In this document: positions 1-64,000 of the stretch, one piece after another | Layout: each line of letters starts with the position of its first letter | Position numbering within the stretch: position 1 is the stretch's first letter | Source of the DNA: Alicyclobacillus sendaiensis NBRC 100866 | GTDB taxonomy: Bacteria > Bacillota > Bacilli > Alicyclobacillales > Alicyclobacillaceae | Direction: 5' to 3' | Length of the DNA stretch: 64,000 nt | Assembly: GCF_001552675.1 (NCBI RefSeq) | Contig: NZ_BCRQ01000008.1 | Span: forward strand, 1-64,000 | Program-made: the position numbers and the translations under genes | Notes under the pieces: generated by a model | Database searches by the model: none | The model's input: only the letters and a program-made list of their open reading frames with translations | Told to the model about the DNA's origin: nothing

Positions 1-63
1 GGGTTGCGGAGCAACTTTTCGCACCCCCGCGCTTTACACGCACCTTATAAGGCTTGAACACAG

Positions 64-93
64 AAAACGCGCGCCGGTTGTTCTTCGGCGCGC
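64..93 (-). terminator. Candidate Rho-independent terminator
   Basis: Read on the minus strand, a perfect 8-bp stem (GCGCGCCG with CGGCGCGC, 9-nt loop) is followed by GTTTTCTGTG. It lies about 60 nt beyond the stop of the small minus-strand gene at 155-322 and would end that transcript. The U-tract is short, so confidence is limited. Confidence 0.4.
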
Positions 94-154
94 CTGCGAA
101 ATTCTATCCTGTTCATCTCCGCTGCAGGGACGAACCTCTATCCAACGAACCAGC

Positions 155-322
155 TTATCCCCGACTCCCGTGATAATAATCCAGGAGGCGCTCCTGAACC
201 CACTGCTTATTTTCCGTGTCAGCAAATTCCCGCTTTGCCTCCGAAGAGGAGCGAAAATCCACTTCGTGCGAAAACACTGAGCCCTGCAACTCTCCACCCT
301 TCACCGGATGACTCCTCGTCAT
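155..322 (-). CDS. Small hypothetical protein (55 aa)
   Basis: I do not recognise this protein. It is a hydrophilic, charged 55-residue product with no signal peptide or membrane segment. The start is the ATG at 320-322 because GGGGGAG stands 8 nt upstream of it. The frame could be extended to 463, but that would run into the 3' end of the helicase gene upstream, and no ribosome site supports it. The stretch at about 340-415 is AT-rich compared with its surroundings, as a promoter region would be. A hairpin at 64-93 lies downstream. Gene status is inferred from the ribosome site and composition only. Confidence 0.5.
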   Translation of the reverse strand: MTRSHPVKGGELQGSVFSHEVDFRSSSEAKREFADTENKQWVQERLLDYYHGSRG

Positions 323-413
323 CTTCACCACTCCCCCAGGGTTAAATCCGTTGTTCCTTCTGCGTTGATCTACAACAGATGATGTATAACAGATCTGATT
401 TGACTCTATTGTA

Positions 414-1805
414 TTAGTTACACCCCGAAAAGTCCAGCGATTTTTCACCCAATTTCGAACCAAGATTCCGCCCGTTCACTCGGCCAAATTTGATCCCTGA
501 CTCCAGCAAAAATGGGTGCGCACGCATGGCAACGCCGCCCCATACCCGCGGCACGAGCGCGTACAACTCGTGTCTCGCTCGCGTCATCGCAACGTACAAC
601 AAACGACGTTCTTCATCGGAATCCAACGTCACGTCGAACGGCACCGCCATGTCAAGCAGCGCGACGACATCCCACTCCTTGCCCTTGCTATCGTGAAATG
701 TGCGAAATTCGATCCCCTTCGCGAGGAGATCCCATTCGCCTCCGAATGCTCGGCGAAGCTCTGTCCACGCGAGCGCCAACTGGCTGCGCGTGCGGGCAAG
801 AATCGCCATCGACTGCCTTTCAAGCGTCGCGCGCCGGATCAACTGCGCGGCAAGCCGCCATTGCGCCGCACGGTCCTGGACCTCACATGCGAGGCAGACT
901 CCCTCCGCATCGCGCACGCCCCGTAAAGGCTTGTCCACGCGAATCCTCACGTGGCGAATTAATTGCCCCGCATGGCGCAGGATGGCTCGGTCGGAGCGAA
1001 AATTCGCGGTGAGCAAATATTGTTGCGCGTTGGGGAGCACTTCAGCCGCACGCTGGAGGTACACGGGAGAAGCGCCTCGGAAGGCATAAATCGATTGGTC
1101 ATCGTCGCCAACCACGAAGGCGAAAGCGCCGGTTCGTTCTACAAGGGACGTGAGAAGAGCCCACTGTAGCCCATTCGTGTCTTGAAACTCGTCCACCAAA
1201 ATATAGCTCATTTGAAAGAGCCGGCTCTTCGCCGACGATCCCGACTCCAACAGGTCAATCGAGGCGAGGAGAATGTCGTCATGGTCCCATCGGCTCCTCT
1301 CCCGCTTTCTGCGGACATAAGACGCCAAGATTCTCTTGCTCTTCTCCTCCACCTCACCCTGCTTTTGTCCACCGACCGTCCGGCTGTACAGCGTGAGATA
1401 CGACTGGATCTCGTACATACTGGTGGCATGGCGTTCACCGAACACGTCGGCTATGGCCTCTCGCATGAGCGCGTATTGCTCGCGCTGACCGAGCACAGGA
1501 TACACTTGGCGATCCGCCTCCAACAGCGCTCGGAAAAAGACGGCGTGAAACGTACCCATGGCGCACGACTCGGCATCCACGGTGCGGAGTCGTTCGTGCT
1601 TACGCAACTTTTGACGCATGTGTTCAGCAGCCTGCCGCGTGAACGTCATGGCGAGGATGCGCTGCGCGGGAATTCGACCCGTTGCAATGACCTGAGCCAG
1701 ATGCTCCGTCATGACGGTGGTTTTTCCACTCCCAGGCGCCGCCACCACCACCGCCGACGAAGCGCTCTTGGGTTCGATCACGGCCCATTGTTCTTCCGTC
1801 CACAT
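414..1805 (-). CDS. Compact UvrD/Rep-like DNA helicase
   Basis: This is a superfamily-1A ATP-dependent DNA helicase of 463 residues. Visible motifs are Walker A APGSGKTT (23-30), motif Ia TFTRQAA (about 54-60), motif II DEFQDT (205-210), motif III GDDDQSIYAFRG (about 233-244), motif IV ANFRSD and motif VI LYVAMTRAR near residue 405. PcrA and UvrD are usually 650-750 residues, so the 1B/2B inserts and the C-terminal tail must be much reduced. The ATG at 1803-1805 is preceded by CGGGGGAT. It is divergent from the phosphoesterase at 1947. It probably acts in repair or in clearing recombination intermediates; it is not the housekeeping PcrA by size. The helicase call is secure, the role is inference. 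Confidence 0.9.
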   Translation of the reverse strand: MWTEEQWAVIEPKSASSAVVVAAPGSGKTTVMTEHLAQVIATGRIPAQRILAMTFTRQAAEHMRQKLRKHERLRTVDAESCAMGTFHAVFFRALLEADRQVYPVLGQREQYALMREAIADVFGERHATSMYEIQSYLTLYSRTVGGQKQGEVEEKSKRILASYVRRKRERSRWDHDDILLASIDLLESGSSAKSRLFQMSYILVDEFQDTNGLQWALLTSLVERTGAFAFVVGDDDQSIYAFRGASPVYLQRAAEVLPNAQQYLLTANFRSDRAILRHAGQLIRHVRIRVDKPLRGVRDAEGVCLACEVQDRAAQWRLAAQLIRRATLERQSMAILARTRSQLALAWTELRRAFGGEWDLLAKGIEFRTFHDSKGKEWDVVALLDMAVPFDVTLDSDEERRLLYVAMTRARHELYALVPRVWGGVAMRAHPFLLESGIKFGRVNGRNLGSKLGEKSLDFSGCN

Positions 1806-1946
1806 CGAGATCCCCCGTTCCCATTCAACACCTCGAAGGCACCCGCGTCGATGACGGCGAGGAGAATTCCATCGCTCGCAAAGAACGCCCCCGGGCAGGC
1901 GACTTCTTTGCGTGTGATATCATGGAACGGTCGAGGGGGAGACGCC

Positions 1947-2654
1947 GTGGCCATCTACGCAATCGCAGACTTGCACCTGGATACATCGAATACCAAGCCG
2001 ATGGACGTATTTGGACAGGAGTGGCGAGATCACGCTGACAAGATCGCGCGTCACTGGCATGAGCGAATCCAAGATCACGACATCGTCGTCATCCCAGGCG
2101 ACATCTCTTGGGCGATGAAGTTAGAAGAGGCCGCGCCCGACCTGGCGTGGATCGGACGCCTTCCTGGCCGAAAGGTGCTCATTCGAGGAAATCACGATTT
2201 TTGGTGGGGAGGAATTCAGCGAGTTCGAAGGGCGCTGCCACCACGCGCATACGCCCTGCAGAACGATTGCCTTGTCCTTGACAACGTGTGTTTCGCAGGC
2301 ACTCGAGGATGGACGTTGCCCCATCACCCCTCGTACAACCAGGAACAGGATGAACCCATCCTCAAGCGGGAGATGGTGCGCCTCGAGTTGTCGCTGAAAG
2401 CAGCGGTGAAACAGGAAAAGCCGATTCTGTGTCTGATGCATTACCCGCCGGTGGACGCGAATCATCCACACTCACCATTTCATGAATTGCTCGTTGCCTA
2501 TGGCGTGCGAGCATGCGTATACGGTCATTTGCACGGGCCTGCGCATCGGTTCTCGTTCAATGGCGAGATCGACGGCGTCCAGTACCAGCTGGTTAGCTCC
2601 GACTATCTGCAATTTATGCCGTGGAAAGTCCCTGACGAGTGGATCGAGCCCTGA
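1947..2654 (+). CDS. Metallophosphoesterase (COG1768-like)
   Basis: This is a cytoplasmic calcineurin-fold phosphohydrolase of 235 residues. The dimetal ligands lie in the classical order: ADLHLD (7-12), PGDISW (about 50-55), GNHDFWW (about 82-88), MHYPP and GHLHG near residue 190. The GTG at 1947-1949 is chosen because GAGGGGGAG lies just upstream and the protein then begins two residues before the first beta strand. The frame stays open for 255 codons further upstream, but that part is antisense to the helicase gene. Its 3' end overlaps the convergent methyltransferase gene by 52 nt. The substrate is unknown. Confidence 0.9.
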   Translation: MAIYAIADLHLDTSNTKPMDVFGQEWRDHADKIARHWHERIQDHDIVVIPGDISWAMKLEEAAPDLAWIGRLPGRKVLIRGNHDFWWGGIQRVRRALPPRAYALQNDCLVLDNVCFAGTRGWTLPHHPSYNQEQDEPILKREMVRLELSLKAAVKQEKPILCLMHYPPVDANHPHSPFHELLVAYGVRACVYGHLHGPAHRFSFNGEIDGVQYQLVSSDYLQFMPWKVPDEWIEP

Positions 2655-3376
2655 TCCGACGCTCTCGGTACGAGCAGAAACACGCCGTAGCCAAGCGTGT
2701 GGCCGAAACGCTCCATCCACGCGAAGTGCTCGGCCAATGCCATCCCGACCTCCGGATCCGCGATCATGGCGGCGTGGACATCCTCCACGAGACAAAACGG
2801 CGTTGCCTCCTGTTCGAGACTCCGGATGTCGCCCGCGCGCAAGATCACGGGCTGAAAGCCCGCCGCGAGAAACCACTTCCTCCAACTCGAAAGTGTGGGC
2901 ACCTCGCGGGCTCCGTAGACGCGCGCGGCTTCGTCGTGCCATCCCGGCGGGGGATCCGTGGGCGCCACCATCTCGACAAACAGAGCAAGTCCGCTTGTCT
3001 TCAACACGCGGCGAACTTCTCGCAACACAACGGGAATATCCGCGAATACAAGGACCGATTCGCCGATCACGGCGTCAAATGACGCAGGCGGCCAGGGCAA
3101 GCGATCCGCCGAGCCCACGACCGCGTTCACCGGGAGATGCGCCTGTCGCGCTCGGGCTCGTACGTGATCAATCATTTCCTGTCGGACGTCGAGCGCGGTG
3201 ACGCGCATGCCTCGTTGAGCGAGCGCCAGGGCCGTGCCGCCTGTGCCACATCCCACCTCAAGCACGGAGGCCGCCGCCGATAGAGGTACTCGCTCAAGCC
3301 ACCACTCAGTCAACGCCCATCCGCCAGGGTGCGCACCGATGATGCCTGCTCGGCCCAAGGCATCCAAGTAGTCCAT
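2603..3376 (-). CDS. Class I SAM-dependent methyltransferase
   Basis: This is a 257-residue Methyltransf_11/25-type enzyme. Motif I is VLEVGCGTGG near residue 37, followed by the acidic strand ALDVRQEM and motif-II-like FDAVIGESVLVF. The start is ATG at 3374-3376 behind AAGGGGAACC; a 30-codon in-frame extension upstream lacks a ribosome site. The 3' end overlaps the convergent phosphoesterase gene. The substrate cannot be told from sequence. The start faces the plus-strand gene at 3481, leaving a short divergent intergenic region of about 100 nt. Confidence 0.85.
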   Translation of the reverse strand: MDYLDALGRAGIIGAHPGGWALTEWWLERVPLSAAASVLEVGCGTGGTALALAQRGMRVTALDVRQEMIDHVRARARQAHLPVNAVVGSADRLPWPPASFDAVIGESVLVFADIPVVLREVRRVLKTSGLALFVEMVAPTDPPPGWHDEAARVYGAREVPTLSSWRKWFLAAGFQPVILRAGDIRSLEQEATPFCLVEDVHAAMIADPEVGMALAEHFAWMERFGHTLGYGVFLLVPRASDQGSIHSSGTFHGINCR

Positions 3377-3430
3377 CCCAGGTTCCCCTTGCTGAATCCT
3401 ATGCGGCGAACTGGCGGGTGGTCCGGGCAC

Positions 3431-3457
3431 TTGCGCAGGCAGGAGAACTGGTATACT
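3431..3457 (+). promoter_or_regulatory. Candidate sigma-A promoter, extended -10
   Basis: TTGCGC (3431-3436) and TATACT (3452-3457) are separated by 15 nt. TG stands one base upstream of the -10 (TGnTATACT), which compensates for the short spacer. It precedes the gene at 3481 by 23 nt. Confidence 0.5.
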
Positions 3458-3480
3458 TAGGCACAAAAGGAGGGGCTCTC

Positions 3481-3828
3481 TTGACCCGAATCGTTCGCAT
3501 CTACGAGGCTTGCGTGGAGCCTCCGGGTGACGTGATGTTTCTTCCTTCGGCGCTCATGATGTTGCTTGAGAACGGACAGTCCCACATCTACAGCGAGAGT
3601 TCCATGCACAATTTTTGGCGATCCGCTTGCACTCGCCACACATGGGCTGAATTGGCGGACGGGATCGTGATTGATGGACATCATGTCCGGCTGGTCGACA
3701 TCACCGCTGAAGTTGAGCAACTTGTCCCGCGACCTACCTGGACGATCCACTGCATCATGCGAGCATGGTACGAGCAAAATCCGCGTCAACGCTTCTATCT
3801 GCGGCGCCACATCCATCGCGGCTCTTGA
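3481..3828 (+). CDS. Hypothetical protein (115 aa)
   Basis: I do not recognise this 115-residue soluble protein. TTG at 3481 is chosen as start because AAAGGAGG ends 7 nt upstream; the in-frame extension to 3418 would overlap the promoter at 3431-3457. The middle part has a regular alternation of hydrophobic and charged residues (for example VRLVDITAEVEQLV), and the C-terminus is basic and aromatic-rich. There is no signal peptide or transmembrane segment. It has its own promoter and stands alone, tail to tail with the HtrA-like gene. Confidence 0.65.
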   Translation: MTRIVRIYEACVEPPGDVMFLPSALMMLLENGQSHIYSESSMHNFWRSACTRHTWAELADGIVIDGHHVRLVDITAEVEQLVPRPTWTIHCIMRAWYEQNPRQRFYLRRHIHRGS

Positions 3829-3881
3829 AGCAGCCGACACCCGCGAGGCGATGGGTAGGTGCACCATCCGGCCCCTCCTGG

Positions 3882-4583
3882 TCACACATCGCCCAGGATG
3901 GCCTTGACGCGCTGGCGGAGCACGTCGGCAGCGATGGCAAACCCAATTCCTTGGGAGCTTTGAGAGACGGCCGTGTTCATCCCGATGACCTCGCCGCGCA
4001 GGTTGATGAGCGGTCCGCCGCTGTTGCCGCGGTTGATGGCGGCGTCCGTTTGAATGAGGTTGGGGTACTCTCGATCACCTATCTGCAGCGGCCGGTTCTT
4101 CGCGCTCACAATCCCGACCGTCACCGTGTGGTCCAGGCCGAGCGGAGATCCGATGGCCACGACCCACTCGCCGACCTGCACATCTTTGCTGTGGCCAAGC
4201 CGCAACACCGGAGAGGGTACAGGGATATTCGCCCAAAGGACAGCGATGTCGTGCTTCCGATCTCGCCCGATGAGATCGGCTTCCACCAGGTCCTTGCGCC
4301 CGAACACCCGCAGCATGATCCGATCCGCTTCCGCGATGACGTGTTCGTTGGTGAGAATGTAGCCCTTGGAATGAAACATAAATCCCGTGCCGATGTTGAG
4401 GGCTGTGCGCCCTTCTCGCGGCAAAGGCCGCTCCCACGGGAAAAAGAGCGCGCGGTCTCGATAGGGGGTTTGGATGACTTCAATCCCCACAACGCACTTC
4501 TTGTATCGCTCCACAAGCCGGACGAAGTTGGGGAGATGAGGCTGAGCGGCACGCTTGCCCGGCGCGGAATGAGTCTTTTTCAC
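3882..4583 (-). CDS. Soluble HtrA-like serine protease without TM or PDZ domain
   Basis: This is an S1C (HtrA/DegP-type) chymotrypsin-fold protease of 233 residues. The catalytic triad is visible: His81 in TNEHVI, Asp112 in HDIAVL and Ser188 in GNSGGPL. HtrA proteins of Bacillales normally have an N-terminal membrane anchor and at least one C-terminal PDZ domain of about 90 residues. Here the N-terminus is basic and hydrophilic, and the protein ends right after the protease domain. The start is GTG at 4581-4583 behind AAGGGGTGAT. The lack of an export signal suggests a cytoplasmic location, or export by an unseen route. The missing PDZ suggests regulation unlike DegS/HtrA. Confidence 0.88.
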   Translation of the reverse strand: MKKTHSAPGKRAAQPHLPNFVRLVERYKKCVVGIEVIQTPYRDRALFFPWERPLPREGRTALNIGTGFMFHSKGYILTNEHVIAEADRIMLRVFGRKDLVEADLIGRDRKHDIAVLWANIPVPSPVLRLGHSKDVQVGEWVVAIGSPLGLDHTVTVGIVSAKNRPLQIGDREYPNLIQTDAAINRGNSGGPLINLRGEVIGMNTAVSQSSQGIGFAIAADVLRQRVKAILGDV

Positions 4584-4670
4584 CTGTCATCACCCCTTGG
4601 CGGGATCAAGGCCGATCCACGATGCGCTGTTCATTGTATTCGCCAAGCGGATGACGCGTGCCGCGTGCCA

Positions 4671-4841
4671 CTAAGCCTCGAAGGTCCGGTATCTCACGCC
4701 ATAGTTGCCTCGCCGCGTGCGGTAGACCTGAACGGACGAGGCGTCCAGTCGCTGACGCGCGCCGGAATCGCGTAGGTTCATCGCCACATACATGGCGACC
4801 GCCTTCGAATCGTACAGCCGCGCTTCGTAAATCCACGTCAT
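4671..4841 (-). CDS. Small hypothetical protein, MTW-Y-LYD family copy 1 (56 aa)
   Basis: This is a 56-residue protein of unknown function. Its N-terminus MTWIYEARLYDSK and the segment VQVYRTRRGNYGV are clearly related to the 65-residue protein encoded at 8115-8312. The ATG at 4839-4841 follows GGGAGGGG. It lies 16 nt downstream of the DUF2797 gene and is probably co-transcribed with it. The pattern of short beta-like segments with a central charged helix suggests a small folded domain. There is no cysteine and no membrane segment. Confidence 0.75.
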   Translation of the reverse strand: MTWIYEARLYDSKAVAMYVAMNLRDSGARQRLDASSVQVYRTRRGNYGVRYRTFEA

Positions 4842-4857
4842 GCGAACCCCTCCCAGC

Positions 4858-5697
4858 CTAGTTTGCCCCCACCTCCGCCGAACATGACGAGGCGCAGTAC
4901 TCGGCGACGACTTCATGCCCCGCCCAGCGCTTCACATGGAACACGCCGTCGTCGAACAAGAGGTATTGACCTTTGATCCCTCGAATCACGCCGCCCACCG
5001 GCTCGTCCGAGGTCAGCGCAAGCGAGTGGAGCGCGATCCTGAAGCCCGGTTCCCGGGGATACGCAAGACGTTCCGGCCGCAGATCGGCAACCAAATAGGG
5101 ACGGTAGCTTTCCGCGATAGAAGCCTGGACTTCGCGCGCCACCTCCGCGAGAGGTCGATCCGGCCCGGCCTCATCAGCCAACATCTTCCTCCAATTCGTC
5201 TTGTCAGCCATCCACTGTGCAATATGAACTTCCAGATCTCCGGCGGTCTTCCGATCCGGAACCTCGGCGATCACGGCGGCCTCCACCGCGCCCTGATCCA
5301 TCCATCGCTTCAGCTGGCGCCCCTTCCGCGTGATCCCCACCTTGAAACCGCTGCTCCACGCGACGTACACATAATGAGGGACCATGCAGTGTTCGGCCGC
5401 AAATCCCGCGTCGCGACACGTCCCGAGGTGAAAATGGCACTGGTGCGGCTTCACGATGCACAGATCGCACTCCGCCAGCGTCCGCACGCACGGGAAGCAA
5501 TACCCGTGCTGATACAGCTTCTTGACCCTTCTCCCACAGGCCACGCAGCGAAGCGTGCCCGTCGGCCGAAACACGAGGGTGTCCCCCACCGAAATGGGAA
5601 TCGAACGCAAGCCGTCCTCGCTTGCCAATTTCAGTCTATACGCGATAGGCACGCCGAAAGTCGGTTCGAGTTCGCGCAAGTCGCCCATCCACAACAT
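4858..5697 (-). CDS. DUF2797 family protein with Cys cluster and GIY-YIG-like segment
   Basis: This is a 279-residue protein of the uncharacterised DUF2797 type. Residues about 50-95 carry a cysteine-rich, zinc-binding-like region (CVACGRR, GYCFPC, CDLC, CHFHLGTC). It is followed by YVYVAWSSGFKVGITR and RWMDQGA, which resembles a GIY-YIG nuclease core (VYV, KVGIT, then a Glu in GDLE). The ATG at 5695-5697 is chosen because CTGGGGGACGG precedes it; upstream in-frame ATGs have no ribosome site. The start is divergent from prsW, with 67 nt between. A nucleic-acid role is an inference from the zinc cluster and the GIY-YIG resemblance. Confidence 0.8.
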   Translation of the reverse strand: MLWMGDLRELEPTFGVPIAYRLKLASEDGLRSIPISVGDTLVFRPTGTLRCVACGRRVKKLYQHGYCFPCVRTLAECDLCIVKPHQCHFHLGTCRDAGFAAEHCMVPHYVYVAWSSGFKVGITRKGRQLKRWMDQGAVEAAVIAEVPDRKTAGDLEVHIAQWMADKTNWRKMLADEAGPDRPLAEVAREVQASIAESYRPYLVADLRPERLAYPREPGFRIALHSLALTSDEPVGGVIRGIKGQYLLFDDGVFHVKRWAGHEVVAEYCASSCSAEVGAN

Positions 5698-5764
5698 AAA
5701 ACCGTCCCCCAGACGAAACACTACAACCGCCTTTAGCAACCTTTCAGGAAAGAGGGAACCACAG

Positions 5765-6421
5765 ATGTACATCGCGCTCGCCGTTCTACCCGGGCTGCTC
5801 TTCCTCGCGCTGATCTACACCTATGACAAGCTCCACCCTGAACCCAAGCGGGAAGTCGCAAAGCTGTTTGTGCTGGGCGCCCTAGTGGTCTTGCCGGCCG
5901 GCGTGATCGAGCGAGCGCTCCTCAATCACGCCTCCGCCCAACCCGCCACATGGCGCGGGCTGTTGGCGACGGCCTTCTTCGTGGCCGGCATGGTGGAGGA
6001 GTTTCTTAAGGCCGCCGTGTTCGAGCGAACGGTGCTCGATCGCGGCCGTATCCATGCGCCCGTCGACGCCATCGTCTACGCGTGCGCCATAGGTCTCGGT
6101 TTCGCGACGGTTGAAAATGTCCTGTACGTCACGAGTTCCGGGTTCTGGACCGCGGTCGTCCGAGCAGTCACCGCCGTACCGGCGCACTTCATGTTTGCCA
6201 TCATCATGGGATATCAGTTCGCACGCGCGCGATTTCTGCGCGCCTCACGAGCGTGGGGGTATATCGCGCCCGCCATCGCACACGGCATCTACGACACGTT
6301 CGCCCTGGCCGGATCGCTCATCGCCGACTTCGTCCTTGCCGGTGTGCTGTTCGCACTTTGCGAGTACAGCCTGCAGATTTTGCGTCGCGCCCGAAAACCC
6401 TGGCGCGTGCGCTTGGCATGA
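5765..6421 (+). CDS. prsW: PrsW-family intramembrane metalloprotease
   Basis: This is a polytopic membrane protease of 218 residues with about six to seven hydrophobic segments. The PrsW/CPBP signature residues are present: EEFLK (EExxK) near residue 79, HFMFA (HxxxA) near 140, and HGIYD near 176. In B. subtilis PrsW makes the site-1 cut of anti-sigma factor RsiW. No sigW/rsiW pair is in this window, so the substrate is unknown. The ATG at 5765 follows AGGAAAGAGGG. It is convergent with the next gene, 1 nt apart. Confidence 0.85.
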   Translation: MYIALAVLPGLLFLALIYTYDKLHPEPKREVAKLFVLGALVVLPAGVIERALLNHASAQPATWRGLLATAFFVAGMVEEFLKAAVFERTVLDRGRIHAPVDAIVYACAIGLGFATVENVLYVTSSGFWTAVVRAVTAVPAHFMFAIIMGYQFARARFLRASRAWGYIAPAIAHGIYDTFALAGSLIADFVLAGVLFALCEYSLQILRRARKPWRVRLA

Positions 6422-6422
6422 A

Positions 6423-6797
6423 CTATCGCGGGTCGTAGCCCTGCGTGCCGAAAGGGCGCGGCCCACTGGCAACGCCGCGGAACACCAAGAGCCAGGCGCG
6501 CTTCGCGCGGTAAAGGATCATCTCGGTGCGCTCGTCCAGCATGAGCAGTTGAAACAAGTTCATGTTGGTTTGGCAATACGGACTCATGTGCTCATCCTGC
6601 AGGCGAAGGCTAAGGACGCGATGCCGATCCCGCTCGCGCAGCTCAATGCCGGCCTCTCCGCGAATGTCACCGATGTTGACTTCGAGGCGTGCGGCATCCG
6701 CTCGATTCGCCACGAGCGTCTCGTACAGTTGACGCAGAGATCGCGCCTTTCGGCTGCGATCCGTCACGAGCACGTAATGAAGCTTGTCCGAATCCAC
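6423..6797 (-). CDS. Hypothetical protein (124 aa)
   Basis: This soluble 124-residue protein is not recognised. The GTG at 6795-6797 follows GAGGGGATGTT. The first third contains MDSDKLHYVLVTDRSRK, followed by an Arg- and Leu-rich helical part and a hydrophobic strand near the end (WLLVFRGV). There are no metal-binding clusters, signal peptide or transmembrane segment. It converges on prsW with a 1-nt gap and is upstream of nothing else, so context gives no clue. The gene call rests on the ribosome site and codon composition. Confidence 0.65.
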   Translation of the reverse strand: MDSDKLHYVLVTDRSRKARSLRQLYETLVANRADAARLEVNIGDIRGEAGIELRERDRHRVLSLRLQDEHMSPYCQTNMNLFQLLMLDERTEMILYRAKRAWLLVFRGVASGPRPFGTQGYDPR

Positions 6798-6856
6798 AAC
6801 ATCCCCTCATCTTTGTGAGAACATGCGCTGCGGCAAGACCGCCTTCGCTGCTGTTA

Positions 6857-7570
6857 CTATACTTCACCCGGGCAAAAAAGAGAATGTGACCGCCCTTCTT
6901 CTCCGAGCAAATAGGGAACCCAATCCTCCGCGTGATCGCCCACCCACGCGATGGGGACGTTTCGCCCTCTCGCTAGCTCGTACAACTCGCGAACGGGCGT
7001 CATATGAAGTTCCGTGCCGACAATGAGCAATCCCCGCGCTTCGGCCACCCAGTCGACGGCTCGCGCAATGTGGCGCACCTCTTCGCCCTCCAAGACGAAG
7101 CCGGGGCGAAGAAACTCACCGCAGGTTGGACACGTCGGAATGGGTTCTTTCCACACCAGGTCGGACTGAAAAATCCCGCCACACGCATCGCATCTCAACT
7201 CGCGGAGATTGCCGTGCAGCTCGATCACGCTCGTGCTCCCGGCGGCCCTGTGCAGACCATCGATGTTTTGCGTGATGATGGGGACCTCTGCGCGAGCCAG
7301 CGCCAAGTGAGCTCGATTCGGACGTTTGCGCCGCCACTCGCTGACGATCACGCGATACGCGCGAAATGCCGCAAGAGGCTCTTCCCGCCAGATGGTCGGC
7401 TGAAACAAGCGCCGGAGTGGGATTCCCGCGACGGTATCGTCGACGGTCGGTAACCCACTTTCCACGCTGATCCCTGCGCCCGTGATCGCAACCAGGTGAG
7501 ACTTTGGCCAAGTCCACAAATGTCGATGGACCCTCTTGGCAGACGGTTTGCCAGAACAGTAGTATAACAT
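6857..7570 (-). CDS. Sir2-family protein with altered NAD-binding loop
   Basis: This is a 237-residue sirtuin. Seen are GAGISVESG (31-39), TQNIDGLH with the catalytic-type HG in IELHGNLRE, and a zinc ribbon with two Cys pairs (CDAC and CPTC). Typical sirtuins have GIPDFRG after GAGIS and an RPxVVxFGE motif. Here the first is replaced by GLPTVDDTVAGIP and the second by RPGFVLEGE; the late GTSxxVxPA becomes GTELHMTPV. Standard deacylase activity is therefore uncertain. The start is ATG at 7568-7570 behind AAAGGA with an 8-nt spacer. It is divergent from the XRE regulator at 7714. Confidence 0.85.
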   Translation of the reverse strand: MLYYCSGKPSAKRVHRHLWTWPKSHLVAITGAGISVESGLPTVDDTVAGIPLRRLFQPTIWREEPLAAFRAYRVIVSEWRRKRPNRAHLALARAEVPIITQNIDGLHRAAGSTSVIELHGNLRELRCDACGGIFQSDLVWKEPIPTCPTCGEFLRPGFVLEGEEVRHIARAVDWVAEARGLLIVGTELHMTPVRELYELARGRNVPIAWVGDHAEDWVPYLLGEEGRSHSLFCPGEV

Positions 7571-7713
7571 TCAACAAATCCTTTCCGAGGTGATGCAGAT
7601 CGATCGTACATAACAGTAAAGTTTATTCCCATTTTTGCATTTACAATGAAGTCGAAGCCTTGATACAGTGTCCGTGAGTCATACCATGAGGGGTTTCGGG
7701 GAGGAGAGCCACC

Positions 7714-8151
7714 ATGAAGGATTCCTTTGGTGCACGTGTGAGAGCCATCCGCCAGAGCCGTGGTTGGTCACAACAGGAGCTCGCCATGCGAGCGGGCGTG
7801 TCCACGCCTCACATTTCGTCCATCGAACGCGACAAGCGGCGCCCATCGTTGGATTACGCGAAGCGATTGGCCGACGCGCTCGGGGTACCTCTGCAGGTGC
7901 TGTGCGATCCTGAGATGACGTATGAGCCGAAGCGGATGCGAAATTCGGTCTACGAACTGCCGACGCCACTCCAACACTTTGTGCTCAACGAAGAATCGTT
8001 CCCCTATTTGGAAGCCGCACACCGGATGAGCCAATTGTCTAAGGAGGAGTCATCCTTTCTTTGGCAATTAATTGACGTGCTGGCCCAGAAGAAGAACCTG
8101 CTGACGAGACTGCGCTACTTCGAACGCCGTTCAGACTCCGACGAATCGTGA
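7714..8151 (+). CDS. XRE-family transcriptional regulator
   Basis: This 145-residue protein has a clear N-terminal Cro/C1 helix-turn-helix (about residues 6-60; SQQELAMRAGVSTPHISSIERDK). The C-terminal half (70-145) is helical and hydrophilic and probably mediates dimerisation, as in SinR-like proteins. GGGGAGGAG precedes ATG 7714. The divergent sirtuin gene is a plausible target by position. Its 3' end overlaps the convergent small gene at 8115-8312 by 37 nt. Confidence 0.85.
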   Translation: MKDSFGARVRAIRQSRGWSQQELAMRAGVSTPHISSIERDKRRPSLDYAKRLADALGVPLQVLCDPEMTYEPKRMRNSVYELPTPLQHFVLNEESFPYLEAAHRMSQLSKEESSFLWQLIDVLAQKKNLLTRLRYFERRSDSDES

Positions 8152-8312
8152 GTCAACAACATCTTCACCCCGTATCGGCCGCTTTTCGTCTGAAAAACCG
8201 AAATATAGCGCGCTTTGCTTGAGGACGCCACACCGGCGTCCTCAAGCCGAGCCACGCGGCAGGAAGCCTGAAACTTGGTGTCATACAGTTTGGCATCGTA
8301 AACCCAGGTCAT
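8115..8312 (-). CDS. Small hypothetical protein, MTW-Y-LYD family copy 2 (65 aa)
   Basis: This is a 65-residue paralogue of the protein at 4671-4841. They share MTW-(I/V)-Y-(E/D)-A-(R/K)-LYD-(S/T)-K at the N-terminus, a central L-x-D-x-G and a late T-x-x-G-x-YGV. The C-terminal tail is longer and Ser/Glu-rich. Its ATG (8310-8312) overlaps the resE stop as ATGA and follows AAGGAGAGG, so translation is probably coupled to the kinase gene. Function is unknown. Genetic linkage to resDE suggests co-expression, not a proven role in signalling. Confidence 0.75.
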   Translation of the reverse strand: MTWVYDAKLYDTKFQASCRVARLEDAGVASSSKARYISVFQTKSGRYGVKMLLTHDSSESERRSK

Positions 8313-10081
8313 GACGCGCCCTCTCCTTCGCCGCGAGGGTTCGGAGAAGCGAGCGGCAATACCACGGTAAACGTGGTCCCTTCCCCAAGGCGGCTTTCCA
8401 CGAGAATCTCGCCGCGATGCTCAATGACGAGCTGCCGGGCGATGGCCAAACCGAGTCCGGTACCTGACCGCGACCGCGTTCGGGCTTTGTCCGCCTTGTA
8501 GAAGCGCTCGAAGATGTACGGAACATCTTCTTCCGGTATGCCGCTGCCCGTGTCGGCCACGCGCACGTAGGCGTAGTCGTGGCGAATATCCAACTCAAAA
8601 CGAATGGTACCCTTCGCTGTATGGCGAAATGCATTGTCGAGCAAATTCGTAAACACTTGCTCCAGGCGATCTTCGTCGCCGTCCACCATGACGGGACCGT
8701 CCGGAATCGACACTTCGAACGCCAGATGATCCTCGTCGCTGGCAAGCGCTTGAAACTTGCGCGCCACCCTTCGCATGACCTGCGTGAGGTCGAGACGAGT
8801 GAAGTGGAGTTCGAATTGCCCGCTCTCCAGCTGCGCGAGGTTCAGCAGATCGTTGACGAGCCGCTTCATGCGCAGGGTTTCGTCGTGAATGATCTCCGTG
8901 AGCTCTTTCCGCATCTCGGGATCGTCCGAGATGTCGTCGAGAAGCGCCTCCGTGTAGCCCTGCAACATGCTGAGCGGCGTCCGGAGTTCGTGCGACACGT
9001 TGGCGATGAAGTCCTTGCGGAGCCGATCCAACCGCCTTTCCTCGGTAATGTCGCGGAGGACGCAGAGTGCGCCGCGCAAGGTCGTGCCGTCCGCTTCGTA
9101 CAAGGGCAGCATCGTGATGCCGATGGTCCTCCCGTCCCAGGTGTCCTCGCGGTACACGGCATCCTGCTGCTCGCGCACGCGCACCCACAGGCTCATGAGC
9201 CGGTCGGGGAGTCTGTCCTCATCGACAATGCCTCGCTCCGCGACCGAGAGGTGGCGAAGATGACGCTTAGCCGGAGGATTTGCCAACACCACGCGGCCAT
9301 CCAAATCGGTCGCGACCACGCCGTCTTGGAGTGACGAGAGAATCCGCTGCAGCCCTTCTCGTTCCATCGTCAGTTGCTCGATGGTTTCCGCCAACTGACG
9401 CGCCAACGCGTTGAAGGTATGCCCCAGCCGCCCCACCTCGTCGTTGGTCACCACGCGGACGCGCTGACGATAGTGCCCTCGCGCCATCTCCTCGGCAGCT
9501 CGCGTCATATCGACGAGTGGCCGAGAAAGGTTTTTGGAGATGACGAACGCGAATCCGGTCGCCAGAATGACGCCGAGCACAGTGTCAAACAGCACCATGT
9601 TGCGAATCTCCCGCAGCGGTTCGTCGAGCACGCTCGTGTCCTGTGACACCGCGAGGAGGCCCGGTTGTGGCGATTCAGCGACCGGGATCTGCACGTACAC
9701 GGTGAGCCGGCGGACTTTGCCGGCAGTCCCGCTCAACGTGACCGGCTGGCCGCGGGACAAGGCCTGTCGTTCTTGGGGCGTCATGGAGTGATAGGCTTGT
9801 TTCAACGCCGAGTTGGCGGTATACGGAATGCCGTAGACCACCGTCGCGCGCTCCACGCGCTTGGCGATGTCGCTCGCGACCTGCTCTTTGATGGAACGAT
9901 AGGCCCCCGTTGCGAGCACGGATTCGATGGTCAGGGCGAGCTGGGTGAGGCTCGCCTCTTCCCGGGTCACGATATACTTGTTGAAGACTTGCTGGAGCAA
10001 GACCGATAAAAGCGCCTGGATGACAAACACCATGCCGACAATCGTCATCCACATCTTGGCGACGATGCTGTTCGGGATCAC
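8309..10081 (-). CDS. resE: Sensor histidine kinase ResE
   Basis: This is a membrane-bound two-component kinase of 590 residues. Order of domains: TM1 (about 10-30), extracytoplasmic sensor region, TM2 (about 170-190), HAMP, PAS (from about 255), HisKA with SHELRTP, and HATPase with DNAFRH, DTGSGI and GTGLGLAI. I chose GTG at 10079-10081 because it overlaps the resD stop as GTGA and follows GAGGTGG. An ATG 33 nt upstream is possible. Known ResDE of B. subtilis controls aerobic/anaerobic respiration and sporulation-linked genes. ResE is assigned mainly because the partner is a clear ResD. Confidence 0.85.
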   Translation of the reverse strand: MIPNSIVAKMWMTIVGMVFVIQALLSVLLQQVFNKYIVTREEASLTQLALTIESVLATGAYRSIKEQVASDIAKRVERATVVYGIPYTANSALKQAYHSMTPQERQALSRGQPVTLSGTAGKVRRLTVYVQIPVAESPQPGLLAVSQDTSVLDEPLREIRNMVLFDTVLGVILATGFAFVISKNLSRPLVDMTRAAEEMARGHYRQRVRVVTNDEVGRLGHTFNALARQLAETIEQLTMEREGLQRILSSLQDGVVATDLDGRVVLANPPAKRHLRHLSVAERGIVDEDRLPDRLMSLWVRVREQQDAVYREDTWDGRTIGITMLPLYEADGTTLRGALCVLRDITEERRLDRLRKDFIANVSHELRTPLSMLQGYTEALLDDISDDPEMRKELTEIIHDETLRMKRLVNDLLNLAQLESGQFELHFTRLDLTQVMRRVARKFQALASDEDHLAFEVSIPDGPVMVDGDEDRLEQVFTNLLDNAFRHTAKGTIRFELDIRHDYAYVRVADTGSGIPEEDVPYIFERFYKADKARTRSRSGTGLGLAIARQLVIEHRGEILVESRLGEGTTFTVVLPLASPNPRGEGEGAS

Positions 10082-10779
10082 GAGGCCACCTCGAACTTGT
10101 ACCCGACGCCCCATACGGTCACAATGTATCGGCTCACCTCAGGAGAAGCCTGGCCCAGCTTTTCGCGCAGCCGCTTGATATGCGTATCCACCGTGCGCTG
10201 ATCTCCAAAAAACTGATAGTTCCAGACATCCCTCAGAAGTTCTTCGCGGCTGAAGACCTTTTCGGGGCGCTGCGCCATATAGACTAAAAGGTCAAATTCC
10301 TTCGGCGTCAGGTTGACCTCTTGGCCGTTGACCTCGACGCGGCGTGCATCGATTTGAATTTCCAAACCCGGAAAGGTCAAGGTTTGGATGGCATTCCGGC
10401 TGTACTCCATTGCACCGGTGCGCTTGAGCAACGCCTTGACACGCAAGACGAGTTCGCGGGGACTGAACGGCTTGACCACGTAATCGTCGGCGCCGAGCTC
10501 AAAACCGTGCACGCGATTGGCCTCGTCGCCCGCTGCGGTGAGCATCACAATCGGCACGTTGCTGTGTTGCCGAATTTGCGCGCAGACATCTCTACCGTCC
10601 ATCCCAGGCAACATCAAGTCCAGAATGATGAGGGCATACGCCTGACTCAAGGCTTTGTGAAGCGCTTCTTTGCCATCGGCCGCCTCGTCCACTTCGAAGC
10701 CGTTTCGCTCGAGGTACATGCGAACCAATCGGCGTATCCGTTCTTCGTCATCTACCACCAAGATCCGCGTCTGTGCCAT
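10078..10779 (-). CDS. resD: Response regulator ResD
   Basis: This OmpR/PhoB-type regulator has 233 residues. The receiver has the acidic pair in VVDDEERIRRLVRMYLER, phospho-acceptor Asp in LILDLMLPGMDG and the Lys in DYVVKPFSPREL. The C-terminal winged helix includes FDLLVYMAQRPEKVFSREELL. Stretches such as RIRRLVRMYLER and KPFSPRELVLRVKALLKR match B. subtilis ResD closely. The start MAQTRILVV (ATG 10777-10779) follows GGCGGAGGTG. It forms an operon with resE (4-nt overlap) and the 65-aa gene. Confidence 0.9.
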   Translation of the reverse strand: MAQTRILVVDDEERIRRLVRMYLERNGFEVDEAADGKEALHKALSQAYALIILDLMLPGMDGRDVCAQIRQHSNVPIVMLTAAGDEANRVHGFELGADDYVVKPFSPRELVLRVKALLKRTGAMEYSRNAIQTLTFPGLEIQIDARRVEVNGQEVNLTPKEFDLLVYMAQRPEKVFSREELLRDVWNYQFFGDQRTVDTHIKRLREKLGQASPEVSRYIVTVWGVGYKFEVAS

Positions 10780-10889
10780 GCCTACACCTCCGCCTGTGGC
10801 CCCTTGCGTCCCCATTATACGGCCATCAACGTTTGGCAAACAATGCAGCCGACCGAGCCTAAGCTCGGCCGGCCGCACATGGGAGACGC

Positions 10890-11414
10890 TCAGGAGGGAA
10901 ACATGCGCTCGACGGAAGTCTTGAAACTCTTCCAGACGGCTTGAACGGGTTGGCCCTGCAACATCATCCGCTGAAACTGTTCAAACCTCGCGTACACGTC
11001 TGGATTCTCACTCACGTACACCTGGCGGATCGCTGGAAAGGCGGCCTTCACGTGTTCTGCGATCTGAGCCTTGGTTCGCTGCCCGGAACCGGCCCCCGAC
11101 GGCGCCTGTATCGCGACATAAGCCACATCGCCCATCACAAAGGCAATGGCCCGCCGCGCATAGCCGGATCGCACCAAATTGGAAGCGATGTCGTGAGCCT
11201 CGCGAAACTTCACGGCCGCTGGATTACCCATGGCCTGTCCCACGCGATCCGCCGCCTGCCCTGCTCGCTGAATCGTGTTGGCCACCGCGTTTCCAGCCTG
11301 CTTGGTGGCCTGTGCGACGCTGTTGGCGGCTTGCGACGCGTTGTCCACTCGACCGCACCCCGTCGCCACGCACAGCGCGACGAGTGCAGCTGCCATCCGC
11401 ACGAACTTGCTCAT
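10890..11414 (-). CDS. YhcN/YlaJ-family sporulation lipoprotein
   Basis: This is a 174-residue exported lipoprotein. The signal peptide ends in a lipobox with VATGC (Cys about residue 20), predicting a membrane-anchored product. An Ala/Gln-rich helix (about 25-65) follows, then a C-terminal alpha/beta domain with VMGDVAYVAIQ and VYVSENPDVYARF, typical of the YhcN/YlaJ spore-membrane family. The ATG at 11412-11414 follows GAGGGGGTG. Family members are found in the spore inner membrane and affect outgrowth. It is separate from resD by about 110 nt. Confidence 0.85.
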   Translation of the reverse strand: MSKFVRMAAALVALCVATGCGRVDNASQAANSVAQATKQAGNAVANTIQRAGQAADRVGQAMGNPAAVKFREAHDIASNLVRSGYARRAIAFVMGDVAYVAIQAPSGAGSGQRTKAQIAEHVKAAFPAIRQVYVSENPDVYARFEQFQRMMLQGQPVQAVWKSFKTSVERMFPS

Positions 11415-11475
11415 CGTAACAGCACCCCCTCACGTCTAGGATGCTGTCCAAACCCTCGTCCATACGCGCAGGCGT

Positions 11476-12297
11476 TCAGTCCCGACGCGGATGGCGCTCT
11501 TGTGAAGGCGTTCGCGGGGCGCGCTTATCCTGAGGCCCGCGCCGGATGGTCGGCCGTCGGTAAGGGGGAGGCACCATGCCTGCAGCTTGGTATAAAGCGA
11601 CCCACTCGTCTGGGGTCAGCACGCGCCATTCCCCAGTCTTGAGATGACCGAGCGACACGGGGCCAAACGCAATGCGCTTTAGGCGGACGACGGGCAGCCC
11701 GAGGCGTTCAAACATCCTGCGGACCTGGCGATTTCTTCCTTCGTGAATCGCAAGATGGACGACGGCGACGCCGTCCTCGCCATCCGCCTGCCGCAGGACC
11801 TCCACCTTCGCCGGGGCGGTCACGCCGTCCTCGAGCTCCACCCCCTCCATCAGCGCGCGCCGGGCTTCGCGATCGACAATGCCCCGAACCGAAACGCGGT
11901 AGACTTTCTCGATCTCGCGCGACGGGTGAAGGAGCCGCTGCGTCAGTTCTCCATCATTAGTGAACAACAACAACCCGCTCGTGTCGTAATCGAGCCGACC
12001 GACCGGGTACACCCGTTCTCGCATTGGGGGCAACAGCTGCATGACGGTGCGCCGACCCAGTGGATCGGATACCGTGGACAAGTACGCAACGGGTTTGTTC
12101 AAGACGAGAACCACGGGCTGCTCAAGCTCAATGGGCACGCCATCCACCGCGATGCGCTGGCGCGACGGATCCACTTTTGCGCCCAACTCCGTCACCGTTT
12201 GGCCGTCGACGCTGACTCGCCCAGCGCGGATCAACTCCTCGCATTTCCTCCGCGACGCCACGCCAGCGTGGGCCAATACCTTCTGCAATCGTTCCAT
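11476..12297 (-). CDS. rluB: 23S rRNA pseudouridine synthase RluB
   Basis: This is an RsuA/RluB-family enzyme of 273 residues. An N-terminal S4 RNA-binding domain (RLQKVLAHAGVASRRKCEELI) is followed by the synthase domain with catalytic Asp in GRLDYDTSGLLLFTNDG and the late motif EGRNRQVRRMFE. The C-terminal tail (about 245-273) is basic and Pro/Arg-rich. The start MERLQK is taken at ATG 12295-12297 behind GGGAG with a 10-nt spacer. It lies downstream of spmAB, as in B. subtilis (spmA-spmB-rluB), and is probably in the same transcript. Confidence 0.92.
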   Translation of the reverse strand: MERLQKVLAHAGVASRRKCEELIRAGRVSVDGQTVTELGAKVDPSRQRIAVDGVPIELEQPVVLVLNKPVAYLSTVSDPLGRRTVMQLLPPMRERVYPVGRLDYDTSGLLLFTNDGELTQRLLHPSREIEKVYRVSVRGIVDREARRALMEGVELEDGVTAPAKVEVLRQADGEDGVAVVHLAIHEGRNRQVRRMFERLGLPVVRLKRIAFGPVSLGHLKTGEWRVLTPDEWVALYQAAGMVPPPYRRPTIRRGPQDKRAPRTPSQERHPRRD

Positions 12298-12341
12298 CCT
12301 GATCCGAACTCCCATCCTCCTGCGCAAACGAGCCAGGTTCA

Positions 12342-12887
12342 CTAGACCTGTATCATACCAGAGATGAGCCACACTGCGAACACTGAGGCCAACACGCTGA
12401 CGAAGTCGCTCAGGAGCCCGGCGGCGAGCGCGTATCGAAAACGATAGATCCCGACGCTTCCAAAATATACTGTCAAGATGTACAGCGTCGTGTCGGAAGA
12501 CGCCTGCATGGTTGAAGCGAGCAGCCCCAGATGGGAATCAGGCCCGTGTTTCTGAAAAATGTCGATCATGAAGGCCAGGCTGCCCTGCCCGGTGATGGGG
12601 CGGAGAATGCCCATGGGCGCCACCTCGGCGGGAACGTGCAGCCAGGTCAGAACGGGATTGAGCAGGTGAATGAGCCCGTCCATCGCACCGGAAGCCCGAA
12701 ACACGTTGACGGCGACCATCATCGCGACGAGATGCGGGATCAGACGAACGGCTGTGGAAAAGCCTCCTTTGGCGCCCTGCACGAACGTCTGGTACAGGGG
12801 TACCCGCTGCCACGCACCCACGACCAAGATCGAGCTCACGACGAGAGGGAGCATCCATTCACTGACCCGAGCCAATGCATCGCTCAT
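12342..12887 (-). CDS. spmB: Spore maturation protein SpmB
   Basis: This is a 181-residue membrane protein of the nucleoside-recognition (Gate) family. Several hydrophobic segments flank the conserved core RLIPHLVAMMVAVNVFRASGA and later STMQASSDTTLYILTVYFG. SpmB acts with SpmA in spore core dehydration. The ATG at 12885-12887 overlaps the spmA stop as ATGA and follows CGGAGGCAGG. Size and order match the B. subtilis pair. Confidence 0.93.
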   Translation of the reverse strand: MSDALARVSEWMLPLVVSSILVVGAWQRVPLYQTFVQGAKGGFSTAVRLIPHLVAMMVAVNVFRASGAMDGLIHLLNPVLTWLHVPAEVAPMGILRPITGQGSLAFMIDIFQKHGPDSHLGLLASTMQASSDTTLYILTVYFGSVGIYRFRYALAAGLLSDFVSVLASVFAVWLISGMIQV

Positions 12888-13477
12888 CGAACCTGCCTCC
12901 GATGCGAAAGGGCTCGAAAGAAACGGTCGAAGGCGAGCGCCGCACACGTGCCGATGAGCGAGGCAACAAAGGTGGTGAGGACCACGGCGGAGGGATGTGC
13001 AGAATGATATTGCATGCGGAGCGCAATGACGGTCGTCGGGATCAAGGTGATGCTTGCCGTATTGAGCGCGAGAAGCGTGCACATGGCGTCCGAAGCCGTG
13101 TCTGGATGGGAATTCAGCTTCTGCAGTTCCTCCATCGCCTTGAGGCCAAGTGGCGTCGCGGCGTTGCCAATGCCCAGAAGGTTCGCGCTCATGTTCGCCA
13201 AGATGGCGCCCATGGCCGGATGATCCGGGGGCACCGAAGGGAACAGGCGGCGAGCGACGGGCTTAAGCTTTTGGGCCAGCCAAGCCACGGCACCAGCCCG
13301 CTCAGCGATGTGCATCACCCCCATCCACAGACTGATAGCGCCGATGAGACCGATGCACAGGTCCACTCCGCTTTCCGCGCCTTTCAGAATGGCACTCGAC
13401 ACCATCTGCATGCGACCCGTGACCATAGCAGTCGCGACGCCGGAAATGAACAACGCAAGCCAGATGAAATCGATCAC
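12884..13477 (-). CDS. spmA: Spore maturation protein SpmA
   Basis: This is a 197-residue polytopic membrane protein of the Gate family. The conserved segment MGAILANMSANLLGIGNAATPLGL is present near the middle, and SDAMCTLLALNTASITLIPTT follows. The GTG at 13475-13477 is used behind AGGGGGTG. It is first gene of spmA-spmB-rluB, with a sigma-E-like promoter at 13517-13545. This agrees with the mother-cell expression known for the B. subtilis operon. Confidence 0.93.
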   Translation of the reverse strand: MIDFIWLALFISGVATAMVTGRMQMVSSAILKGAESGVDLCIGLIGAISLWMGVMHIAERAGAVAWLAQKLKPVARRLFPSVPPDHPAMGAILANMSANLLGIGNAATPLGLKAMEELQKLNSHPDTASDAMCTLLALNTASITLIPTTVIALRMQYHSAHPSAVVLTTFVASLIGTCAALAFDRFFRALSHRRQVR

Positions 13478-13516
13478 GGCACGGCACCCCCTGCTGGGCG
13501 GACTTGTCCCTTACAA

Positions 13517-13545
13517 GGAGTATGCCGAATGTGGCAGCCGTATGA
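13517..13545 (-). promoter_or_regulatory. Candidate sigma-E promoter of spmAB
   Basis: On the minus strand, -35 TCATACG is followed by a 14-nt spacer and -10 CATACTCC. This compares with the B. subtilis sigma-E pattern KMATATT-N14/15-CATACAMT. It ends 40 nt upstream of the spmA GTG. Confidence 0.5.
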
Positions 13546-13551
13546 CGCGGC

Positions 13552-13956
13552 TCACATCACAGGCGGGTCCGATGCCTTTTGCTTTGAGAAAAGACTTTGT
13601 AGCCGCTCCAACATGGCCGGCGCAAGGTCGATCAGCCGATCGTACAACTGGTTCTGGTGATCCGCGGACAAGAGGCGAACGTTGTTTCCGTTCACGATGA
13701 GGAAACCAATGGGTGTAATGGACACGCCACCCCCGGACCCGCCTCCGAACGGGAGATCCCCTTGCCCCTGCCCCTGCGCATCCCCTCCCTCAAACTGACT
13801 CCCTCCCGCGGCGAAACCAAACCCGACTTTCGAGACCGGCAAGATCACGGTCCCGTCAGGCGTCTCGACCGGATCGCCAATGATGGTGTTCACGTCCACC
13901 ATCTCGCGGAGATTCGACATCGCGGTTTGCATGAGGCCTTGAATCGGATGATCCAC
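13552..13956 (-). CDS. ytfJ: Sporulation protein YtfJ (GerW)
   Basis: This is a 134-residue protein of the YtfJ/GerW family. Family hallmarks are the N-terminal helix (HPIQGLMQTAMSNLREMVDVNTIIGDPV), the strand TVILPVSKVGFGFAAGG, a central Gly-rich linker, and GVSITPIGFLIV. Known YtfJ is needed for normal germination in Bacillus. GTG at 13954-13956 follows GGAGGG with a 10-nt spacer and lies 1 nt after the ytfI stop. The pair ytfI-ytfJ is conserved in B. subtilis. Confidence 0.93.
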   Translation of the reverse strand: MDHPIQGLMQTAMSNLREMVDVNTIIGDPVETPDGTVILPVSKVGFGFAAGGSQFEGGDAQGQGQGDLPFGGGSGGGVSITPIGFLIVNGNNVRLLSADHQNQLYDRLIDLAPAMLERLQSLFSKQKASDPPVM

Positions 13957-13957
13957 G

Positions 13958-14548
13958 TCACGAAGCCCTCCTCTTCCAAGCCGTCAACAAGCGAAGTCCT
14001 GCAGCTATAACGTACCCCGTCCGAATGCGCACTATGCTCCTTGCGTAGATGGTCAACAAGGCATCCTGGAATGCGGGGGCGATGGAAACGGTCGGAACCT
14101 GGTGCATTCTCACGCGGCTCGACAGCCAACCGAGCACCGTGTAGATGGCCGCGTAGCAGATCCCCACGAGCATGCCCGTGCGCACGGATTCCCCGGCGCC
14201 CATTCGGGCTTCGAGCCGCAATTCTTCGACGTGGACGTGTGGCGCCATGCGGTCGAGCGCACGAACGGCCCGATGGGCGAACGATTTCCAGGCGCCGAGG
14301 GACATCGAGGTGCCGCGCGTGGGCTGAGGTTGAGAACCTCCCGCGTTCCGCGCGCGCTTCTCATCACCTCTCCCACTCACCCAACGCCACCGCAGCCGGA
14401 CCAACCCGTACATCGCGCGAACGTGCGCGCGGATTTCGTCCGATCCCGCCCGCCTGTATTCGACCTCCACGCGGATGGGAGCCGCCATCAAAAGCGCGCA
14501 CGCCGCCACACACAATCCGCATGCGACGCCGATCCAACCGTACTCCAT
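13958..14548 (-). CDS. ytfI: DUF2953 protein YtfI
   Basis: This 196-residue protein has an N-terminal hydrophobic segment (about 4-24). A region rich in Arg and beta strands follows (RVEVEYRRAG, LVRLRWRW), and the C-terminal part has VHVEELRLEARMGAGES and AAIYTVLGWL, which is DUF2953-like. The ATG at 14546-14548 is chosen because GAGGTG lies 9 nt upstream; an in-frame GTG nine codons earlier has no ribosome site. It is co-transcribed with ytfJ from the forespore-like promoter at 14580-14609. Biochemical role unknown. Confidence 0.85.
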   Translation of the reverse strand: MEYGWIGVACGLCVAACALLMAAPIRVEVEYRRAGSDEIRAHVRAMYGLVRLRWRWVSGRGDEKRARNAGGSQPQPTRGTSMSLGAWKSFAHRAVRALDRMAPHVHVEELRLEARMGAGESVRTGMLVGICYAAIYTVLGWLSSRVRMHQVPTVSIAPAFQDALLTIYARSIVRIRTGYVIAAGLRLLTAWKRRAS

Positions 14549-14579
14549 GGGTGCAGGCACCTCACTCGCACTCACGCCC

Positions 14580-14609
14580 TAGGGTGCACCCAAAACCTGG
14601 TCGATATGC
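14580..14609 (-). promoter_or_regulatory. Candidate forespore (sigma-F/G) promoter of ytfIJ
   Basis: On the minus strand, TGCATA is followed 18 nt later by CACCCTA. Read in the sigma-F frame this is GCATA-N15-GTGCACCCTA. The -35 fits both GYWTA and the sigma-G TGMATA pattern perfectly. B. subtilis ytfIJ is known to be forespore-expressed. Confidence 0.5.
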
Positions 14610-14615
14610 AATCGG

Positions 14616-15179
14616 TTAGTCGCGCGCGAGGTCCGACGACATCGCAAACAAATCAGGCCGACCCTCTCTTTCCGCAAAATCGGGCAACGGCGGCAGCTCG
14701 TCCAATGATCTCAGCCCAAACTGGCGCAGAAACTCCATCGTAGTCCCGTACAGAATCGGCCGCCCTGGGCCGTCCTGCCGCCCCACTTCGTGCACGAGCC
14801 CTCGGTGGATCAGTGTGGCAAGCGCGCGATCCGACTGCACGCCTCGGATCTCCTCGATCTCGGCCCGCGTGATGGGCTGTTTGTATGAAATAATCGCAAG
14901 CACTTCGAGCGCGGCCTGTGACAGGCTGGAGCGAGCAGGTTGATCCGCCATCCGGCGAAAATAGGGAGCAAACTCAGGTCGCGTCACGAGCTGCCATGCG
15001 TCTCCTGTGTGAAGCAGCGTGAGCCCCGCGCCACGCTCCTCCAGGTGAGCGGCAAGCAGGTGACACAGGTCTCGCGCCTGGCCCTCCGGAACATCGAGCA
15101 CTTGCGCAATTTCTCGAGTCGTCATGCCCTCCGAACCGGCAGCGAACAACACGGCTTCCAACGCAGCGACGAGTTCCAT
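14616..15179 (-). CDS. scpB: Segregation and condensation protein ScpB
   Basis: This is the 187-residue winged-helix kleisin partner that bridges SMC heads with ScpA in chromosome condensation. It has two winged-helix repeats; the second carries ALEVLAIISYKQPITRAEIEEIRGV, the family hallmark. I chose ATG 15177-15179 behind GGGGGATTG; a TTG two codons earlier is also possible. It overlaps scpA by none or a few bases depending on that start. Normal operon order scpA-scpB. Confidence 0.95.
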   Translation of the reverse strand: MELVAALEAVLFAAGSEGMTTREIAQVLDVPEGQARDLCHLLAAHLEERGAGLTLLHTGDAWQLVTRPEFAPYFRRMADQPARSSLSQAALEVLAIISYKQPITRAEIEEIRGVQSDRALATLIHRGLVHEVGRQDGPGRPILYGTTMEFLRQFGLRSLDELPPLPDFAEREGRPDLFAMSSDLARD

Positions 15180-15181
15180 CC

Positions 15182-15898
15182 TCAATCCCCCGTCCAGACA
15201 AGTTCAATGGGCCCAAACGGCTCCCCTTGCCGACACATCAGGCGACCATCCTTAAGCAGTTCGAGAATGGCGAGAAACGCGGCGACCAGCGCCTCCCGGG
15301 TAAAACGCCCGCCGAGGAGCCAGGTGAATTCTGCCGACCGATATCGCCGCATGCGTTCCGAGATCTCCTCCATCCACTCCTCGACCTTTTCGACCTTTCC
15401 GCGGATTTCCGCGACGCGCTCCGACGGCGGCAGACGAAGGTACAGCTTTCGGAACGCATCGACGAGATCCCAAAGCGTGACATCGAGTGCGTCCGCGGCG
15501 CGATCCGGCCGATACGGCCGGAGATCCATCGGCTCCCGGCTGTACACCTTCGCGTTTCGAGCGGCGAGATCGGCGAGTTGCGACGCTGCCCATTTGCACC
15601 GCTCGTACTCGAGCAACTGTTGGACAAGGGGGAGCCGCGGATCGTCTTCCTCGTCGGGTGCCGCAACGCGCCGCGGAAGCAGCATGCGCGACTTGATGGA
15701 AAGGAGCGTCGCCGCCATGACCAGAAATTCACTCGCGACGTCGAGTGACCACCGCTCGAGGTCATCCAAATATTGAAGATATTGTTCTGTGATGGCGGCA
15801 ATGGGGATATCGTAAATGTCTATCTCGTTTTTGCGGATGAGATGCAAGAGCAAGTCCAGCGGTCCTTCGAACTGGGCGAGTCGAACTTCGTAGGACAC
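15182..15898 (-). CDS. scpA: Segregation and condensation protein ScpA
   Basis: This is a kleisin of 238 residues. The N-terminal helix EVRLAQFEGPLDLLLHLIRKNEIDIYDIPI is diagnostic. The middle is charged and flexible, and the C-terminal winged helix (about 170-238) ends with FGPIELVW, which binds the SMC head. The GTG at 15896-15898 follows GAGGAGGCG. It is upstream of scpB and downstream of the M50 protease gene, a common Firmicute arrangement. Confidence 0.95.
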   Translation of the reverse strand: MSYEVRLAQFEGPLDLLLHLIRKNEIDIYDIPIAAITEQYLQYLDDLERWSLDVASEFLVMAATLLSIKSRMLLPRRVAAPDEEDDPRLPLVQQLLEYERCKWAASQLADLAARNAKVYSREPMDLRPYRPDRAADALDVTLWDLVDAFRKLYLRLPPSERVAEIRGKVEKVEEWMEEISERMRRYRSAEFTWLLGGRFTREALVAAFLAILELLKDGRLMCRQGEPFGPIELVWTGD

Positions 15899-15911
15899 CT
15901 TGCGCCTCCTC

Positions 15912-16517
15912 TCACGCGCCGTAGCAATACGACATCACGGCGTAGACGAGATCGGAAAACGCGCGGTTTGTGGGCGGAAGGAGAAAGATGAGCAACAAGA
16001 GCCACGGTCCGTACGCGTCCAGCCAAGCGATGGAGAGACGCCAACGCACGGGCAGCAGTGCGGACAACGCGCGCCATCCGTCGAGGGGCGGGATGGGCAG
16101 GATATTCAGGAGCACCAGGGCGACGTTCACCTCGAAGGCAAGGCCGAACACCTGCTGCAAGGTATCTGACGTCGAAACGAAAGGAATGTTTTGGATTCCA
16201 AAGCTGAGCGCCGCCAAGATGGCGTTCGCCAGAGGCCCAGCCAGCGCCACCCACGCCATGCCCGCGCGAGGACGGCGAAAGGCACCGGGATGGATCTCGA
16301 CGGGACGAGCCCAACCGATGGGCGCCACCAACATGGCGATGAGGCCCGTCAGATCGAGATGGGCCGCGGGATTCAGCGTCAAGCGCCCTTGGCGCCTCGG
16401 CGTCGAATCGCCAAGCCAAGTCGCCATCGCCGCGTGCGCGAACTCGTGGACGACGAGGCTCGCGAGGACGATGGCAAAGCGCAAGATCCACACGGGACTG
16501 AGCCATGAAGCGAACAA
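15912..16517 (-). CDS. Site-2 protease-like M50 metallopeptidase
   Basis: This is a compact membrane peptidase of 201 residues with about six hydrophobic segments. The zinc motif HEFAHA lies near residue 24 in the first long helix and the third ligand motif NILPIPPLDGW near residue 143. There is no PDZ domain. The TTG at 16515-16517 is chosen because GCAGGAGGC precedes it with an 8-nt spacer. It is next to scpA, as the ypuF/ypuG region of Bacillales often is. Substrate is unknown; RIP of membrane regulators is the family theme. Confidence 0.88.
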   Translation of the reverse strand: MFASWLSPVWILRFAIVLASLVVHEFAHAAMATWLGDSTPRRQGRLTLNPAAHLDLTGLIAMLVAPIGWARPVEIHPGAFRRPRAGMAWVALAGPLANAILAALSFGIQNIPFVSTSDTLQQVFGLAFEVNVALVLLNILPIPPLDGWRALSALLPVRWRLSIAWLDAYGPWLLLLIFLLPPTNRAFSDLVYAVMSYCYGA

Positions 16518-16566
16518 TCCGATGCCTCCTGCCGGTGAATGGATACCGGCATTATATCACGCGCGT

Positions 16567-17352
16567 TTACAGCGCTGATAGGCGCAATGACCAAGATACG
16601 CGCTCGAGGTCGATCCCGCCGGCGCGCGTGCACACGTGCCGAAGCCGTGCCAAAAGGTCCTGGTCGCGCGTGGCGATGAGCAGCCGGTTTTGCGCGGTGA
16701 GCGGAACGCCCACGGGAAGATCCAGCAGCACCGGGAAGGCCGGGCGCATGGCGTCCAAAAAGCCTCTCACATGGGCGGATCGGTATCCGGACGCGATGAG
16801 ATTGTACACCACCGTGCCCCGACTGGACGTCACGCGAGCCAGACACGACGCCGTCTCCGGCGCAAGGCAGGGCTGATAGATGCTCTGCTTCAGATACGCG
16901 TCCACGAAAATGAGATCGTAGGTGGCCGCGTGTGGCGACGAGACAAACTGCACACCATCGCCAATCCAATAATCGGCCTCGCGGTGAGAAGGGGCCTGAA
17001 AAAACTCTATCCCCAGGGAAAGCACCGTCTCGTCGATCTCGACGCCATGAAGCGCCGCCTGTGGATGCAACCGGTGAACGTGGTGAAGGCTTGTCCCCGA
17101 CCCCACGCCGATCGCGAGGAACGCGCGGATGGGCTCATGTGCCTCGACGAGGGCCGTGAACGCGCGCTGGTAGGGAAAGACGGGGCGCTCGGGGCGGGCG
17201 AGATCGAGCGCCCCCTGCCAGCCACCGTCTCGGCCGAAACGCATCTGGCGAATGCCTTTGTCTTCGATGACCTCGATCCAACGATGAACCGTACCCGGTC
17301 CGGCGTACAAAAGCTTCGTACCCTTCATCCCCTGTCTTGCGCGAATGTCCAT
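16567..17352 (-). CDS. Spermidine-synthase-like methyltransferase-fold protein
   Basis: This is a 261-residue Rossmann-fold protein related to polyamine aminopropyltransferases. Seen are FPYQRAFTALVE (compare DExxYHE), FLAIGVGSGTSLHHVHR, HGVEIDETVLSLG, WIGDGVQFV and DLIFVDAYLK. The spermidine-synthase gatekeeping Asp appears as FVDAY, but substrate residues are altered, so the reaction is uncertain. ATG 17350-17352 has a TATAAT box only about 9 nt upstream. This start would be nearly leaderless; ATG 17328, with an adjacent AGGGG, is the alternative. Confidence 0.75.
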   Translation of the reverse strand: MDIRARQGMKGTKLLYAGPGTVHRWIEVIEDKGIRQMRFGRDGGWQGALDLARPERPVFPYQRAFTALVEAHEPIRAFLAIGVGSGTSLHHVHRLHPQAALHGVEIDETVLSLGIEFFQAPSHREADYWIGDGVQFVSSPHAATYDLIFVDAYLKQSIYQPCLAPETASCLARVTSSRGTVVYNLIASGYRSAHVRGFLDAMRPAFPVLLDLPVGVPLTAQNRLLIATRDQDLLARLRHVCTRAGGIDLERVSWSLRLSAL

Positions 17353-17392
17353 GCAGGCTATTATACTGCACGCGGCGCGCGTGGCGGAGCCA

Positions 17393-17527
17393 TCACGCCA
17401 TCGACATCGCCGGTCGGCGCCAGACGCGCGCGATCATCGGCCAGAAGGGGCGCACGAAGCCAAAGAACATCTGAAACATGCCAAAGTAGCGGAAGATTCG
17501 GGGCAGAAACGCCAGGATACTGAGCAC
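17393..17527 (-). CDS. Small hydrophobic-basic protein (44 aa)
   Basis: This 44-residue gene has a strong ribosome site (GGAGGGGGTG) before GTG 17525-17527. The product is rich in Phe, Met, Trp and Arg: MLSILAFLPRIFRYFGMFQ at the start, then FVRPFWPMIARVWRRP. It looks like an amphipathic or membrane-associated peptide. It begins 6 nt after the spoVAEA stop, so it is probably co-transcribed with spoVA in the forespore. I recognise no family. Function is unknown. Confidence 0.65.
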   Translation of the reverse strand: MLSILAFLPRIFRYFGMFQMFFGFVRPFWPMIARVWRRPAMSMA

Positions 17528-17533
17528 GTCGTC

Positions 17534-18205
17534 TCACCCCCTCCATCGCCTACTGGATTGTATGCCGCGGAGCGTGTGGCGTTGTGGGCGACGGTCCTCC
17601 GGCGTGAGATCACGCCGCCCCGCGCGCCAGGCGAGTTCCATGAGGACCCATTCGATGGCACACGTGGTGACGGGCGCGCCTCGGGCGGGCGCGTCGAGCC
17701 CGCCCATTTTCCCGATGTCTCCGATGCCCACGATGAGCGGCACATCCAAGCCGGATAGCGCGTCCACGGTGTCGCCGGCGACGAGGTACGAGCCCGTCTC
17801 ACGCCCTTCCTTATCCACGGCCCGCTCCACGCGGCGACCATTCCGATCCACGCTGAAATCGACGGGCGTGCCTCGCACACCCGACGTGTGCGACGCGACG
17901 GCCAGAATGGCGGCGATCTCGACGGAAGGATGCGCGGAGAGGACTCGCAGCGCGGACTCACCGCTGGCCTCAGCCGGATCGCCGTTGTCGTCGAGCATGA
18001 CGATGACCGGGTCGTGCGGCGCTTCCTGGACGCAGCGCACGAGTTCCACGCCGCTCATCCGCGTGGGATTCCCTCGGCTCTGCGCGACGAACGAACACCC
18101 CGTGCGCTTCGCGGCAAGGTCGAGTGCGCGAGCGGCCACGCGATCGCCGTCCGTAACGACAATCACGCGCCGGGTGTCCGACCTCGGATGGTTCAAGCGC
18201 GTCAC
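17534..18205 (-). CDS. spoVAEA: Stage V sporulation protein AEA
   Basis: This 223-residue soluble protein matches SpoVAEA. Family hallmarks are [51 protein letters not shown] and the late [12 protein letters not shown]. Known SpoVA proteins form the dipicolinate channel complex in the spore inner membrane; AEA is not essential in all species. The GTG at 18203-18205 overlaps the spoVAEB stop as GTGA. The last 30 residues are Arg-rich and beyond the usual family length. Confidence 0.9.
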
Positions 18206-18561
18206 CCCTTCGGTTTGGCGAACACGGCGGCCAGAAACGCAAACACGATGGCCGCCGAGATCCCCGCGCTCGTGACCTCGAAAATGCCGGTGATCACGCC
18301 AATCAGCCCGTGAACCTTCGCCTCGTGCAGGGCGCCGTGCACAAGCGCGTTGCCAAAGCTCGTGATGGGCACGGTCGCCCCCGCCCCGGCGAACTTGATG
18401 AGCGGGTCGTAGACGCCCAAACCATCCGCGATGGCACCAGCCACGACGAGCATGGACATGACGTGACCCGGCGTGAGTTTGGTGGTGTCCATGATCACCT
18501 GTCCGATGGCACAAATCGCGCCCCCCACGACGAACGCCCACAAGAATGTCCACGCCGACAT
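18202..18561 (-). CDS. spoVAEB: Stage V sporulation protein AEB
   Basis: This 119-residue integral membrane protein has three to four hydrophobic segments. [21 protein letters not shown] and [19 protein letters not shown] are the SpoVAC/AE family core, which forms the membrane part of the DPA channel. It resembles SpoVAC in the same operon (shared [11 protein letters not shown] and AQWAGAGSAVPVT patterns). ATG 18559-18561 follows GGGGGG. The next gene starts in the overlapping GTGA. Confidence 0.92.
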
Positions 18562-18562
18562 G

Positions 18563-19588
18563 TCAATCCCCCCGTTCGAATGCGATGGCGTGCGAGATGG
18601 ATGGAATCGTGTCCCCTTGCTGAGCGCTCACCTGTGACAGAAGCGCTCCAGTGGCACACACCAACAGCCGGTGAAGACGTCCGCGCTTCATCTCCCGAAA
18701 CAGGTGACCGAACGTGACCAGGGTGCTGCACGCTGCGCCGCTGCCGCCTGAAAAGACCTCCGGTTGATGCTCGTCATAGATCATCGCGCCACAATCGTTC
18801 ACCCGCTCCTCGACAGCAGCCGGGGACGCCACCCCGTGCTCAACGAGCAGGTTGCGCAAGATGCGAAGCCCGACGCGGCCGAGATCGCCTGTCACGACGA
18901 GATCGTAGTCGTCCAGAGAACGGCCCGTGTCCGCGAGGTGCTGCCTTAGGGTGTCAAACGCCGCCGGCGCCATCGCCGCGCCCATTTCCCACGGCGACTT
19001 GACACCGAAATCGGCGATTTCTCCGATGGTCGCGTGCGTGACTTGCCATGGTCCACGACCTCGCGCGAGGACGGCCGCACCGGCCCCAGTGACGGTGCGC
19101 TGGGCCGTCGGCGGGCGCTGAACGCCGTACTCCGTGGGATATCGGAACTGGCGCTCGGCGGTGCTTGTGTGACTCGACGTGCCCACCAGGACGACGTCGG
19201 CAAACCCGGTCGCCACCGCCAGGCTGGCCACGGCCAATCCCTCACAGAGGGAGGCGCAAGCGCTGTACACGCCGAGCATTGGCCTGGCCAGAGGCCGAAG
19301 TCCCATGTAGAACGACGTGAGTTGTGCGTTGAGATCCCCGCCAACGACGAGATCGACATCGTTCGCACGGATGGCCGCTTTTTCACACGCGATCTCAGCG
19401 GCGCGGCGAAACATTGTCTGCTCCGCCCGTTCCCAGGTGTCTTGGCCAACGCGATCGTCATTCAAGGAGAGGTCGAAGCTGTCCGAGAGCGGGCCTTGCG
19501 CCTCCAAGGTGCCGGCGACGGTCGAGGTGGCGATGACCGCCACCTGGCGTTCGCCCAAGTCCCACGTGGAACGCCCCAGCCTGGCCAT
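18563..19588 (-). CDS. spoVAD: Stage V sporulation protein AD
   Basis: This is a 341-residue thiolase-fold protein that binds dipicolinic acid in Bacillus. Typical signatures are [39 protein letters not shown] and [12 protein letters not shown] near the end. It is a soluble, membrane-associated component of the SpoVA channel. The start is ATG 19586-19588. It sits between spoVAC and spoVAEB with short spacers of 15 and 1 nt. Confidence 0.95.
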
Positions 19589-19603
19589 GCCTCATCGTCC
19601 CTT

Positions 19604-20062
19604 CTAGAGGTGCTCCACCACGTAACGGATGAGCGCGATAAAGAACGCGCTGACGACGCCGTACACGATGACGGGTCCCGAGACCTTGAACATGTTGCCC
19701 CCGATCCCCGCGACAAATCCTTCGCTGCGGTGTTCCATCGCGGCAGACGTCATGGTGTTGGAAAAACCAGTAACAGGAACGGCCGAACCCGCTCCGGCCC
19801 ACTGGGCAAACCGATCGTATACCCCGATGGCGGTAAAGATGGCAGCGAGCAGGATCAGCACGGCCACCGTCGGATTTCCAGCCTCGGCCGGCTTGAAGCC
19901 CCCATACCGCACGAACAGCGCTTGGATGACCTGGCCAAGTTCGCAGATGAGCCCGCCGACGACGAAGGCTCTCGCCGTGTTTCGGACCACCGGCCGTCCC
20001 GGGGTCAGGCGACGCGCAAGAGCCTGATATCGGGCTCGTTCCTCAGGCGTGGCGATTGGCAT
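19604..20062 (-). CDS. spoVAC: Stage V sporulation protein AC
   Basis: This 152-residue membrane protein starts the spoVA operon here. It has about four hydrophobic segments, with FVVGGLICELGQVIQALFVRYGG and WAGAGSAVPVTGFSNTMTS. Known SpoVAC acts as a mechanosensitive channel for DPA release. ATG 20060-20062 is chosen behind GGGGGGATT; another ATG eight codons upstream lacks a ribosome site. spoVAA and spoVAB are absent upstream; a terminator and sigF lie there instead. A sigma-G-type -10 CATGTTA is visible upstream, but no good -35. Confidence 0.93.
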   Translation of the reverse strand: MPIATPEERARYQALARRLTPGRPVVRNTARAFVVGGLICELGQVIQALFVRYGGFKPAEAGNPTVAVLILLAAIFTAIGVYDRFAQWAGAGSAVPVTGFSNTMTSAAMEHRSEGFVAGIGGNMFKVSGPVIVYGVVSAFFIALIRYVVEHL

Positions 20063-20111
20063 ACAAATCCCCCCATCTGTTCTCATCTACGTAACATGCC
20101 CCAAAGGCACG

Positions 20112-20133
20112 AAAAAAGCCGCCGTTAGGCGGC
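20112..20133 (-). terminator. Terminator of the spoIIA-sigF operon
   Basis: On the minus strand the 6-bp stem GCCGCC/GGCGGC with loop TAAC is followed directly by TTTTTT. It lies 22 nt after the sigF stop codon and separates that operon from spoVA. Confidence 0.85.
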
Positions 20134-20154
20134 GTCAAGGTTTTCCATGTTCCA

Positions 20155-20925
20155 TCATTCTAATTCCTGGCGAATTTGCTGAAGGATTCGCTTTTCCAAA
20201 CGCGACACCTGTACCTGAGAAATGCCCAGGACGCGAGCCACATCACTCTGCGTTTTATCGCGGAAGAACCGCATGTACACAATAAAACGCTCGCGTTCGG
20301 GAAGTCGCCCGATGATCTCGTGCAACTCCACTTTGTCGAACTTGCCCTCGGTCTCCTCGTCCGCAATTTGATCCATCAGATAGATGGGATCGCCATCGTT
20401 TTCGTACACCGTCTCGTGAATGGACGCCGGCGCGCGAAGGGCCTCTTGGGCAAAGACGATTTCCGACGGCTCCATGCCCATGGCCTCGGCAATTTCCGTG
20501 ATATGGGGCTGGCGCCCGAGTTCCTTGGCCAACCGATCTCGAACGTGGCGAATTTGCTTCGCCGTCTCCTTGAGGCTTCGGCTGACCTTGACCGTGCTGT
20601 CGTCCCTCAAGAACCGCTGGATCTCGCCGATGATCATCGGGACAGCATAGGTGGAGAACTTGACGTCGTAAGACAGGTCGAACTTGTCGACGGCCTTCAT
20701 CAAGCCAATGCACCCAATTTGGAAGAGATCTTCCGCATCATAACCGCGCCCCAGGAATCGCTGAACCACGGCCCACACGAGGCGCTGATTGTGGACGATG
20801 AGCCGCTCCCTCGCTTCCGCGTCGCCGCGATGGCTTCGCTCCAGAAGCTCCCGGACCTCTTCGTCGGAAAGTTTCTCATACTCATTCACATGGTGTGGAA
20901 CGGGACGCTCCTTTGCCTGATCCAC
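20155..20925 (-). CDS. sigF: Forespore sigma factor SigF
   Basis: This is a 256-residue sigma-70 factor. Region 2 carries NQRLVWAVVQRFLGRGYDAEDLFQIGCIGLMKAVDKFD and the -10-contacting FSTYAVPMIIGEIQRFLRDD. Region 3 includes REIAEAMGM-like HITEIAEAMGMEPSEI, and region 4 has the helix-turn-helix QSDVARVLGISQVQVSRLE. It is the first compartment-specific sigma factor. It is kept inactive by SpoIIAB, encoded just upstream. The GTG at 20923-20925 follows AAGGGGGGG. Confidence 0.97.
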   Translation of the reverse strand: MDQAKERPVPHHVNEYEKLSDEEVRELLERSHRGDAEARERLIVHNQRLVWAVVQRFLGRGYDAEDLFQIGCIGLMKAVDKFDLSYDVKFSTYAVPMIIGEIQRFLRDDSTVKVSRSLKETAKQIRHVRDRLAKELGRQPHITEIAEAMGMEPSEIVFAQEALRAPASIHETVYENDGDPIYLMDQIADEETEGKFDKVELHEIIGRLPERERFIVYMRFFRDKTQSDVARVLGISQVQVSRLEKRILQQIRQELE

Positions 20926-20938
20926 GTGCGACCCCCCC

Positions 20939-21409
20939 TTACATCACGTCAGGGGCAGTGCGGAACGTCTTGATGAGCGTGACGCGCGTTCCTTCTCCTG
21001 GCTTTGACTCGATCTCGAGCTTATCGACAAACGTCTCCATGATGGTCATGCCCATGCCCGACCGCTCGAGCTCGGGGCGGGACGTGTACATCGGCTGTTT
21101 GGCGAGATCCACGTCGGGAATGCCCACGCCCCGGTCCTCGACGGTCACGTGCACCCGATTCCCGTACAGGGCGCACTCCACGACCACTTCGCCGATCTCG
21201 TCCGGGTACCCGTGGATGATGGCGTTGGTCACGGCTTCCGACACCGCCGTCTTCAGTTCCGTCAGCTCTTCCATCGTCGGATCGAGGGGCGCCACAAACG
21301 AAGCGACCGCCACGCGAGCCAGCGACTCGTTCTCCGACCGGCTCGGAAACACAAGGCGCAGATAGTTGTCCACGCGCACGTCTTCGGCCACGCGTTCCAC
21401 CGCGATCAC
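20939..21409 (-). CDS. spoIIAB: Anti-sigma-F factor SpoIIAB
   Basis: This GHKL-fold serine kinase binds SigF and phosphorylates SpoIIAA. Motifs are SEAVTNAIIHGY (N box), VEDRGVGIPD (G1) and RSGMGMTIMETFVD (G2). The GTG at 21407-21409 overlaps the spoIIAA stop as GTGA and gives 156 residues. B. subtilis SpoIIAB starts about 12 residues later, and a GTG at 21371-21373 would match that, but it has no ribosome site. The coupled start is preferred. Confidence 0.95.
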   Translation of the reverse strand: MIAVERVAEDVRVDNYLRLVFPSRSENESLARVAVASFVAPLDPTMEELTELKTAVSEAVTNAIIHGYPDEIGEVVVECALYGNRVHVTVEDRGVGIPDVDLAKQPMYTSRPELERSGMGMTIMETFVDKLEIESKPGEGTRVTLIKTFRTAPDVM

Positions 21410-21750
21410 GCTCCCAGGATGGCTGCCACCGCAGCTTCTTCAGAGTCGTAGACGGGAATCACCTTCAGCAATCCGGACATTTCGAACAGCCGTCTCAACG
21501 TCGGATTGACTTCACACAGCGCCATCTTGCCTCCGTGCTCGGAGACCGTGCGATATCGGCCCAAAATCAGCCCGAGGCCCGAACTGTCCATAAAGTCGAT
21601 GTTGCGAAACGACATGACCAGGCCCCGGTATCCGTGTTCTGCCAGCTGTTGTTCGATGCGGTCTCTGATTTGCTCCACCGCGTGGTGGTCGAGCTCTCCC
21701 TTCAGCTCGATGACCACAATCCCTCGCTCCAATTTGGTCTCGACGGACAC
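21406..21750 (-). CDS. spoIIAA: Anti-anti-sigma factor SpoIIAA
   Basis: This 114-residue STAS-domain protein releases SigF by binding SpoIIAB. The phosphorylatable Ser is in FRNIDFMDSSGLGLILG, near residue 58-59, as in B. subtilis Ser58. The GTG at 21748-21750 follows AGAGGGGATG. It is the first gene of the spoIIAA-spoIIAB-sigF operon. The operon has its own sigma-H-like promoter and Spo0A box directly upstream. Confidence 0.96.
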   Translation of the reverse strand: MSVETKLERGIVVIELKGELDHHAVEQIRDRIEQQLAEHGYRGLVMSFRNIDFMDSSGLGLILGRYRTVSEHGGKMALCEVNPTLRRLFEMSGLLKVIPVYDSEEAAVAAILGA

Positions 21751-21784
21751 CTTGCATCCCCTCTCCTTATGCGGTCTGGTCAAG

Positions 21785-21814
21785 AAATTCACGGCCTAAA
21801 CGGGGAATTCCTGC
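21785..21814 (-). promoter_or_regulatory. Candidate sigma-H promoter of spoIIA
   Basis: On the minus strand, -35 GCAGGAATT is a perfect match to RNAGGAWWW. After a 12-nt spacer comes -10 CGTGAATTT, against RNNGAATWW. Only the first -10 base differs. It ends 34 nt upstream of the spoIIAA start. B. subtilis spoIIA is known to need sigma-H and Spo0A~P. Confidence 0.7.
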
Positions 21815-21846
21815 CCATTGACAAAAGTAGTGGTGAATCTACTGAA

Positions 21847-21853
21847 TTCGACA
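21847..21853 (-). promoter_or_regulatory. Spo0A box upstream of spoIIA
   Basis: TGTCGAA, a perfect 0A box, stands on the minus strand 32 nt upstream of the sigma-H -35. It also lies just upstream of the plus-strand promoter for the XRE-TPR gene. Spo0A could therefore act on both genes. Confidence 0.6.
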
Positions 21854-21861
21854 TCCAAGCG

Positions 21862-21891
21862 ATGACGCGCGAATGTCTCTGGCGGTACAAT
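21862..21891 (+). promoter_or_regulatory. Candidate sigma-A promoter of the XRE-TPR gene
   Basis: ATGACG (21862-21867) and TACAAT (21886-21891) are separated by 18 nt. It ends 26 nt upstream of the ATG at 21918. The Spo0A box at 21847-21853 lies just upstream. Confidence 0.45.
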
Positions 21892-21917
21892 GGAAAGGAG
21901 AAGATAGGAGGCGAAGT

Positions 21918-23246
21918 ATGGAGACGCTCGGTCAAAAGATCCGCGCGCTTCGCAAGGCGAAAGGTATGACCCAGTCCGAGCTCGCTCGCGGACTCGCGAC
22001 GGCCAGCATGATCAGCCAGATCGAATCCGACAGGACGATGCCGTCCGCGCAACTGTTGGCACAGATCGCAGAGCGCCTCGAGGTCGATGTCTCCGAGTTC
22101 CAGCGAGAGCTCGCGGGCTCCTCGGAGGAAGCGCACACCTACCGCCGCGCCAAGCAGCTTGCAGAGCAAGGTCAATACGAGGAGGCCATTCGGCACTTTC
22201 TCTCGCTCTCCTGGCCGCTCCACTCGCAGTTTCGCCCCGAACTCGTCTTTCAGGATATGGGCGACTGTTATCTGAAGGCCGGCGATTACGAACAGGCCGC
22301 TCGGCTTTACGACGCGCTGGTGTTCGCCGGGTTCGCGCGCGGCGACATGTCGAGCGTCGTACGGGGTTACTATTACGGCGCACTCGCGCGGCGCCGGTTG
22401 CAACGAGATGAGGAGGCCATCCTGTACCTGCAGCGCGCGCGCCAGGCGCTTGCAGCATCCGGACTTCAGATGCCCCTTCGCCTGAAGATCGAGATGACCC
22501 TCGCGCGGCTTCTGCTTCAATATGGTCCCATGGAGCAGGCCAGAGCCCTCTACGAAGGGATCCTCGCCCGCGATGCGGAACCGATGTCCGCCGTCGATCG
22601 CGCCCATGCCCACCACGGGCTCGCGTGTGCAGCGGCGGCCCTCGGCGACTACGGTGCGGCTGTGCACCATGCGCGGCGCGCCATCGAACTGCACGAGGAC
22701 GCCGGCAACAAGGCTTTGGCGATGCGCTGTCGCATCAATCTGGGGGCGTTCTTGCGACTCGGCGGAGACGCCGCGGGCGCCCTGTCCCATCTCGCGGATC
22801 TCGAGCATCGGGTCAGCCCTCGCGACGAAGTGCTCAAGGTCGCGCTGGATCACGAATTGGCGCTCACGTATGAGGCGCTTCAACGACCCGCCGAGGCCGT
22901 GGCGCGCGTGTCTCAGGCGCTTTCGACGACCCGCGTGGCCCCCGAAATCCGCGCCCAACTTCACCTGCTCGCGGCCGCGCTGAGCCTCAAGTTGGGCGAT
23001 CTCGACCGGGCCGAGGCGGAACTTCAGGCCCTGGACCGGCTTGTCGACGAGCGCCCTGACGTTGCGCCGCCAGGCTATCTACACCTCAAGGCCGAAGTAT
23101 ACCTGTGCAAGGGGAACACCTCGGAGATCCTCGAGCTCTGCGAGGAGGCGGTCGCGCGGGCGGCTCAGTGCGCGCGCGAACCAGCATGGAGCCTGCCGGA
23201 TCGGTTCTGGGTCGTTCCGCGACCGAACACATTTCCCAGCCAATAA
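21918..23246 (+). CDS. XRE-TPR regulator inserted between dacF and spoIIA
   Basis: This is a 442-residue protein. An N-terminal Cro/C1 helix-turn-helix (about 4-58; MTQSELARGLATASMISQIESDR) is joined to about nine TPR-like helical repeats (from about 75 to 425), such as YRRAKQLAEQGQYEEAIRHF and AARLYDALVFAG. This architecture resembles the RRNPP peptide-sensing regulators (PlcR, NprR, Rgg) and BTAD-like TPR regulators. No signalling-peptide gene is evident downstream. ATG 21918 follows ATAGGAGGC. In B. subtilis dacF is directly upstream of and co-transcribed with spoIIA; here this divergent gene separates them. Confidence 0.85.
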   Translation: METLGQKIRALRKAKGMTQSELARGLATASMISQIESDRTMPSAQLLAQIAERLEVDVSEFQRELAGSSEEAHTYRRAKQLAEQGQYEEAIRHFLSLSWPLHSQFRPELVFQDMGDCYLKAGDYEQAARLYDALVFAGFARGDMSSVVRGYYYGALARRRLQRDEEAILYLQRARQALAASGLQMPLRLKIEMTLARLLLQYGPMEQARALYEGILARDAEPMSAVDRAHAHHGLACAAAALGDYGAAVHHARRAIELHEDAGNKALAMRCRINLGAFLRLGGDAAGALSHLADLEHRVSPRDEVLKVALDHELALTYEALQRPAEAVARVSQALSTTRVAPEIRAQLHLLAAALSLKLGDLDRAEAELQALDRLVDERPDVAPPGYLHLKAEVYLCKGNTSEILELCEEAVARAAQCAREPAWSLPDRFWVVPRPNTFPSQ

Positions 23247-23294
23247 AAAAAAGCGCGCCCAATCGACATGGTTCGCGCCGCCTGGGGCGGCGCG
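23245..23294 (-). terminator. Terminator of dacF
   Basis: Read on the minus strand, a perfect 9-bp stem (CGCGCCGCC with GGCGGCGCG, 3-nt loop) is followed after 21 nt by a run of eight T. An alternative fold pairs GGGCGCGC, immediately before the T run, with GCGCcGCCC, giving a conventional terminator. The T run overlaps the stop codon region of the convergent gene. Confidence 0.6.
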
Positions 23295-23319
23295 TCCCGA
23301 TCGGCGCTCGAAGGCGTGT

Positions 23320-24564
23320 TCAACGTGCTTGCCCGAAGGTAATGACTTTCTTCACCGTCTTGCCGAGACTTTGGAAGAATGTGGCCTTCGGCACGTCGTC
23401 CTTCGCGACCAGCGGCACATTCGCCACCACCTGGCCAGCGGATTTCACGAGAACCCGTCCCACCACCTGGCCACGGGACACCGGGGCTTTCAGCGTCATC
23501 CACTGGACCTCCGTCGTGTACGCAGTATGGCTGGAACGCTCGGTGACAAACGCGACGGGCTCGGCCGTCACCGCATCGACGCGATCGCGCGTGCCGCGTT
23601 TGACCGCGACCTGTCCGACCACGTGGCCGCGGGGATACACCTGAACCGACTTATAATGCGCAAACGCGTAATTCAGCATTGCCGCAATCTCGGCATTTCG
23701 CACCGTGGGTCTCGGCTCGCCCATCACCACGGCGATCACGCGAAAACCATCGCGCTTCGCTGTGGCCGACAGGCAGTACTTCGCCTCTTGAGTGTAACCC
23801 GTCTTGAGCCCGTCGACGCCGTCGTAAAAGCGGACGAGCTTGTTGGTGTTCACCAGCCAAAGCGGATGATCCGTGTCCTTGCGCAGGTAATCGCTGTACA
23901 CGGACGTGAAGGCTGTGACCTCGGGGTGCATCAAAAGCGCTCTCGACATGACCGCGATGTCGTGCGCGCTGGAGTAATGGTTGGGAGCCGGAAGCCCGTT
24001 GCAGTTCGCGAAGTGCGTATCGGTGAGCCCGAGTTCCTTCGCGCGCTGGTTCATGCGCGCAACGAACGCCTCCTCGCTTCCGTCCAGGTGCTCGGCCATG
24101 GCCACACAGGCGTCGTTGGCCGAGGCGATGGCGATGCCCTTCACGAGATCCCGCACGGTCATCGTCTCGCCGGGTTCGAGAAAGATCTGCGAACCGCCCA
24201 TGCTCGCGGCTCGCTCGCTCGCCTGGACGCGATCAGTCCACTTCAGCTTGCCGCTGTCAATGGCTTCAAAAATGAGAAGCAGCGTCATGATCTTCGTGAT
24301 GCTCGCCATGGGCAGCCGCTCATGAGCGTTTTTCGCGTAGAGCACCTTTCCGGTCGCAAAATCCATCAGGATTGCGGATTTCGCCTGTTTGGCGAGATCG
24401 ACGCTCGTGACAGGCGCGGATTGCGCCGATCCGACGTCCCCTGCCTCGCGAGTTTGAACGACTGCGGGCGCTCTGGCCGCGAGGGCAATCTCGGGCGCGG
24501 CGCTCGCCGCGAGGAGACACAGAGCGGAAACGCCGAGCCCGAGGGCGAACGAATGCCGCTTCAT
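23320..24564 (-). CDS. dacF: D-alanyl-D-alanine carboxypeptidase DacF
   Basis: This is a secreted or membrane-tethered class C low-molecular-weight PBP of 414 residues. A signal peptide spans about 1-30. The active-site SxxK is in MASITKI, SxN in IASANDA and KTG in GLKTGYT. A C-terminal beta domain with a final amphipathic helix (FQSLGKTVKKVITF) is present. Known DacF modifies spore peptidoglycan in the forespore. ATG 24562-24564 follows GAGAGGAGG. Synteny with spoIIA identifies it as DacF and not DacA. Here it has its own transcription unit. Confidence 0.92.
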   Translation of the reverse strand: MKRHSFALGLGVSALCLLAASAAPEIALAARAPAVVQTREAGDVGSAQSAPVTSVDLAKQAKSAILMDFATGKVLYAKNAHERLPMASITKIMTLLLIFEAIDSGKLKWTDRVQASERAASMGGSQIFLEPGETMTVRDLVKGIAIASANDACVAMAEHLDGSEEAFVARMNQRAKELGLTDTHFANCNGLPAPNHYSSAHDIAVMSRALLMHPEVTAFTSVYSDYLRKDTDHPLWLVNTNKLVRFYDGVDGLKTGYTQEAKYCLSATAKRDGFRVIAVVMGEPRPTVRNAEIAAMLNYAFAHYKSVQVYPRGHVVGQVAVKRGTRDRVDAVTAEPVAFVTERSSHTAYTTEVQWMTLKAPVSRGQVVGRVLVKSAGQVVANVPLVAKDDVPKATFFQSLGKTVKKVITFGQAR

Positions 24565-24608
24565 CCTGCAACCTCCTCTCTCGGAGTCCACCGATTCGAA
24601 ATCGGCGT

Positions 24609-24638
24609 TAGTGTGTGCAAGACGAAGCGGCACTACAC
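24609..24638 (-). promoter_or_regulatory. Candidate forespore promoter of dacF
   Basis: On the minus strand, GTGTA (24634-24638) is followed by a 15-nt spacer and GCACACACTA, close to the sigma-F pattern GYWTA-N15-GGNRANANTW. The layout CGTGTA-N18-CACACTA equals that found at ytfIJ. B. subtilis dacF is sigma-F-dependent. Confidence 0.45.
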
Positions 24639-24655
24639 GCGCGGGGGAGATAGGG

Positions 24656-25828
24656 TCATGCAAGGCCGAGATCGCGGAGAAACGACCTTCCCACGGATGG
24701 CGTTGGCACGCCAAAGTATTCTGCCACGGTCGCGCCGAGATCGGCGAAGGTGTCGCGCTCGCCGAGGTCAATCGGCCGATCCATGTTCACGTGGTAGGCG
24801 AGAATGGGGACGCGTTCGCGCGTGTGGTCGGTCCCAGGGACCGTTGGGTCACAGCCGTGATCGGCCGTGATGATGAGGAGGTCATCCGAGCCGAGCCGCG
24901 CGAGCACCCCCTCGAGATCCGCGTCAAACGCCTCGATGGCGCGGGCGAACCCGACCGGGTCGTTTCGGTGCCCGTACTTCGAATCAAAATCCACCAGGTT
25001 CGCGTAGATCAGACCCGAGCGCTCGTGGTCCATCGCCTCCACGACCTTTCGCATGCCATCCCGATTGTCCGCGGTGTGCACCGCGCGCGTGATCCCGCGG
25101 TGGTTGTAGATGTCTGCGATTTTGCCGATCCCGACGACGGGGTATCCGGCGGCCTCGATCTCGTCGAGCACCGTCGGCCCGAAGTCCAGCGAATAGTCCC
25201 GCCTGCGATCCGTCCGCACAAACCGCCCGGGTTCGCCGACGAACGGCCGCGCGATGACCCGGCCTACGGCGTGCGGACCGACCAGGATGGATCGGGCATA
25301 TTCACACCAGTCGTACAACGTCTCCACCGGTACCACGCCTTCGTGCGCCGCGACTTGGAAAACGCTGTCCGCCGAGGTGTAGACAATGGGCCTGCCCGTC
25401 TCAAGATGCTCTCGCCCGTACGCCTCGATGACCCAAGTGCCTGATGCGGGGCGATTGCACAGGACCGGTTTGCCCACGTACCGCTCAAACGGCTCGATGA
25501 TCTCGGGCGGAAACCCGTTCGGATACGTCGGCATCGGCTGGGAAAGCACGATGCCCACGAACTCGAGGTGGCCGTTCGTCGTGTCCTTGCCGCAGGATTT
25601 TTCGATCATCGTGCCGTACCCGCCGACGCCGCTCGGCGCCACGCCGGCGATGGCCGCAATTCGCCCGAGGCCGAGGCGTTCGAGGTTGGGCACGCGCAGC
25701 CCCCCCACCGCCTCGGCGACGTGCGCGATGGTATTGCTATGCACATCCGCCTCTCCGTACTGCGCGGCATCCGGCGCCGCGCCGATTCCACAGCTGTCGA
25801 GAACAATCCAAACGACGCGCTTGTCCAA
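24656..25828 (-). CDS. deoB: Phosphopentomutase DeoB
   Basis: This is an alkaline-phosphatase-superfamily enzyme of 390 residues that interconverts (deoxy)ribose-1- and -5-phosphates. Motifs are VVWIVLDSCGIGAAPDA at the start, the phospho-Thr site GKDTTNGHLEF and late metal ligands in ITADHGCDPTVPGTDHTRE. I chose TTG 25826-25828 because GGGAGG ends 7 nt upstream; ATG five codons earlier overlaps that site. It follows xerD by 18 nt. In B. subtilis drm (deoB) is also just upstream of dacF, after ripX (xerD). Confidence 0.96.
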   Translation of the reverse strand: MDKRVVWIVLDSCGIGAAPDAAQYGEADVHSNTIAHVAEAVGGLRVPNLERLGLGRIAAIAGVAPSGVGGYGTMIEKSCGKDTTNGHLEFVGIVLSQPMPTYPNGFPPEIIEPFERYVGKPVLCNRPASGTWVIEAYGREHLETGRPIVYTSADSVFQVAAHEGVVPVETLYDWCEYARSILVGPHAVGRVIARPFVGEPGRFVRTDRRRDYSLDFGPTVLDEIEAAGYPVVGIGKIADIYNHRGITRAVHTADNRDGMRKVVEAMDHERSGLIYANLVDFDSKYGHRNDPVGFARAIEAFDADLEGVLARLGSDDLLIITADHGCDPTVPGTDHTRERVPILAYHVNMDRPIDLGERDTFADLGATVAEYFGVPTPSVGRSFLRDLGLA

Positions 25829-25846
25829 CCCGTATCCTCCCATTCG

Positions 25847-26734
25847 TCATCGCGCCCTCGGATGGGCGTTGCGATACACTTCGCGAAGCCTGTGCGGCGT
25901 GACGTGCGTGTACCGCTCCGTCGTGGCGATGTCGGCGTGACCTAAAAGCTCCTGCACCACCCGGAGATCCGCCCCGCCTTCCAGCAGATGCGTGGCAAAC
26001 GAGTGCCGAAGCGTGTGCGGCGTCACGCCATCGGACACGCCCGCCTGCCGCGCGTAGCCCTTCAGGATATTCCAGAAACCTTGCCGGGTCATTCGGCGCC
26101 CGAGGCGATTCAGGAACACCGCGTTCTCTGACCGGTCCCGCACCAGTACCGGCCTGCCATACCGAAGGTACAGTCCGAGCGCATCCTGCGCCATCTCGCC
26201 CAAGGGAACCACGCGCTCCTTCTTGCCCTTCCCGAACACGCGAATGAACCCCGCCGCGAGCTCCACGTCTTCGAGCGAAAGCGTCACGAGCTCGCTCACC
26301 CGCATCCCCGTGGCGTAGAGCGTCTCCAGCATGGCGCGATCGCGCAATCCAATGGCATCCGGCCGGCGCACCGCGCTGATCATCCGCTCGACGTCCGTTT
26401 CGGAGACAACGCGAGGCAGGTGCTCATCCGGAGACGCAACCTCGATGTCTGCGGTCGGATCGCCCTGAACAGCGCCTTCGCGCAGGAGATAGCGGAAAAA
26501 CGAGCGCAGCGCGGACATTCGACGAGCGATGGTCGTCGGTTTCATGCCTCGCTGCTTCAGATCGGACAGATAGCGGAGAACCGCGGTCCTGTCCGCATCC
26601 CGGAGGTTACGCTCATCGCGCGAGAGATACCGGCAGAAATCCTCGAGATCTCGCGCGTAACTCGCGACCGTATTGTCCGAAAGGCCCCGCTCCAGCCGGA
26701 GATGATCGAGAAAGGTGCGGATATCCGGATTCAC
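25847..26734 (-). CDS. xerD: Site-specific recombinase XerD
   Basis: This is a 295-residue tyrosine recombinase that resolves chromosome dimers at dif. The N-terminal SAM-like core-binding domain is followed by the catalytic domain with Arg in YATGMRVSELV, HTLRHSFATHL, His in LLGHADIATTERYTH and the final Tyr there. The GTG at 26732-26734 follows GGGAGTGG. Its place before deoB and after spoIIM matches B. subtilis ripX/xerD. Confidence 0.96.
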   Translation of the reverse strand: MNPDIRTFLDHLRLERGLSDNTVASYARDLEDFCRYLSRDERNLRDADRTAVLRYLSDLKQRGMKPTTIARRMSALRSFFRYLLREGAVQGDPTADIEVASPDEHLPRVVSETDVERMISAVRRPDAIGLRDRAMLETLYATGMRVSELVTLSLEDVELAAGFIRVFGKGKKERVVPLGEMAQDALGLYLRYGRPVLVRDRSENAVFLNRLGRRMTRQGFWNILKGYARQAGVSDGVTPHTLRHSFATHLLEGGADLRVVQELLGHADIATTERYTHVTPHRLREVYRNAHPRAR

Positions 26735-26767
26735 AAAATTCCACTCCCTGCTCCAGGGATTCCGGGC

Positions 26768-27091
26768 TCACCTCGGGTATCGCATGAGCTCGTACAGCCG
26801 CTCGCGGTCGTCCGGCTGCACGTCAACGTCGAGGAGCGCGATGTTGCGCGTCTCTTGGCCGCAGCGGGTGCAGCGATGGACAATCTGGTACCCCTTTTTC
26901 GAATGGTACTCGACGCGCACCGGTTCCATCAGCCCGCCGCACGGATTGGCGCGATCGCCCGGCTCCACGTCCACGTGCAGGGAATACAAGCAGCGAGGAC
27001 AGTGATTGCGGCACGTTCGTTCCGCCGGCTCCACGTGCAGGCCGCAATGCGCACAGGTGAATGGCTCGTTGCGGCGAATAAACGCTGCCAT
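26768..27091 (-). CDS. RNHCP domain zinc-cluster protein
   Basis: This 107-residue protein contains the RNHCP signature (CRNHCPRC) and further pairs CAHCG and CTRCG, eight or more cysteines in all, fitting two zinc sites. The N-terminus FIRRNEPFTCAHCG is typical of the family. ATG 27089-27091 is chosen because GGGAGG stands 6 nt upstream; an ATG two codons earlier abuts that site. It begins 2 nt after the spoIIM stop, so it belongs to the spoIIM transcript. Function is unknown. Confidence 0.85.
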   Translation of the reverse strand: MAAFIRRNEPFTCAHCGLHVEPAERTCRNHCPRCLYSLHVDVEPGDRANPCGGLMEPVRVEYHSKKGYQIVHRCTRCGQETRNIALLDVDVQPDDRERLYELMRYPR

Positions 27092-27093
27092 TT

Positions 27094-27771
27094 TCATCCT
27101 CCCAGCAGCCGACTGACCATCGGCGGCACGACGAACGCCTGGACGGCAGCGGCAAGCAGCAAGCCGCCCAAGCACATCACGCTTCTCCCAGTATACCTCA
27201 GGAACTGAATCGTCCACTGATAAAGGGGGACGGATTGGGCGACGATTTGGTACGAAAAGCGGATGGCGTTTACACTCGCGATGAGGAAGGCGAACAGAAA
27301 GATGGCCTGATGCACAAAAATGCCGAGGGAAGCCACCGCGAATCCCTTCCAGCCAAATTGGAGCGAAGTGAACGCCACGGCGAAACCGGTCTCGAACGCG
27401 CGGGCGAACACCGCCGCCGCCACGATGGGAATCCCGACGGCCGAAGAACCGGCCAGCCACACGAGCGCGAGCCAAGCCGCATCCGAGACGAGCCGGGTCG
27501 CGAACACGGCGCTGCCCGAGGCCAGTTGACCGTGCAGCGTGGCCAACAGGAAGGCCTCCAACTGGTTGGCGAGCTCCAGCTTGTCCGCCGGCCGAAGTTC
27601 TGCCGCCACAATGCCGCCAAAGGCGGCGCCGGAGAGGACCATGCCGAGCAAAAACGCGATGATATGCGCCTCTTGCGACAGTCGGCGCGCCAGCCACCGC
27701 CGAAGCCGAAACCAGCCGAGCGCGAAAGAGAAGGGCGGCCGCCTCCGGGCCATCCACGCGCTTGTTCTCAT
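27094..27771 (-). CDS. spoIIM: Stage II sporulation protein M
   Basis: This is a 225-residue polytopic membrane protein, part of the DMP peptidoglycan-degrading engulfment complex (SpoIID-SpoIIM-SpoIIP). About five hydrophobic segments are visible, with a cytoplasmic Arg-rich N-terminus. The DUF95 core is FARAFETGFAVAFTSLQFGWKG and GIFVHQAIFLFAFL. ATG 27769-27771 follows GAAGGAGG. A sigma-E-like promoter lies at 27812-27840, matching its mother-cell role. Confidence 0.93.
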   Translation of the reverse strand: MRTSAWMARRRPPFSFALGWFRLRRWLARRLSQEAHIIAFLLGMVLSGAAFGGIVAAELRPADKLELANQLEAFLLATLHGQLASGSAVFATRLVSDAAWLALVWLAGSSAVGIPIVAAAVFARAFETGFAVAFTSLQFGWKGFAVASLGIFVHQAIFLFAFLIASVNAIRFSYQIVAQSVPLYQWTIQFLRYTGRSVMCLGGLLLAAAVQAFVVPPMVSRLLGG

Positions 27772-27811
27772 GGCCGTGCCTCCTTCTCGAACCGAGAGCG
27801 TAGACACGACC

Positions 27812-27840
27812 ATTCTATGACGCGGAATCGATTGATAGAC
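27812..27840 (-). promoter_or_regulatory. Candidate sigma-E promoter of spoIIM
   Basis: On the minus strand, -10 CATAGAAT matches 7 of 8 positions of CATACAMT. The -35 GTCTATC, 14 nt upstream, is weaker. It ends 40 nt upstream of the spoIIM ATG. Confidence 0.5.
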
Positions 27841-27857
27841 TCGCGGGGGACACGCCG

Positions 27858-29024
27858 TCACGCTTCCTCGATGCGCCCGTAGCGCCCGGCCCCGCCTGGT
27901 GAAACCGCCATGCGGCCGCTCAACGCGGCTGCAATTCGGGCAGCCAGCCTTTCGCCGACCACCTCCGCGATAGCCCGTTCGGACGGCGGCTGGAAGACGA
28001 GCGGTGCCTCCCCGCCGAACGCCTGTACCAATTTCGCATACGTGCGGGGCCCCACGCCCGGAACAAACGAAAGGGGCACGATGTAGCGGTACGGCGCCCG
28101 CCACGGCGGATGAACGGGCACATCGTCGTCCGCGATGGCCTCAATCCGGTCCCACACGCCCTGCACGATGTCCGCGTCGGCGCCGCAGGTGCACGGATGC
28201 GGCGCCACGATGGCTCCACACCTTCGACATCGCGTGCGATAGTACTTGCCGAGCGGCGGGTAGAGCCCCAGATTGGCCTCCACAAATCGCCCATCCGCGC
28301 GGCGGCACGCGGCTCGAATCTCCGCGAACGAGAGCTCGTTCACGGCCAGCACGTTGAATTCGCGCGCGATGGAGGGGAGGCTGTGGGCGTCCGAATTGGA
28401 CAGAAACGTGAATTCCCGCATTTCTCTCAGGCGATCCGCCATGTCGGCGTCAGCCGACAGCCCGAGCTCGATCGCGTCGACGGCGCAAAGGGGCAAGACG
28501 TCCGCGAGGCGATCCGCCGCGCTCCCGATGAGCCCCTTGAACGGCGTGAACGCATGATGCACGACGAGCAGGCCGCCCCGGGCGTGAACCTCGTCCGCCA
28601 ATCGGACGGGCTCGGTTCGGGCGACCTGAGACGACAGGCTCGTGTTCGACTGAACCGTTTTCAACCATGTCTGAAAGTCGGCCGCCGCTTCGACCGTCGG
28701 CAGCCAACAGCCGAAGTGCGCGGCGCCGCGCGGCGATACGCGGATCTCCACCTCCGCGCCGAGCACGACCAAAAGCGACGATTGATACAACAATCCCCCG
28801 CCAGGGACCGGCACGAGAAGCCCCGCGTCACGCAGCTGGCGGATCTCCTCCAGCACGGGATCGCAGACCGCGTCGACGAGCCCCACGATGTGCAATCCCT
28901 TCACACGCATGGCCCAGTCGAGCGACGCGGAAACCGTCAGTTGATGCGACGCGGCCATCTTGACGGGCCGGCCGCGCGCGGCTCCCGTGTGAACGTGAAA
29001 ATCGGCGAACGCCTGCATCGTCAC
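27858..29024 (-). CDS. EndoQ-like PHP-domain DNA nuclease
   Basis: This is a 388-residue PHP-fold protein of the YqxK/endonuclease Q type. The metal cluster is recognisable from FADFHVHTG, VVHHAF and FLSNSDAHS. Next come a Cys-rich zinc site (CRRCGAIVAPHPCTCG) and a helix-hairpin-helix (FVPGVGPRTYAKLVQAFGG) near the C-terminus. EndoQ enzymes cleave DNA 5' of deaminated bases. The GTG at 29022-29024 overlaps the nudF stop as GTGA; ATG two codons later is possible. nudF-yqxK linkage is seen in B. subtilis. Confidence 0.85.
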   Translation of the reverse strand: MTMQAFADFHVHTGAARGRPVKMAASHQLTVSASLDWAMRVKGLHIVGLVDAVCDPVLEEIRQLRDAGLLVPVPGGGLLYQSSLLVVLGAEVEIRVSPRGAAHFGCWLPTVEAAADFQTWLKTVQSNTSLSSQVARTEPVRLADEVHARGGLLVVHHAFTPFKGLIGSAADRLADVLPLCAVDAIELGLSADADMADRLREMREFTFLSNSDAHSLPSIAREFNVLAVNELSFAEIRAACRRADGRFVEANLGLYPPLGKYYRTRCRRCGAIVAPHPCTCGADADIVQGVWDRIEAIADDDVPVHPPWRAPYRYIVPLSFVPGVGPRTYAKLVQAFGGEAPLVFQPPSERAIAEVVGERLAARIAAALSGRMAVSPGGAGRYGRIEEA

Positions 29025-29548
29025 GGCCTGGCCATCCACCAGTAGAGCGCCACGAGCGTCTTGGCGTCCTGAATGTCACCGGCCTCCACCATCTTACGGA
29101 TCTCGTCGCGCGCGAACACCTGAGACTCCACGAACTCATCGCTATCAGGGTGCAGCGCCCCGCGCTTCACATCCCTCGTGTAATACACGTACAGCTTCTC
29201 GTTGCTGAAGCCTGGCGCTGTGTAGAAGGCGTGCACTGGCACCAGAGGTGCCTGGCACTGATACCCCGTTTCCTCGGACAGCTCTCGCGCCGCAGCCTGT
29301 TCCGGTTCCTCCCCAGGCTCGAGCTTGCCAGCGGGAATTTCCCACAACACCTGTTCACACGGCTTGCGAAACTGGCGCACCAAAACCACTTTGTCCGGCT
29401 CGACTTCTGCGAGCACGGCCACGGCCCCCGGATGAAGCACCACCTCGCGCGTGCTCGTCCGCCCATTCGGCAGTTTCACCGTGAGCCTACGCACATCGAT
29501 GATCCGGCCGGCAAACAGCCGCTCTTCCGCTACCGTCTGCTCCCACAT
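29021..29548 (-). CDS. nudF: ADP-ribose pyrophosphatase NudF
   Basis: This is a 175-residue Nudix hydrolase. The Nudix box GKLEPGEEPEQAAARELSEETG is complete, and the N-terminal strands and the AxPG-type segment (FYTAPGFSNEKLYVY) match ADP-ribose pyrophosphatases. It hydrolyses ADP-ribose and related compounds, a house-cleaning role. ATG 29546-29548 follows AGGGGGG. It is followed directly by the overlapping EndoQ-like gene. Confidence 0.93.
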   Translation of the reverse strand: MWEQTVAEERLFAGRIIDVRRLTVKLPNGRTSTREVVLHPGAVAVLAEVEPDKVVLVRQFRKPCEQVLWEIPAGKLEPGEEPEQAAARELSEETGYQCQAPLVPVHAFYTAPGFSNEKLYVYYTRDVKRGALHPDSDEFVESQVFARDEIRKMVEAGDIQDAKTLVALYWWMARP

Positions 29549-29566
29549 GCGTGTCGCCCCCCTGTT

Positions 29567-30634
29567 CTATGGCTCGGAAAGCGCTGCGACCAACAGTCGT
29601 GTGAGCCGCACGAGGCTCTCCTCATGGATGCGCTCCGCCCGCGCGTGTGCCGACTCGTAGCCTACCCCGACGTTGATGGGCAAGAGGCCCATGGACGCGA
29701 GCCAGTTCGCGTCGCAGCCGTCTCGCATCCGCACGCACGTGACCGGCCCACCCCCGCGCTCCATCCGGCTCCGCACGGCGTGAAGCCACGAACTGGCCCG
29801 CACGTCGTACGCCGGGTACACGAGCTCGGACCGCACGTCGCGAGGCCCCGTGCTTCGCTCGAGTTCGGCCACCCACGACCGGTAGCGCGCCTTGGCGATC
29901 CGCCCGTCGACATCCGGCGAAAACCACACGGCCACTTCCGCCTCGCAACCCGCATCCGACGGCACAAAGCGCACCAGTTCGCAGGTCAGCCCGAAACCGG
30001 TGCGCACCGTCGCCTCCTGCAGGGCCCGCCACACGGAGAACCGATCGGCTTCGCCGCGCGCAGCATAGCGAAGCCATACGCGCGCTTGGCCGTAGCCCGC
30101 CTCGACCAGCGTGCCCACCGGCGCTTCCGCATCGACGACGAGGGCGCGCCTCGCCGAAAAGGCGATCCGCCGGGACTGGCGAACCCCGGCGCTTCCCAAT
30201 TCCTCTCCGGCCGACAGCAAGATGTGAATGGGCGGATGGCGGCGGCCCTCCCGCAGGATGCGCGCCATCCCCGCCATCACGGCGGCCACACCGGCCTTAT
30301 CGTCCGCGCCGAGCGGCACGTCGTTGCCGCTCTCTATCCATCCGTCGGATCGCCGCCGCACATCGGGGACCCCGGCCCACCGCGTGTCCAGGTGCGCGCA
30401 TACGAGGACCGGATCGAGCGCCGGATCGCCCGGCGCAAACGCCCAAAGGTTGGCGGAGACCGCGTCCCCGAGGGACACCGGCTCCCAGGCGACGGACAGG
30501 CCCATGTCCTCCATCCAGGCGGCGCAGGCCCGCCCCGCGCGTCGCTCGCTCCCCGACGGACTATCCATCCGCAAGAGCTCCAGAAAGAAAGCGAGGGCCG
30601 ACTTGTCGTCGGCCGCACCCGATTCCCCGCTCAC
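29567..30634 (-). CDS. M20/M42-like zinc peptidase
   Basis: This is a 355-residue co-catalytic zinc peptidase. Ligand motifs in order are CAHLDTRW, GADDKAGVAAVM, AGEELGSAG and VDAEAP; a late His (ESAHARAE) completes the pattern. The layout resembles peptidase T-like M20 or M42 aminopeptidases. The insert domain between about residues 175 and 270 is divergent. GTG 30632-30634 overlaps the lipB stop as GTGA and follows GGAGGCTCCCGC. Substrate unknown. Confidence 0.85.
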   Translation of the reverse strand: MSGESGAADDKSALAFFLELLRMDSPSGSERRAGRACAAWMEDMGLSVAWEPVSLGDAVSANLWAFAPGDPALDPVLVCAHLDTRWAGVPDVRRRSDGWIESGNDVPLGADDKAGVAAVMAGMARILREGRRHPPIHILLSAGEELGSAGVRQSRRIAFSARRALVVDAEAPVGTLVEAGYGQARVWLRYAARGEADRFSVWRALQEATVRTGFGLTCELVRFVPSDAGCEAEVAVWFSPDVDGRIAKARYRSWVAELERSTGPRDVRSELVYPAYDVRASSWLHAVRSRMERGGGPVTCVRMRDGCDANWLASMGLLPINVGVGYESAHARAERIHEESLVRLTRLLVAALSEP

Positions 30635-31323
30635 GCGGGAGCCTCCGCGAGAATGACGTCGCAGGCGAAGACCTCGGCGAAATGCCTGCGCAGCCGGTCC
30701 TCCCACGCCTTCATGTCCTGCGGTTCTCCCAGGACGGCGGCGACGCTCGTCACGCCGCGATCGCGAATGCCGCACGGGACGATCACGTCAAAGTCCTCGA
30801 GGTTCGTGTTCACGTTCAGCGCGATGCCGTGATACGTGACGAATTCGCCCGACGGGCGCTTTTTCACCCGCGCACCGACCGCACAGATCTTGTCCTCGCC
30901 TACCCACACGCCGGGCAGGTCATCGATGCGGCGCCCCTCGATCCCGTCCTCGGCGAGCGCGCGAATCACGACCTCCTCCAGGTTGCGGACAAATCGCGCC
31001 ACGTCATTGCCCCACGGCGCGAGATGAAGCACGGGGTACAACACCCACTGCCCAGGGCCGTGATACGTGACGTCGCCGCCGCGATCGACCATGCGCACCT
31101 CGAATCCCTTGCGGGTGAGAACCTCGATGGGCAAAAGGATATTGGCCTCCGACCCGTTGCGGCCGACCGTGATGGTCCGCGGATGCTCGAGCGCGAACAC
31201 GGTCTGCGCGTCGTCTTCGAGGTTCAGAAGCTTGAGCGCCTGATTCACCTGCATGTCCAGGGCGTCGTCATACGGGACGACGCCGAGCGAATGCCAAACG
31301 AGCGACGTGGCCAACGAACTCAC
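30631..31323 (-). CDS. lipB: Octanoyltransferase LipB
   Basis: This is a 230-residue lipoyl(octanoyl) transferase that moves octanoate from acyl-ACP to lipoyl domains. Hallmarks are [18 protein letters not shown], catalytic Cys in IVPCGI and Lys in [14 protein letters not shown] 31321-31323 overlaps the lipA stop as GTGA. With lipA upstream it forms a lipoate synthesis operon. B. subtilis uses LipM/LipL instead, so a LipB enzyme is notable. Confidence 0.94.
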
Positions 31324-32246
31324 TCCCCACTCCGCGCGGCCATCTTCGACTGGCGCCATGGGACCTGGTCTTTCGCGTGATATGAACTGCGAACCATGGG
31401 TCCCGACTCCACGTGCTTGAAGCCGCGCTTCAACCCTTCTCCGCGCAGGCGCAGAAATTCGGTGGGCGTGTAGTACCGCACGACCGGCAGGTGCTTCGCC
31501 GTCGGCTGGAGGTACTGGCCCACGGTGAGGATGTCGACGTCCACCGCGCGGAGATCGTCCATCGTCTCGTAAATCTCCTCAAACGTCTCCCCGAGCCCCA
31601 CCATGATGCTCGACTTCGTGGGGATATCCGGCGCCATCTCCTTGGAACGGCGGAGCAGCTCGAGCGTGCGATCGTACTTCGCCCGGGAGCGCACCGAGTC
31701 CGACAGCCGGCGCACGGTCTCGATGTTATGGTTTAGCACGTCCGGGTGGGCGTCCAGCACCACGGCGAGTGCATCCCAGTTCCCGTCGAAATCCGGGATC
31801 AACACTTCCACGCTGCAGGTCGGAACCTTCCGCCGCACCGCGCGGATGGTCTCCGCGAATATGGAGGCGCCGCCGTCGGCGAGATCGTCGCGAGCCACGC
31901 TCGTGATCACGACGTGTTCGAGCCCCATCGCGACGACAGCGTCCGCCACGCGCTCCGGCTCGCGCAGGTCAAGCTCGTTCGGGCGGCCGGTGTGGACGGC
32001 GCAGAAGCGGCATGCGCGCGTGCAGATGTCGCCGAGGATCATGAACGTGGCGGTGCGCATCTCCCAGCATTCGAACAAGTTAGGGCAATGCGCCTCCTCA
32101 CACACCGTGTGCAGCGACTGCGTGCGCATGATTTCCTTGAGTTGCTTGTAGTTTTCACCCGTCTTTGCGCGAATCTTGAGCCATTCCGGGCGGGCTTTGG
32201 TGGTGCCCGCCTGCACGGCGCGAACGCTCGGCTCTGGCTTGCCCAT
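31320..32246 (-). CDS. lipA: Lipoyl synthase LipA
   Basis: This is a radical-SAM enzyme of 308 residues that inserts sulfur into octanoyl groups. Both clusters are visible: the auxiliary set [12 protein letters not shown] and the radical-SAM set CTRACRFC. The C-terminal RSSYHAKD matches the family Ser ligand. ATG 32244-32246 follows CAGGGATGATG. It is followed by lipB in a 4-nt overlap. Confidence 0.97.
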
Positions 32247-32296
32247 GAATCATCATCCCTGTTCTCAAGGTCGCTTGCCGATGTCTATTGTAACGC

Positions 32297-32815
32297 TCAA
32301 CGGCCGTCCGAACCACCGGAGCCGTCCCGCTCGTACCTTCCGCTCGCCCCGCCGTCCTTGAACACCAGGCGCACGTTCGCGATGGTCATGTCGCGATCCG
32401 CCTTTTTGCACATGTCGTAGACCGTGAGCGCGGCGACGGACGCAGCCGTGAGCGCCTCCATCTCCACGCCGGTCTGATACGACGTGCGCACTTCGGCTCG
32501 GACTCGAAAGACCGCCGCGTCCGCTTCCAGCGCCTCTTCGTCGATGCGCACGGAGACGTGGTGCAGCGGCACCGGGTGGCAGAGCGGAATCAGATCACTC
32601 GTCCGCTTGGCCGCCATGATGCCGGCGATCTCGGCCACCTTCACCACGTCGCCTTTGCCCATCGCGTGGTGTACAATAGCATCGCGCGTCGCCCGCGACA
32701 TGCGGATGTAGGCTTCCGCGACCGCCACGCGTGTGGTGACGGCCTTTTCGCTGACGTCCACCATGTGCGGGCGCCCTTCGGGAGTAAAATGATGGAACAC
32801 ATCCTGAACATCCAC
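32297..32815 (-). CDS. moaC: Cyclic pyranopterin monophosphate synthase MoaC
   Basis: This 172-residue MoaC catalyses the second half of cPMP formation in molybdenum-cofactor synthesis. Signatures are MVDVSEKAVTTRVAVAEA, KRTSDLIPLCHPV, EVRTSYQTGVEMEALTAASVAALTVYDMCKK. GTG 32813-32815 is preferred, since AAGGAG is 8 nt upstream and the length then matches B. subtilis MoaC. ATG 32819-32821 lies only 2 nt from that site. It is divergent from the fused moaD-moaE gene. Confidence 0.94.
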   Translation of the reverse strand: MDVQDVFHHFTPEGRPHMVDVSEKAVTTRVAVAEAYIRMSRATRDAIVHHAMGKGDVVKVAEIAGIMAAKRTSDLIPLCHPVPLHHVSVRIDEEALEADAAVFRVRAEVRTSYQTGVEMEALTAASVAALTVYDMCKKADRDMTIANVRLVFKDGGASGRYERDGSGGSDGR

Positions 32816-32863
32816 GTCCATCGCTCCTTCTCGCAACTGATTGGACCTCGAGGTGATCCTGTG

Positions 32864-33532
32864 ATGCGTGTCGAGATTCGCCTATTCGCAAATGTAAAGG
32901 AGATCGCCGGGCGAGACAAATTGGCGTTGGACGTCCCGGACGACGCCACGGTCGACGATGTCCTGCGCGCGCTGACGGAAGCCTATCCATCGCTCCGCGA
33001 CGCGCTTGAGCACGTCATGGTTGCCGTGAACCTGGAACTGGCCGATCCTTCCCGGCGCGTCCACGCGACCGACGAGATCGCGCTCATCCCTCCTGTCGGC
33101 GGTGGGGAGGACGAACATCCCTATGCGCGGCTCACGAGGGACCCCCTCGACGTCAAGGAAGCCGAGGCGCTGTTGTCCGATGCGCGGCACGGAGGTTGCG
33201 TGTTCTTCCTCGGCACCGTGCGCGCTTGGACAGGCCCTCGGCAGACGGAGCGCATCGAGTATGAGGCGTACGAGGCGATGGTGCGAGTCCAGCTGGAGCA
33301 GTTGGTGACCGAAATCGAAGAGGAGTTTGCGGGCGTGAAGGCGCTCGTGTGGCATCGCGTGGGTACGCTGTATCCGGAGGATGTCGCGGTCATTTGTGGC
33401 GCCGCGCACCCGCATCGCAAGGAGGCGTTTGCGGCGTGCCAAGCGCTCATCGACCGCCTCAAAGCTCGGGTGACCATCTGGAAGAAGGAGTTTTTCGCGG
33501 ACGGATCTGCCGAATGGAGGCCGAATCCGTAG
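32864..33532 (+). CDS. Fused molybdopterin synthase MoaD-MoaE
   Basis: One 222-residue frame contains a MoaD ubiquitin-like domain (1-about 82), ending in LIPPVGGG, joined to MoaE (about 90-222) with GGCVFFLGTVR, EYEAYEAM, WHRVGTLYPED and WKKEFF. MoaD normally needs a free C-terminal Gly-Gly for thiocarboxylation, so the fusion must be processed or work otherwise. A similar fusion, MoaX of mycobacteria, is known. ATG 32864 follows GAGGTGAT. Divergent from moaC by 48 nt. Confidence 0.92.
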   Translation: MRVEIRLFANVKEIAGRDKLALDVPDDATVDDVLRALTEAYPSLRDALEHVMVAVNLELADPSRRVHATDEIALIPPVGGGEDEHPYARLTRDPLDVKEAEALLSDARHGGCVFFLGTVRAWTGPRQTERIEYEAYEAMVRVQLEQLVTEIEEEFAGVKALVWHRVGTLYPEDVAVICGAAHPHRKEAFAACQALIDRLKARVTIWKKEFFADGSAEWRPNP

Positions 33533-33608
33533 CGCGTGGTTTACATAATGGCGGCGCTCTCGTCATAGATATGGGCCAGAGGCTCAATGGACGAGGAGCG
33601 TGCTACGC

Positions 33609-34943
33609 GTGAACCGCAGCAAACCTTCCCGCCTCATCGCCGAACTGATCGCAGCCGTCTCCGCGCTCTTGCTCCTTGCGGCAGGCTTCGTGATCTCCAT
33701 GGCATCCGCGATTGGACAACCCCTCCGCGACCGCTTGGCACAGTCGGAGGTCGAAGCGCTCGCTTCCATCGAGGTGAGCGCCCTCTTCGGGAATGACGGG
33801 CCATCCGGCGACCAACTTCAGACGTCGAACCCGTTCCGCGCTGTGGCCGAGCGACTGCAGTCCATGTTCCTCAATCCAGCCGCCATACTTCGTAACATGC
33901 TCCCGCAGGTCGCGCCCGGCGACCCAGCGGGCGGACTGCAGACGTCTTTGCTCAACTCCATCGCGGCCATGGCTGGCGGTCGCCACACGCTTGTCATCGG
34001 TTGGCTTCCTTCGCCCGATCCGGCGACGTGCGTTCGCTGGATCCAGGACAACCCTGGCATCAACGTCGTCAGCCCGACCTGGCTTCACCTCGCGGACGCC
34101 TCGGGCAACTTGTCCGGAAGCGTCCTACCGACGGTTGTGCAGTATGCGCAGGAACGCCACATCCAAGTGTGGGTGCTCGTGGATAACCAGTTCTCCGCAT
34201 CGCTCACGCACGAAGTTCTCGCCAATCCTCGCGCAGAGGCAAATTTGATCGACGAGATCGCCTATCAGGCGAGCACGTATCACGTCAACGGCATCAACCT
34301 CGACTTTGAGAACGTGGCGGCAGCCGACCGAAATCGTTTCACAGATTTTGTGCAACAGCTTCACGCTCGGCTGCACTCGCTCGGGATTGATCTTTCGCTC
34401 GACCTGACACCGGACATTGTGCAGCTCGATGACTCCGCTGCGTTCTTCCACGCCGCGCTCGCGGACGAAGTGGACCAGGTGGTGCTGATGGCGTATGACG
34501 AGCACTGGGCCACCGACCCAGACCCGGGCCCCGTGGCCGACTTCCCCTGGGTGGAGCGCAGCGTGAACGATCTGTTGGACACGGGCGTACCTGCAAACAA
34601 GCTGGTCCTCGGCATCCCGCTTTACACGCGCTTCTGGTACGTCAACAGGGACGGGAGCGTGCAGAGCGACGCGGTCAGCGCCGGCGCCGTGCAAGCCATT
34701 CTCAACCAGTATAAGTTGCCGCTCGGGACATGGAACGACTCCCTCGATCTGATGTTTACCCAGTATCCCACCAAGACGGGCTACGCAGAGGTCTGGTACC
34801 CCACGTCTCAGACGTACGAGGACTGGCTCAAGCTCGTGACCGACGACGGGCTGGCAGGCGTCGCCGTGTGGTCGCTCGCCTGGTCCGACGCCAACACCTG
34901 GGCGACCACCGTACACGCGCTGCACCTCAACGGTTCACCTTGA
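33609..34943 (+). CDS. GH18-family glycosidase, membrane-anchored
   Basis: This 444-residue protein has an N-terminal hydrophobic segment (about 9-34) acting as anchor or signal. A low-complexity spacer is followed by a GH18 TIM barrel (about 130-440). The catalytic strand is HVNGINLDFENV, with the Glu in place although the usual first two Asp of DxxDxDxE are Asn. MAYDEHW and GIPLYTRFW are typical YaaH/YvbX-like motifs of spore-cortex glycosidases. GTG 33609 is chosen, with GGAG 10 nt upstream; GTG 33600 abuts it. It is likely co-transcribed with the permease gene. Confidence 0.85.
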   Translation: MNRSKPSRLIAELIAAVSALLLLAAGFVISMASAIGQPLRDRLAQSEVEALASIEVSALFGNDGPSGDQLQTSNPFRAVAERLQSMFLNPAAILRNMLPQVAPGDPAGGLQTSLLNSIAAMAGGRHTLVIGWLPSPDPATCVRWIQDNPGINVVSPTWLHLADASGNLSGSVLPTVVQYAQERHIQVWVLVDNQFSASLTHEVLANPRAEANLIDEIAYQASTYHVNGINLDFENVAAADRNRFTDFVQQLHARLHSLGIDLSLDLTPDIVQLDDSAAFFHAALADEVDQVVLMAYDEHWATDPDPGPVADFPWVERSVNDLLDTGVPANKLVLGIPLYTRFWYVNRDGSVQSDAVSAGAVQAILNQYKLPLGTWNDSLDLMFTQYPTKTGYAEVWYPTSQTYEDWLKLVTDDGLAGVAVWSLAWSDANTWATTVHALHLNGSP

Positions 34944-34958
34944 AACGGGGATGATGAC

Positions 34959-35462
34959 GTGGATCGGACACTAGTCTGGATCGCGATGGCGACGGGGCTT
35001 GGATACGCGCTAGCGTGTGCACAGGAACCGGTCGACGCCCTGGAAGCGGCTCGCTCCTCCATCAGCATGCTCGCGCAGTCGCTGCCATGGATTCTCGTCT
35101 CCATGTTCCTCGCGGGACTCGTCAGCCAATGGCTCGAACCCGAATGGGTGGCGCGGTGGTTGGGGCGTGAAGCGAGACTCGCGGGCATCGTGTTTGGCGC
35201 CGCGCTTGGAATGCTCGGAACCGGGTCTCGGTTTGCGGTCTACCCGCTTGCGGTGAGCCTGCTCGCTGCCGATGCCTCGCCCGGTGCGGTCGTGGCGTTC
35301 ACCACATCCTGGCAGCTGACCTCCCTGGCGCGACTCCCTGCCGAATTCCCGTTCTTCGGCGTACCGTTCACATTCGTGCGGTTTGCGACCTCGCTCGTCA
35401 TCTCGGTGGCGGGCGGCCTATTGTTCGAATGGCTCTGGAGCGCGTGGTCCCACTTTCGGTAA
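34959..35462 (+). CDS. Half-size permease (ArsP/DUF318-like)
   Basis: This integral membrane protein has 167 residues and about four to five hydrophobic segments. The pattern SLPWILVSMFLAGLVSQWLEPEWVARWLG resembles the start of a DUF318/ArsP_1 permease repeat. Full-length ArsP proteins have two such halves (about 300 residues), so this is one half and may work as a homodimer. GTG 34959 lies 15 nt after the GH18 stop and follows GGGGATG. No arsenic genes are nearby. The transported compound is unknown. Confidence 0.7.
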   Translation: MDRTLVWIAMATGLGYALACAQEPVDALEAARSSISMLAQSLPWILVSMFLAGLVSQWLEPEWVARWLGREARLAGIVFGAALGMLGTGSRFAVYPLAVSLLAADASPGAVVAFTTSWQLTSLARLPAEFPFFGVPFTFVRFATSLVISVAGGLLFEWLWSAWSHFR

Positions 35463-35467
35463 GCGCG

Positions 35468-35992
35468 TCACTGAACCGGCGAGTCCACACCGCCTTCGAC
35501 GTAGTGGCCCTGCTGCCACGCCACCTTTTCAATGGTGGCTTGACCCACGTCGGTCTTGGCAAGCAGATAAAATTCGTCAGGAAGCCTGTACGATCCGACG
35601 TTCCACGCGGCGAACCACGTCTGATTGCTACGAATGGGAACCGATGCGATGTGCTGCAAATGCGCGTCGGACTTGAGCGTGTAGTCGCCGTGATAGGCAG
35701 TCACGATCGCGGCTGGCGCATAGTACAGATCGACCCGGTGGCCGTTCCAACCGTGGTCGTCCGACCAGATGTGCAGGGCGGGCCCGTGACTCTGCACTTC
35801 GAAATGTGGGTTGCGCATCTGATAGTGCGCTAACGGCACGCGAGCCGGCGGATCGGCGATGGAGGGCGGCAGCATCTGCCCGACGAGCGCGGACGGATGC
35901 ACCTCCGATTCTCGCCCGCAGCCGGTGAAGACGCCGGAGAGCATAAGCGCCAGGAGAACAGGAACCGCAGCAAAAGCACGGCGAGCGCGCAT
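35468..35992 (-). CDS. Predicted lipoprotein of unknown function
   Basis: This 174-residue protein has a signal peptide whose lipobox is FTGC (Cys near residue 25). The mature part is polar and beta-rich, with HFEVQSHGPALHIWSDD and YYAPAAIVTAYHGDYTLKS. ATG 35990-35992 follows GGGAGGGATATC. It converges on the permease gene with a 5-nt gap. I do not recognise the family. The minus-strand frame is also open further upstream, but that part is antisense to the M48 gene. Confidence 0.75.
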   Translation of the reverse strand: MRARRAFAAVPVLLALMLSGVFTGCGRESEVHPSALVGQMLPPSIADPPARVPLAHYQMRNPHFEVQSHGPALHIWSDDHGWNGHRVDLYYAPAAIVTAYHGDYTLKSDAHLQHIASVPIRSNQTWFAAWNVGSYRLPDEFYLLAKTDVGQATIEKVAWQQGHYVEGGVDSPVQ

Positions 35993-36097
35993 GGAAGATA
36001 TCCCTCCCAAGACACGAGCGTGTTGGCGGTAGTGTGCGCGCCGGGAGTCTGGGGTATGCACATCGCGCGTCGCGCTTCGTTGCGGTAAAGTGGGGAT

Positions 36098-36844
36098 ATG
36101 AGATGGACAACCGTTCGGAACCATGAAGGAGCCATCGTCGCGTACGAAATCGAAATAGGTCAGGACGTGATGACCATTCGCGTGCGAACCGGGAAACGCA
36201 CGCAGAAGCGCATCGTCCTTCGCGCGGATGAGCGCGGATTTTCCGTCAGTGCGCCGCCGTGGGCGAGATCGCGCGATGTGGAGCAGGTCATCCGGCAGAA
36301 CCTGGACTGGCTGAGGGAGGCCCACGCGAAAGCGGCCGCAGCCAAGCCGAAGCGCCTCGCGGAGGGCGACGAGGTCCAAATTCTCGGCCGATGGTACGTC
36401 ATCCGCGCGTGGACGAAGGCCCACGGCGGCGTCGATCACGAGCGCCGCACCGTGTGGGTGCCTGCGCACGAGGACGGCGTGCACGCGCAAGTCTACTTCC
36501 TGCTTCGCGAGCTTGCGCGCAGGCACCTGTTGGCGCGAGGGGCGATGTGGGCGGAGCAAATGGCGCTTCGACCGACCCGCATGGCGATCAAGGCGCAGCG
36601 GAGCCGATGGGGGAGCTGCACGAGCAAGGGACACATCTACCTGAACTGGAAGCTCATTCAGGCCCCGGAAGCTGTGGTGGACTACGTGATAGTTCACGAG
36701 CTCGCCCACCTGGTTCACTTGAACCACGGCCCGGAGTTTTGGGGACTGGTGGCGCGCTTTCAGCCGGACTGGAAGGCGCAGCGCGCTTGGCTGCGCCTGC
36801 ACGGCCACGAACTGTTCCGGCTGGATCTGGAGACGAACGCCTAA
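36098..36844 (+). CDS. YgjP-like (DUF45) M48 metallopeptidase
   Basis: This is a 248-residue cytosolic metallopeptidase. The zinc motif HELAHLVHLNHGPEFW is near residue 205, preceded by RWGSCTSKGHIYLNWKLI, both hallmarks of the YgjP/DUF45 family. An N-terminal region (about 20-60) has KRIVLRADERGFSVSAPP, also typical. ATG 36098 follows GTGGGGAT. Its substrates are unknown. It is convergent with the M20 gene, with a hairpin between. Confidence 0.88.
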   Translation: MRWTTVRNHEGAIVAYEIEIGQDVMTIRVRTGKRTQKRIVLRADERGFSVSAPPWARSRDVEQVIRQNLDWLREAHAKAAAAKPKRLAEGDEVQILGRWYVIRAWTKAHGGVDHERRTVWVPAHEDGVHAQVYFLLRELARRHLLARGAMWAEQMALRPTRMAIKAQRSRWGSCTSKGHIYLNWKLIQAPEAVVDYVIVHELAHLVHLNHGPEFWGLVARFQPDWKAQRAWLRLHGHELFRLDLETNA

Positions 36845-36845
36845 G

Positions 36846-36870
36846 CCTCGGGCTTCACGGCTGCCCGAGG
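36846..36870. terminator. Stem-loop between convergent genes
   Basis: CCTCGGGC (36846-36853) pairs perfectly with GCCCGAGG (36863-36870) around a 9-nt loop that contains the stop codon of the minus-strand gene. There is no T run on either strand, so termination here is only plausible. Confidence 0.3.
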
Positions 36871-38024
36871 TACTTGGTCGCGAGCGCGACAAGCGCCCGA
36901 CACCCGACGACGAGCGCGTCCTCGTCGATGTCAAAGCGCGGGTGATGGTGGGGATATGCCTCTCGGTCAGCGCGCCGGATCCCTGTGAAGAAAAATGTAC
37001 CGGGCGCCACCGTCTGGTAAGCCGAAAAATCCTCGCCGCCCATGGTCGGCTCGGCCTCTGTGACGAGATCGCCGAATTCCTCCACCAGCGTAGCGCGAAC
37101 GAATGCGGTGAGCTCCGGATCATTCACCACGGGTCGATAGCCCCGCTCATAGCGAAATTCGTACGACGCGCCCTGCGCCTCGGCGATTCCCTTGATCAAG
37201 GCCTCCATCGCCTGCGCGGCCCAGGCGCGGCGTTCTTCTCGGAACGTGCGCACCGTGCCGCAAAGTTCCACTTCGCTCGGAATCACGTTGTCCGCGGTTC
37301 CGCCGACGAATTTGGTGACGCTGAGCACAAACGGTTCGAACGGGTCCACCCGCCGGCTGGCGAGTTGCTGCAGACTGACGACCACCTGCGCGCCGATGGC
37401 GATGGGATCCACGGTGAGATGGGGCTGCGCCGCGTGTCCCCCTCGCCCGATGATCCGGATGTGAAACGTATCGGGCGCGGCCATGAGTTCGCCGGCCCGC
37501 ACCCCGATGCGGCAGCTCTCCATGTCTTGCCACAGGTGCTGGCCGATCACGGCGTCGACGCCGTTCAAAACCCCCGCATCGACCAGTTCCTGAGCGCCGC
37601 CGGGCGTCAATTCTTCCGCATGTTGAAAAATGAACCTGATCTCTCCGTGAAGTTGGTCGCGGTGCGCGGCGAGCACCTTGCAGGCGCCGAGCAACATGGC
37701 GGTGTGCCCGTCGTGCCCGCACGCGTGCATCACGCCAGGGTTCTTCGAAGCGAACGGAAGCCCGGTCTCCTCCTCAATGGGAAGCGCGTCGATATCCGCG
37801 CGCAGCGCGAGAACGCGGCCCGGCCGACCCGTGACCAAGCGAGCGACCACGCTCGTCTCCGTGGGCCGGCTGATCTCGAACGCCCCCATCTTCGCCAGTT
37901 CGCGCTCGATAAACGCCGCCGTCTCCCGTTCTTGAAAACTGAGTTCCGGATGCTCATGCAAATGTCGGCGCCACGCGACGAGATCGCCGCGGATGGCCTC
38001 CACTTCCCGCGCGAGATCCGCCAT
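36855..38024 (-). CDS. M20D amidohydrolase
   Basis: This is a 389-residue zinc amidohydrolase of the hippurate/N-acyl-amino-acid hydrolase group. Motifs include LHEHPELSFQE, ALRADIDALPIEEETGLPF, HACGHDGHTAMLLG, FQHAEELTPGGAQ, GRGGHAAQPHLTVDPI and TMGGEDFSAYQ. ATG 38022-38024 follows GAGAGG. Family members deacylate N-acyl amino acids, IAA conjugates or N-acetyl-diaminopimelate; the precise substrate cannot be told. It follows hemQ by 18 nt. Confidence 0.93.
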   Translation of the reverse strand: MADLAREVEAIRGDLVAWRRHLHEHPELSFQERETAAFIERELAKMGAFEISRPTETSVVARLVTGRPGRVLALRADIDALPIEEETGLPFASKNPGVMHACGHDGHTAMLLGACKVLAAHRDQLHGEIRFIFQHAEELTPGGAQELVDAGVLNGVDAVIGQHLWQDMESCRIGVRAGELMAAPDTFHIRIIGRGGHAAQPHLTVDPIAIGAQVVVSLQQLASRRVDPFEPFVLSVTKFVGGTADNVIPSEVELCGTVRTFREERRAWAAQAMEALIKGIAEAQGASYEFRYERGYRPVVNDPELTAFVRATLVEEFGDLVTEAEPTMGGEDFSAYQTVAPGTFFFTGIRRADREAYPHHHPRFDIDEDALVVGCRALVALATKYLGQP

Positions 38025-38042
38025 CTCCGGTCCTCTCCCCTC

Positions 38043-38795
38043 TCAGCCGTGGAGCGTCATCATCCACTTCGTCAAGCCTTCGACGTCGACCTGTTCGCCG
38101 ACGTAAAACGGTCCAAATTCGGCGAAACGCGCGCTCGACTCGTCAAACCGCATCTCGTAGATCAGCTTCTTGAAATGGATGGGATCGTCCGCGTAGAGCG
38201 TCACGCCCCACTCCCAATCGTCAAGTCCGACGGATCCCGAAATGATCTGCTTGACCTTTCCAGCGAATTGGCGCCCGATTTGGCCGTGTGCGATGAGATG
38301 CTTCCGCCGTTCGTCTTCATCGAGCATGTACCAGTTGTCGGGATGTGTGCGGCGCTTGTTCATCGGATAGAAGCACACGTACCGCATCTCGGGCACGGGG
38401 GGCTTCAACCTCAGCTGGAGTGCCTCGTCTTGCTCAATGTCCACGCCCGGTTTCGCCAGGTATCCGCCCAACTCCACCACGGAGACGTACGAGTACGCGC
38501 GCTCCGTGAAATCCGCCAGGCGCGTCGCCTCAAACCGCGCTTTGACATCGTTTAATTCGCCAATCGTGGGCCGCATGTACACAAACAGAAGATCCGCCTT
38601 GGTGCCCGCGACGACAAACTGACCGAAACTGCCGAGCCGCTGGCGCTGCGCCTCGATCTCGCCCTGAGCAAACGCGCTGAAGTCGCGCAGCACGGCGGCC
38701 GCCGTGTGCGGGTCGGTGTTTTTCCACGCCTGTCGGCGGATCGCGCGGAAGTCGTGCAGCACATACCATCCGTCCAGCGTGTGCGGTGCCGGCAT
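38043..38795 (-). CDS. hemQ: Coproheme decarboxylase HemQ
   Basis: This 250-residue chlorite-dismutase-fold protein carries out the last step of coproporphyrin-dependent heme synthesis, decarboxylating coproheme III to heme b. Family marks include RYVCFYPMNKRR with the catalytic Tyr, the proximal His in HLIAHGQIGRQF, and WEWGVTLYADDPIHFKKLIYEMRFDE. ATG 38793-38795 follows GAGGGAGG. Its presence shows the organism uses the Gram-positive (coproporphyrin) heme route. No other hem genes are nearby. Confidence 0.96.
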   Translation of the reverse strand: MPAPHTLDGWYVLHDFRAIRRQAWKNTDPHTAAAVLRDFSAFAQGEIEAQRQRLGSFGQFVVAGTKADLLFVYMRPTIGELNDVKARFEATRLADFTERAYSYVSVVELGGYLAKPGVDIEQDEALQLRLKPPVPEMRYVCFYPMNKRRTHPDNWYMLDEDERRKHLIAHGQIGRQFAGKVKQIISGSVGLDDWEWGVTLYADDPIHFKKLIYEMRFDESSARFAEFGPFYVGEQVDVEGLTKWMMTLHG

Positions 38796-38930
38796 CGTGT
38801 CAACCTCCCTCTGCCGTACACATTATCACAACAGCCCTGACCCGCCAAAAGGCATCGACGGAGAGGGACATGCAGGCTCAACGCCATGCATACCATGTCC
38901 TCGAGAGACTTCGCCCGAAGGGGTGATCTG

Positions 38931-39338
38931 ATGCGCACGTGGAAAGTGTCGCTCGCATCCGCATGTTGGATCCTCGGCGGTTATGGCATTTGGTCGTCGC
39001 TCGCGCTGGCACGGGCCGGCGCGGCCGCTGGCATTCCCCAACTTGAAGCTGCCGGCGCGGCGGAGTTGACCGCGGCCCTGGCCTGGGTGCTGACGGGATG
39101 CGCCGCCGTCTGGACGTTGTCGGCCTCCGCGGTCCTGTCCTTCGCGAATGCGCTCTGGTCCGCTTCGCTCGCCTGGTACTATCAGGACGAGACGGTCTGG
39201 CTCTGGTGCGGAGCCTGCGCCCTTCTCGGCGCGCTCGCGGCGACCGGGGCATGGCGAGGCAGGAAGCGGCGGCGCTCCGCTCAGCCACCTACCCCACGCG
39301 GTGTTCCATTCGCAGCCGGTCAGCGATCATCGCGATGA
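38931..39338 (+). CDS. Small integral membrane protein (135 aa)
   Basis: This 135-residue protein has three to four hydrophobic segments (about 6-25, 42-65, 70-85 and 88-105) and a basic tail rich in Arg and Pro. ATG 38931 follows GAAGGGGTGAT; ATGs 15 and 12 codons earlier lack such a site. The last 50 nt overlap the 3' end of spo0A on the other strand. I recognise no family. Co-expression with sporulation is not shown. Confidence 0.6.
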
Positions 39339-40083
39339 ACTCGGAGTTGGTGGGTTTAGTCTTCGAGGCCGAGACCGTGTACCCAAACACCCGGCGAATG
39401 GCCTCCATGTTGCCCCGGCCCCACGCGACCTCGATGGAGTGGCGAATCGCGCGCTCGACGCGCGAGGGCGTGGTTTTAAATCGCTGCGCGATTTTCGGAT
39501 ACAACACCTTCGTGATGGAGCCGAGCATCTCCACGTCTTCATACACGAGCCCTATCGCCTCGCGCAGGTAGTGGTATCCCTTGATATGCGCGGGCACGCC
39601 AATCTCGTGGATGATTTGCGTGATCTGCGCGTCAATGGAGCGGCGCGACGGCGGCGACGGTGCGGCCATCATCGGCGCCGGAGACGTCGCCGCCACTGGG
39701 GCGGGCGCCTCGAACATCACCTGGCGAATCCGCTCGGCCAGCACGGGCATGTCAAAAGGCTTCAGGATAAAGTAGGAGACCCCGAGCTCCGCGGCGCGCC
39801 GAGTCACGCTCTCCTGACCGAACGCGGTCAGCATGATGACCTTCGGCGGATGTTCCGTGACTTCCGAAAGCCGCTCCAGCGCGCCGAGCCCGTCCAATAC
39901 CGGCATAATGATGTCGAGGATGAGCACGTCCGGCTTCGTCTCGCGAACCAGATTGAGCACCTCGGTGCCGTTGTGCGCAATCCCGCAAACCTCCATATCC
40001 GGCTGCCCGGAAATGAATTCGCTCAAAAGTTCCGCGAATTCATGGTGGTCATCGGCCAGTAAGATCTTCATGCGTGTGGACAC
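39289..40083 (-). CDS. spo0A: Master sporulation regulator Spo0A
   Basis: This is the 264-residue phosphorelay response regulator. The receiver has [14 protein letters not shown], phospho-acceptor Asp in [12 protein letters not shown] and Lys in FILKPFDM. After an Ala/Pro linker the C-terminal DNA-binding domain carries [19 protein letters not shown] and [19 protein letters not shown], the 0A-box recognition helix region, and [16 protein letters not shown] 40081-40083 is chosen behind AGAGGGGG. Upstream are a sigma-H-like promoter and a perfect 0A box. spoIVB is directly upstream, as in B. subtilis. Confidence 0.98.
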
Positions 40084-40116
40084 GACCATACCCCCTCTGC
40101 ACTTCTCCGGACATAC

Positions 40117-40145
40117 CAATTCGACGCAAACCCCAAGACTCCTGT
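40117..40145 (-). promoter_or_regulatory. Candidate sigma-H promoter of spo0A
   Basis: On the minus strand, ACAGGAGTC (-35, against RNAGGAWWW) is followed by an 11-nt spacer and GTCGAATTG (-10, against RNNGAATWW). It ends 33 nt before the spo0A start. This equals the position of the sporulation promoter Ps in B. subtilis. A TTGACA also overlaps this region. Confidence 0.65.
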
Positions 40146-40183
40146 CAAAACTATGTAAAAAAATTCGCCTTTATGTCACCTTT

Positions 40184-40190
40184 TTCGACA
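40184..40190 (-). promoter_or_regulatory. Spo0A box upstream of spo0A
   Basis: TGTCGAA on the minus strand is a perfect 0A box, 38 nt upstream of the sigma-H -35. A related TGTCGAT occurs 11 nt further upstream. It suggests autoregulation by Spo0A~P, as known in B. subtilis. Confidence 0.6.
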
Positions 40191-40203
40191 AAGATCGACA
40201 AGG

Positions 40204-40240
40204 AAAAATCGACAAGGGCCACCCGCTCGCGGTGGCCCTT
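40204..40240 (-). terminator. Terminator of spoIVB
   Basis: On the minus strand, a perfect 10-bp stem AAGGGCCACC/GGTGGCCCTT with a 7-nt loop is followed after five bases by TTTTT. It starts 5 nt after the spoIVB stop and separates spoIVB from spo0A. Confidence 0.8.
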
Positions 40241-40245
40241 GGGGC

Positions 40246-41496
40246 TCACGCCGCCTGCAATCGATCGGCTCCGGTGGGTGCAAAGGTGAGCTCGTGCCGG
40301 TTGGGATGCAGCATCCAGTAGGCGTAGACGCCGTAACCGCGGACGGGATCGGACACGAACACATGAGTGACGGCGCCCACCAGCCTCCCGTCCTGCACGA
40401 TGGGACTGCCGCTCATGCCCTGAACGATGCCCCCGGCGGCCTGAAGGAGCTTGGGGTCGACGACCCGGATGATCATGCTCTTGGTGGACGGGCTCATCTG
40501 CCGTGCGGTATGTTCAATCACCACTTGAAACGCTTCGATCTTCTCGCCATGCAGCACGGTGTACAGAACGGCTGGGCCCGGATGGACCTGCCCCGGCAGT
40601 GCCACGGGAATGGGCCCGGCGAGCGGCGAAGTGCGCATTGCGAAAGACGGATCCATGCGCCCAAACACGCCGTACGGCGTATTTTCGTCGATCTCGCCCA
40701 CCGCGCGATTCAGGCCGGTGAACACGCCCTTCTTCTCACCGGGCTGCCCTGCCCTTCCGGCCTGGACACCCGTGATGGCCGCTTGGTAGACCGAGCCGCG
40801 CCCTTGAATGGGCTGGCCTGTGTCGGCATCCGTCACGAGGTGCCCCAACGCCGCAAAACGCCCCGTGGCCGGATCGTAAAACGTGAGCGTTCCCACGCCG
40901 ACCGCCTTGTCCCGCACGTAGACGCCAAGCTCTGGCACACCGCGCGCGTCTCGAATCTCAATTTCGCGCAGCTTGTCGCCCCGCGCCACGAGCAGGCGAA
41001 ACGGCCCGCGCTTATCCCGGAGCGCGGCCTGCAGGTCCTTCGCCGTGTGCACGGGGACACCGTCTACCGAGAGAATCACGTCCCCCACCTCGATGTGGTG
41101 CATCTCGGCGAGACTGACGCCTTGGGCCGCGCGCCGGTATCCAATGACCATGGGCCCCTCGGACAGCAGGCGAATGCCGACAGCCTGCCCTCCCACTACC
41201 ACCCGTTCGGCGGGCTGCACATGCACCCGCGTGCGCCATGGAATGAAGCCGAGGATGCGATCCGTCACGTCAAAATCGCCCGCATCCGAGGTTACCGTGA
41301 CGGCTTCAAGCGGATCGACCGGCCGAACCCACGCATGCATGGAGAAGGGATGAGACGACTGCAGGGCCATCTCGTCGTCCGTGGACATTTCGACCGATGT
41401 GGGCAATTCCACCAGGTGGCGAACCGGCGGAATCCAGAGGAGCGCGGTCGCAGCCACGAGGACGGCGACCTTGAGCGCGCGCAGCCACCCCGCCAT
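40246..41496 (-). CDS. spoIVB: SpoIVB serine peptidase
   Basis: This is a 416-residue S55-family peptidase exported from the forespore to trigger pro-sigma-K processing. The N-terminal signal anchor spans about 8-24. A PDZ domain (about 110-180; VGDVILSVDGVPVHTAKDLQ) is followed by the peptidase domain with catalytic His in FAALGHLVTD and Ser in GIVQGMSGSPIVQDG. ATG 41494-41496 follows GAAGGGGG. A sigma-G-like promoter lies upstream. Confidence 0.96.
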   Translation of the reverse strand: MAGWLRALKVAVLVAATALLWIPPVRHLVELPTSVEMSTDDEMALQSSHPFSMHAWVRPVDPLEAVTVTSDAGDFDVTDRILGFIPWRTRVHVQPAERVVVGGQAVGIRLLSEGPMVIGYRRAAQGVSLAEMHHIEVGDVILSVDGVPVHTAKDLQAALRDKRGPFRLLVARGDKLREIEIRDARGVPELGVYVRDKAVGVGTLTFYDPATGRFAALGHLVTDADTGQPIQGRGSVYQAAITGVQAGRAGQPGEKKGVFTGLNRAVGEIDENTPYGVFGRMDPSFAMRTSPLAGPIPVALPGQVHPGPAVLYTVLHGEKIEAFQVVIEHTARQMSPSTKSMIIRVVDPKLLQAAGGIVQGMSGSPIVQDGRLVGAVTHVFVSDPVRGYGVYAYWMLHPNRHELTFAPTGADRLQAA

Positions 41497-41541
41497 GGTG
41501 CATCCCCCTTCCCGTGAGTAACACCTCGTGTCGCGTGCATC

Positions 41542-41571
41542 TAAGGTGCCCCCGGCGGGTGGTCGTATGAC
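41542..41571 (-). promoter_or_regulatory. Candidate forespore (sigma-G) promoter of spoIVB
   Basis: On the minus strand, GTCATA (41566-41571) is followed by a 17-nt spacer and CACCTTA, against CATNNTA. It lies 45 nt upstream of the spoIVB start. B. subtilis spoIVB is transcribed by sigma-F and sigma-G. Confidence 0.4.
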
Positions 41572-41595
41572 CGCAAAAAGCTCCCCGAACCGCCG

Positions 41596-43269
41596 TCACG
41601 TGGACTGGCTTCGGAAGCTTTCCAAAAGGGCGCGCGCGTGCACCCGGGCCGTCGCATCCGACAAATCGGATCCAAGAAGCCTCGCGATCTCCTCGATGCG
41701 GCCGCCGTCATCCAATCGCGTCACACGGGTGATGGCGCGATTGGCCTCCGATGCTTTGGCGACGAGGTGGTGCACATGACCCGCGGCGGCCACCTGCGGC
41801 GAATGGGTGACGCAGAGCACCTGTTTCTCTTGTCCAAGTTCTCTCAGCATCTCTGCCACGCGCAGCGCCGCTTCTCCGCTCACGCCCTGATCGATCTCGT
41901 CGAAGATCAACGTGTCCGTGCGTTCGAGGCTGGCGATCACGACCTTGACTGCGAGTAGCATGCGCGAAAGCTCGCCACCGGATGCAACTTTCTGTAAGGG
42001 CATCAAGGGCTGACCCGGATTTGCGCGAAACAGAAAACGAATCTCGTCCCACCCATGTTCGCTCGGCGCGTCCTCCCGCGGAGCCACCTCGATTTCGCAC
42101 TGGGCACCCGCCATCGAGAGTCGAGCGAGCGAGCGGGAAATCGCCTCACCGAGAGACTTCGCGGCTTGGGCCCTCGCCTCGTGAAGGCGCGCTGCGATCT
42201 CGCGATATGCGGCTTCGCGCCGCCCGACCTCGGCCTCCAGTTCTGCGAGGCGCTCCTCATGTTTCGACCAGGCGTCCAGTTGGGCTCTTGCGCGCTCGAG
42301 GTAAGCGAGCATCTCTTCGGTGGTCGCGCCGTATTTGCGCGACAGCTTGCGAATGAGCGCCAGACGCTCCTCAATCTCCGCGAGGCGCGCCGGATCGTGC
42401 GCCAGTCGCGACAAGAACCGGTGAAGCGTGAAGGACGCTTCCTCGGCGTGAACGCGGGCAGTCTCCAGCAGCTTGGCGATCTCGCCGACGCGATCGCTCG
42501 ATCCGGCCAAGTCCGCGGCCAAGCGCCAAGCCTCGTGAAGTCTCGCAATGGCGCCGGCTTGCCCGTCGTCCAAAAGCGCCGCCATCTGCCCCAGCGACTC
42601 CGCCATCTGTTGCGCGCGCTTGAGGCGCTCGCGTTCGGCGCGCAGCTCGTCTTCTTCGCCGGGGCGAAGCCCGGCTTCCTCGAGTTCGCGTACCTGGAGG
42701 GCGTAGAGGTCCATTTGCTGCGCGCGCTCGCGATCCGACACCAAGGCCTCGCGCCAGTCGCGGGCCGCGTCCTGCCAGGCGCGATACGCGTCGGCGCACG
42801 AGGCCACAAGCTCGTCGTGCTGCCCGTAGAGATCGAGCAGGCGGCGCTGATACGAAGTCGTCATGAGGGCGATGGATTCGTGTTGATCTTGGAGTTCAAC
42901 CAGAGTATCGCCGAGCTCTCGGAGCATCTGCACTGTGACGGATCGGCCATTGATGCGATTTTGCGCCCGACCGTTCGGATGAAACGTCCGGGAGATGACG
43001 ATCTCGCCGCTGTGATCAATGCCCCACGACTGAAGGAGCCGGTCCGCCGCCTCGTTCGCCTGGATGTCGAACACCGCTTCTACCAGCGCCGGCGAGCCGT
43101 CCGACGCCGTAGGACTCGCGACGCGCCCGCCCAAGATAGCGCGCGTGGCGTCGAGGACGAGCGACTTGCCAGCCCCCGTCTCACCGGTCAGCACGTGCAG
43201 GCCGCGATCGAGCTGAAGCCGCAGTTCGTCAATCAACACGAAGTGGCGCACATACAACTCCTGCAGCAT
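41596..43269 (-). CDS. recN: DNA repair protein RecN
   Basis: This 557-residue SMC-like ATPase acts early in double-strand-break repair. Walker A TGETGAGKS is near residue 30, the Walker B strand TLIFDEIDQGVSGEAA near 470, with the signature SGGELSRMLLAVK before it. A long coiled coil (about 155-375) lies between. ATG 43267-43269 follows GGGGGGCGGAG. In B. subtilis ahrC (argR) is just upstream; here nadK is instead. Confidence 0.96.
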   Translation of the reverse strand: MLQELYVRHFVLIDELRLQLDRGLHVLTGETGAGKSLVLDATRAILGGRVASPTASDGSPALVEAVFDIQANEAADRLLQSWGIDHSGEIVISRTFHPNGRAQNRINGRSVTVQMLRELGDTLVELQDQHESIALMTTSYQRRLLDLYGQHDELVASCADAYRAWQDAARDWREALVSDRERAQQMDLYALQVRELEEAGLRPGEEDELRAERERLKRAQQMAESLGQMAALLDDGQAGAIARLHEAWRLAADLAGSSDRVGEIAKLLETARVHAEEASFTLHRFLSRLAHDPARLAEIEERLALIRKLSRKYGATTEEMLAYLERARAQLDAWSKHEERLAELEAEVGRREAAYREIAARLHEARAQAAKSLGEAISRSLARLSMAGAQCEIEVAPREDAPSEHGWDEIRFLFRANPGQPLMPLQKVASGGELSRMLLAVKVVIASLERTDTLIFDEIDQGVSGEAALRVAEMLRELGQEKQVLCVTHSPQVAAAGHVHHLVAKASEANRAITRVTRLDDGGRIEEIARLLGSDLSDATARVHARALLESFRSQST

Positions 43270-43282
43270 GTCTCCGCCCCCC

Positions 43283-44131
43283 TCACGTGGAGGATGGATC
43301 TCCGTGGAGCTTGCTCCGCAACACGCCAAAAAACTCGCGATCCGGCAAGCGCACGAGCGTCGCTTGGAACGGAGCCTTCCGCACCAATACCTCGTCTCCG
43401 GCGAGAAGCCGCATGCCCTCCTGCCCGTCCACCGCGAGTTCCACATCCCCGTGCCGCGCATGCACGGAAAGCCGCACCCACGAGGAGGCATCGATCACGC
43501 AGGGTCTGGAAAACAGCGTGTGCGGGCACACCGGCGTCAGGACCATCACCTGCAAATGCGGACTCACGATGGGGCCTCCGCAGGACAGCGAGTAGGCGGT
43601 GGATCCTGTGGGTGTCGCGACAATCACGCCGTCACCCGTGTAGGTGTCGACGTACACGTCGTCCACGTGGACGTCGAGCGTGACCATGCGCGCAAACGAG
43701 CCTTTGCCCACGCCCACGTCGTTGAGCGCCGTGAAACGCGCGATCTCGCGTAGATCCCGATACACGAACGCCTCGAGCATCAGGCGAGTCTCCAGGTTGT
43801 ACTCCCCCGCCATGATGCGCTCGAGCGCAATCTCCAGTTGCGAAGGTTCCGACTCCGTTAAAAACCCGAGGTGGCCAATGTTGACGCCAAACATGGGGAC
43901 ATGAAACGGCGACAACTGGCGGGCCACGCCGAGCAGCGTGCCGTCTCCACCGAGCACGATGACGAGTTCACAGGATTTCAGCTCTGGGTGCGTCTCGACA
44001 ATGGCGGTGTCGTGGTCGATCGGCACATCGACGACGCGAACCCCTGTTCGTTCCAACTGCCGGAAGATGTCGGTCCGCACCGAGCACGCTTCCTGCTTGT
44101 GCACATTGTACAACAGGCCTATTTGGCGCAA
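43283..44131 (-). CDS. nadK: NAD kinase NadK
   Basis: This is a 282-residue ATP-NAD kinase that makes NADP+. The catalytic GGDGTLLGVAR is near residue 60, GVNIGHLGFLTE follows, and the NAD-contact segment TPTGSTAYSLSCGGPIV near residue 180. TTG 44129-44131 follows GGGGGAGG. It lies between tlyA's small downstream gene and recN. No argR homologue is present in this block. Confidence 0.96.
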   Translation of the reverse strand: MRQIGLLYNVHKQEACSVRTDIFRQLERTGVRVVDVPIDHDTAIVETHPELKSCELVIVLGGDGTLLGVARQLSPFHVPMFGVNIGHLGFLTESEPSQLEIALERIMAGEYNLETRLMLEAFVYRDLREIARFTALNDVGVGKGSFARMVTLDVHVDDVYVDTYTGDGVIVATPTGSTAYSLSCGGPIVSPHLQVMVLTPVCPHTLFSRPCVIDASSWVRLSVHARHGDVELAVDGQEGMRLLAGDEVLVRKAPFQATLVRLPDREFFGVLRSKLHGDPSST

Positions 44132-44146
44132 CGTCCTCCCCCATCC

Positions 44147-44647
44147 TCAGCCGTGCTTCCACGCGACAAGTGCCACCAGCGCGCCGCCAAGCGCCCACAG
44201 GGCGCGACGAACCGCTTCTTTGCGCCGAACATGGCGCGGGCGGTGCCACTCGTACAGCGCGGTCTGGACGGACTCCTGCATCACATCGATGACGATCACG
44301 CCGCTCGCTCCGTGCAGCAAAGCGACCAATGCATACCGCTCATGCAGCGCTTCCTCCGGGACCGGCTCCGTGCGAACAAAAACAGCATACTCCCGCCCTT
44401 CTTTGCGCGCAATGAAGTCCGGGCGAAGCGATCCGGACCATCGAGCGGATGCCGTCCGGGTCACGTGGGTGACCCCTTCGCTGTGGGGGACGAGCTCGTA
44501 CCCGTTCGCCTCGAGCCACCGCCGCCCCATGGTCTTGAGCCCCTCCACAGGAACCTCTTCGTTCCGATGCCACAGCGCCCCGGCGAGCGATCGGAGCCCT
44601 ATGGCCATCGCCGCGAGGGCGCACGCCAGCGCAAGCGTTGAGATCAT
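44147..44647 (-). CDS. Membrane protein with degenerate PDDEXK-like core (166 aa)
   Basis: This 166-residue protein has an N-terminal hydrophobic segment (about 2-20) and a second at the C-terminus (about 147-163). Between them the pattern MGRRWLEANGYEL, then SLRPDFIARKEGREYAVFVRTE recalls the PDDEXK nuclease core (PD...E-x-K). The usual Lys is Arg here (VFVRT), so activity may be lost. ATG 44645-44647 overlaps the tlyA stop as ATGA. Function unknown; the fold call is an inference from pattern only. Confidence 0.7.
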   Translation of the reverse strand: MISTLALACALAAMAIGLRSLAGALWHRNEEVPVEGLKTMGRRWLEANGYELVPHSEGVTHVTRTASARWSGSLRPDFIARKEGREYAVFVRTEPVPEEALHERYALVALLHGASGVIVIDVMQESVQTALYEWHRPRHVRRKEAVRRALWALGGALVALVAWKHG

Positions 44648-45483
44648 GCCGTGCCCCCGTTCGGGTCCGTGCCGCTCTTCAGGCGGGCCCATGCGGCCTC
44701 GACGATGTGCCTGCTCTCCGCCATCCACCGCATGGTCTCGTCGGCATCCGGATGCATGCGGAACCAACCCAGGAACTCGACGTTTCCGTCTCCCCCGGTG
44801 ATGGGAGAATACGTCAGCCCGCGGCAGCACCAACCCATGGACTCGATACTCTTCAGGATGTCCAGGAGCACGGCCCGATGAACCTCCGGATCGCGCACAA
44901 TGCCGCCTTTGCCCACGCGATCCCGCCCGGCCTCGAACTGAGGTTTGATGAGCGACACGATGTCGGCGTCGCTGCGGCAGACCTCGGATAGTTTGGGGAA
45001 CAGGAGGCGAATAGAGATGAAGGACACGTCCATCACCGCGAGATCTGGCCGCGGGTCAAATCGCAGCGGGTCGACGTGACGAAAGTTGGTGCGCTCCATC
45101 ACGCGAACCCGCTCGTCCTGGCGCAGCCGCCACGCGAGCTGGCCGTAGCCCACGTCGACCGCGTAGACCAACCGGGCTCCGCGCTGCAAGAGGCAATCGG
45201 TGAACCCGCCCGTCGACGCCCCGACGTCGACCGCGACGCGATCGTCCACGCGGATGCCGAATGTGTCGAGCGCGTGCTCTAACTTCAGCCCGCCGCGCGA
45301 CGCGTACTCGCGTCTCGGCCGCTCCACCTCGACGCGCGCCTCGTCCGCGACCCGCAAGCCCGGCTTGTCGGCGCGCACGCCGTCCACGCGCACGAGTCCG
45401 GCCATAATGGCGCGCCTGGCCGCTTCCCGGCTCGCAAAAAGCCCCCTCGACACCAACAGGAGATCCAGTCTCGTCTTCGTCAT
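44644..45483 (-). CDS. tlyA: TlyA-family rRNA methyltransferase
   Basis: This 279-residue protein has an N-terminal S4 RNA-binding domain (RLDLLLVSRGLFASREAARRAIMAGLVRVDG) and an FtsJ-like methyltransferase with VAVDVGASTGGFTDCLLQRGA, VYAVDVGYGQLAW and PDLAVMDVSFIS. The family (B. subtilis YqxC) is between dxs and ahrC. Here oapA is upstream, overlapping as ATGA. TlyA of mycobacteria makes 2'-O-methylcytidine in rRNA; specificity here is inferred. Confidence 0.94.
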   Translation of the reverse strand: MTKTRLDLLLVSRGLFASREAARRAIMAGLVRVDGVRADKPGLRVADEARVEVERPRREYASRGGLKLEHALDTFGIRVDDRVAVDVGASTGGFTDCLLQRGARLVYAVDVGYGQLAWRLRQDERVRVMERTNFRHVDPLRFDPRPDLAVMDVSFISIRLLFPKLSEVCRSDADIVSLIKPQFEAGRDRVGKGGIVRDPEVHRAVLLDILKSIESMGWCCRGLTYSPITGGDGNVEFLGWFRMHPDADETMRWMAESRHIVEAAWARLKSGTDPNGGTA

Positions 45484-46079
45484 CCGTCCCGCCCCCGATC
45501 CGCCCGCCGCCTTTGCGACGGCGCGCGTCGACCCCACAGCACGGCGAACGACTCCCACACGCGCGCAGCAAACAAGATGATGGGCGTCGGGGAGTGAATG
45601 GCGATGGTCTTTCCGATGGCTTTCCCGCCCACCGTGAGCGCCGTGATGACCGCCGTGATACCGATGCGAAGCGCCTCCGGGGCCCACCCGTGCGCCTGAA
45701 TGGCCTGGATTACCTGAGCGCTCACGGCAAGAGCGCCCGCACCGCTCAAGACGCCGGCGATATCGCCGATCACGTCGCTGCACACGCTCGAGACCTTCTC
45801 CGCGTTGCGCACAATGACAATGGCGCGGCGCGCGCCAAACACCCGCTTGGCCGCCATCGCGTGAAAGGGCGTCTCCCGCGCAGCCGCGGCCGCCATGCCG
45901 AGCATATCAAACAAGGCCCCCACCAGGACAATCACGACCACGATGGACGCCCCGATGTACCAGCGGGCCGAATTCAGAAAAATGGTCGAGGTATCGAAAA
46001 CCGCACTGATGGGCAAGGTCAGTGCGGCAATCGTCAGCGCAAACGCGTAATTTGCGGTTTTCGAAGTCGTCTTTCTCAC
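45480..46079 (-). CDS. oapA: OLE-associated protein OapA
   Basis: This 199-residue protein with about four hydrophobic segments (about 9-30, 40-62, 108-130, 136-156) lies directly downstream of a large structured non-coding region. Position between ispA and tlyA, size, membrane topology and the central segment VSSVCSDVIGDIAGVLSGAGAL fit OapA. In extremophilic Firmicutes OapA binds OLE RNA and keeps it at the membrane. GTG 46077-46079 is chosen with GGGAG 6 nt upstream; ATG 46118 has no ribosome site. Confidence 0.85.
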   Translation of the reverse strand: MRKTTSKTANYAFALTIAALTLPISAVFDTSTIFLNSARWYIGASIVVVIVLVGALFDMLGMAAAAARETPFHAMAAKRVFGARRAIVIVRNAEKVSSVCSDVIGDIAGVLSGAGALAVSAQVIQAIQAHGWAPEALRIGITAVITALTVGGKAIGKTIAIHSPTPIILFAARVWESFAVLWGRRAPSQRRRADRGRDG

Positions 46080-46129
46080 GCGCGCTCCCTCGGCGCGCCG
46101 CAGGACCGCGGCCGCCATTCGTGTATGTA

Positions 46130-46753
46130 TCGATGCCCGGGTGGCAACTCCCTGAGTAAACGCTGTGGCTTAGGTCCAGTAGGTTTTCCCAAGCGCTCAC
46201 CGAGACGTCGCCGTCCCGGCGGTTTCCCTTTCAGAGCGCCTTGGCCGCGTCGCCGACAGCCAGACTGGATTACCACTTAGTCCACACTATAATCCTCAGG
46301 GAGCCTCGCCTCGTGGCGAACAGTCTAGGCGTTTTCCGCGACAACCGCTCCCGCGCCCTAGCCTCTTTTGCAGTACGGATTTCACCCAGCACCGGTGGTC
46401 GCGCCGTGGCCGCGGCCGACCACCTGAATTCCTGGGATCCTTCAGTACCACTCAAGGCAGGCTACGCTGCACACAGATTGCCTCCGCATGCAGGTTCATA
46501 CCCCAAGCCATAGCAAAAACCATGGTTCCAGCTACGAACTTGGGCCTCCGCGAAGGCTGGGTCACGTCCCGCATGCCATTGCGGGCTGCCCAACCTTCTT
46601 AACTCCCAGCATGAGCCCAGGGCTGGGCGCCCCAAGCCCACACCAGGAACTTCATCGATGTGCCCTTTGACGGATTTTTAGCCCCGTCTTCAGGCGCGGA
46701 CGGTTGACTAGAATACTGCGCCACCCGCAGGGACGTTTCGTCGGACTGCGCTC
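46130..46753 (-). ncRNA. ole: OLE RNA (ornate large extremophilic RNA)
   Basis: A stretch of about 750 nt between ispA and oapA has no plausible gene, but dense self-complementarity. Examples are the 8-bp stem 46394-46401/46417-46424, and a stem 46568-46573/46580-46585 enclosed by 46555-46561/46589-46595. A TATAAT with TG one base upstream places the 5' end near 46753. From there to shortly before oapA is about 620 nt, matching the about 610-nt OLE RNA of Bacillus halodurans and relatives. That RNA is encoded at the same place, upstream of oapA. The exact 3' end is not visible. OLE-OapA complexes are linked to alcohol, cold and Mg2+ stress responses. Confidence 0.85.
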
Positions 46754-46759
46754 AACGTC

Positions 46760-46768
46760 ATTATACCA
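46760..46768 (-). promoter_or_regulatory. Extended -10 promoter of the OLE RNA
   Basis: TGGTATAAT is on the minus strand, 65 nt after the ispA stop codon. A recognisable -35 is lacking. It would start transcription near 46753, separating the RNA from read-through of ispA. Confidence 0.6.
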
Positions 46769-46831
46769 CACTGCTCGCGGTCCCACAGAGGGAGACGCTG
46801 GGGCGTTCTCCATTGCGGCGAGATGACGCCG

Positions 46832-47710
46832 TCACCGGTCCCGCTCCACGATGAGCGCCTGGAGGACCTGCAGCGGTTCCGAGCGCACCCCAACCTGGGC
46901 CAACGCCTGCTCGCCGCGCCGGATGACGTCTTGTGCCATTTGGCGCGTCCTCTCCACGCCGACGAAACGTGGATAGGTCAGCTTCCCTTCCTCGACGTCC
47001 TTTCCGGCCGTCTTGCCGAGTTGCTCGGTCGACGCGGTCACGTCCAGCACGTCGTCGATCATCTGAAATGCCAAACCCAGGCACTCGCCGTAACATGAAA
47101 GCGACTGCCGCACCTGATCGTCGAGATCGGCAAAATAGCCTCCAATCTCGACACACGCCTGGATGAGCCGAGCCGTCTTGTGGAGGTGAATGAATTCGAC
47201 GTCCTGAAGGGTCCCCTGCCCCCCCGTGCGCTCGATGTCGACGGCCTGTCCGCCCACCATGCCGTCCACGCCGGCCCGCGAAGCCAATGTGCGGATCATC
47301 GCCAACTGCCTCTCGGCTGGGACGCCTTCCAGCGGACGAGACAACAAATGGAAAGCCTCCGTCAAGAGCGCGTCCCCGGCCAAGAGCGCCATGGCCTCGC
47401 CAAAGACGACGTGGTTCGTCGGCTGTCCCCGCCGGAGATCGTCGTCGTCCATGCACGGAAGGTCGTCGTGAATCAGCGAATAACAATGAATGAGCTCCAC
47501 CGCAGCGGCGGCGGGCAGCACGCGATCCCTCGGCACACCAAAGGTCTCGGCCGTCGCGATGACGAGCGCCGGGCGGAGTCGCTTGCCGTCGGCCATCAGG
47601 CTGTACTTCATCGCTTCCTTTAGCCGAGCGTGAAGGCCCGTCGGTTCGAACAAGCGCGCGAGAAAGTCGTTGACCGCCGCCTTGCACGCCTCGAGGTACG
47701 TCTGCAACAC
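46832..47710 (-). CDS. ispA: Farnesyl diphosphate synthase IspA
   Basis: This is a 292-residue trans-prenyltransferase. First Asp-rich motif DDLPCMDDDDLRRG (first DDxxD with extra residues) is near residue 85, KTARLIQ near 180 and the second FQMIDDVLDVT near 225. GTG 47708-47710 is preferred, with GGGGGTG just upstream; GTG 47714-47716 abuts that site. It follows xseB by 27 nt. In B. subtilis dxs follows; here OLE RNA and oapA follow. Confidence 0.95.
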   Translation of the reverse strand: MLQTYLEACKAAVNDFLARLFEPTGLHARLKEAMKYSLMADGKRLRPALVIATAETFGVPRDRVLPAAAAVELIHCYSLIHDDLPCMDDDDLRRGQPTNHVVFGEAMALLAGDALLTEAFHLLSRPLEGVPAERQLAMIRTLASRAGVDGMVGGQAVDIERTGGQGTLQDVEFIHLHKTARLIQACVEIGGYFADLDDQVRQSLSCYGECLGLAFQMIDDVLDVTASTEQLGKTAGKDVEEGKLTYPRFVGVERTRQMAQDVIRRGEQALAQVGVRSEPLQVLQALIVERDR

Positions 47711-47737
47711 ATCCACCCCCGGATTGGCCAGCGCCGG

Positions 47738-47977
47738 TCAGGGCGAAACGGACTCGTCCGCCAGCTCCTGACCGAGCTTTTCGAGCTGAAATTCCGCCTT
47801 ATCGAGCTGCTCCCGACAAAACTTCACGAGCTTCATGGACTCCTCGTACGCCCGGATGGACGCATCCAACGGCAGATCCCCTGCCTCCAGCTGGCGCACG
47901 ATTTCCTCCAGCCGCCGCATGGCCTGCTCAAAGGTCCAACCGGAGCTGTTCCACTCGGCCGCCCGCGTCTCCTCCAC
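47738..47977 (-). CDS. xseB: Exodeoxyribonuclease VII small subunit
   Basis: This 79-residue helical protein has the XseB pattern FEQAMRRLEEIVRQLEAGDLPLDASIRAYEESMKLVKFCREQL. It forms ExoVII with XseA. The GTG at 47975-47977 follows GAGGTGAAGG and overlaps the xseA end by 50 nt. Strong operon linkage. Confidence 0.95.
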   Translation of the reverse strand: MEETRAAEWNSSGWTFEQAMRRLEEIVRQLEAGDLPLDASIRAYEESMKLVKFCREQLDKAEFQLEKLGQELADESVSP

Positions 47978-49337
47978 GCGCCTTCACCTCCGCTTCCACC
48001 GTGCCATCGTGCATTCGGATCCCAATTCGCTTGCCCGGCACAAGCGATTGGGCCGAGGTGATGACGGATTGCCCGTCTTCGTCGAGAATCACGCCGTATC
48101 CGCGCCGCAACACGGCCAGAGGATTCAGCGCTTCGAGCTTGCCGATCATCGCGTCGAGCTTTCGGCTCTGCAAGAGCACCTGGCGCTCGGCGAGCGATTG
48201 CAACTGGTGCTCGAGCCGCATCAAGTCCCGCCTTCGCGCCTGAATGGCCCCGCGGAGCTCCACGCGTTGAAGCCTTCGTTCCAACTCCGCCAGCGTTCGA
48301 CGCCGAAGCCCAATGGGGCGGCGCTGCGCCTCGCGCACGCGCGTCTCGATGTAGTCCACGAGCTGCCGCCTCGCGGCGATGATGCGCGCCGGATCGCGAA
48401 GCACGGGCCGTGTCGCCAAATCGGATAGGCGATCCCGCCACCAGGCGACCTTGACGAAGGCGGCCTTCCGCGCCCTCGCCAAAGCCTGTTCCAGGTACGC
48501 CCGGAGTTCAGCCTGGTGAGGACACACAAGCTCCGCGGCCGCCGTTGGCGTCGCAGCTCGAACGTCCGCCGCGAAATCGCACAGGGTCACGTCGGTCTCG
48601 TGCCCGACCGCCGACACGACGGGCACGGGCGATCGCGCCACAGCCCGCACCACCATTTCCTCGTTGAAGGGCCAGAGCTCCTCCAAGGAACCGCCGCCTC
48701 GACCGACGATAATGACGTCCACCTTGGGTTCCAGCCCGTACAGCAGCTCGAGGGCGCGCACGATGGTGGGTGCCGCATCGGGACCCTGCACCTGCGCCGG
48801 CGCGAGGACGACACGCGCGAGCGGATAACGTCGCTCGATAGTCGTGCAGATGTCCCGAATAACCGCACCCGTGGGGCTGGTGACGACGCCCACGCGCAGC
48901 GGAAACCGAGGCAGTCGCCGCTTCCGCTCCTGGGCAAACAGCCCCTCTGCGGCGAGTTGCTGGCGAAGCTGCTCGTAGCGCACGTACAGGGCGCCCAGTC
49001 CGTCCGGCTCCAGGTCCTCCACGTACAGCTGGTACTGGCCGTCCCGCTCGAAGACGCCGACGGATCCGAAGGCAATGACTCGCATGCCGTCCTCCGGCTG
49101 AAATTGCAGGCGGCGATTTCGACTGCTGAACATGACCGCGCGAATGCGGCTCGTCTCATCCTTGAGCGTAAAATACATGTGGCCGCTCGGGTGGTGTTTG
49201 AAATTCGAAATCTCTCCGACCACGCGGCACTGAAGGAGTCTCGGGTCCGACTCCAAGCGCTCTTTGATCCGCCGATTGAGTTCGGTGACGGAGAGCACAG
49301 CCTCCGCCGCGTCTGCGGCGCGCGTCAGCGCGTTCAT
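47928..49337 (-). CDS. xseA: Exodeoxyribonuclease VII large subunit
   Basis: This 469-residue nuclease has an N-terminal OB fold (about 15-110; VVGEISNFKHHPSGHMYFTLKD), the catalytic region with VVTSPTGAVIRDI, IIVGRGGGSLEELWPFNEE and VGHETDVTLCDFAADVRAATPTAAAEL, and a long coiled coil (about 270-400). ATG 49335-49337 follows GAGGGAGG. It degrades single-stranded DNA with XseB. Confidence 0.96.
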   Translation of the reverse strand: MNALTRAADAAEAVLSVTELNRRIKERLESDPRLLQCRVVGEISNFKHHPSGHMYFTLKDETSRIRAVMFSSRNRRLQFQPEDGMRVIAFGSVGVFERDGQYQLYVEDLEPDGLGALYVRYEQLRQQLAAEGLFAQERKRRLPRFPLRVGVVTSPTGAVIRDICTTIERRYPLARVVLAPAQVQGPDAAPTIVRALELLYGLEPKVDVIIVGRGGGSLEELWPFNEEMVVRAVARSPVPVVSAVGHETDVTLCDFAADVRAATPTAAAELVCPHQAELRAYLEQALARARKAAFVKVAWWRDRLSDLATRPVLRDPARIIAARRQLVDYIETRVREAQRRPIGLRRRTLAELERRLQRVELRGAIQARRRDLMRLEHQLQSLAERQVLLQSRKLDAMIGKLEALNPLAVLRRGYGVILDEDGQSVITSAQSLVPGKRIGIRMHDGTVEAEVKARGGDAGGRVEQLRLDL

Positions 49338-49343
49338 CCACGT

Positions 49344-50189
49344 CTACCTCCCTCGCCGCATCGCGCACAAATCCACAGCGTTTTGGGCCACCATCGCAAC
49401 CGTCATGGGCCCCACGCCGCCCGGTACCGGCGTGATCCACGAAGCGCGCGCTGCCGCACCTGGATCCACATCCCCGCGCGGCCCGTCCTCGGTGTACGTG
49501 ATTCCCACGTCGATCACGACCGCGCCAGGCCGCACCTCCTCCGCGCCAACCAACCCCGGTGCACCCGCCGCGCTCACGACGATATCCGCCTGTTTGGTCC
49601 ACACCGCGATGGACGGCGTCTGCCGATGACATTGTATCACGGTGGCCCCGTGCGCCATGAACCACTGCGCGATGGGCCATCCGACCAGCGGACTCCGCCC
49701 AATCACGCACGCCACCTTGCCGCGCACACCAATTTCATGGTGTTCCAAAAGTTCCCCGATGCCCCGCGCGGTGCACGGCCAAACCCGAGGCCGGCCGAAA
49801 GCGATCCGCCCCAGGTTCTGCGGGTGAAGCCCATCCACATCCTTGTCGGGGCGCAGGTGCGACAGCATGTCTACCTCGTCCCACCCTGCGGGAAGCGGGA
49901 GTTGAACCAGGATGGCATCCACGTCGTCGTCCTCGTTCAGGCGGCCAATCGCCAAACGAAGAGCCTCGGGGCCGTCGGACGGGCGAAACGTTCGGATTTC
50001 CGCCACAAGCCCGGCTCCGCGCGCAAAGCGCGCCTTCCGCCGCACGTGTCCAAGGGATATCTCGTCCGCCTCGGAGACGAGCATCACCAACTTGGGCACG
50101 ATGCCGCGCGACACGAGCTGATCCACGCGCCGCCTGAGCGCTTCCTGCACGCGCTCGGCGGTTCGTCTGCCGTCCAACCGCTGCGCCAT
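49344..50189 (-). CDS. folD: FolD with altered active-site residues
   Basis: This 281-residue protein is a clear FolD homologue (methylene-THF dehydrogenase/cyclohydrolase): ILVQLPLP, PDKDVDGLHP, PCTARGI, VIGRSPLVGWP and the late PVPGGVGPMT. But the catalytic segment usually SYVxxK reads GHVRRK, so Tyr is His while Lys stays, and VGKP is VGWP. Either the fold tolerates this or the enzyme has lost an activity. ATG 50187-50189 lies near the terminator of the upstream FNR gene. xseA starts 6 nt after its stop. Confidence 0.9.
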   Translation of the reverse strand: MAQRLDGRRTAERVQEALRRRVDQLVSRGIVPKLVMLVSEADEISLGHVRRKARFARGAGLVAEIRTFRPSDGPEALRLAIGRLNEDDDVDAILVQLPLPAGWDEVDMLSHLRPDKDVDGLHPQNLGRIAFGRPRVWPCTARGIGELLEHHEIGVRGKVACVIGRSPLVGWPIAQWFMAHGATVIQCHRQTPSIAVWTKQADIVVSAAGAPGLVGAEEVRPGAVVIDVGITYTEDGPRGDVDPGAAARASWITPVPGGVGPMTVAMVAQNAVDLCAMRRGR

Positions 50190-50211
50190 TTCGCCTCACG
50201 CCTCCATCCAG

Positions 50212-50260
50212 AAGACAGAAAGCGACAGGCTGTCCGCTCCGCGGAGCCGAACAGCCTGTC
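50212..50260 (-). terminator. Terminator of the FNR gene
   Basis: On the minus strand the 10-bp stem GACAGGCTGT/ACAGCCTGTC encloses a palindrome GCTCCGCGGAGC and is followed by GCTTTCTGTCTT. It lies 9 nt after the stop of the reductase gene and 23 nt before folD. Confidence 0.6.
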
Positions 50261-50268
50261 CGCCATCC

Positions 50269-51282
50269 TCAGTGCCCGAGGTTCGTCATACTCGTGCTGT
50301 GACCCGGGAACAGCTTCGCCTTGGGGTCGATGTACGTCTTTGCGTTATTCACCGCCGTCGGCGCTTCGCCAAAGCCCGTCGCGATGAGCTTCAACTTGCC
50401 CGGATAGGTGACGATATCTCCCGCTGCGTAGACGCCGGGGATGTTGGTTTCCATCTTGGAATTCACGACGATGTCGTTCTTCTCAATCTCAAGCCCCCAC
50501 TCCTTGATGGGGCCGAGCGAGGCGTGAAATCCGAGGCCGCTCACAATCGCGTCGACTTCGAGTTCCTCGTGTTGCTTCGTCTGGTTGTTCACGATGACGG
50601 CCTTTTCGACCCAATTCCCACCCTGCACGTCCACCAACTCGTAGAACGTCTTCACGTGCACGCGAGACTCAAACAGCTTGCGCACGCTGTCCTCATGAGC
50701 CCGGAAGCCGTCGCGGCGATGGATGAGGGTGACCGATTCGGCGACTTCCTCGAGCATCAATGCGTAATCCACCGCTGTGTCGCCCCCGCCGATCACGAGC
50801 ACCCGCTTGCCGCGATAATGATCGATCTTATCGATGTAATACGCCACGCCGCGCCCCTCAAAGTGCTTCGCGGACTCCGCAGGAAGCGGCCTCGGCGTGA
50901 AGGCCCCGATACCGGCGCAGATGATGACCGCCTTGCCAACGTGCACCGACTGATTCGTGTGCAGTTCAAACAGCCCATCTTCTCGCTTGACGAGCCGCTC
51001 GACGGACTCGTTCAAGTGAACGCCCGGCTTGAAGGCCATGGCCTGCTCGATCAGCTGATCGACGAGATCACGCGCGCGAATTTTCGGAAATCCGGCGACG
51101 TCGTAAATATACTTTTCGGGGTACAGCATCGCAAGCTGTCCGCCCAATTGAGGCAAACTATCAATAATTTTACAAGAACAGTTACGCAACCCCGCGTAAA
51201 ACGCAGCGAAAAGTCCGGTCGGGCCCCCCCCGATGATCAGCATATCTGTGACATTCTCTGGCACCTGTACGTTCTCCGACAA
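50269..51282 (-). CDS. Ferredoxin-NADP reductase, YumC type
   Basis: This is a 337-residue thioredoxin-reductase-like flavoprotein. FAD motif DMLIIGGGPTGLFAAFYAG is near residue 15, the NADP motif RVLVIGGGDTAVDYALML near 160 and the late GVYAAGDIVTYPGKLKLIATGFGEA. The CxxC redox pair of thioredoxin reductase is absent, as in YumC-type FNRs. TTG 51280-51282 is chosen since AAAGGAGG ends 7 nt upstream. It has its own promoter and terminator. Confidence 0.93.
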   Translation of the reverse strand: MSENVQVPENVTDMLIIGGGPTGLFAAFYAGLRNCSCKIIDSLPQLGGQLAMLYPEKYIYDVAGFPKIRARDLVDQLIEQAMAFKPGVHLNESVERLVKREDGLFELHTNQSVHVGKAVIICAGIGAFTPRPLPAESAKHFEGRGVAYYIDKIDHYRGKRVLVIGGGDTAVDYALMLEEVAESVTLIHRRDGFRAHEDSVRKLFESRVHVKTFYELVDVQGGNWVEKAVIVNNQTKQHEELEVDAIVSGLGFHASLGPIKEWGLEIEKNDIVVNSKMETNIPGVYAAGDIVTYPGKLKLIATGFGEAPTAVNNAKTYIDPKAKLFPGHSTSMTNLGH

Positions 51283-51318
51283 CGCAGAACCTCCTTTGTT
51301 CACGACACTACGCGCCTC

Positions 51319-51327
51319 ATTATAGCA
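51319..51327 (-). promoter_or_regulatory. Extended -10 promoter of the FNR gene
   Basis: TGCTATAAT stands on the minus strand 36 nt upstream of the TTG start. It has no clear -35. The upstream gene ends 77 nt before it. Confidence 0.6.
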
Positions 51328-51400
51328 AGATAGGTCCGAAAAGACTATCAATGCCCATGTGCTTTGTCGACAATTTTCTGTTTGAGATTTTGCAAAGGTG

Positions 51401-52390
51401 TCAACGTTCCAACTCGCGCCAGTAGCCGATGGTCGCCACGCCGAGCGCGTTGTCCCGCGCGAACTCCGGCGGTGCAAAGGCCACGCGGATGCCGGGCACG
51501 CGCCGCGCCAGGCGCGATCGGATCGTGCCCTGGATGTACTGATTCGACGCGACGCCGCCCGCGATGAGCACGTGTCGCGCAGTGTGACTGCGGCGAACGG
51601 CGTATTCCACCGCCTTCGCGACCGAACGCGCGATGCAGTCCTCGACGGCCCGCGCCACCTCGTGAGCCGGCGCACCGGTCTCTGCGGCGCGCAGCGCCGC
51701 CGTGAGTGGCCCCGAGAAGCTCATGCTCGCGCCGCGCACCGGGGACTTCAACAACAGCGCGCCAGGTGAGGTTCCGCACTGCCGCGCCAGTTGCTCGAGG
51801 TGGGGTCCAGCTGGAAACGGAAGTCCCAGCGCGACACCGACGCGATCGACGAACTGACCGGGATGAAGGTCCAGCCCCTCTCCAAGGCGCGAGATGGCAT
51901 ATCCGAACGGCGTGCGCCGCGCCAGAACCACGTCGCAGGTGCCTCCCGACATATGGACGGCGACAAATGGGGCGCCATGCAGGGGCGTGAAGTATTCCGC
52001 GGCGGCGAGATGGCCTTCCTGATGCGAGGTTCGGGTCAGCGGAACGCCGAGACTCTGCGCCAACGAGGCAGCCACGGCAAGTCCGGTCTGAAACACGGGC
52101 ATGTACGAGGACGCCCACGGCCTCGGCCGAACGGAGACAGCGACGCGGCGCCACGCAGGCCGCACGCCCTGTGCCGCCATCCTGTCCAAGAGTTCGGCCA
52201 TCACCTCGGGGAAGTTCCGCACGTGCTGAAAAGCGGCATCGCTCTGGCGCAGGCCGCGTTCTCCACTCGGCACGCGCAGCAGCCTCCGGGCCTCGGCCAC
52301 CATCCGCCCATGGATGGCGTCCACCGCGCACACCGAAGTCGTGTAGTTGCTCGTATCCACGCCGAGCACGAGCGGCGTTTCACGCGCCAT
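51401..52390 (-). CDS. TsaD/Kae1-like paralogue
   Basis: This is a 329-residue ASKHA-fold protein similar to TsaD. Seen are VLGVDTSNYTTSV, the metal ligands in TSHQEGHLAAA, MSGGTCDVVLARR, DRVGVALGLPFPAGPHLE and LIAGGVASNQYI, DNALGVATIG. TsaD makes t6A with TsaB and TsaE, none of which are here. Between nusB and the reductase gene this is more likely a paralogue than the housekeeping TsaD. ATG 52388-52390 follows GGAGGGCG and overlaps nusB by 11 nt. Confidence 0.85.
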   Translation of the reverse strand: MARETPLVLGVDTSNYTTSVCAVDAIHGRMVAEARRLLRVPSGERGLRQSDAAFQHVRNFPEVMAELLDRMAAQGVRPAWRRVAVSVRPRPWASSYMPVFQTGLAVAASLAQSLGVPLTRTSHQEGHLAAAEYFTPLHGAPFVAVHMSGGTCDVVLARRTPFGYAISRLGEGLDLHPGQFVDRVGVALGLPFPAGPHLEQLARQCGTSPGALLLKSPVRGASMSFSGPLTAALRAAETGAPAHEVARAVEDCIARSVAKAVEYAVRRSHTARHVLIAGGVASNQYIQGTIRSRLARRVPGIRVAFAPPEFARDNALGVATIGYWRELER

Positions 52391-52880
52391 CCTCGACGCC
52401 CTCCTGCGCCGGTTCGACCGCGCCCGCTGCCCCCGTTTCCTGGCTTGACAGCGGCCGGTCCGCGCGCCGCCTGTCCGCCACGGCCGGCAAAAGCTTCGCG
52501 AGCACGCCGTTCACGAAGCGACCGGATTGCTCCGTGGCGAACGTCTTCGCAATCTCCACTGCCTCATCGATGGCGCTGGCAATCGGCAACTCCGGCTCGA
52601 ACAAGAGCTCGTACGCAGCCAGGCGCAAAACGTTCCGCTCGACGCGCCCGATGCGCTGCGGCGACCAGCGCTCCATGTGCCGGGCGAGCAACTGGTCGAT
52701 CTCGTCCAAATGCTGGCGCGTGCCCTGGACGAGTTCTTCGATGTACCTCACATCGGCCTCAGCGCCCAACCCACGTTCGGCCAACACGGAGGCTATCGCC
52801 TCCCCGGCGCCGAGATCGCCCTGGACATCGAGCACGCACAGCGCCTGCATCGCGCACTCTCTGGCTTCATGTCGAGTCAA
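52380..52880 (-). CDS. nusB: Transcription antitermination factor NusB
   Basis: This 166-residue all-helical protein has the family elements TRHEARECAMQALCVLDVQG, RHMERWSPQRIGRVERNVLRLAAYELLF and ASAIDEAVEIAKTFATEQSGRFVNGVLAKL. The C-terminal 25 residues, rich in Ala, Pro and Glu, go beyond usual. TTG 52878-52880 follows CGGAGTG. It follows the asp23-amaP-DUF2273 group. Confidence 0.95.
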   Translation of the reverse strand: MTRHEARECAMQALCVLDVQGDLGAGEAIASVLAERGLGAEADVRYIEELVQGTRQHLDEIDQLLARHMERWSPQRIGRVERNVLRLAAYELLFEPELPIASAIDEAVEIAKTFATEQSGRFVNGVLAKLLPAVADRRRADRPLSSQETGAAGAVEPAQEGVEDGA

Positions 52881-52895
52881 TCGGCTTCACTCCGT

Positions 52896-53117
52896 CTATC
52901 GATCTGTCAACAAGCGTTCGAGGATGCGCCGCCAGGACTGGTCTTCTTCCCAGACGCGCCCGCCCGCATAGCCCAGGGCAGCGAAGACCAAGAGGAGCAG
53001 GGCGCGCCAGAACCCGAAGATCATCCACAGGATCCAGAACAAAATGCCGGCGGCCACGCCCTGATATCTCCGCGGACGGCCTTGAAACCAGTGCCAAGCT
53101 CGCTCCAGGCGGTTCAT
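52896..53117 (-). CDS. DUF2273 small membrane protein
   Basis: This 73-residue protein contains one or two hydrophobic helices (about 20-55; GVAAGILFWILWMIFGFWRALLLLVFAALGY) and matches the DUF2273 members encoded with amaP/asp23. It ends with a charged helix (WRRILERLL). ATG 53115-53117 overlaps the amaP stop as ATGA. Probably part of the Asp23 membrane complex; role unknown. Confidence 0.85.
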   Translation of the reverse strand: MNRLERAWHWFQGRPRRYQGVAAGILFWILWMIFGFWRALLLLVFAALGYAGGRVWEEDQSWRRILERLLTDR

Positions 53118-53668
53118 GCGCCACGCCACGCCTTGCCTGCTTGCCCGTTCGGGGCGATCTCCGTGACATGGACGATGACGCGTTCCACCTTGACACCGGC
53201 CGTCCGCTCGACGTACTCCTTGACAGCGGCTTGCGCTTCTCGGCTGAGCGCCGCGATATCGATGTCGGGCAACACCTGCATCCGGCAAGCGATAAGAACG
53301 CCGTCGCGTCCCTGTCGCACGCGGGAGTCAAACGACTCGGCCCCTTTCAACTGAGAACCGCGGCGGTTTGCCAACTGACGCAAGGTCTCGTACGAAATGC
53401 GAATTTGGCCATGATCGCCCGCCAGAAGCACGGACTCGGCGGGAACGCCCGGGCCGCCGCGGCGCGATCGATAGAACAGAAAGCGGATGGCTAGCAGTGC
53501 GCCAACCACGCCCACCACAAGGCACACCGTGTTCCAGGGCTGCACCATGAGCTCGCTCGCGGCCCACGTGACCGAGATGACGCCCGCGCCGAGCAGGGCG
53601 AGCAGCACACCCAACACGAGCCCGAAGATCGACAACAGGAACAAGAGGAATCGATCGCCAACGTTCAT
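53114..53668 (-). CDS. amaP: Asp23 membrane anchor AmaP
   Basis: This 184-residue protein has two N-terminal hydrophobic segments (about 7-30 and 45-66), then a cytoplasmic domain with ESVLLAGDHGQIRISYETLRQLANR, an Asp23-like fold. In staphylococci AmaP anchors Asp23 at the membrane and the group responds to envelope stress. ATG 53666-53668 overlaps the asp23 stop as ATGA. Confidence 0.9.
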   Translation of the reverse strand: MNVGDRFLLFLLSIFGLVLGVLLALLGAGVISVTWAASELMVQPWNTVCLVVGVVGALLAIRFLFYRSRRGGPGVPAESVLLAGDHGQIRISYETLRQLANRRGSQLKGAESFDSRVRQGRDGVLIACRMQVLPDIDIAALSREAQAAVKEYVERTAGVKVERVIVHVTEIAPNGQAGKAWRGA

Positions 53669-54111
53669 TCAATCCCTCCCGACGAGCGCTCCTCCTGCGA
53701 GAACGCAGCTCCAATCTGATCCGCATCCTGGGCGCGCTCGACATCCGTCTGGAAGGCCACGCCCACGACGTGCACGTGCACGGCGTCGACGCGCAGGCCC
53801 GTCATCGACTCGACGGAAGACTTCACGTGCTCCTGAATTTGGTACCCGACCTCCGGGATGCTCACGCCGAACCGAAGCTGCACCCACACGTCGATGGTGC
53901 ACGAGTGACCCGCTTCGTCGTATTGGACTTTGACGCCCTTGGCCATGTTCTTTCTTCCCGTGATGGACTCCGTGAGGCCCCCGTACAGCGAACCGCTCGT
54001 GCTCAGCACGCCGTCTACCTCGTTCGTCGCCACGCCCGCGATGATCTGCACGACTTCATCCGAAATGTGCACCGAACCGCGCTCGCTCAACGCGTACTGC
54101 ATGTCGGCCAT
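53665..54111 (-). CDS. Asp23/Gls24 family protein
   Basis: This 148-residue protein has the Asp23 pattern GSVHISDEVVQIIAGVATNEVDGVLSTSG and a later KVQYDEAGHSCTIDVWVQLRFGVSIPEVGYQIQEHVKSSVESMTGL. ATG 54109-54111 is chosen with GAGGAGG 9 nt upstream; an upstream ATG lies only 3 nt from that site. It is linked with amaP and DUF2273 downstream and with accC upstream, as YqhY is in B. subtilis. Confidence 0.92.
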   Translation of the reverse strand: MADMQYALSERGSVHISDEVVQIIAGVATNEVDGVLSTSGSLYGGLTESITGRKNMAKGVKVQYDEAGHSCTIDVWVQLRFGVSIPEVGYQIQEHVKSSVESMTGLRVDAVHVHVVGVAFQTDVERAQDADQIGAAFSQEERSSGGIE

Positions 54112-54177
54112 CTCCATCTTCCTCCTCACCCGTTTCAGGCTCCCCCTGCGAATGGAACGAATGCGAACGTTCTTCGT

Positions 54178-55521
54178 CTAGAGTATTGGATTTTCCTCCA
54201 AAAAGCGAGTCGATACGTCGCCTTTGCGAAAACGCTCGTTCTGCAGGAGGGCCATATGGAACGGAATGGTCGTCTGGATGCCCTCAATCTCGTACTCGCT
54301 GAGCGCGGACAGCATTCGGGCAATGGCCTGCTCGCGGGTCGGCGCCCAAACGATGAGCTTGGCCACCATCGAGTCGTAGTATGGCGGGATGGTGTAGCCT
54401 GGGTAACAGGCGGAATCCACCCTGACACCCGGACCGGACGGCGCCAGGTACGACCGGATGGTGCCCGGCGAAGGCGCGAATTGGCGGAACGGATCCTCTG
54501 CATTGATCCGGCATTCAATGGCGTGCCCTCTCAGCACGATGTCTTCCTGCTTGACCGAGAGGGGCTCCCCGGCGGCCGCCAGGATCATCTCGCGCACGAG
54601 ATCCACGCCGGTGACCCACTCGGTCACGGGATGTTCCACCTGAATCCGCGTGTTCATCTCCATGAAGTAGAAATCTCCATCCGGAGTGTAGATGAACTCG
54701 ACCGTGCCCGCGCCCACATAGTCCACCGCCCGAGCGGCCCGCACCGCGGCATCTCCCATCTCCTGCCGTTTCTCCTCGGTCATGACAGGACAAGGCGACT
54801 CTTCGACCAGCTTCTGAAGACGGCGCTGAACGGAACAATCGCGCTCCCCGAGGTGAATGACGTTGCCGTGCCGATCCGCCAGAATCTGAATCTCCACGTG
54901 GCGCATCCGCTCGATGTACTTTTCAATGTAGATGCCGGAGTTGCCGAACGAAGCCTCCGCTTCCCGGCGAGCTTGATCGTACGCTTTCCGAAGTTCCGGC
55001 TCGTCGCGCACCACCCGGATTCCGCGGCCACCGCCCCCTGCGGTCGCCTTGATGATCAGCGGATAGCCGATGGCGTTGGCGATGGCGAGCGCTTCCTCCA
55101 GGGACTCCACCAGGCCCTCGCTTCCCGGCACGGTCGGCACGCCGGCCCTGCGCATGGTCATCTTCGCAGTGGACTTGTCTCCCATGAGCTCAATCGCTCG
55201 CGGGCTCGGCCCGATGAACGTGATCCCGCACGCCTCGCAGGCTTCCGCAAAATCGCTGTTCTCCGAAAGGAACCCGTATCCCGGATGCACGGCGTCGACC
55301 CCGCACAACGTCGCCACCGACATCACGCTGGGGATGTTCAGGTAGCTCATTTTGGCGGGCGCTGGCCCAATGCAATACGCCTCGTCCGCCATTCGCACAT
55401 GGAGCGCATCGCGGTCCGCCGTCGAGTACACGGCGACCGTCTCGATCCCCAGTTCGCGGCATGCTCGGATCACGCGGACCGCGATCTCGCCGCGATTCGC
55501 GACCAACACGCGCTTAAACAT
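54178..55521 (-). CDS. accC: Biotin carboxylase AccC
   Basis: This 447-residue subunit of acetyl-CoA carboxylase carboxylates biotin on AccB. It begins [29 protein letters not shown]; the ATP-grasp domain has [14 protein letters not shown], and the active site [27 protein letters not shown] 55519-55521. It follows accB by about 45 nt and likely shares its promoter. Confidence 0.98.
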
Positions 55522-55566
55522 CCACGGCTCCCCTTCACCCAGTCAGTTTTCGGTCCAACACCGCCG

Positions 55567-56040
55567 TCAGGTGCGGCGCACCTTGAACAGGGGCTGACCG
55601 TACTCCACCAACTGCCCGTTCTCCGCCAAGACCTCGACAATCTCGCCCGAGACCTCGGCCTCAATCTCGTTCATCAACTTCATCGCCTCAATGATGCACA
55701 CCACCGTCTTCGGCCCGATCTGCGAACCCACGTCGACAAACGGAGGGGCATCCGGAGCCGGTGCCCGGTAAAACGTGCCCACCATCGGCGACGTGATCAC
55801 GTGAAGCGCCGGATCCTCGACCGCCGCGGGCGCCGCGTTTGCCGTCGGCTGCGCGGCCTGGGCGGCTGGTGCGGGCGCGGCCTGGGCGACGGGCATCGCC
55901 ACTTGCGGCACCGCGTACGAGACGACCTCGGCTCGCTTCGCCAATCTCACCTTCCCGTCCTCAAACTCGAGTTCCAACTCCGTCAGCGTGCTGTCGTCGA
56001 GCAAACGAATCAGCTCACGAATTTCTTCCATCGTCAGCAA
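55567..56040 (-). CDS. accB: Biotin carboxyl carrier protein AccB
   Basis: This 157-residue protein has an N-terminal helix ([22 protein letters not shown]), an Ala/Pro/Gln linker (about 45-78) and the biotinyl domain with [15 protein letters not shown], Lys in EAMKL. TTG 56038-56040 is chosen: GGGGAG lies 10 nt upstream and the product aligns from residue 1 with B. subtilis AccB. A longer in-frame start lies just downstream of the -10 box, with no ribosome site. Confidence 0.95.
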
Positions 56041-56095
56041 CCCATCGTCTCTCCCCGAATCCGGATCTATAAATCCATCTGACAAGGTCTTCACG

Positions 56096-56104
56096 AGTAT
56101 ACCA
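56096..56104 (-). promoter_or_regulatory. Extended -10 promoter of accBC
   Basis: TGGTATACT is on the minus strand about 55 nt upstream of the accB start. It lacks a convincing -35. The stretch between here and spoIIIAH (about 56105-56190) holds nothing further. Confidence 0.55.
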
Positions 56105-56190
56105 CAGGGAAGCCTACCGTTCTAGGGAATGGAAGAACGTAGAAGACCCTGCCCAGCCGGTGGAGGCCCTTGCTTCTCCGGGAGCGACGC

Positions 56191-56237
56191 GCAAACAAAA
56201 GGGCGGCCCCAGCCCCGTCCTCGCGGCTGAGACCGCC
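56191..56237 (-). terminator. Terminator of the spoIIIA operon
   Basis: On the minus strand a 13-bp stem (56225-56237 with 56202-56214, two G-U pairs) is followed by CTTTTGTTTG. It lies 17 nt after the spoIIIAH stop and upstream of the accB promoter. Confidence 0.75.
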
Positions 56238-56253
56238 TCCCACGTCCGCCGAT

Positions 56254-56814
56254 TCAAGCGTGCGGTTTGACGGAAATGTTGAAGATGGACGTGTCCAACT
56301 GCTGACTCACGATGTTCATGATCTTCACGGCGTCCGCCTTCGAGAGGTGATTCGTCTCCACATACACCGTGAACGTGGTCTGGTTCTTGTCCGGTGCAAT
56401 CACAGCGTTCTTGTATCCTTCCGCGATCACGGCCTGGGTGGCCTGCTGCAGGCTGTTGTACAGCGCCTCTTCCTCGCCCAATTGCTTTTGGGCCTCGGCG
56501 ATCTGCGCCTGGGACGCGTTGTTGTTGGCGATGATCGCCTGGTCGTTCGAGATCCGCTGGCTAATCTCGTTGTTCACGGAAGCTTGCAGCGCGTTGTACC
56601 AATTGTCGGCGCTCGACACGTTCGAGCCGGTCGTCGCCCGCGTTTGGTTCGAGACCTGCGTCGCGTTGGTGGGACTGGTCGTCACCGTGGGTGTCGTCGA
56701 GTTCGACGGGCTCGTGGACGTGGTGCTGGTCTGGTTGTTCATCGTGTAGTAGCCAATCAGCATCAAGCTCAGCACCATCATCGTGGACAACCACACCGTC
56801 TGCCGTTTCACCAT
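56254..56814 (-). CDS. spoIIIAH: Stage III sporulation protein AH
   Basis: This 186-residue protein has one N-terminal membrane segment (about 8-25), a Thr/Ser-rich linker (about 28-65) and a C-terminal YscJ-like ring domain with TTFTVYVETNHLSKADAVKIMNIVSQQL. SpoIIIAH docks with SpoIIQ across the intermembrane space. ATG 56812-56814 is chosen, 9 nt from AGGAGG; it gives an N-terminus like the B. subtilis protein (MLKKQTVWLLT). Confidence 0.92.
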   Translation of the reverse strand: MVKRQTVWLSTMMVLSLMLIGYYTMNNQTSTTSTSPSNSTTPTVTTSPTNATQVSNQTRATTGSNVSSADNWYNALQASVNNEISQRISNDQAIIANNNASQAQIAEAQKQLGEEEALYNSLQQATQAVIAEGYKNAVIAPDKNQTTFTVYVETNHLSKADAVKIMNIVSQQLDTSIFNISVKPHA

Positions 56815-56838
56815 CGCATGCATCCTCCTAATCTCCGT

Positions 56839-57303
56839 CTATTCACCCTTTTGAGGTTCGACAGTAATCTTATATGCGGGCACGTCCAACACATTCGTAA
56901 TTGCGTCCACGATTTCTGTTTTGGCCTGGACAAAGTCATTGGCGTCCACCGTCACCAACACGCCCAGGACCCCCACGCCGTTCGACCCTCCGCTGGCCAG
57001 TTGCCCGTTTTGCGCGAGCGTGACCAGCACCGACACAGCGTTGACGCCCGGGAGTTTTTCCAACATGGATTGCAACTCGTTTTCATAATAGGATGCGACA
57101 GACACAAGCCCTTGCGGACCCTGGTCGGCGCTTGCGGCGTTCCACGACCACGCAAACGCCGCCCCGCTCGTGTTGGCTGGCGCCGCCGCGCCGACGGACT
57201 GGGACCGCGCGCCCGGCCACAACCAGCTAAACGCCAGCAACACCACGCCGAGCGCGCCCAAAGCCACGAGCCCGCGCTGTTTGAAAAGAAGATTCCAGTT
57301 CAT
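56839..57303 (-). CDS. spoIIIAG: Stage III sporulation protein AG
   Basis: This 154-residue ring-forming channel protein has one hydrophobic segment (about 14-34), then YYENELQSMLEKLPGVNAVSVLVTL and VLVTVDANDFVQAKTEIVDAITNVLDVPAYKITV, the YscJ-like fold. ATG 57301-57303 overlaps the spoIIIAF stop as ATGA. Forms part of the feeding tube between mother cell and forespore. Confidence 0.93.
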   Translation of the reverse strand: MNWNLLFKQRGLVALGALGVVLLAFSWLWPGARSQSVGAAAPANTSGAAFAWSWNAASADQGPQGLVSVASYYENELQSMLEKLPGVNAVSVLVTLAQNGQLASGGSNGVGVLGVLVTVDANDFVQAKTEIVDAITNVLDVPAYKITVEPQKGE

Positions 57304-57833
57304 CGCGGCGCGTCTCCCTCGTCGATGACCTCGATTTGGCTCGGCTCGATGTCCAACTGGGAGGCGATGAGCTGTCGAATCTCCACCGCATCCGCCACGC
57401 CGGTGGGCCGGACCACAACCGTGACGGTCATCTGGTCGGGACTCGTGGGGTGTTTCACCGTCACCTTGACCACCTCCGAACGGAAGGGATAGGGCAAAGA
57501 CGCCTCGGCCCATTCCTCGAGATACGCGGCCGCGTCTTGATTCTCCGCCTGATGAAGGGCTTGCGCGTAATCTCGGGCGGCGCGGCTTTCCGCCTGCGAA
57601 GAGGCCGTGGCGGCCGCGTTCCCAAACAGGAAGTCCGAAGCCTGGTTTGCCGCACTGGTAGCCCACCCTCCCCGGAGCGCCGGCAGAATGGGGCTCAGCA
57701 ACGCCGCCAAAAGAGCCACGCCGACGGTCATCCGGACGTAGCGCACAAGCCCGCCGGACGGCAGCATCATCTCCGCAATCCCGCCGATGAGCGCGATGGC
57801 CACCACTTGTCTCAACCATTCTCCGAGCGCCAT
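57300..57833 (-). CDS. spoIIIAF: Stage III sporulation protein AF
   Basis: This 177-residue protein has two N-terminal hydrophobic segments (about 8-25 and 35-52; GGIAEMMLPSGGLVRYVRMTVGVALLAALLSPIL) and a soluble C-terminal ring domain (VKVTVKHPTSPDQMTVTVVV). ATG 57831-57833 overlaps the spoIIIAE stop by one base. Order and size fit the operon. Confidence 0.93.
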   Translation of the reverse strand: MALGEWLRQVVAIALIGGIAEMMLPSGGLVRYVRMTVGVALLAALLSPILPALRGGWATSAANQASDFLFGNAAATASSQAESRAARDYAQALHQAENQDAAAYLEEWAEASLPYPFRSEVVKVTVKHPTSPDQMTVTVVVRPTGVADAVEIRQLIASQLDIEPSQIEVIDEGDAPR

Positions 57834-59056
57834 CAAGCCGTGATCACCGCCAAGTTCGCCGCCGCAAGCAGGATACAGATGGCGAAAAAGAACATCAGCG
57901 CCACCGTGGCCACGGACGCAAACACGAGCAGGAAAGTCTTGCCGAGCGCCCCAAGACACGCGATGAGCGGCGTCTCGCCCACCGGCTGCATCACGGCTGC
58001 GCCCGCGGAATACATGGCGGAGACAGCGAGGATCTTCATCGCCGGAAATGCCGCCAACAGCGCGATCACGACAAGTCCCGCGATCCCCACCGCGTTTTTG
58101 ACGAGAAGCGAGGCGCCGAGGACCGTTTCGGCGGCGTCAGAAATCGCCTTGCCGACCACGGGCACAAACGTCCCCACGCCAAACTTCATCGTCCTTAGCG
58201 CCAATCCATCCGCAATGCCGCGGCCCGTCCCCTGAACCGTGGTCACGCCCACGAACACGACGAGGGCGAAACTCAGGATGGAAAGCCCAGCCGTGCGCGC
58301 CAAGGACGCCAGGCGCGTCAGCGGGTAACGCGGAGCTATGGACGAAGCGAGCTCCAAAGCAGCGGCCAAAAAGATCAGCGGAAAAACCACGAGAAACACG
58401 ACGTTTGAGACGAAGTGCACACAGAAGATGAGCATCGGCTGAAAGAACGCCGCCGATGCGAGCGATCCCGACCCCGCGAGCAGCGCGATGGACACCGGCA
58501 TCGTGGCGAGCATGAAGTGGTTCATCGACTCGATGGCCTGCCGAGCGGATCCGAAGGTTTCCAAAAGAGACCGCGTCACCAGCGCCGCGAGCACGAACGA
58601 CACCACCATCTGGGCCACTTCGCCCACGGACTCTTCGGCGAACGACGACTGCATCATCCGGAGGAGCGCCGCCGCCACAGTGAGGATGAGCAATCCTCCG
58701 AAGAGGCCGACATCGTCGACGACCTCCTGAAAAAAGTAGTGAATCAAGCCCGACATCATGCCGTGAAACGAAGGTCCCCCGTGCTCGAGCACCGACTGAA
58801 TGAGCGACGGGCCGCTCATGTGCGGAAGAAATCCGCCATACTGAGATTCGAGCTGCCGCCAGTAGGCGTCGATGGAACGCGTGTCGACGTGATCGAGCTC
58901 GCTTTGCGCGGTGCTTTGAAGCATTCGTTCCGCCGCCTGTTCGGCAGACGGCGCGGGCGAGCCGCCGGTGGAATCGCCGCGGGCCCAAAGCGGCAGCCCG
59001 GTGAACGCGACCACGGACGTGATGAGCGCGATGATGAAGCGCCACCGATTCCTCAC
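57833..59056 (-). CDS. spoIIIAE: Stage III sporulation protein AE
   Basis: This 407-residue polytopic protein has a signal peptide (about 1-25), a soluble region (about 27-95) and about seven hydrophobic segments. The family core includes FGGLLILTVAAALLRMM and GTGRGIADGLALRTMKFGVGTFVPVVGKAISDAAETVL. GTG 59054-59056 starts it. It is thought to be an export-apparatus-like part of the channel. Confidence 0.94.
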   Translation of the reverse strand: MRNRWRFIIALITSVVAFTGLPLWARGDSTGGSPAPSAEQAAERMLQSTAQSELDHVDTRSIDAYWRQLESQYGGFLPHMSGPSLIQSVLEHGGPSFHGMMSGLIHYFFQEVVDDVGLFGGLLILTVAAALLRMMQSSFAEESVGEVAQMVVSFVLAALVTRSLLETFGSARQAIESMNHFMLATMPVSIALLAGSGSLASAAFFQPMLIFCVHFVSNVVFLVVFPLIFLAAALELASSIAPRYPLTRLASLARTAGLSILSFALVVFVGVTTVQGTGRGIADGLALRTMKFGVGTFVPVVGKAISDAAETVLGASLLVKNAVGIAGLVVIALLAAFPAMKILAVSAMYSAGAAVMQPVGETPLIACLGALGKTFLLVFASVATVALMFFFAICILLAAANLAVITA

Positions 59057-59069
59057 AAACCTCGCCCCT

Positions 59070-59456
59070 TCACGGAATCATCCGAACGATCACGTCGAGC
59101 ACGTCCTTAAAGATGGGTAGCGCCAAGAGGACAATCCCAATCTTGCCGGCAAGCTCGATGCGCCCGCCGAGCGCGGACTCGCCCGCGTCCCGCGCGATGT
59201 CCGCCGCAAACTCCACGACGTACGCGATGCCGAGGATGCGAATGAGCGTCTGGAGAAACATTGGGTTCATCTGGGCCGTTGCCGTCAGCTGCTGAAACGC
59301 CGCGAGCGCGCCCGAGATGGACCGCACCACAAGAAGGAGGATCAGAACGCCCGCAAACAGGCTCACCAGCGTCGCAAAGGATGGCATTTGTTCTCGCAGA
59401 AGCGCCGCCAGTATCGTGGCTGTCAAGCCGATGCCGATGATCTGCACGATGTGCAC
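59070..59456 (-). CDS. spoIIIAD: Stage III sporulation protein AD
   Basis: This membrane protein of 128 residues has about four hydrophobic segments. IVQIIGIGLTATILAALLREQMPSFATLVSLFAGVLILL and LQTLIRILGIAYVVEFAADIARDAGESALGGRIELAGKIGI are typical. GTG 59454-59456 is chosen with AGGTGA 5 nt upstream. GTG 59463-59465, directly after the spoIIIAC stop, would add three residues but has no ribosome site. Confidence 0.92.
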   Translation of the reverse strand: MHIVQIIGIGLTATILAALLREQMPSFATLVSLFAGVLILLLVVRSISGALAAFQQLTATAQMNPMFLQTLIRILGIAYVVEFAADIARDAGESALGGRIELAGKIGIVLLALPIFKDVLDVIVRMIP

Positions 59457-59465
59457 GAGATTCAC

Positions 59466-59669
59466 CTACTGCAGGAGAAAGACGCTGGTGATTTCGTGGT
59501 ACAGGTGATCGACGTATCCAATCACGATCACGAACACGGCCACCAAGCCCGCCAGGGTGGCCCAGTGCGCGAAATCCTCTTTTCCACTCTGTTTCAGTAC
59601 GGTGTGAAAAATGGCCGCGATAAAGCCCACGGCAAATATGCGAAACAGATCCCGAATCTCGGGCGACAT
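59466..59669 (-). CDS. spoIIIAC: Stage III sporulation protein AC
   Basis: This 67-residue membrane protein with two hydrophobic segments has the family pattern DLFRIFAVGFIAAIFHTVLKQSGKEDFAHWATLAGLV. Length matches the usual 68 residues. ATG 59667-59669 follows AGAGGGGATG. It resembles a secretion-system inner-membrane part. Confidence 0.94.
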   Translation of the reverse strand: MSPEIRDLFRIFAVGFIAAIFHTVLKQSGKEDFAHWATLAGLVAVFVIVIGYVDHLYHEITSVFLLQ

Positions 59670-59712
59670 GACGCATCCCCTCTTTTCGCGCACATTGCCT
59701 CGCGTCCGCCGG

Positions 59713-60225
59713 TTACAGGAGCAGAAGGACGATGAACACCCCGGTCAAGGCGCCCAGGTATTGCCACAGGCGTGCACCTTGGTTTGCCTCCTCCTGAGCT
59801 GCTTGAATGGCCGCTTCCAGATCCGCGCGCGCCGCGAGAAAGGGCTGTTGCAGATGGTCGCGATCGGCCACGGCGATGGAGCGCAACAGGCGAAGGAACG
59901 GCTCCGCGTCCGCGTCCTGCAAGCTCCCGTTCGTCGCCGACGCGAGCGAGACGCTCTGAAGCGCGATTTCAGGGGCGTGGGCAGGCTCGGTGAGCACCTT
60001 CGCCATCTCCACGAGCCAACCGCCGCACCACCCACCGAGCCGCGTGCCGACCGCGCGCAACGCCTGCGGCATGGGCGTCGCGTGGTATTCGATCTCGCTC
60101 TGAAGCTCAATCAGCGCTTGCAACAGCTGCCTCAGCGCCTTCGGTCGCTCCCGGTAGCCCCTCGCCACGCGGAATCCCAAGAGCGTACATGCGAACATCA
60201 CGAGCGCGGCACCCACCACTTTCAT
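59713..60225 (-). CDS. spoIIIAB: Stage III sporulation protein AB
   Basis: This 170-residue protein resembles type II/IV-secretion GspF-like parts. It has N- and C-terminal hydrophobic segments and ERPKALRQLLQALIELQSEIEYHATPMPQALR, the family hallmark. ATG 60223-60225 overlaps the spoIIIAA stop as ATGA. Size equals B. subtilis (171). Confidence 0.94.
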   Translation of the reverse strand: MKVVGAALVMFACTLLGFRVARGYRERPKALRQLLQALIELQSEIEYHATPMPQALRAVGTRLGGWCGGWLVEMAKVLTEPAHAPEIALQSVSLASATNGSLQDADAEPFLRLLRSIAVADRDHLQQPFLAARADLEAAIQAAQEEANQGARLWQYLGALTGVFIVLLLL

Positions 60226-61226
60226 CTCGCCTCTGCGCCCCCGCGGCGAAGCGGCCGCCCCTCCGCATCCAAGACCGCCTCCACCGTGCCCGGTCCGCGG
60301 CGGCGGCTCAGCACGACATACCGATCGAAGGCGCGCGAAGCAAACAGTCGCTCCATCCACGGCCTGCGGCGCCATGCGTCAATCGACGCCGCGTGCGCGG
60401 TCGCCACCACGGCCACGCCGGCGAGCGACGCCTCGAGCACCGCCTCCGCGTCCTCCATTCGGCCGATCTCGTCCGTGACCACCACGTGTGGAGACAGGCT
60501 TCGTATCGCCATCATCATGCCCTCCGCTTTCGGACACCCATCGAGGACGTCGGCGCGAGGGCCGAGATCGAACTGCGGAATGCCGTCGACACTGCCCGCG
60601 ATCTCCGACCGCTCGTCGATCACGACGACCTTCAGGCCTGGGTGGTCAGGCGCGAGGTCACCGTAGCTGAACTGGCGCGCCACGTCGCGCACGAGCGTCG
60701 TCTTGCCGCACTGCGGCGGCGATACGATGAGCGCCGACAGCGGACGGCGTGAGACGCGATCGTACAAAACAGGCAGAATGGCCGAGGCTGCACCCGGATG
60801 ATCGCGCGAAATGCGAACATTGAGCGAGGTGACGTGACGAAAGGCCCGCACGCGGCCCGCTTCCACGACGGCGCGGCCCGCGATACCCACCCGATGTCCG
60901 CCGGGCAAGGTGACATATCCGTGCCGCGCGTCTTCCTCCACGGCGTAACGCGAAAACTGCGTCAGGCGCTGCAGAACCTGCGCCAATTCGTCCGCCGACA
61001 CACGCACGCCGCGATGAGGCGACGATGTGAGCTCGCCGCTTTCCGCCACAAAGGCGGATCGCTGGCGCAGGCACAGTTCGAGCGGCTGCCCGGCGCGCAG
61101 GCGAATCTCCTCCAGCTCGTGAAGCAGATCGTTACCCAAACCTTGGAAGAGAAGCGCCATGTCGCGTGGCATCACGGCGATCACTTGCGCCAGAGCCGAT
61201 CTCGGATTGGAATGCGCCGCGGACAC
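60222..61226 (-). CDS. spoIIIAA: Stage III sporulation protein AA (ATPase)
   Basis: This 334-residue secretion-type ATPase powers the channel. The Walker A motif SPPQCGKTTLVRD is near residue 165, Walker B VVVIDERSEIAG at about 200, and VTDEIGRMEDAEAVLEASLAGVAVVATAHA lies after. GTG 61224-61226 is chosen with AGGGGGTG 6 nt upstream; a GTG three codons earlier overlaps that site. First gene of the operon, with a sigma-E-like promoter at 61251-61279. Confidence 0.95.
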   Translation of the reverse strand: MSAAHSNPRSALAQVIAVMPRDMALLFQGLGNDLLHELEEIRLRAGQPLELCLRQRSAFVAESGELTSSPHRGVRVSADELAQVLQRLTQFSRYAVEEDARHGYVTLPGGHRVGIAGRAVVEAGRVRAFRHVTSLNVRISRDHPGAASAILPVLYDRVSRRPLSALIVSPPQCGKTTLVRDVARQFSYGDLAPDHPGLKVVVIDERSEIAGSVDGIPQFDLGPRADVLDGCPKAEGMMMAIRSLSPHVVVTDEIGRMEDAEAVLEASLAGVAVVATAHAASIDAWRRRPWMERLFASRAFDRYVVLSRRRGPGTVEAVLDAEGRPLRRGGAEAR

Positions 61227-61250
61227 ATCGGCCACCCCCTGCCTAGTCCA

Positions 61251-61279
61251 TGTATATGGACGGGCGTTCGCCTGTATGC
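61251..61279 (-). promoter_or_regulatory. Candidate sigma-E promoter of spoIIIA
   Basis: On the minus strand, -35 GCATACA (5 of 7 against KMATATT), a 14-nt spacer and -10 CATATACA (6 of 8 against CATACAMT). It ends 25 nt upstream of the start chosen for spoIIIAA. The -10 lies in a palindrome, GTCCAT...ATGGAC (61246-61261). Confidence 0.5.
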
Positions 61280-61348
61280 GAATGGCCGGATCGTCGGCAC
61301 TCCGTGGGGTGGGATTGCATTGAATGAGAAGGAGAGCGAGGAGGGTCG

Positions 61349-61450
61349 ATGGTGGAACTGTCTCTCTTGATCCGGTGGATCGTCGTCTTTTTGGTGATCT
61401 TTCTGCTTCTGATGGTGCTCGTGTTCAGCCTCATGCGCAAGAAGGCATGA
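61349..61450 (+). CDS. Single-pass small membrane protein (33 aa)
   Basis: This 33-residue gene lies divergent from spoIIIAA and convergent with efp. It has AGGAGG with a good spacer before ATG 61349 and a strong terminator right after the stop. The product starts MVELSLLIRW, continues with about 18 hydrophobic residues and ends in the basic MRKKA, so it is a single transmembrane helix. It is too short for routine gene finding. No family is recognised; function unknown. Confidence 0.65.
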   Translation: MVELSLLIRWIVVFLVIFLLLMVLVFSLMRKKA

Positions 61451-61452
61451 AG

Positions 61453-61498
61453 AGGCCCGTGCGGGAGGCCAACATCCCACCTGCCGCACGGGCCTTTT
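61453..61498 (+). terminator. Terminator of the 33-aa gene
   Basis: A perfect 12-bp stem, AGGCCCGTGCGG (61453-61464) with CCGCACGGGCCT (61484-61495), is followed by TTTT then CA. It begins 2 nt after the stop of the small gene. On the minus strand it could also end efp, but without a good T run. Confidence 0.75.
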
Positions 61499-61514
61499 CA
61501 CCGCCCATTTGGAC

Positions 61515-62072
61515 TCAGGCGCGCGACACGTATTCGCCTGAACGGGTGTCGATCACGATTTTGTCGCCCACGTTGATGAAGAACGGCACCTGCAGCGTAT
61601 ATCCGGTCTCCACCGTCGCGGACTTGCTGCCGCCCGTCGCCGTGTCGCCGCGGATGCCCGGCTCGGTATCCACGACTTCGAGCTCCACGGTATTGGGCAG
61701 GTCGATGCCGATGATCTCGCCCTGATACTGGACGATGAAGCAGTTCATGTTCTCTTTCAAGAAGTTCAGTTCGTACTCGAGTTGCGCGCGCGGGATATTG
61801 ATCTGCTCGTACGTCTCGGTGTCCATGAACGTGTAGTTCTCGCCATCGTTGTACAGATACTGCATCTCGCGCGTCTCAATCCGGGCGCGCGGAACCTTCT
61901 CCCCCGCGCGGAAGGTCGTCTCTCGAATCGCGCCGGTCTTCACGTTCTTCAACTTCGTCCGCACGAACGCCGAGCCCTTGCCCGGTTTCACGTGCATGAA
62001 TTCGATCACGCGCCAGACCGATCCGTCGTACTCAATGGTTGTCCCGTTGCGAAAGTCGTTGCTCGAAATCAT
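61515..62072 (-). CDS. efp: Elongation factor P
   Basis: This 185-residue translation factor relieves stalls at polyproline. It begins [40 protein letters not shown], with modification-site Lys in KPGKGSA (about 32), and ends with [18 protein letters not shown]. All three OB-like domains are present. It is between aroQ and the spoIIIA operon, as in B. subtilis. Confidence 0.98.
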
Positions 62073-62098
62073 GCGTCAAGCCCTCCACCTTAGTCATC

Positions 62099-62539
62099 TC
62101 ACGGCTCCGGCTGGCACAAAGCGAGCGTCGCCAACCGGTAGCCCTGGAGGCCTAGCCCCACAATCTGGCCCGTGACGACGTCACTCAGGACCAGTTGGTG
62201 CCGAAACGGCTCGCGGCGGTGCACATTGGAGATGTGCACCTCGACCGTAGGCCGATCGATGTCTTCCAGACAATCGCGCAGCGCGTAACTGTAGTGCCCG
62301 AACGCCCCGGGATTGATGATGATGCCGTGCGCCGAAGGCCCGTACTGCTGCAGGAAGTCGATGAGATCGCCTTCGTGGTTCGACTGCCGGTCGATCACGT
62401 CAAAGCCGAACGGGAGAGCCGTGCTTCGGACCAACTCCACCACGTCCGCCAGCGTGCGATGCCCGTACACCTCCGGCTTTCGCACGCCCAACCGGTTCAG
62501 GTTGGGCCCGTGAACGAGGAGAATATAGCGATCCGCCAC
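62099..62539 (-). CDS. aroQ: Type II 3-dehydroquinate dehydratase AroQ
   Basis: This 146-residue enzyme acts in the shikimate pathway. Signatures are LVHGPNLNRLGVRKPEVYG, with catalytic Tyr in VYG, DVIDRQSNHEGDLIDFLQ, INPGAFGHYSYALRDCLE and EVHISNVHRREPFRHQ with the catalytic His. GTG 62537-62539 follows GGGGGATG. Same neighbourhood as B. subtilis yqhS-efp. Confidence 0.96.
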   Translation of the reverse strand: MADRYILLVHGPNLNRLGVRKPEVYGHRTLADVVELVRSTALPFGFDVIDRQSNHEGDLIDFLQQYGPSAHGIIINPGAFGHYSYALRDCLEDIDRPTVEVHISNVHRREPFRHQLVLSDVVTGQIVGLGLQGYRLATLALCQPEP

Positions 62540-62612
62540 AGCACATCCCCCTTTGTCCCAACCGTTCCAGCCAGAAAACCGCTCCCATTGTAACACAGCC
62601 GCGCAAAGCCTT

Positions 62613-62620
62613 GCTATACT
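62613..62620 (+). promoter_or_regulatory. Extended -10 promoter of the phosphatase gene
   Basis: The segment GCTATACT (with T just upstream, TGCTATACT) forms an extended -10 with TATACT at 62615-62620. TTGTAA 21 nt upstream is too far for a usual -35. It lies 21 nt before ATG 62642. Confidence 0.5.
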
Positions 62621-62641
62621 GGTCGTGAAGGAGGCCACAGG

Positions 62642-63220
62642 ATGGAAATCTGGCTCGTTCGCCACGGAGAGACGGACTGGAACGTCGAAGGGCGCGTCCA
62701 GGGATGGACCGACGTGCCCCTGAACGAAGTGGGCAAGCGACAGGCGGACCGGCTGGCCGCGTGGCTCCGGCCGGTCCACATCGACCATATCTACTCAAGC
62801 GATCTCGAGCGCGCGCTGGAGACCGCCCGGCGGGTGAGCCGCACCACCGGCGCGCCCATCACGGTGCGGCCGTGCCTGCGCGAACATTATTTCGGCCAGG
62901 CCGAGGGCTTGCTCCGCAGTGAGAGCCTCCGGCGGTTCCCGAACGGGGCGCCGGATCGAGAGCCGCCCGAACGCGCCACGGAACGCGTCGTTCGCTGCCT
63001 GAAGGAGATTGCGCGCGCGCACCCGCACGGCCGCGTGCTCATCGCCACCCACGGTGGTGTCGTGCGCTCCATCCTTCGTTGGATGGGCGTGGACTTTGGC
63101 ACCATCGACAATACGAGCATCACGCGCATCTCTGTCATTGGAGATACGTTTCACGCGCTCGGCGTCAACGAGACGCCTCATCTGGCCGACCTCTCCGCGC
63201 TGCGTCAGTCCAACGGATGA
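62642..63220 (+). CDS. Histidine phosphatase family protein
   Basis: This 192-residue enzyme of the phosphoglycerate-mutase-like family has the catalytic RHGETDWN (8-15), [13 protein letters not shown] (about 51-63), the Glu in [11 protein letters not shown] and the second His in [12 protein letters not shown]. It could be an alpha-ribazole phosphatase or a general phosphatase; cobalamin genes are not here. ATG 62642 follows GAAGGAGG. Convergent with gcvPB, overlapping by 16 nt. Confidence 0.9.
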
Positions 63221-64000
63221 CGCAGTCGCGGCTGCCTCGCCGCCTTCACTTCGTCGAGCCTTCCCACAATCGTGCGATGAGGAGCCGTGCGCACGACCTC
63301 CGGTTCTTGCTCCGCCTCGCGAGCGATCTCGCGCATGATTCCCACGAACCGATCCAACGTCTCCTTGCTCTCCGACTCCGTCGGCTCGATCATCATGCCT
63401 TCCTCGACGATGAGCGGGAAGTAGATGGTCGGGGGATGCACGCCGAAGTCGATGAGGCGCTTGGCCATGTCGAGCGTGCGGACGCCAAGGACCTTTTGTC
63501 GCTTGCCTGAGATCACAAACTCGTGCTTGCAGGGCCCCTCGTACGGCGCCTCGAAATGCGACTTCAACTGCTCCAGCAAATAGTTGGCGTTCAGCACAGC
63601 CGCCTCGGAAACCTGTTTCAACCCTTCGGCGCCCAGCGTGCGAATGTAGGCGTAGGCGCGCACCAGCACGCCGAAATTGCCGAAGAATCCCTTCACCTTG
63701 CCGATGGACTTCGGCCGGTCCCAGTTCCACACGTAGCGGTGGTCTCGCTTCTCCAAGACAGGCGCGGGCAGGTACGGTTCCAAAAATGCCTTCACGCCCA
63801 CCGGCCCTGCGCCAGGCCCGCCACCTCCGTGCGGCGTGGAGAAGGTCTTGTGAAGATTGAGGTGAACCACGTCAAAGCCCATGTCCCCGGGCCGCGCGTA
63901 CCCCAAGATGGCGTTCATGTTGGCGCCGTCGTAGTACAGAAGCCCGCCAGCCTCGTGCACCACCTTGGCGATCTCGACGATGTCGCTCTCGAAAAGCCCG
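63205..64000 (-). CDS. gcvPB: Glycine dehydrogenase (decarboxylating) subunit 2, partial
   Basis: The C-terminal 264 codons of a P-protein beta subunit lie here; the 5' end is beyond the window. The PLP-Lys motif is [24 protein letters not shown]. Then [37 protein letters not shown] and [11 protein letters not shown] follow. It acts in the glycine cleavage system with GcvPA, GcvT and GcvH. In B. subtilis gcvPB also lies near efp/aroQ. Confidence 0.95.

Follow-up and report, generated by a model that had tools for sequence, protein, structure and literature searches.

An OLE RNA gene of the full-length type, with its protein partners, in an Alicyclobacillus genome

What occupies the non-coding stretch between ispA and oapA in Alicyclobacillus sendaiensis NBRC 100866? 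The question was put to a 64,000-nucleotide stretch of contig NZ_BCRQ01000008.1, called the window below. From the ispA stop (46832) to the oapA start (GTG 46079) the gap measures 752 nt, matching the roughly 750 nt of a first-pass annotation which had read there a structured RNA with many stems, proposed it to be OLE RNA and suggested a search with the Rfam OLE model. This search (cmscan) returned a match to RF01071 on the minus strand at 46740-46125 with 525 bits (E 3.2e-152), the gathering score being 50, and the alignment spans model positions 1-616, i.e. the model from end to end. The RNA does lie where it had been placed (46130-46768), but its extent has to be corrected to the minus strand, 46740-46125 by the Rfam model, with a core closed by helix P1 running from 46726 to 46139. 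No other Rfam family scores above threshold in the whole 64-kb window, and the genome search found one OLE copy only.

The ole gene (46125..46740, minus strand) keeps 151 of the 158 mapped Rfam pairs canonical, while shuffled sequences average 61.5 and never exceed 78. The helices P7, P8 and P9 of the full-length type are all present as window helices 197-239, 248-274 and 283-380, the three labels being assigned by order. Judged by sequence, 46740-46125 is a textbook OLE copy, of the full-length type and neither variant 1 nor variant 2; the kind of system is already known, and the locus is an ordinary OLE member. The many stems noticed at first are borne out by the minimum free energy of the region, -318.6 kcal/mol against -256.4 +/- 7.2 for dinucleotide-shuffled sequences (z = -8.6). 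This last value, the end-to-end Rfam match and the covariation over 88 relatives described below also bear on the idea of a coding gene or antisense feature whose fold would be a composition artefact of 60% G+C DNA; short ORFs of up to 97 aa do overlap the stretch, but the Rfam match and the covariation already refute this idea, and we give it practically no credence.

Covariation was assessed in an alignment of 88 OLE RNAs from Alicyclobacillaceae, Paenibacillus and other Bacillales, with slid controls in which the 3' partners were moved by one to three positions. Canonical pairs fill 90% of the base-pair cells (39-45% in the slid controls), and two-sided compensatory changes are seen in 104 of the 158 pairs (48-72 in the controls). 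At all 271 positions conserved in at least 95% of the 88 RNAs the window carries the majority base. A decayed, non-working OLE remnant, for which nothing was found, is scarcely conceivable given zero departures at these 271 positions, the 151/158 canonical pairs and an intact OapA. P1 and P3/P3.1, which are left out of the Rfam model, covary in the 88 RNAs as well. The 5' strand of P1 (GGGUGGC, 46720..46726, minus strand) forms seven covarying pairs with the 3' strand (GCCACCC, 46139..46145, minus strand); six of the seven are canonical in 88/88 RNAs and the remaining one in 78/88, with compensatory changes, and the helix corresponds to the published P1. On the same strand, CAACCG-U-CCGCGCCU (46692..46706) pairs with GGGCGCGG-GAG-CGGUUG (46342..46358). 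In RNA numbering, positions 35-40 of the window RNA pair with 394-399 (6 pairs) and 42-49 with 383-390 (8 pairs), all canonical and covarying in the alignment; from their position we infer that they are P3.1 and P3, respectively, of the published model (PMC12265935).

The sites at which partners bind in better studied OLE RNAs can be located too, all on the minus strand. The joining strand GCGGAGG beside P5, in the k-turn region (46545..46551), is found in 88/88 OLE RNAs; in Halalkalibacterium halodurans the k-turn region including a strand of this type is bound by OapC (PMC9723947, PMC12286853). The L9.3 loop has the self-complementary palindrome GGCC (46408..46411), which occupies the middle of the loop in the window as in each of the distinct loop sequences listed for its relatives, and which is the kissing loop joining the two RNAs of the OLE dimer (PMC12286853). 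The P12.2/P13 region (46191..46241) is a putative OapB-binding site by analogy with the role described for OapB there (PMC9723947); its helices 500-507/543-550 and 521-529/534-542 are paired in 99% and 92%, respectively, and mostly covary in the 88 RNAs.

At the 5' side of the RNA the first-pass annotation had pointed to an extended -10 promoter with a 5' end near 46753. The element TGGTATAAT can be read at 46768-46760 (minus strand), and its position predicts the same start. An equivalent TGnTATAAT element (at least 5/6 matches) is present upstream of ole in 39/39 Alicyclobacillaceae loci, against a mean of 1.4 and a maximum of 5 in shuffles; a -35/-10 consensus scan found no sigma-70 site with a recognisable -35 at ole. 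As far as sequence conservation can tell, the extended -10 promoter of ole is real. The spacing between the -10 and P1 is variable, giving leaders of about 14 to 55 nt within the family, and the leader is therefore not conserved. A 5' leader hairpin (34 nt in the window, -10.7 kcal/mol) was considered as an extra structural element and rejected, neither its length nor its fold being conserved in close relatives.

A terminator search of the minus strand between ole and oapA gave nothing, and processing therefore probably generates the 3' end, as has been reported in H. halodurans. This lack of a terminator, together with an OLE end about 46 nt upstream of the oapA GTG, would also suit a long structured, riboswitch-like 5' leader which controls translation of oapA with no independent RNA. 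We consider this very unlikely: the window has a complete OLE in which the sites for the dimer and the proteins are conserved, Pullulanibacillus camelliae has OLE on one contig and an oapA copy on another, and the OLE of H. halodurans is a processed, abundant RNA (PMC9723947).

The four-TM protein expected downstream is encoded by oapA (46079-45480, minus strand; 199 aa, 20.9 kDa), a CNNM-like membrane protein with a helical model and four hydrophobic regions. Its start is most likely, from the sequence context, the GTG at 46079 behind the ribosome-binding site GAGGGAG (46091-46085) and not the ATG at 46118 which opens the longest ORF; this ATG has no evident ribosome-binding site, and the same arrangement is seen in the near relative A. 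fructus. The Pfam CNNM match lies below its cut-off (19.9 vs 28.4 bits). With the AlphaFold model (pLDDT 84), the only high-probability Foldseek matches are CNNM/CorC Mg2+ transporters, among them MtCorB (7m1t) and CorC (7cff), at probability 1.00 with weak E-values (best 0.015). The downstream protein is OapA, with a predicted CNNM-like fold. With 199 aa and a sub-threshold CNNM match only, it is not a full MpfA/CNNM exporter, which has a CNNM domain, a CBS pair and a CorC_HlyC domain. Both aspartates of its SDVIGD motif are invariant in 32/32 aligned sequences and, judged by spacing alone, resemble D100/D104, the two residues mutated in H. halodurans (PMC9723947).

The surrounding gene order folD-xseA-xseB-ispA-ole-oapA is the known order of the OLE cluster. 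The upstream neighbour (46832..47716, minus strand) is an ispA-type farnesyl diphosphate synthase gene (NF045485, 344 bits, above cut-off), and downstream a tlyA-family rRNA methyltransferase gene (44644..45483, minus strand; TIGR00478, 275 bits) overlaps the oapA stop. The original identification as OLE RNA holds on the 525-bit end-to-end match, the OapA gene that follows, the place in the operon and the promoter dedicated to ole. The gene after oapA is tlyA in the window (46079-44644) and a dxs-like ORF in another locus (L021), so that dxs seems gone from the cluster in the lineage of the window. A 228-aa ORF (44147-44833, minus strand) with no Pfam match even at E 1 lies between tlyA and the gene for NAD kinase (43283-44131); judged by eye, it possibly encodes a small membrane-anchored protein.

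The OapA of the window shares 95% identity with its A. mali counterpart and 91% with the A. fructus one, which places the genome in Alicyclobacillus. OLE is present in 40 of the 41 Alicyclobacillaceae genomes searched. In the exception (G025) only about 100 nt separate oapA from the end of its contig and the DNA upstream is absent; ole was probably lost in assembly, and this genome was dropped as a candidate for lacking OLE. No OLE match was found on phages or plasmids. In the open-access literature searched, no paper was found that names OLE RNA together with Alicyclobacillus. Two unusual arrangements were observed in passing. In Pullulanibacillus camelliae (L064 and G041:C6:152-756) an oapA has no OLE within 3 kb upstream, and the only OLE of the genome (505 bits) lies near the start of a different contig; either ole and oapA are separated there or this is a second oapA copy, and the arrangement is unusual because the two genes are nearly always adjacent. 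In Paenibacillus sp. NAIST15-1 (L109:2609-2979) the OLE match covers 371 nt only (238 bits) with most of the middle absent, while related Paenibacillus have OLEs of about 650 nt; the short one reflects either a natural deletion or a mistake of assembly.

Genes for the partner proteins were located by targeted searches of the genome. The gene for OapB was found in 38/41 genomes of the family. Here it sits between adk and infA, and its product, a basic protein of 111 aa (pI 10.1) with no export signal apparent by eye, matches 'OLE-associated protein B' (PDB 7k9b, E 1.8e-17). OapC/YbxF is encoded between rpoC and rpsL, and bS21 is encoded in the genome as well. MpfA, a competing Mg2+ exporter, is absent: OapA is the only CNNM match in the genome, in which no CorC_HlyC domain was found, and MpfA is likewise missing from 36/41 family genomes. 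An absence of MpfA is a statistical tendency of the OLE complex, and its lack here fits the reported anticorrelation of the two (PMC11332333). A CorC_HlyC protein of MpfA size occurs in 5/41 family genomes (G004, G007, G008, G013 and G029), all of which bear OLE, so both systems can coexist.

Taken as a whole, this is almost certainly an ole gene of Alicyclobacillus whose transcript would fold as OLE and form, with OapA, OapB, OapC and bS21, a particle at the membrane replacing MpfA-type proteins. No feature of the sequence speaks against this reading. For the transcript, the dimer, the binding, the membrane location and the stress role we rely on the work in H. halodurans and Clostridium. RNA polymerase would start near 46753 from the conserved extended -10, and transcription from the ispA operon probably runs on through ole-oapA as well. 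The ole transcript, about 600 nt long, would fold into the OLE structure, pair with a second copy via the conserved A-rich P4 loop and the L9.3 GGCC, and bind the four-helix membrane protein OapA, the product of the next gene, with OapB, OapC and bS21 docking on their conserved sites. At the membrane the particle may stand in for MpfA-type proteins in the adaptation to Mg2+ and to stress in general. OLE ranks with the largest and best conserved RNAs of bacteria that lack a known biochemical function, so genetic settings which constrain models of it are useful.

One such model was proposed in 2025: P3 of each OLE RNA would cross the membrane, with domain 1 in the cytoplasm and domain 2 outside with OapB, in the periplasm (PMC12265935). 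A word search of the text of that paper for 'acidophil', 'acidic', 'thermoph' and 'low pH' found none of them. The thermoacidophile A. mali is cultured at pH 4 and 55 C (PMC8060452), so an external RNA domain would there meet acid and heat. What can be added here is that the conserved single-stranded bases of domain 2 are almost identical in Alicyclobacillaceae and in other OLEs, including those of alkaliphiles. Unpaired sites at least 97% conserved outside Alicyclobacillaceae were counted as kept when at least 97% conserved within them, and with domain boundaries set by us domain 2 keeps 61 of its 65 sites and domain 1 keeps 78 of 94. A or C, the bases which protonate near pH 4, stands at 35 of the 65 domain 2 sites. 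Compared with three species that we presume to be alkaliphiles from their names and general knowledge (Natronobacillus azotifigens, Halolactibacillus alkaliphilus and Amphibacillus sediminis), identity at unpaired sites is 82-84% in domain 2 and 75-77% in domain 1. The alignment gives no sign of an adaptation of domain 2 to acid, in a comparison where not every member of the Alicyclobacillaceae is a strong acidophile.

Domain 2, if it does face the medium, must fold unchanged from about pH 4 to about pH 10. That the P3 crossing fails in acidophiles, domain 2 staying in the near-neutral cytoplasm, is an explanation we regard as quite conceivable without favouring it; the alternative, a domain 2 which is outside and folds across that pH range, would be equally striking. 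The cell wall may buffer an external domain 2 against acid, and the conservation of domain 2 may reflect its function. OLE in an acid- and heat-loving bacterium is a natural test of the membrane-spanning proposal, and conservation alone does not decide the question; with domain 2 bases nearly identical and a thermoacidophile host, the genus can be used to test the model.

Among known systems, the locus shares its RNA family from end to end with the OLE of H. halodurans, which works with OapA, OapB and OapC (PMC9723947, PMC12265935). Both have oapA directly 3' in a cluster of fundamental genes, a promoter of their own and genes for the three protein partners; the binding of OapA at the membrane and the stress phenotype on deletion are known from H. 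halodurans (PMC9723947, PMC12265935). H. halodurans is an alkaliphile, whereas the host of the window comes from a thermoacidophile lineage; the 5' leader differs as well (about 14 to 55 nt from promoter to P1 in the family of the window), and the OLE stems of Alicyclobacillaceae are richer in G+C, which makes up 65-67% of their paired bases where other Bacillales have 53-55%. We know of no structure of an Alicyclobacillus OLE. The OLE dimer of Clostridium acetobutylicum was solved by cryo-EM (PMC12286853), and the window keeps its L9.3 palindrome GGCC, its A-rich P4 loop and its k-turn strand. The CNNM membrane fold predicted for OapA is that of the MpfA/CNNM-CorC Mg2+ exporters, but unlike them OapA has neither a CBS nor a CorC_HlyC domain.
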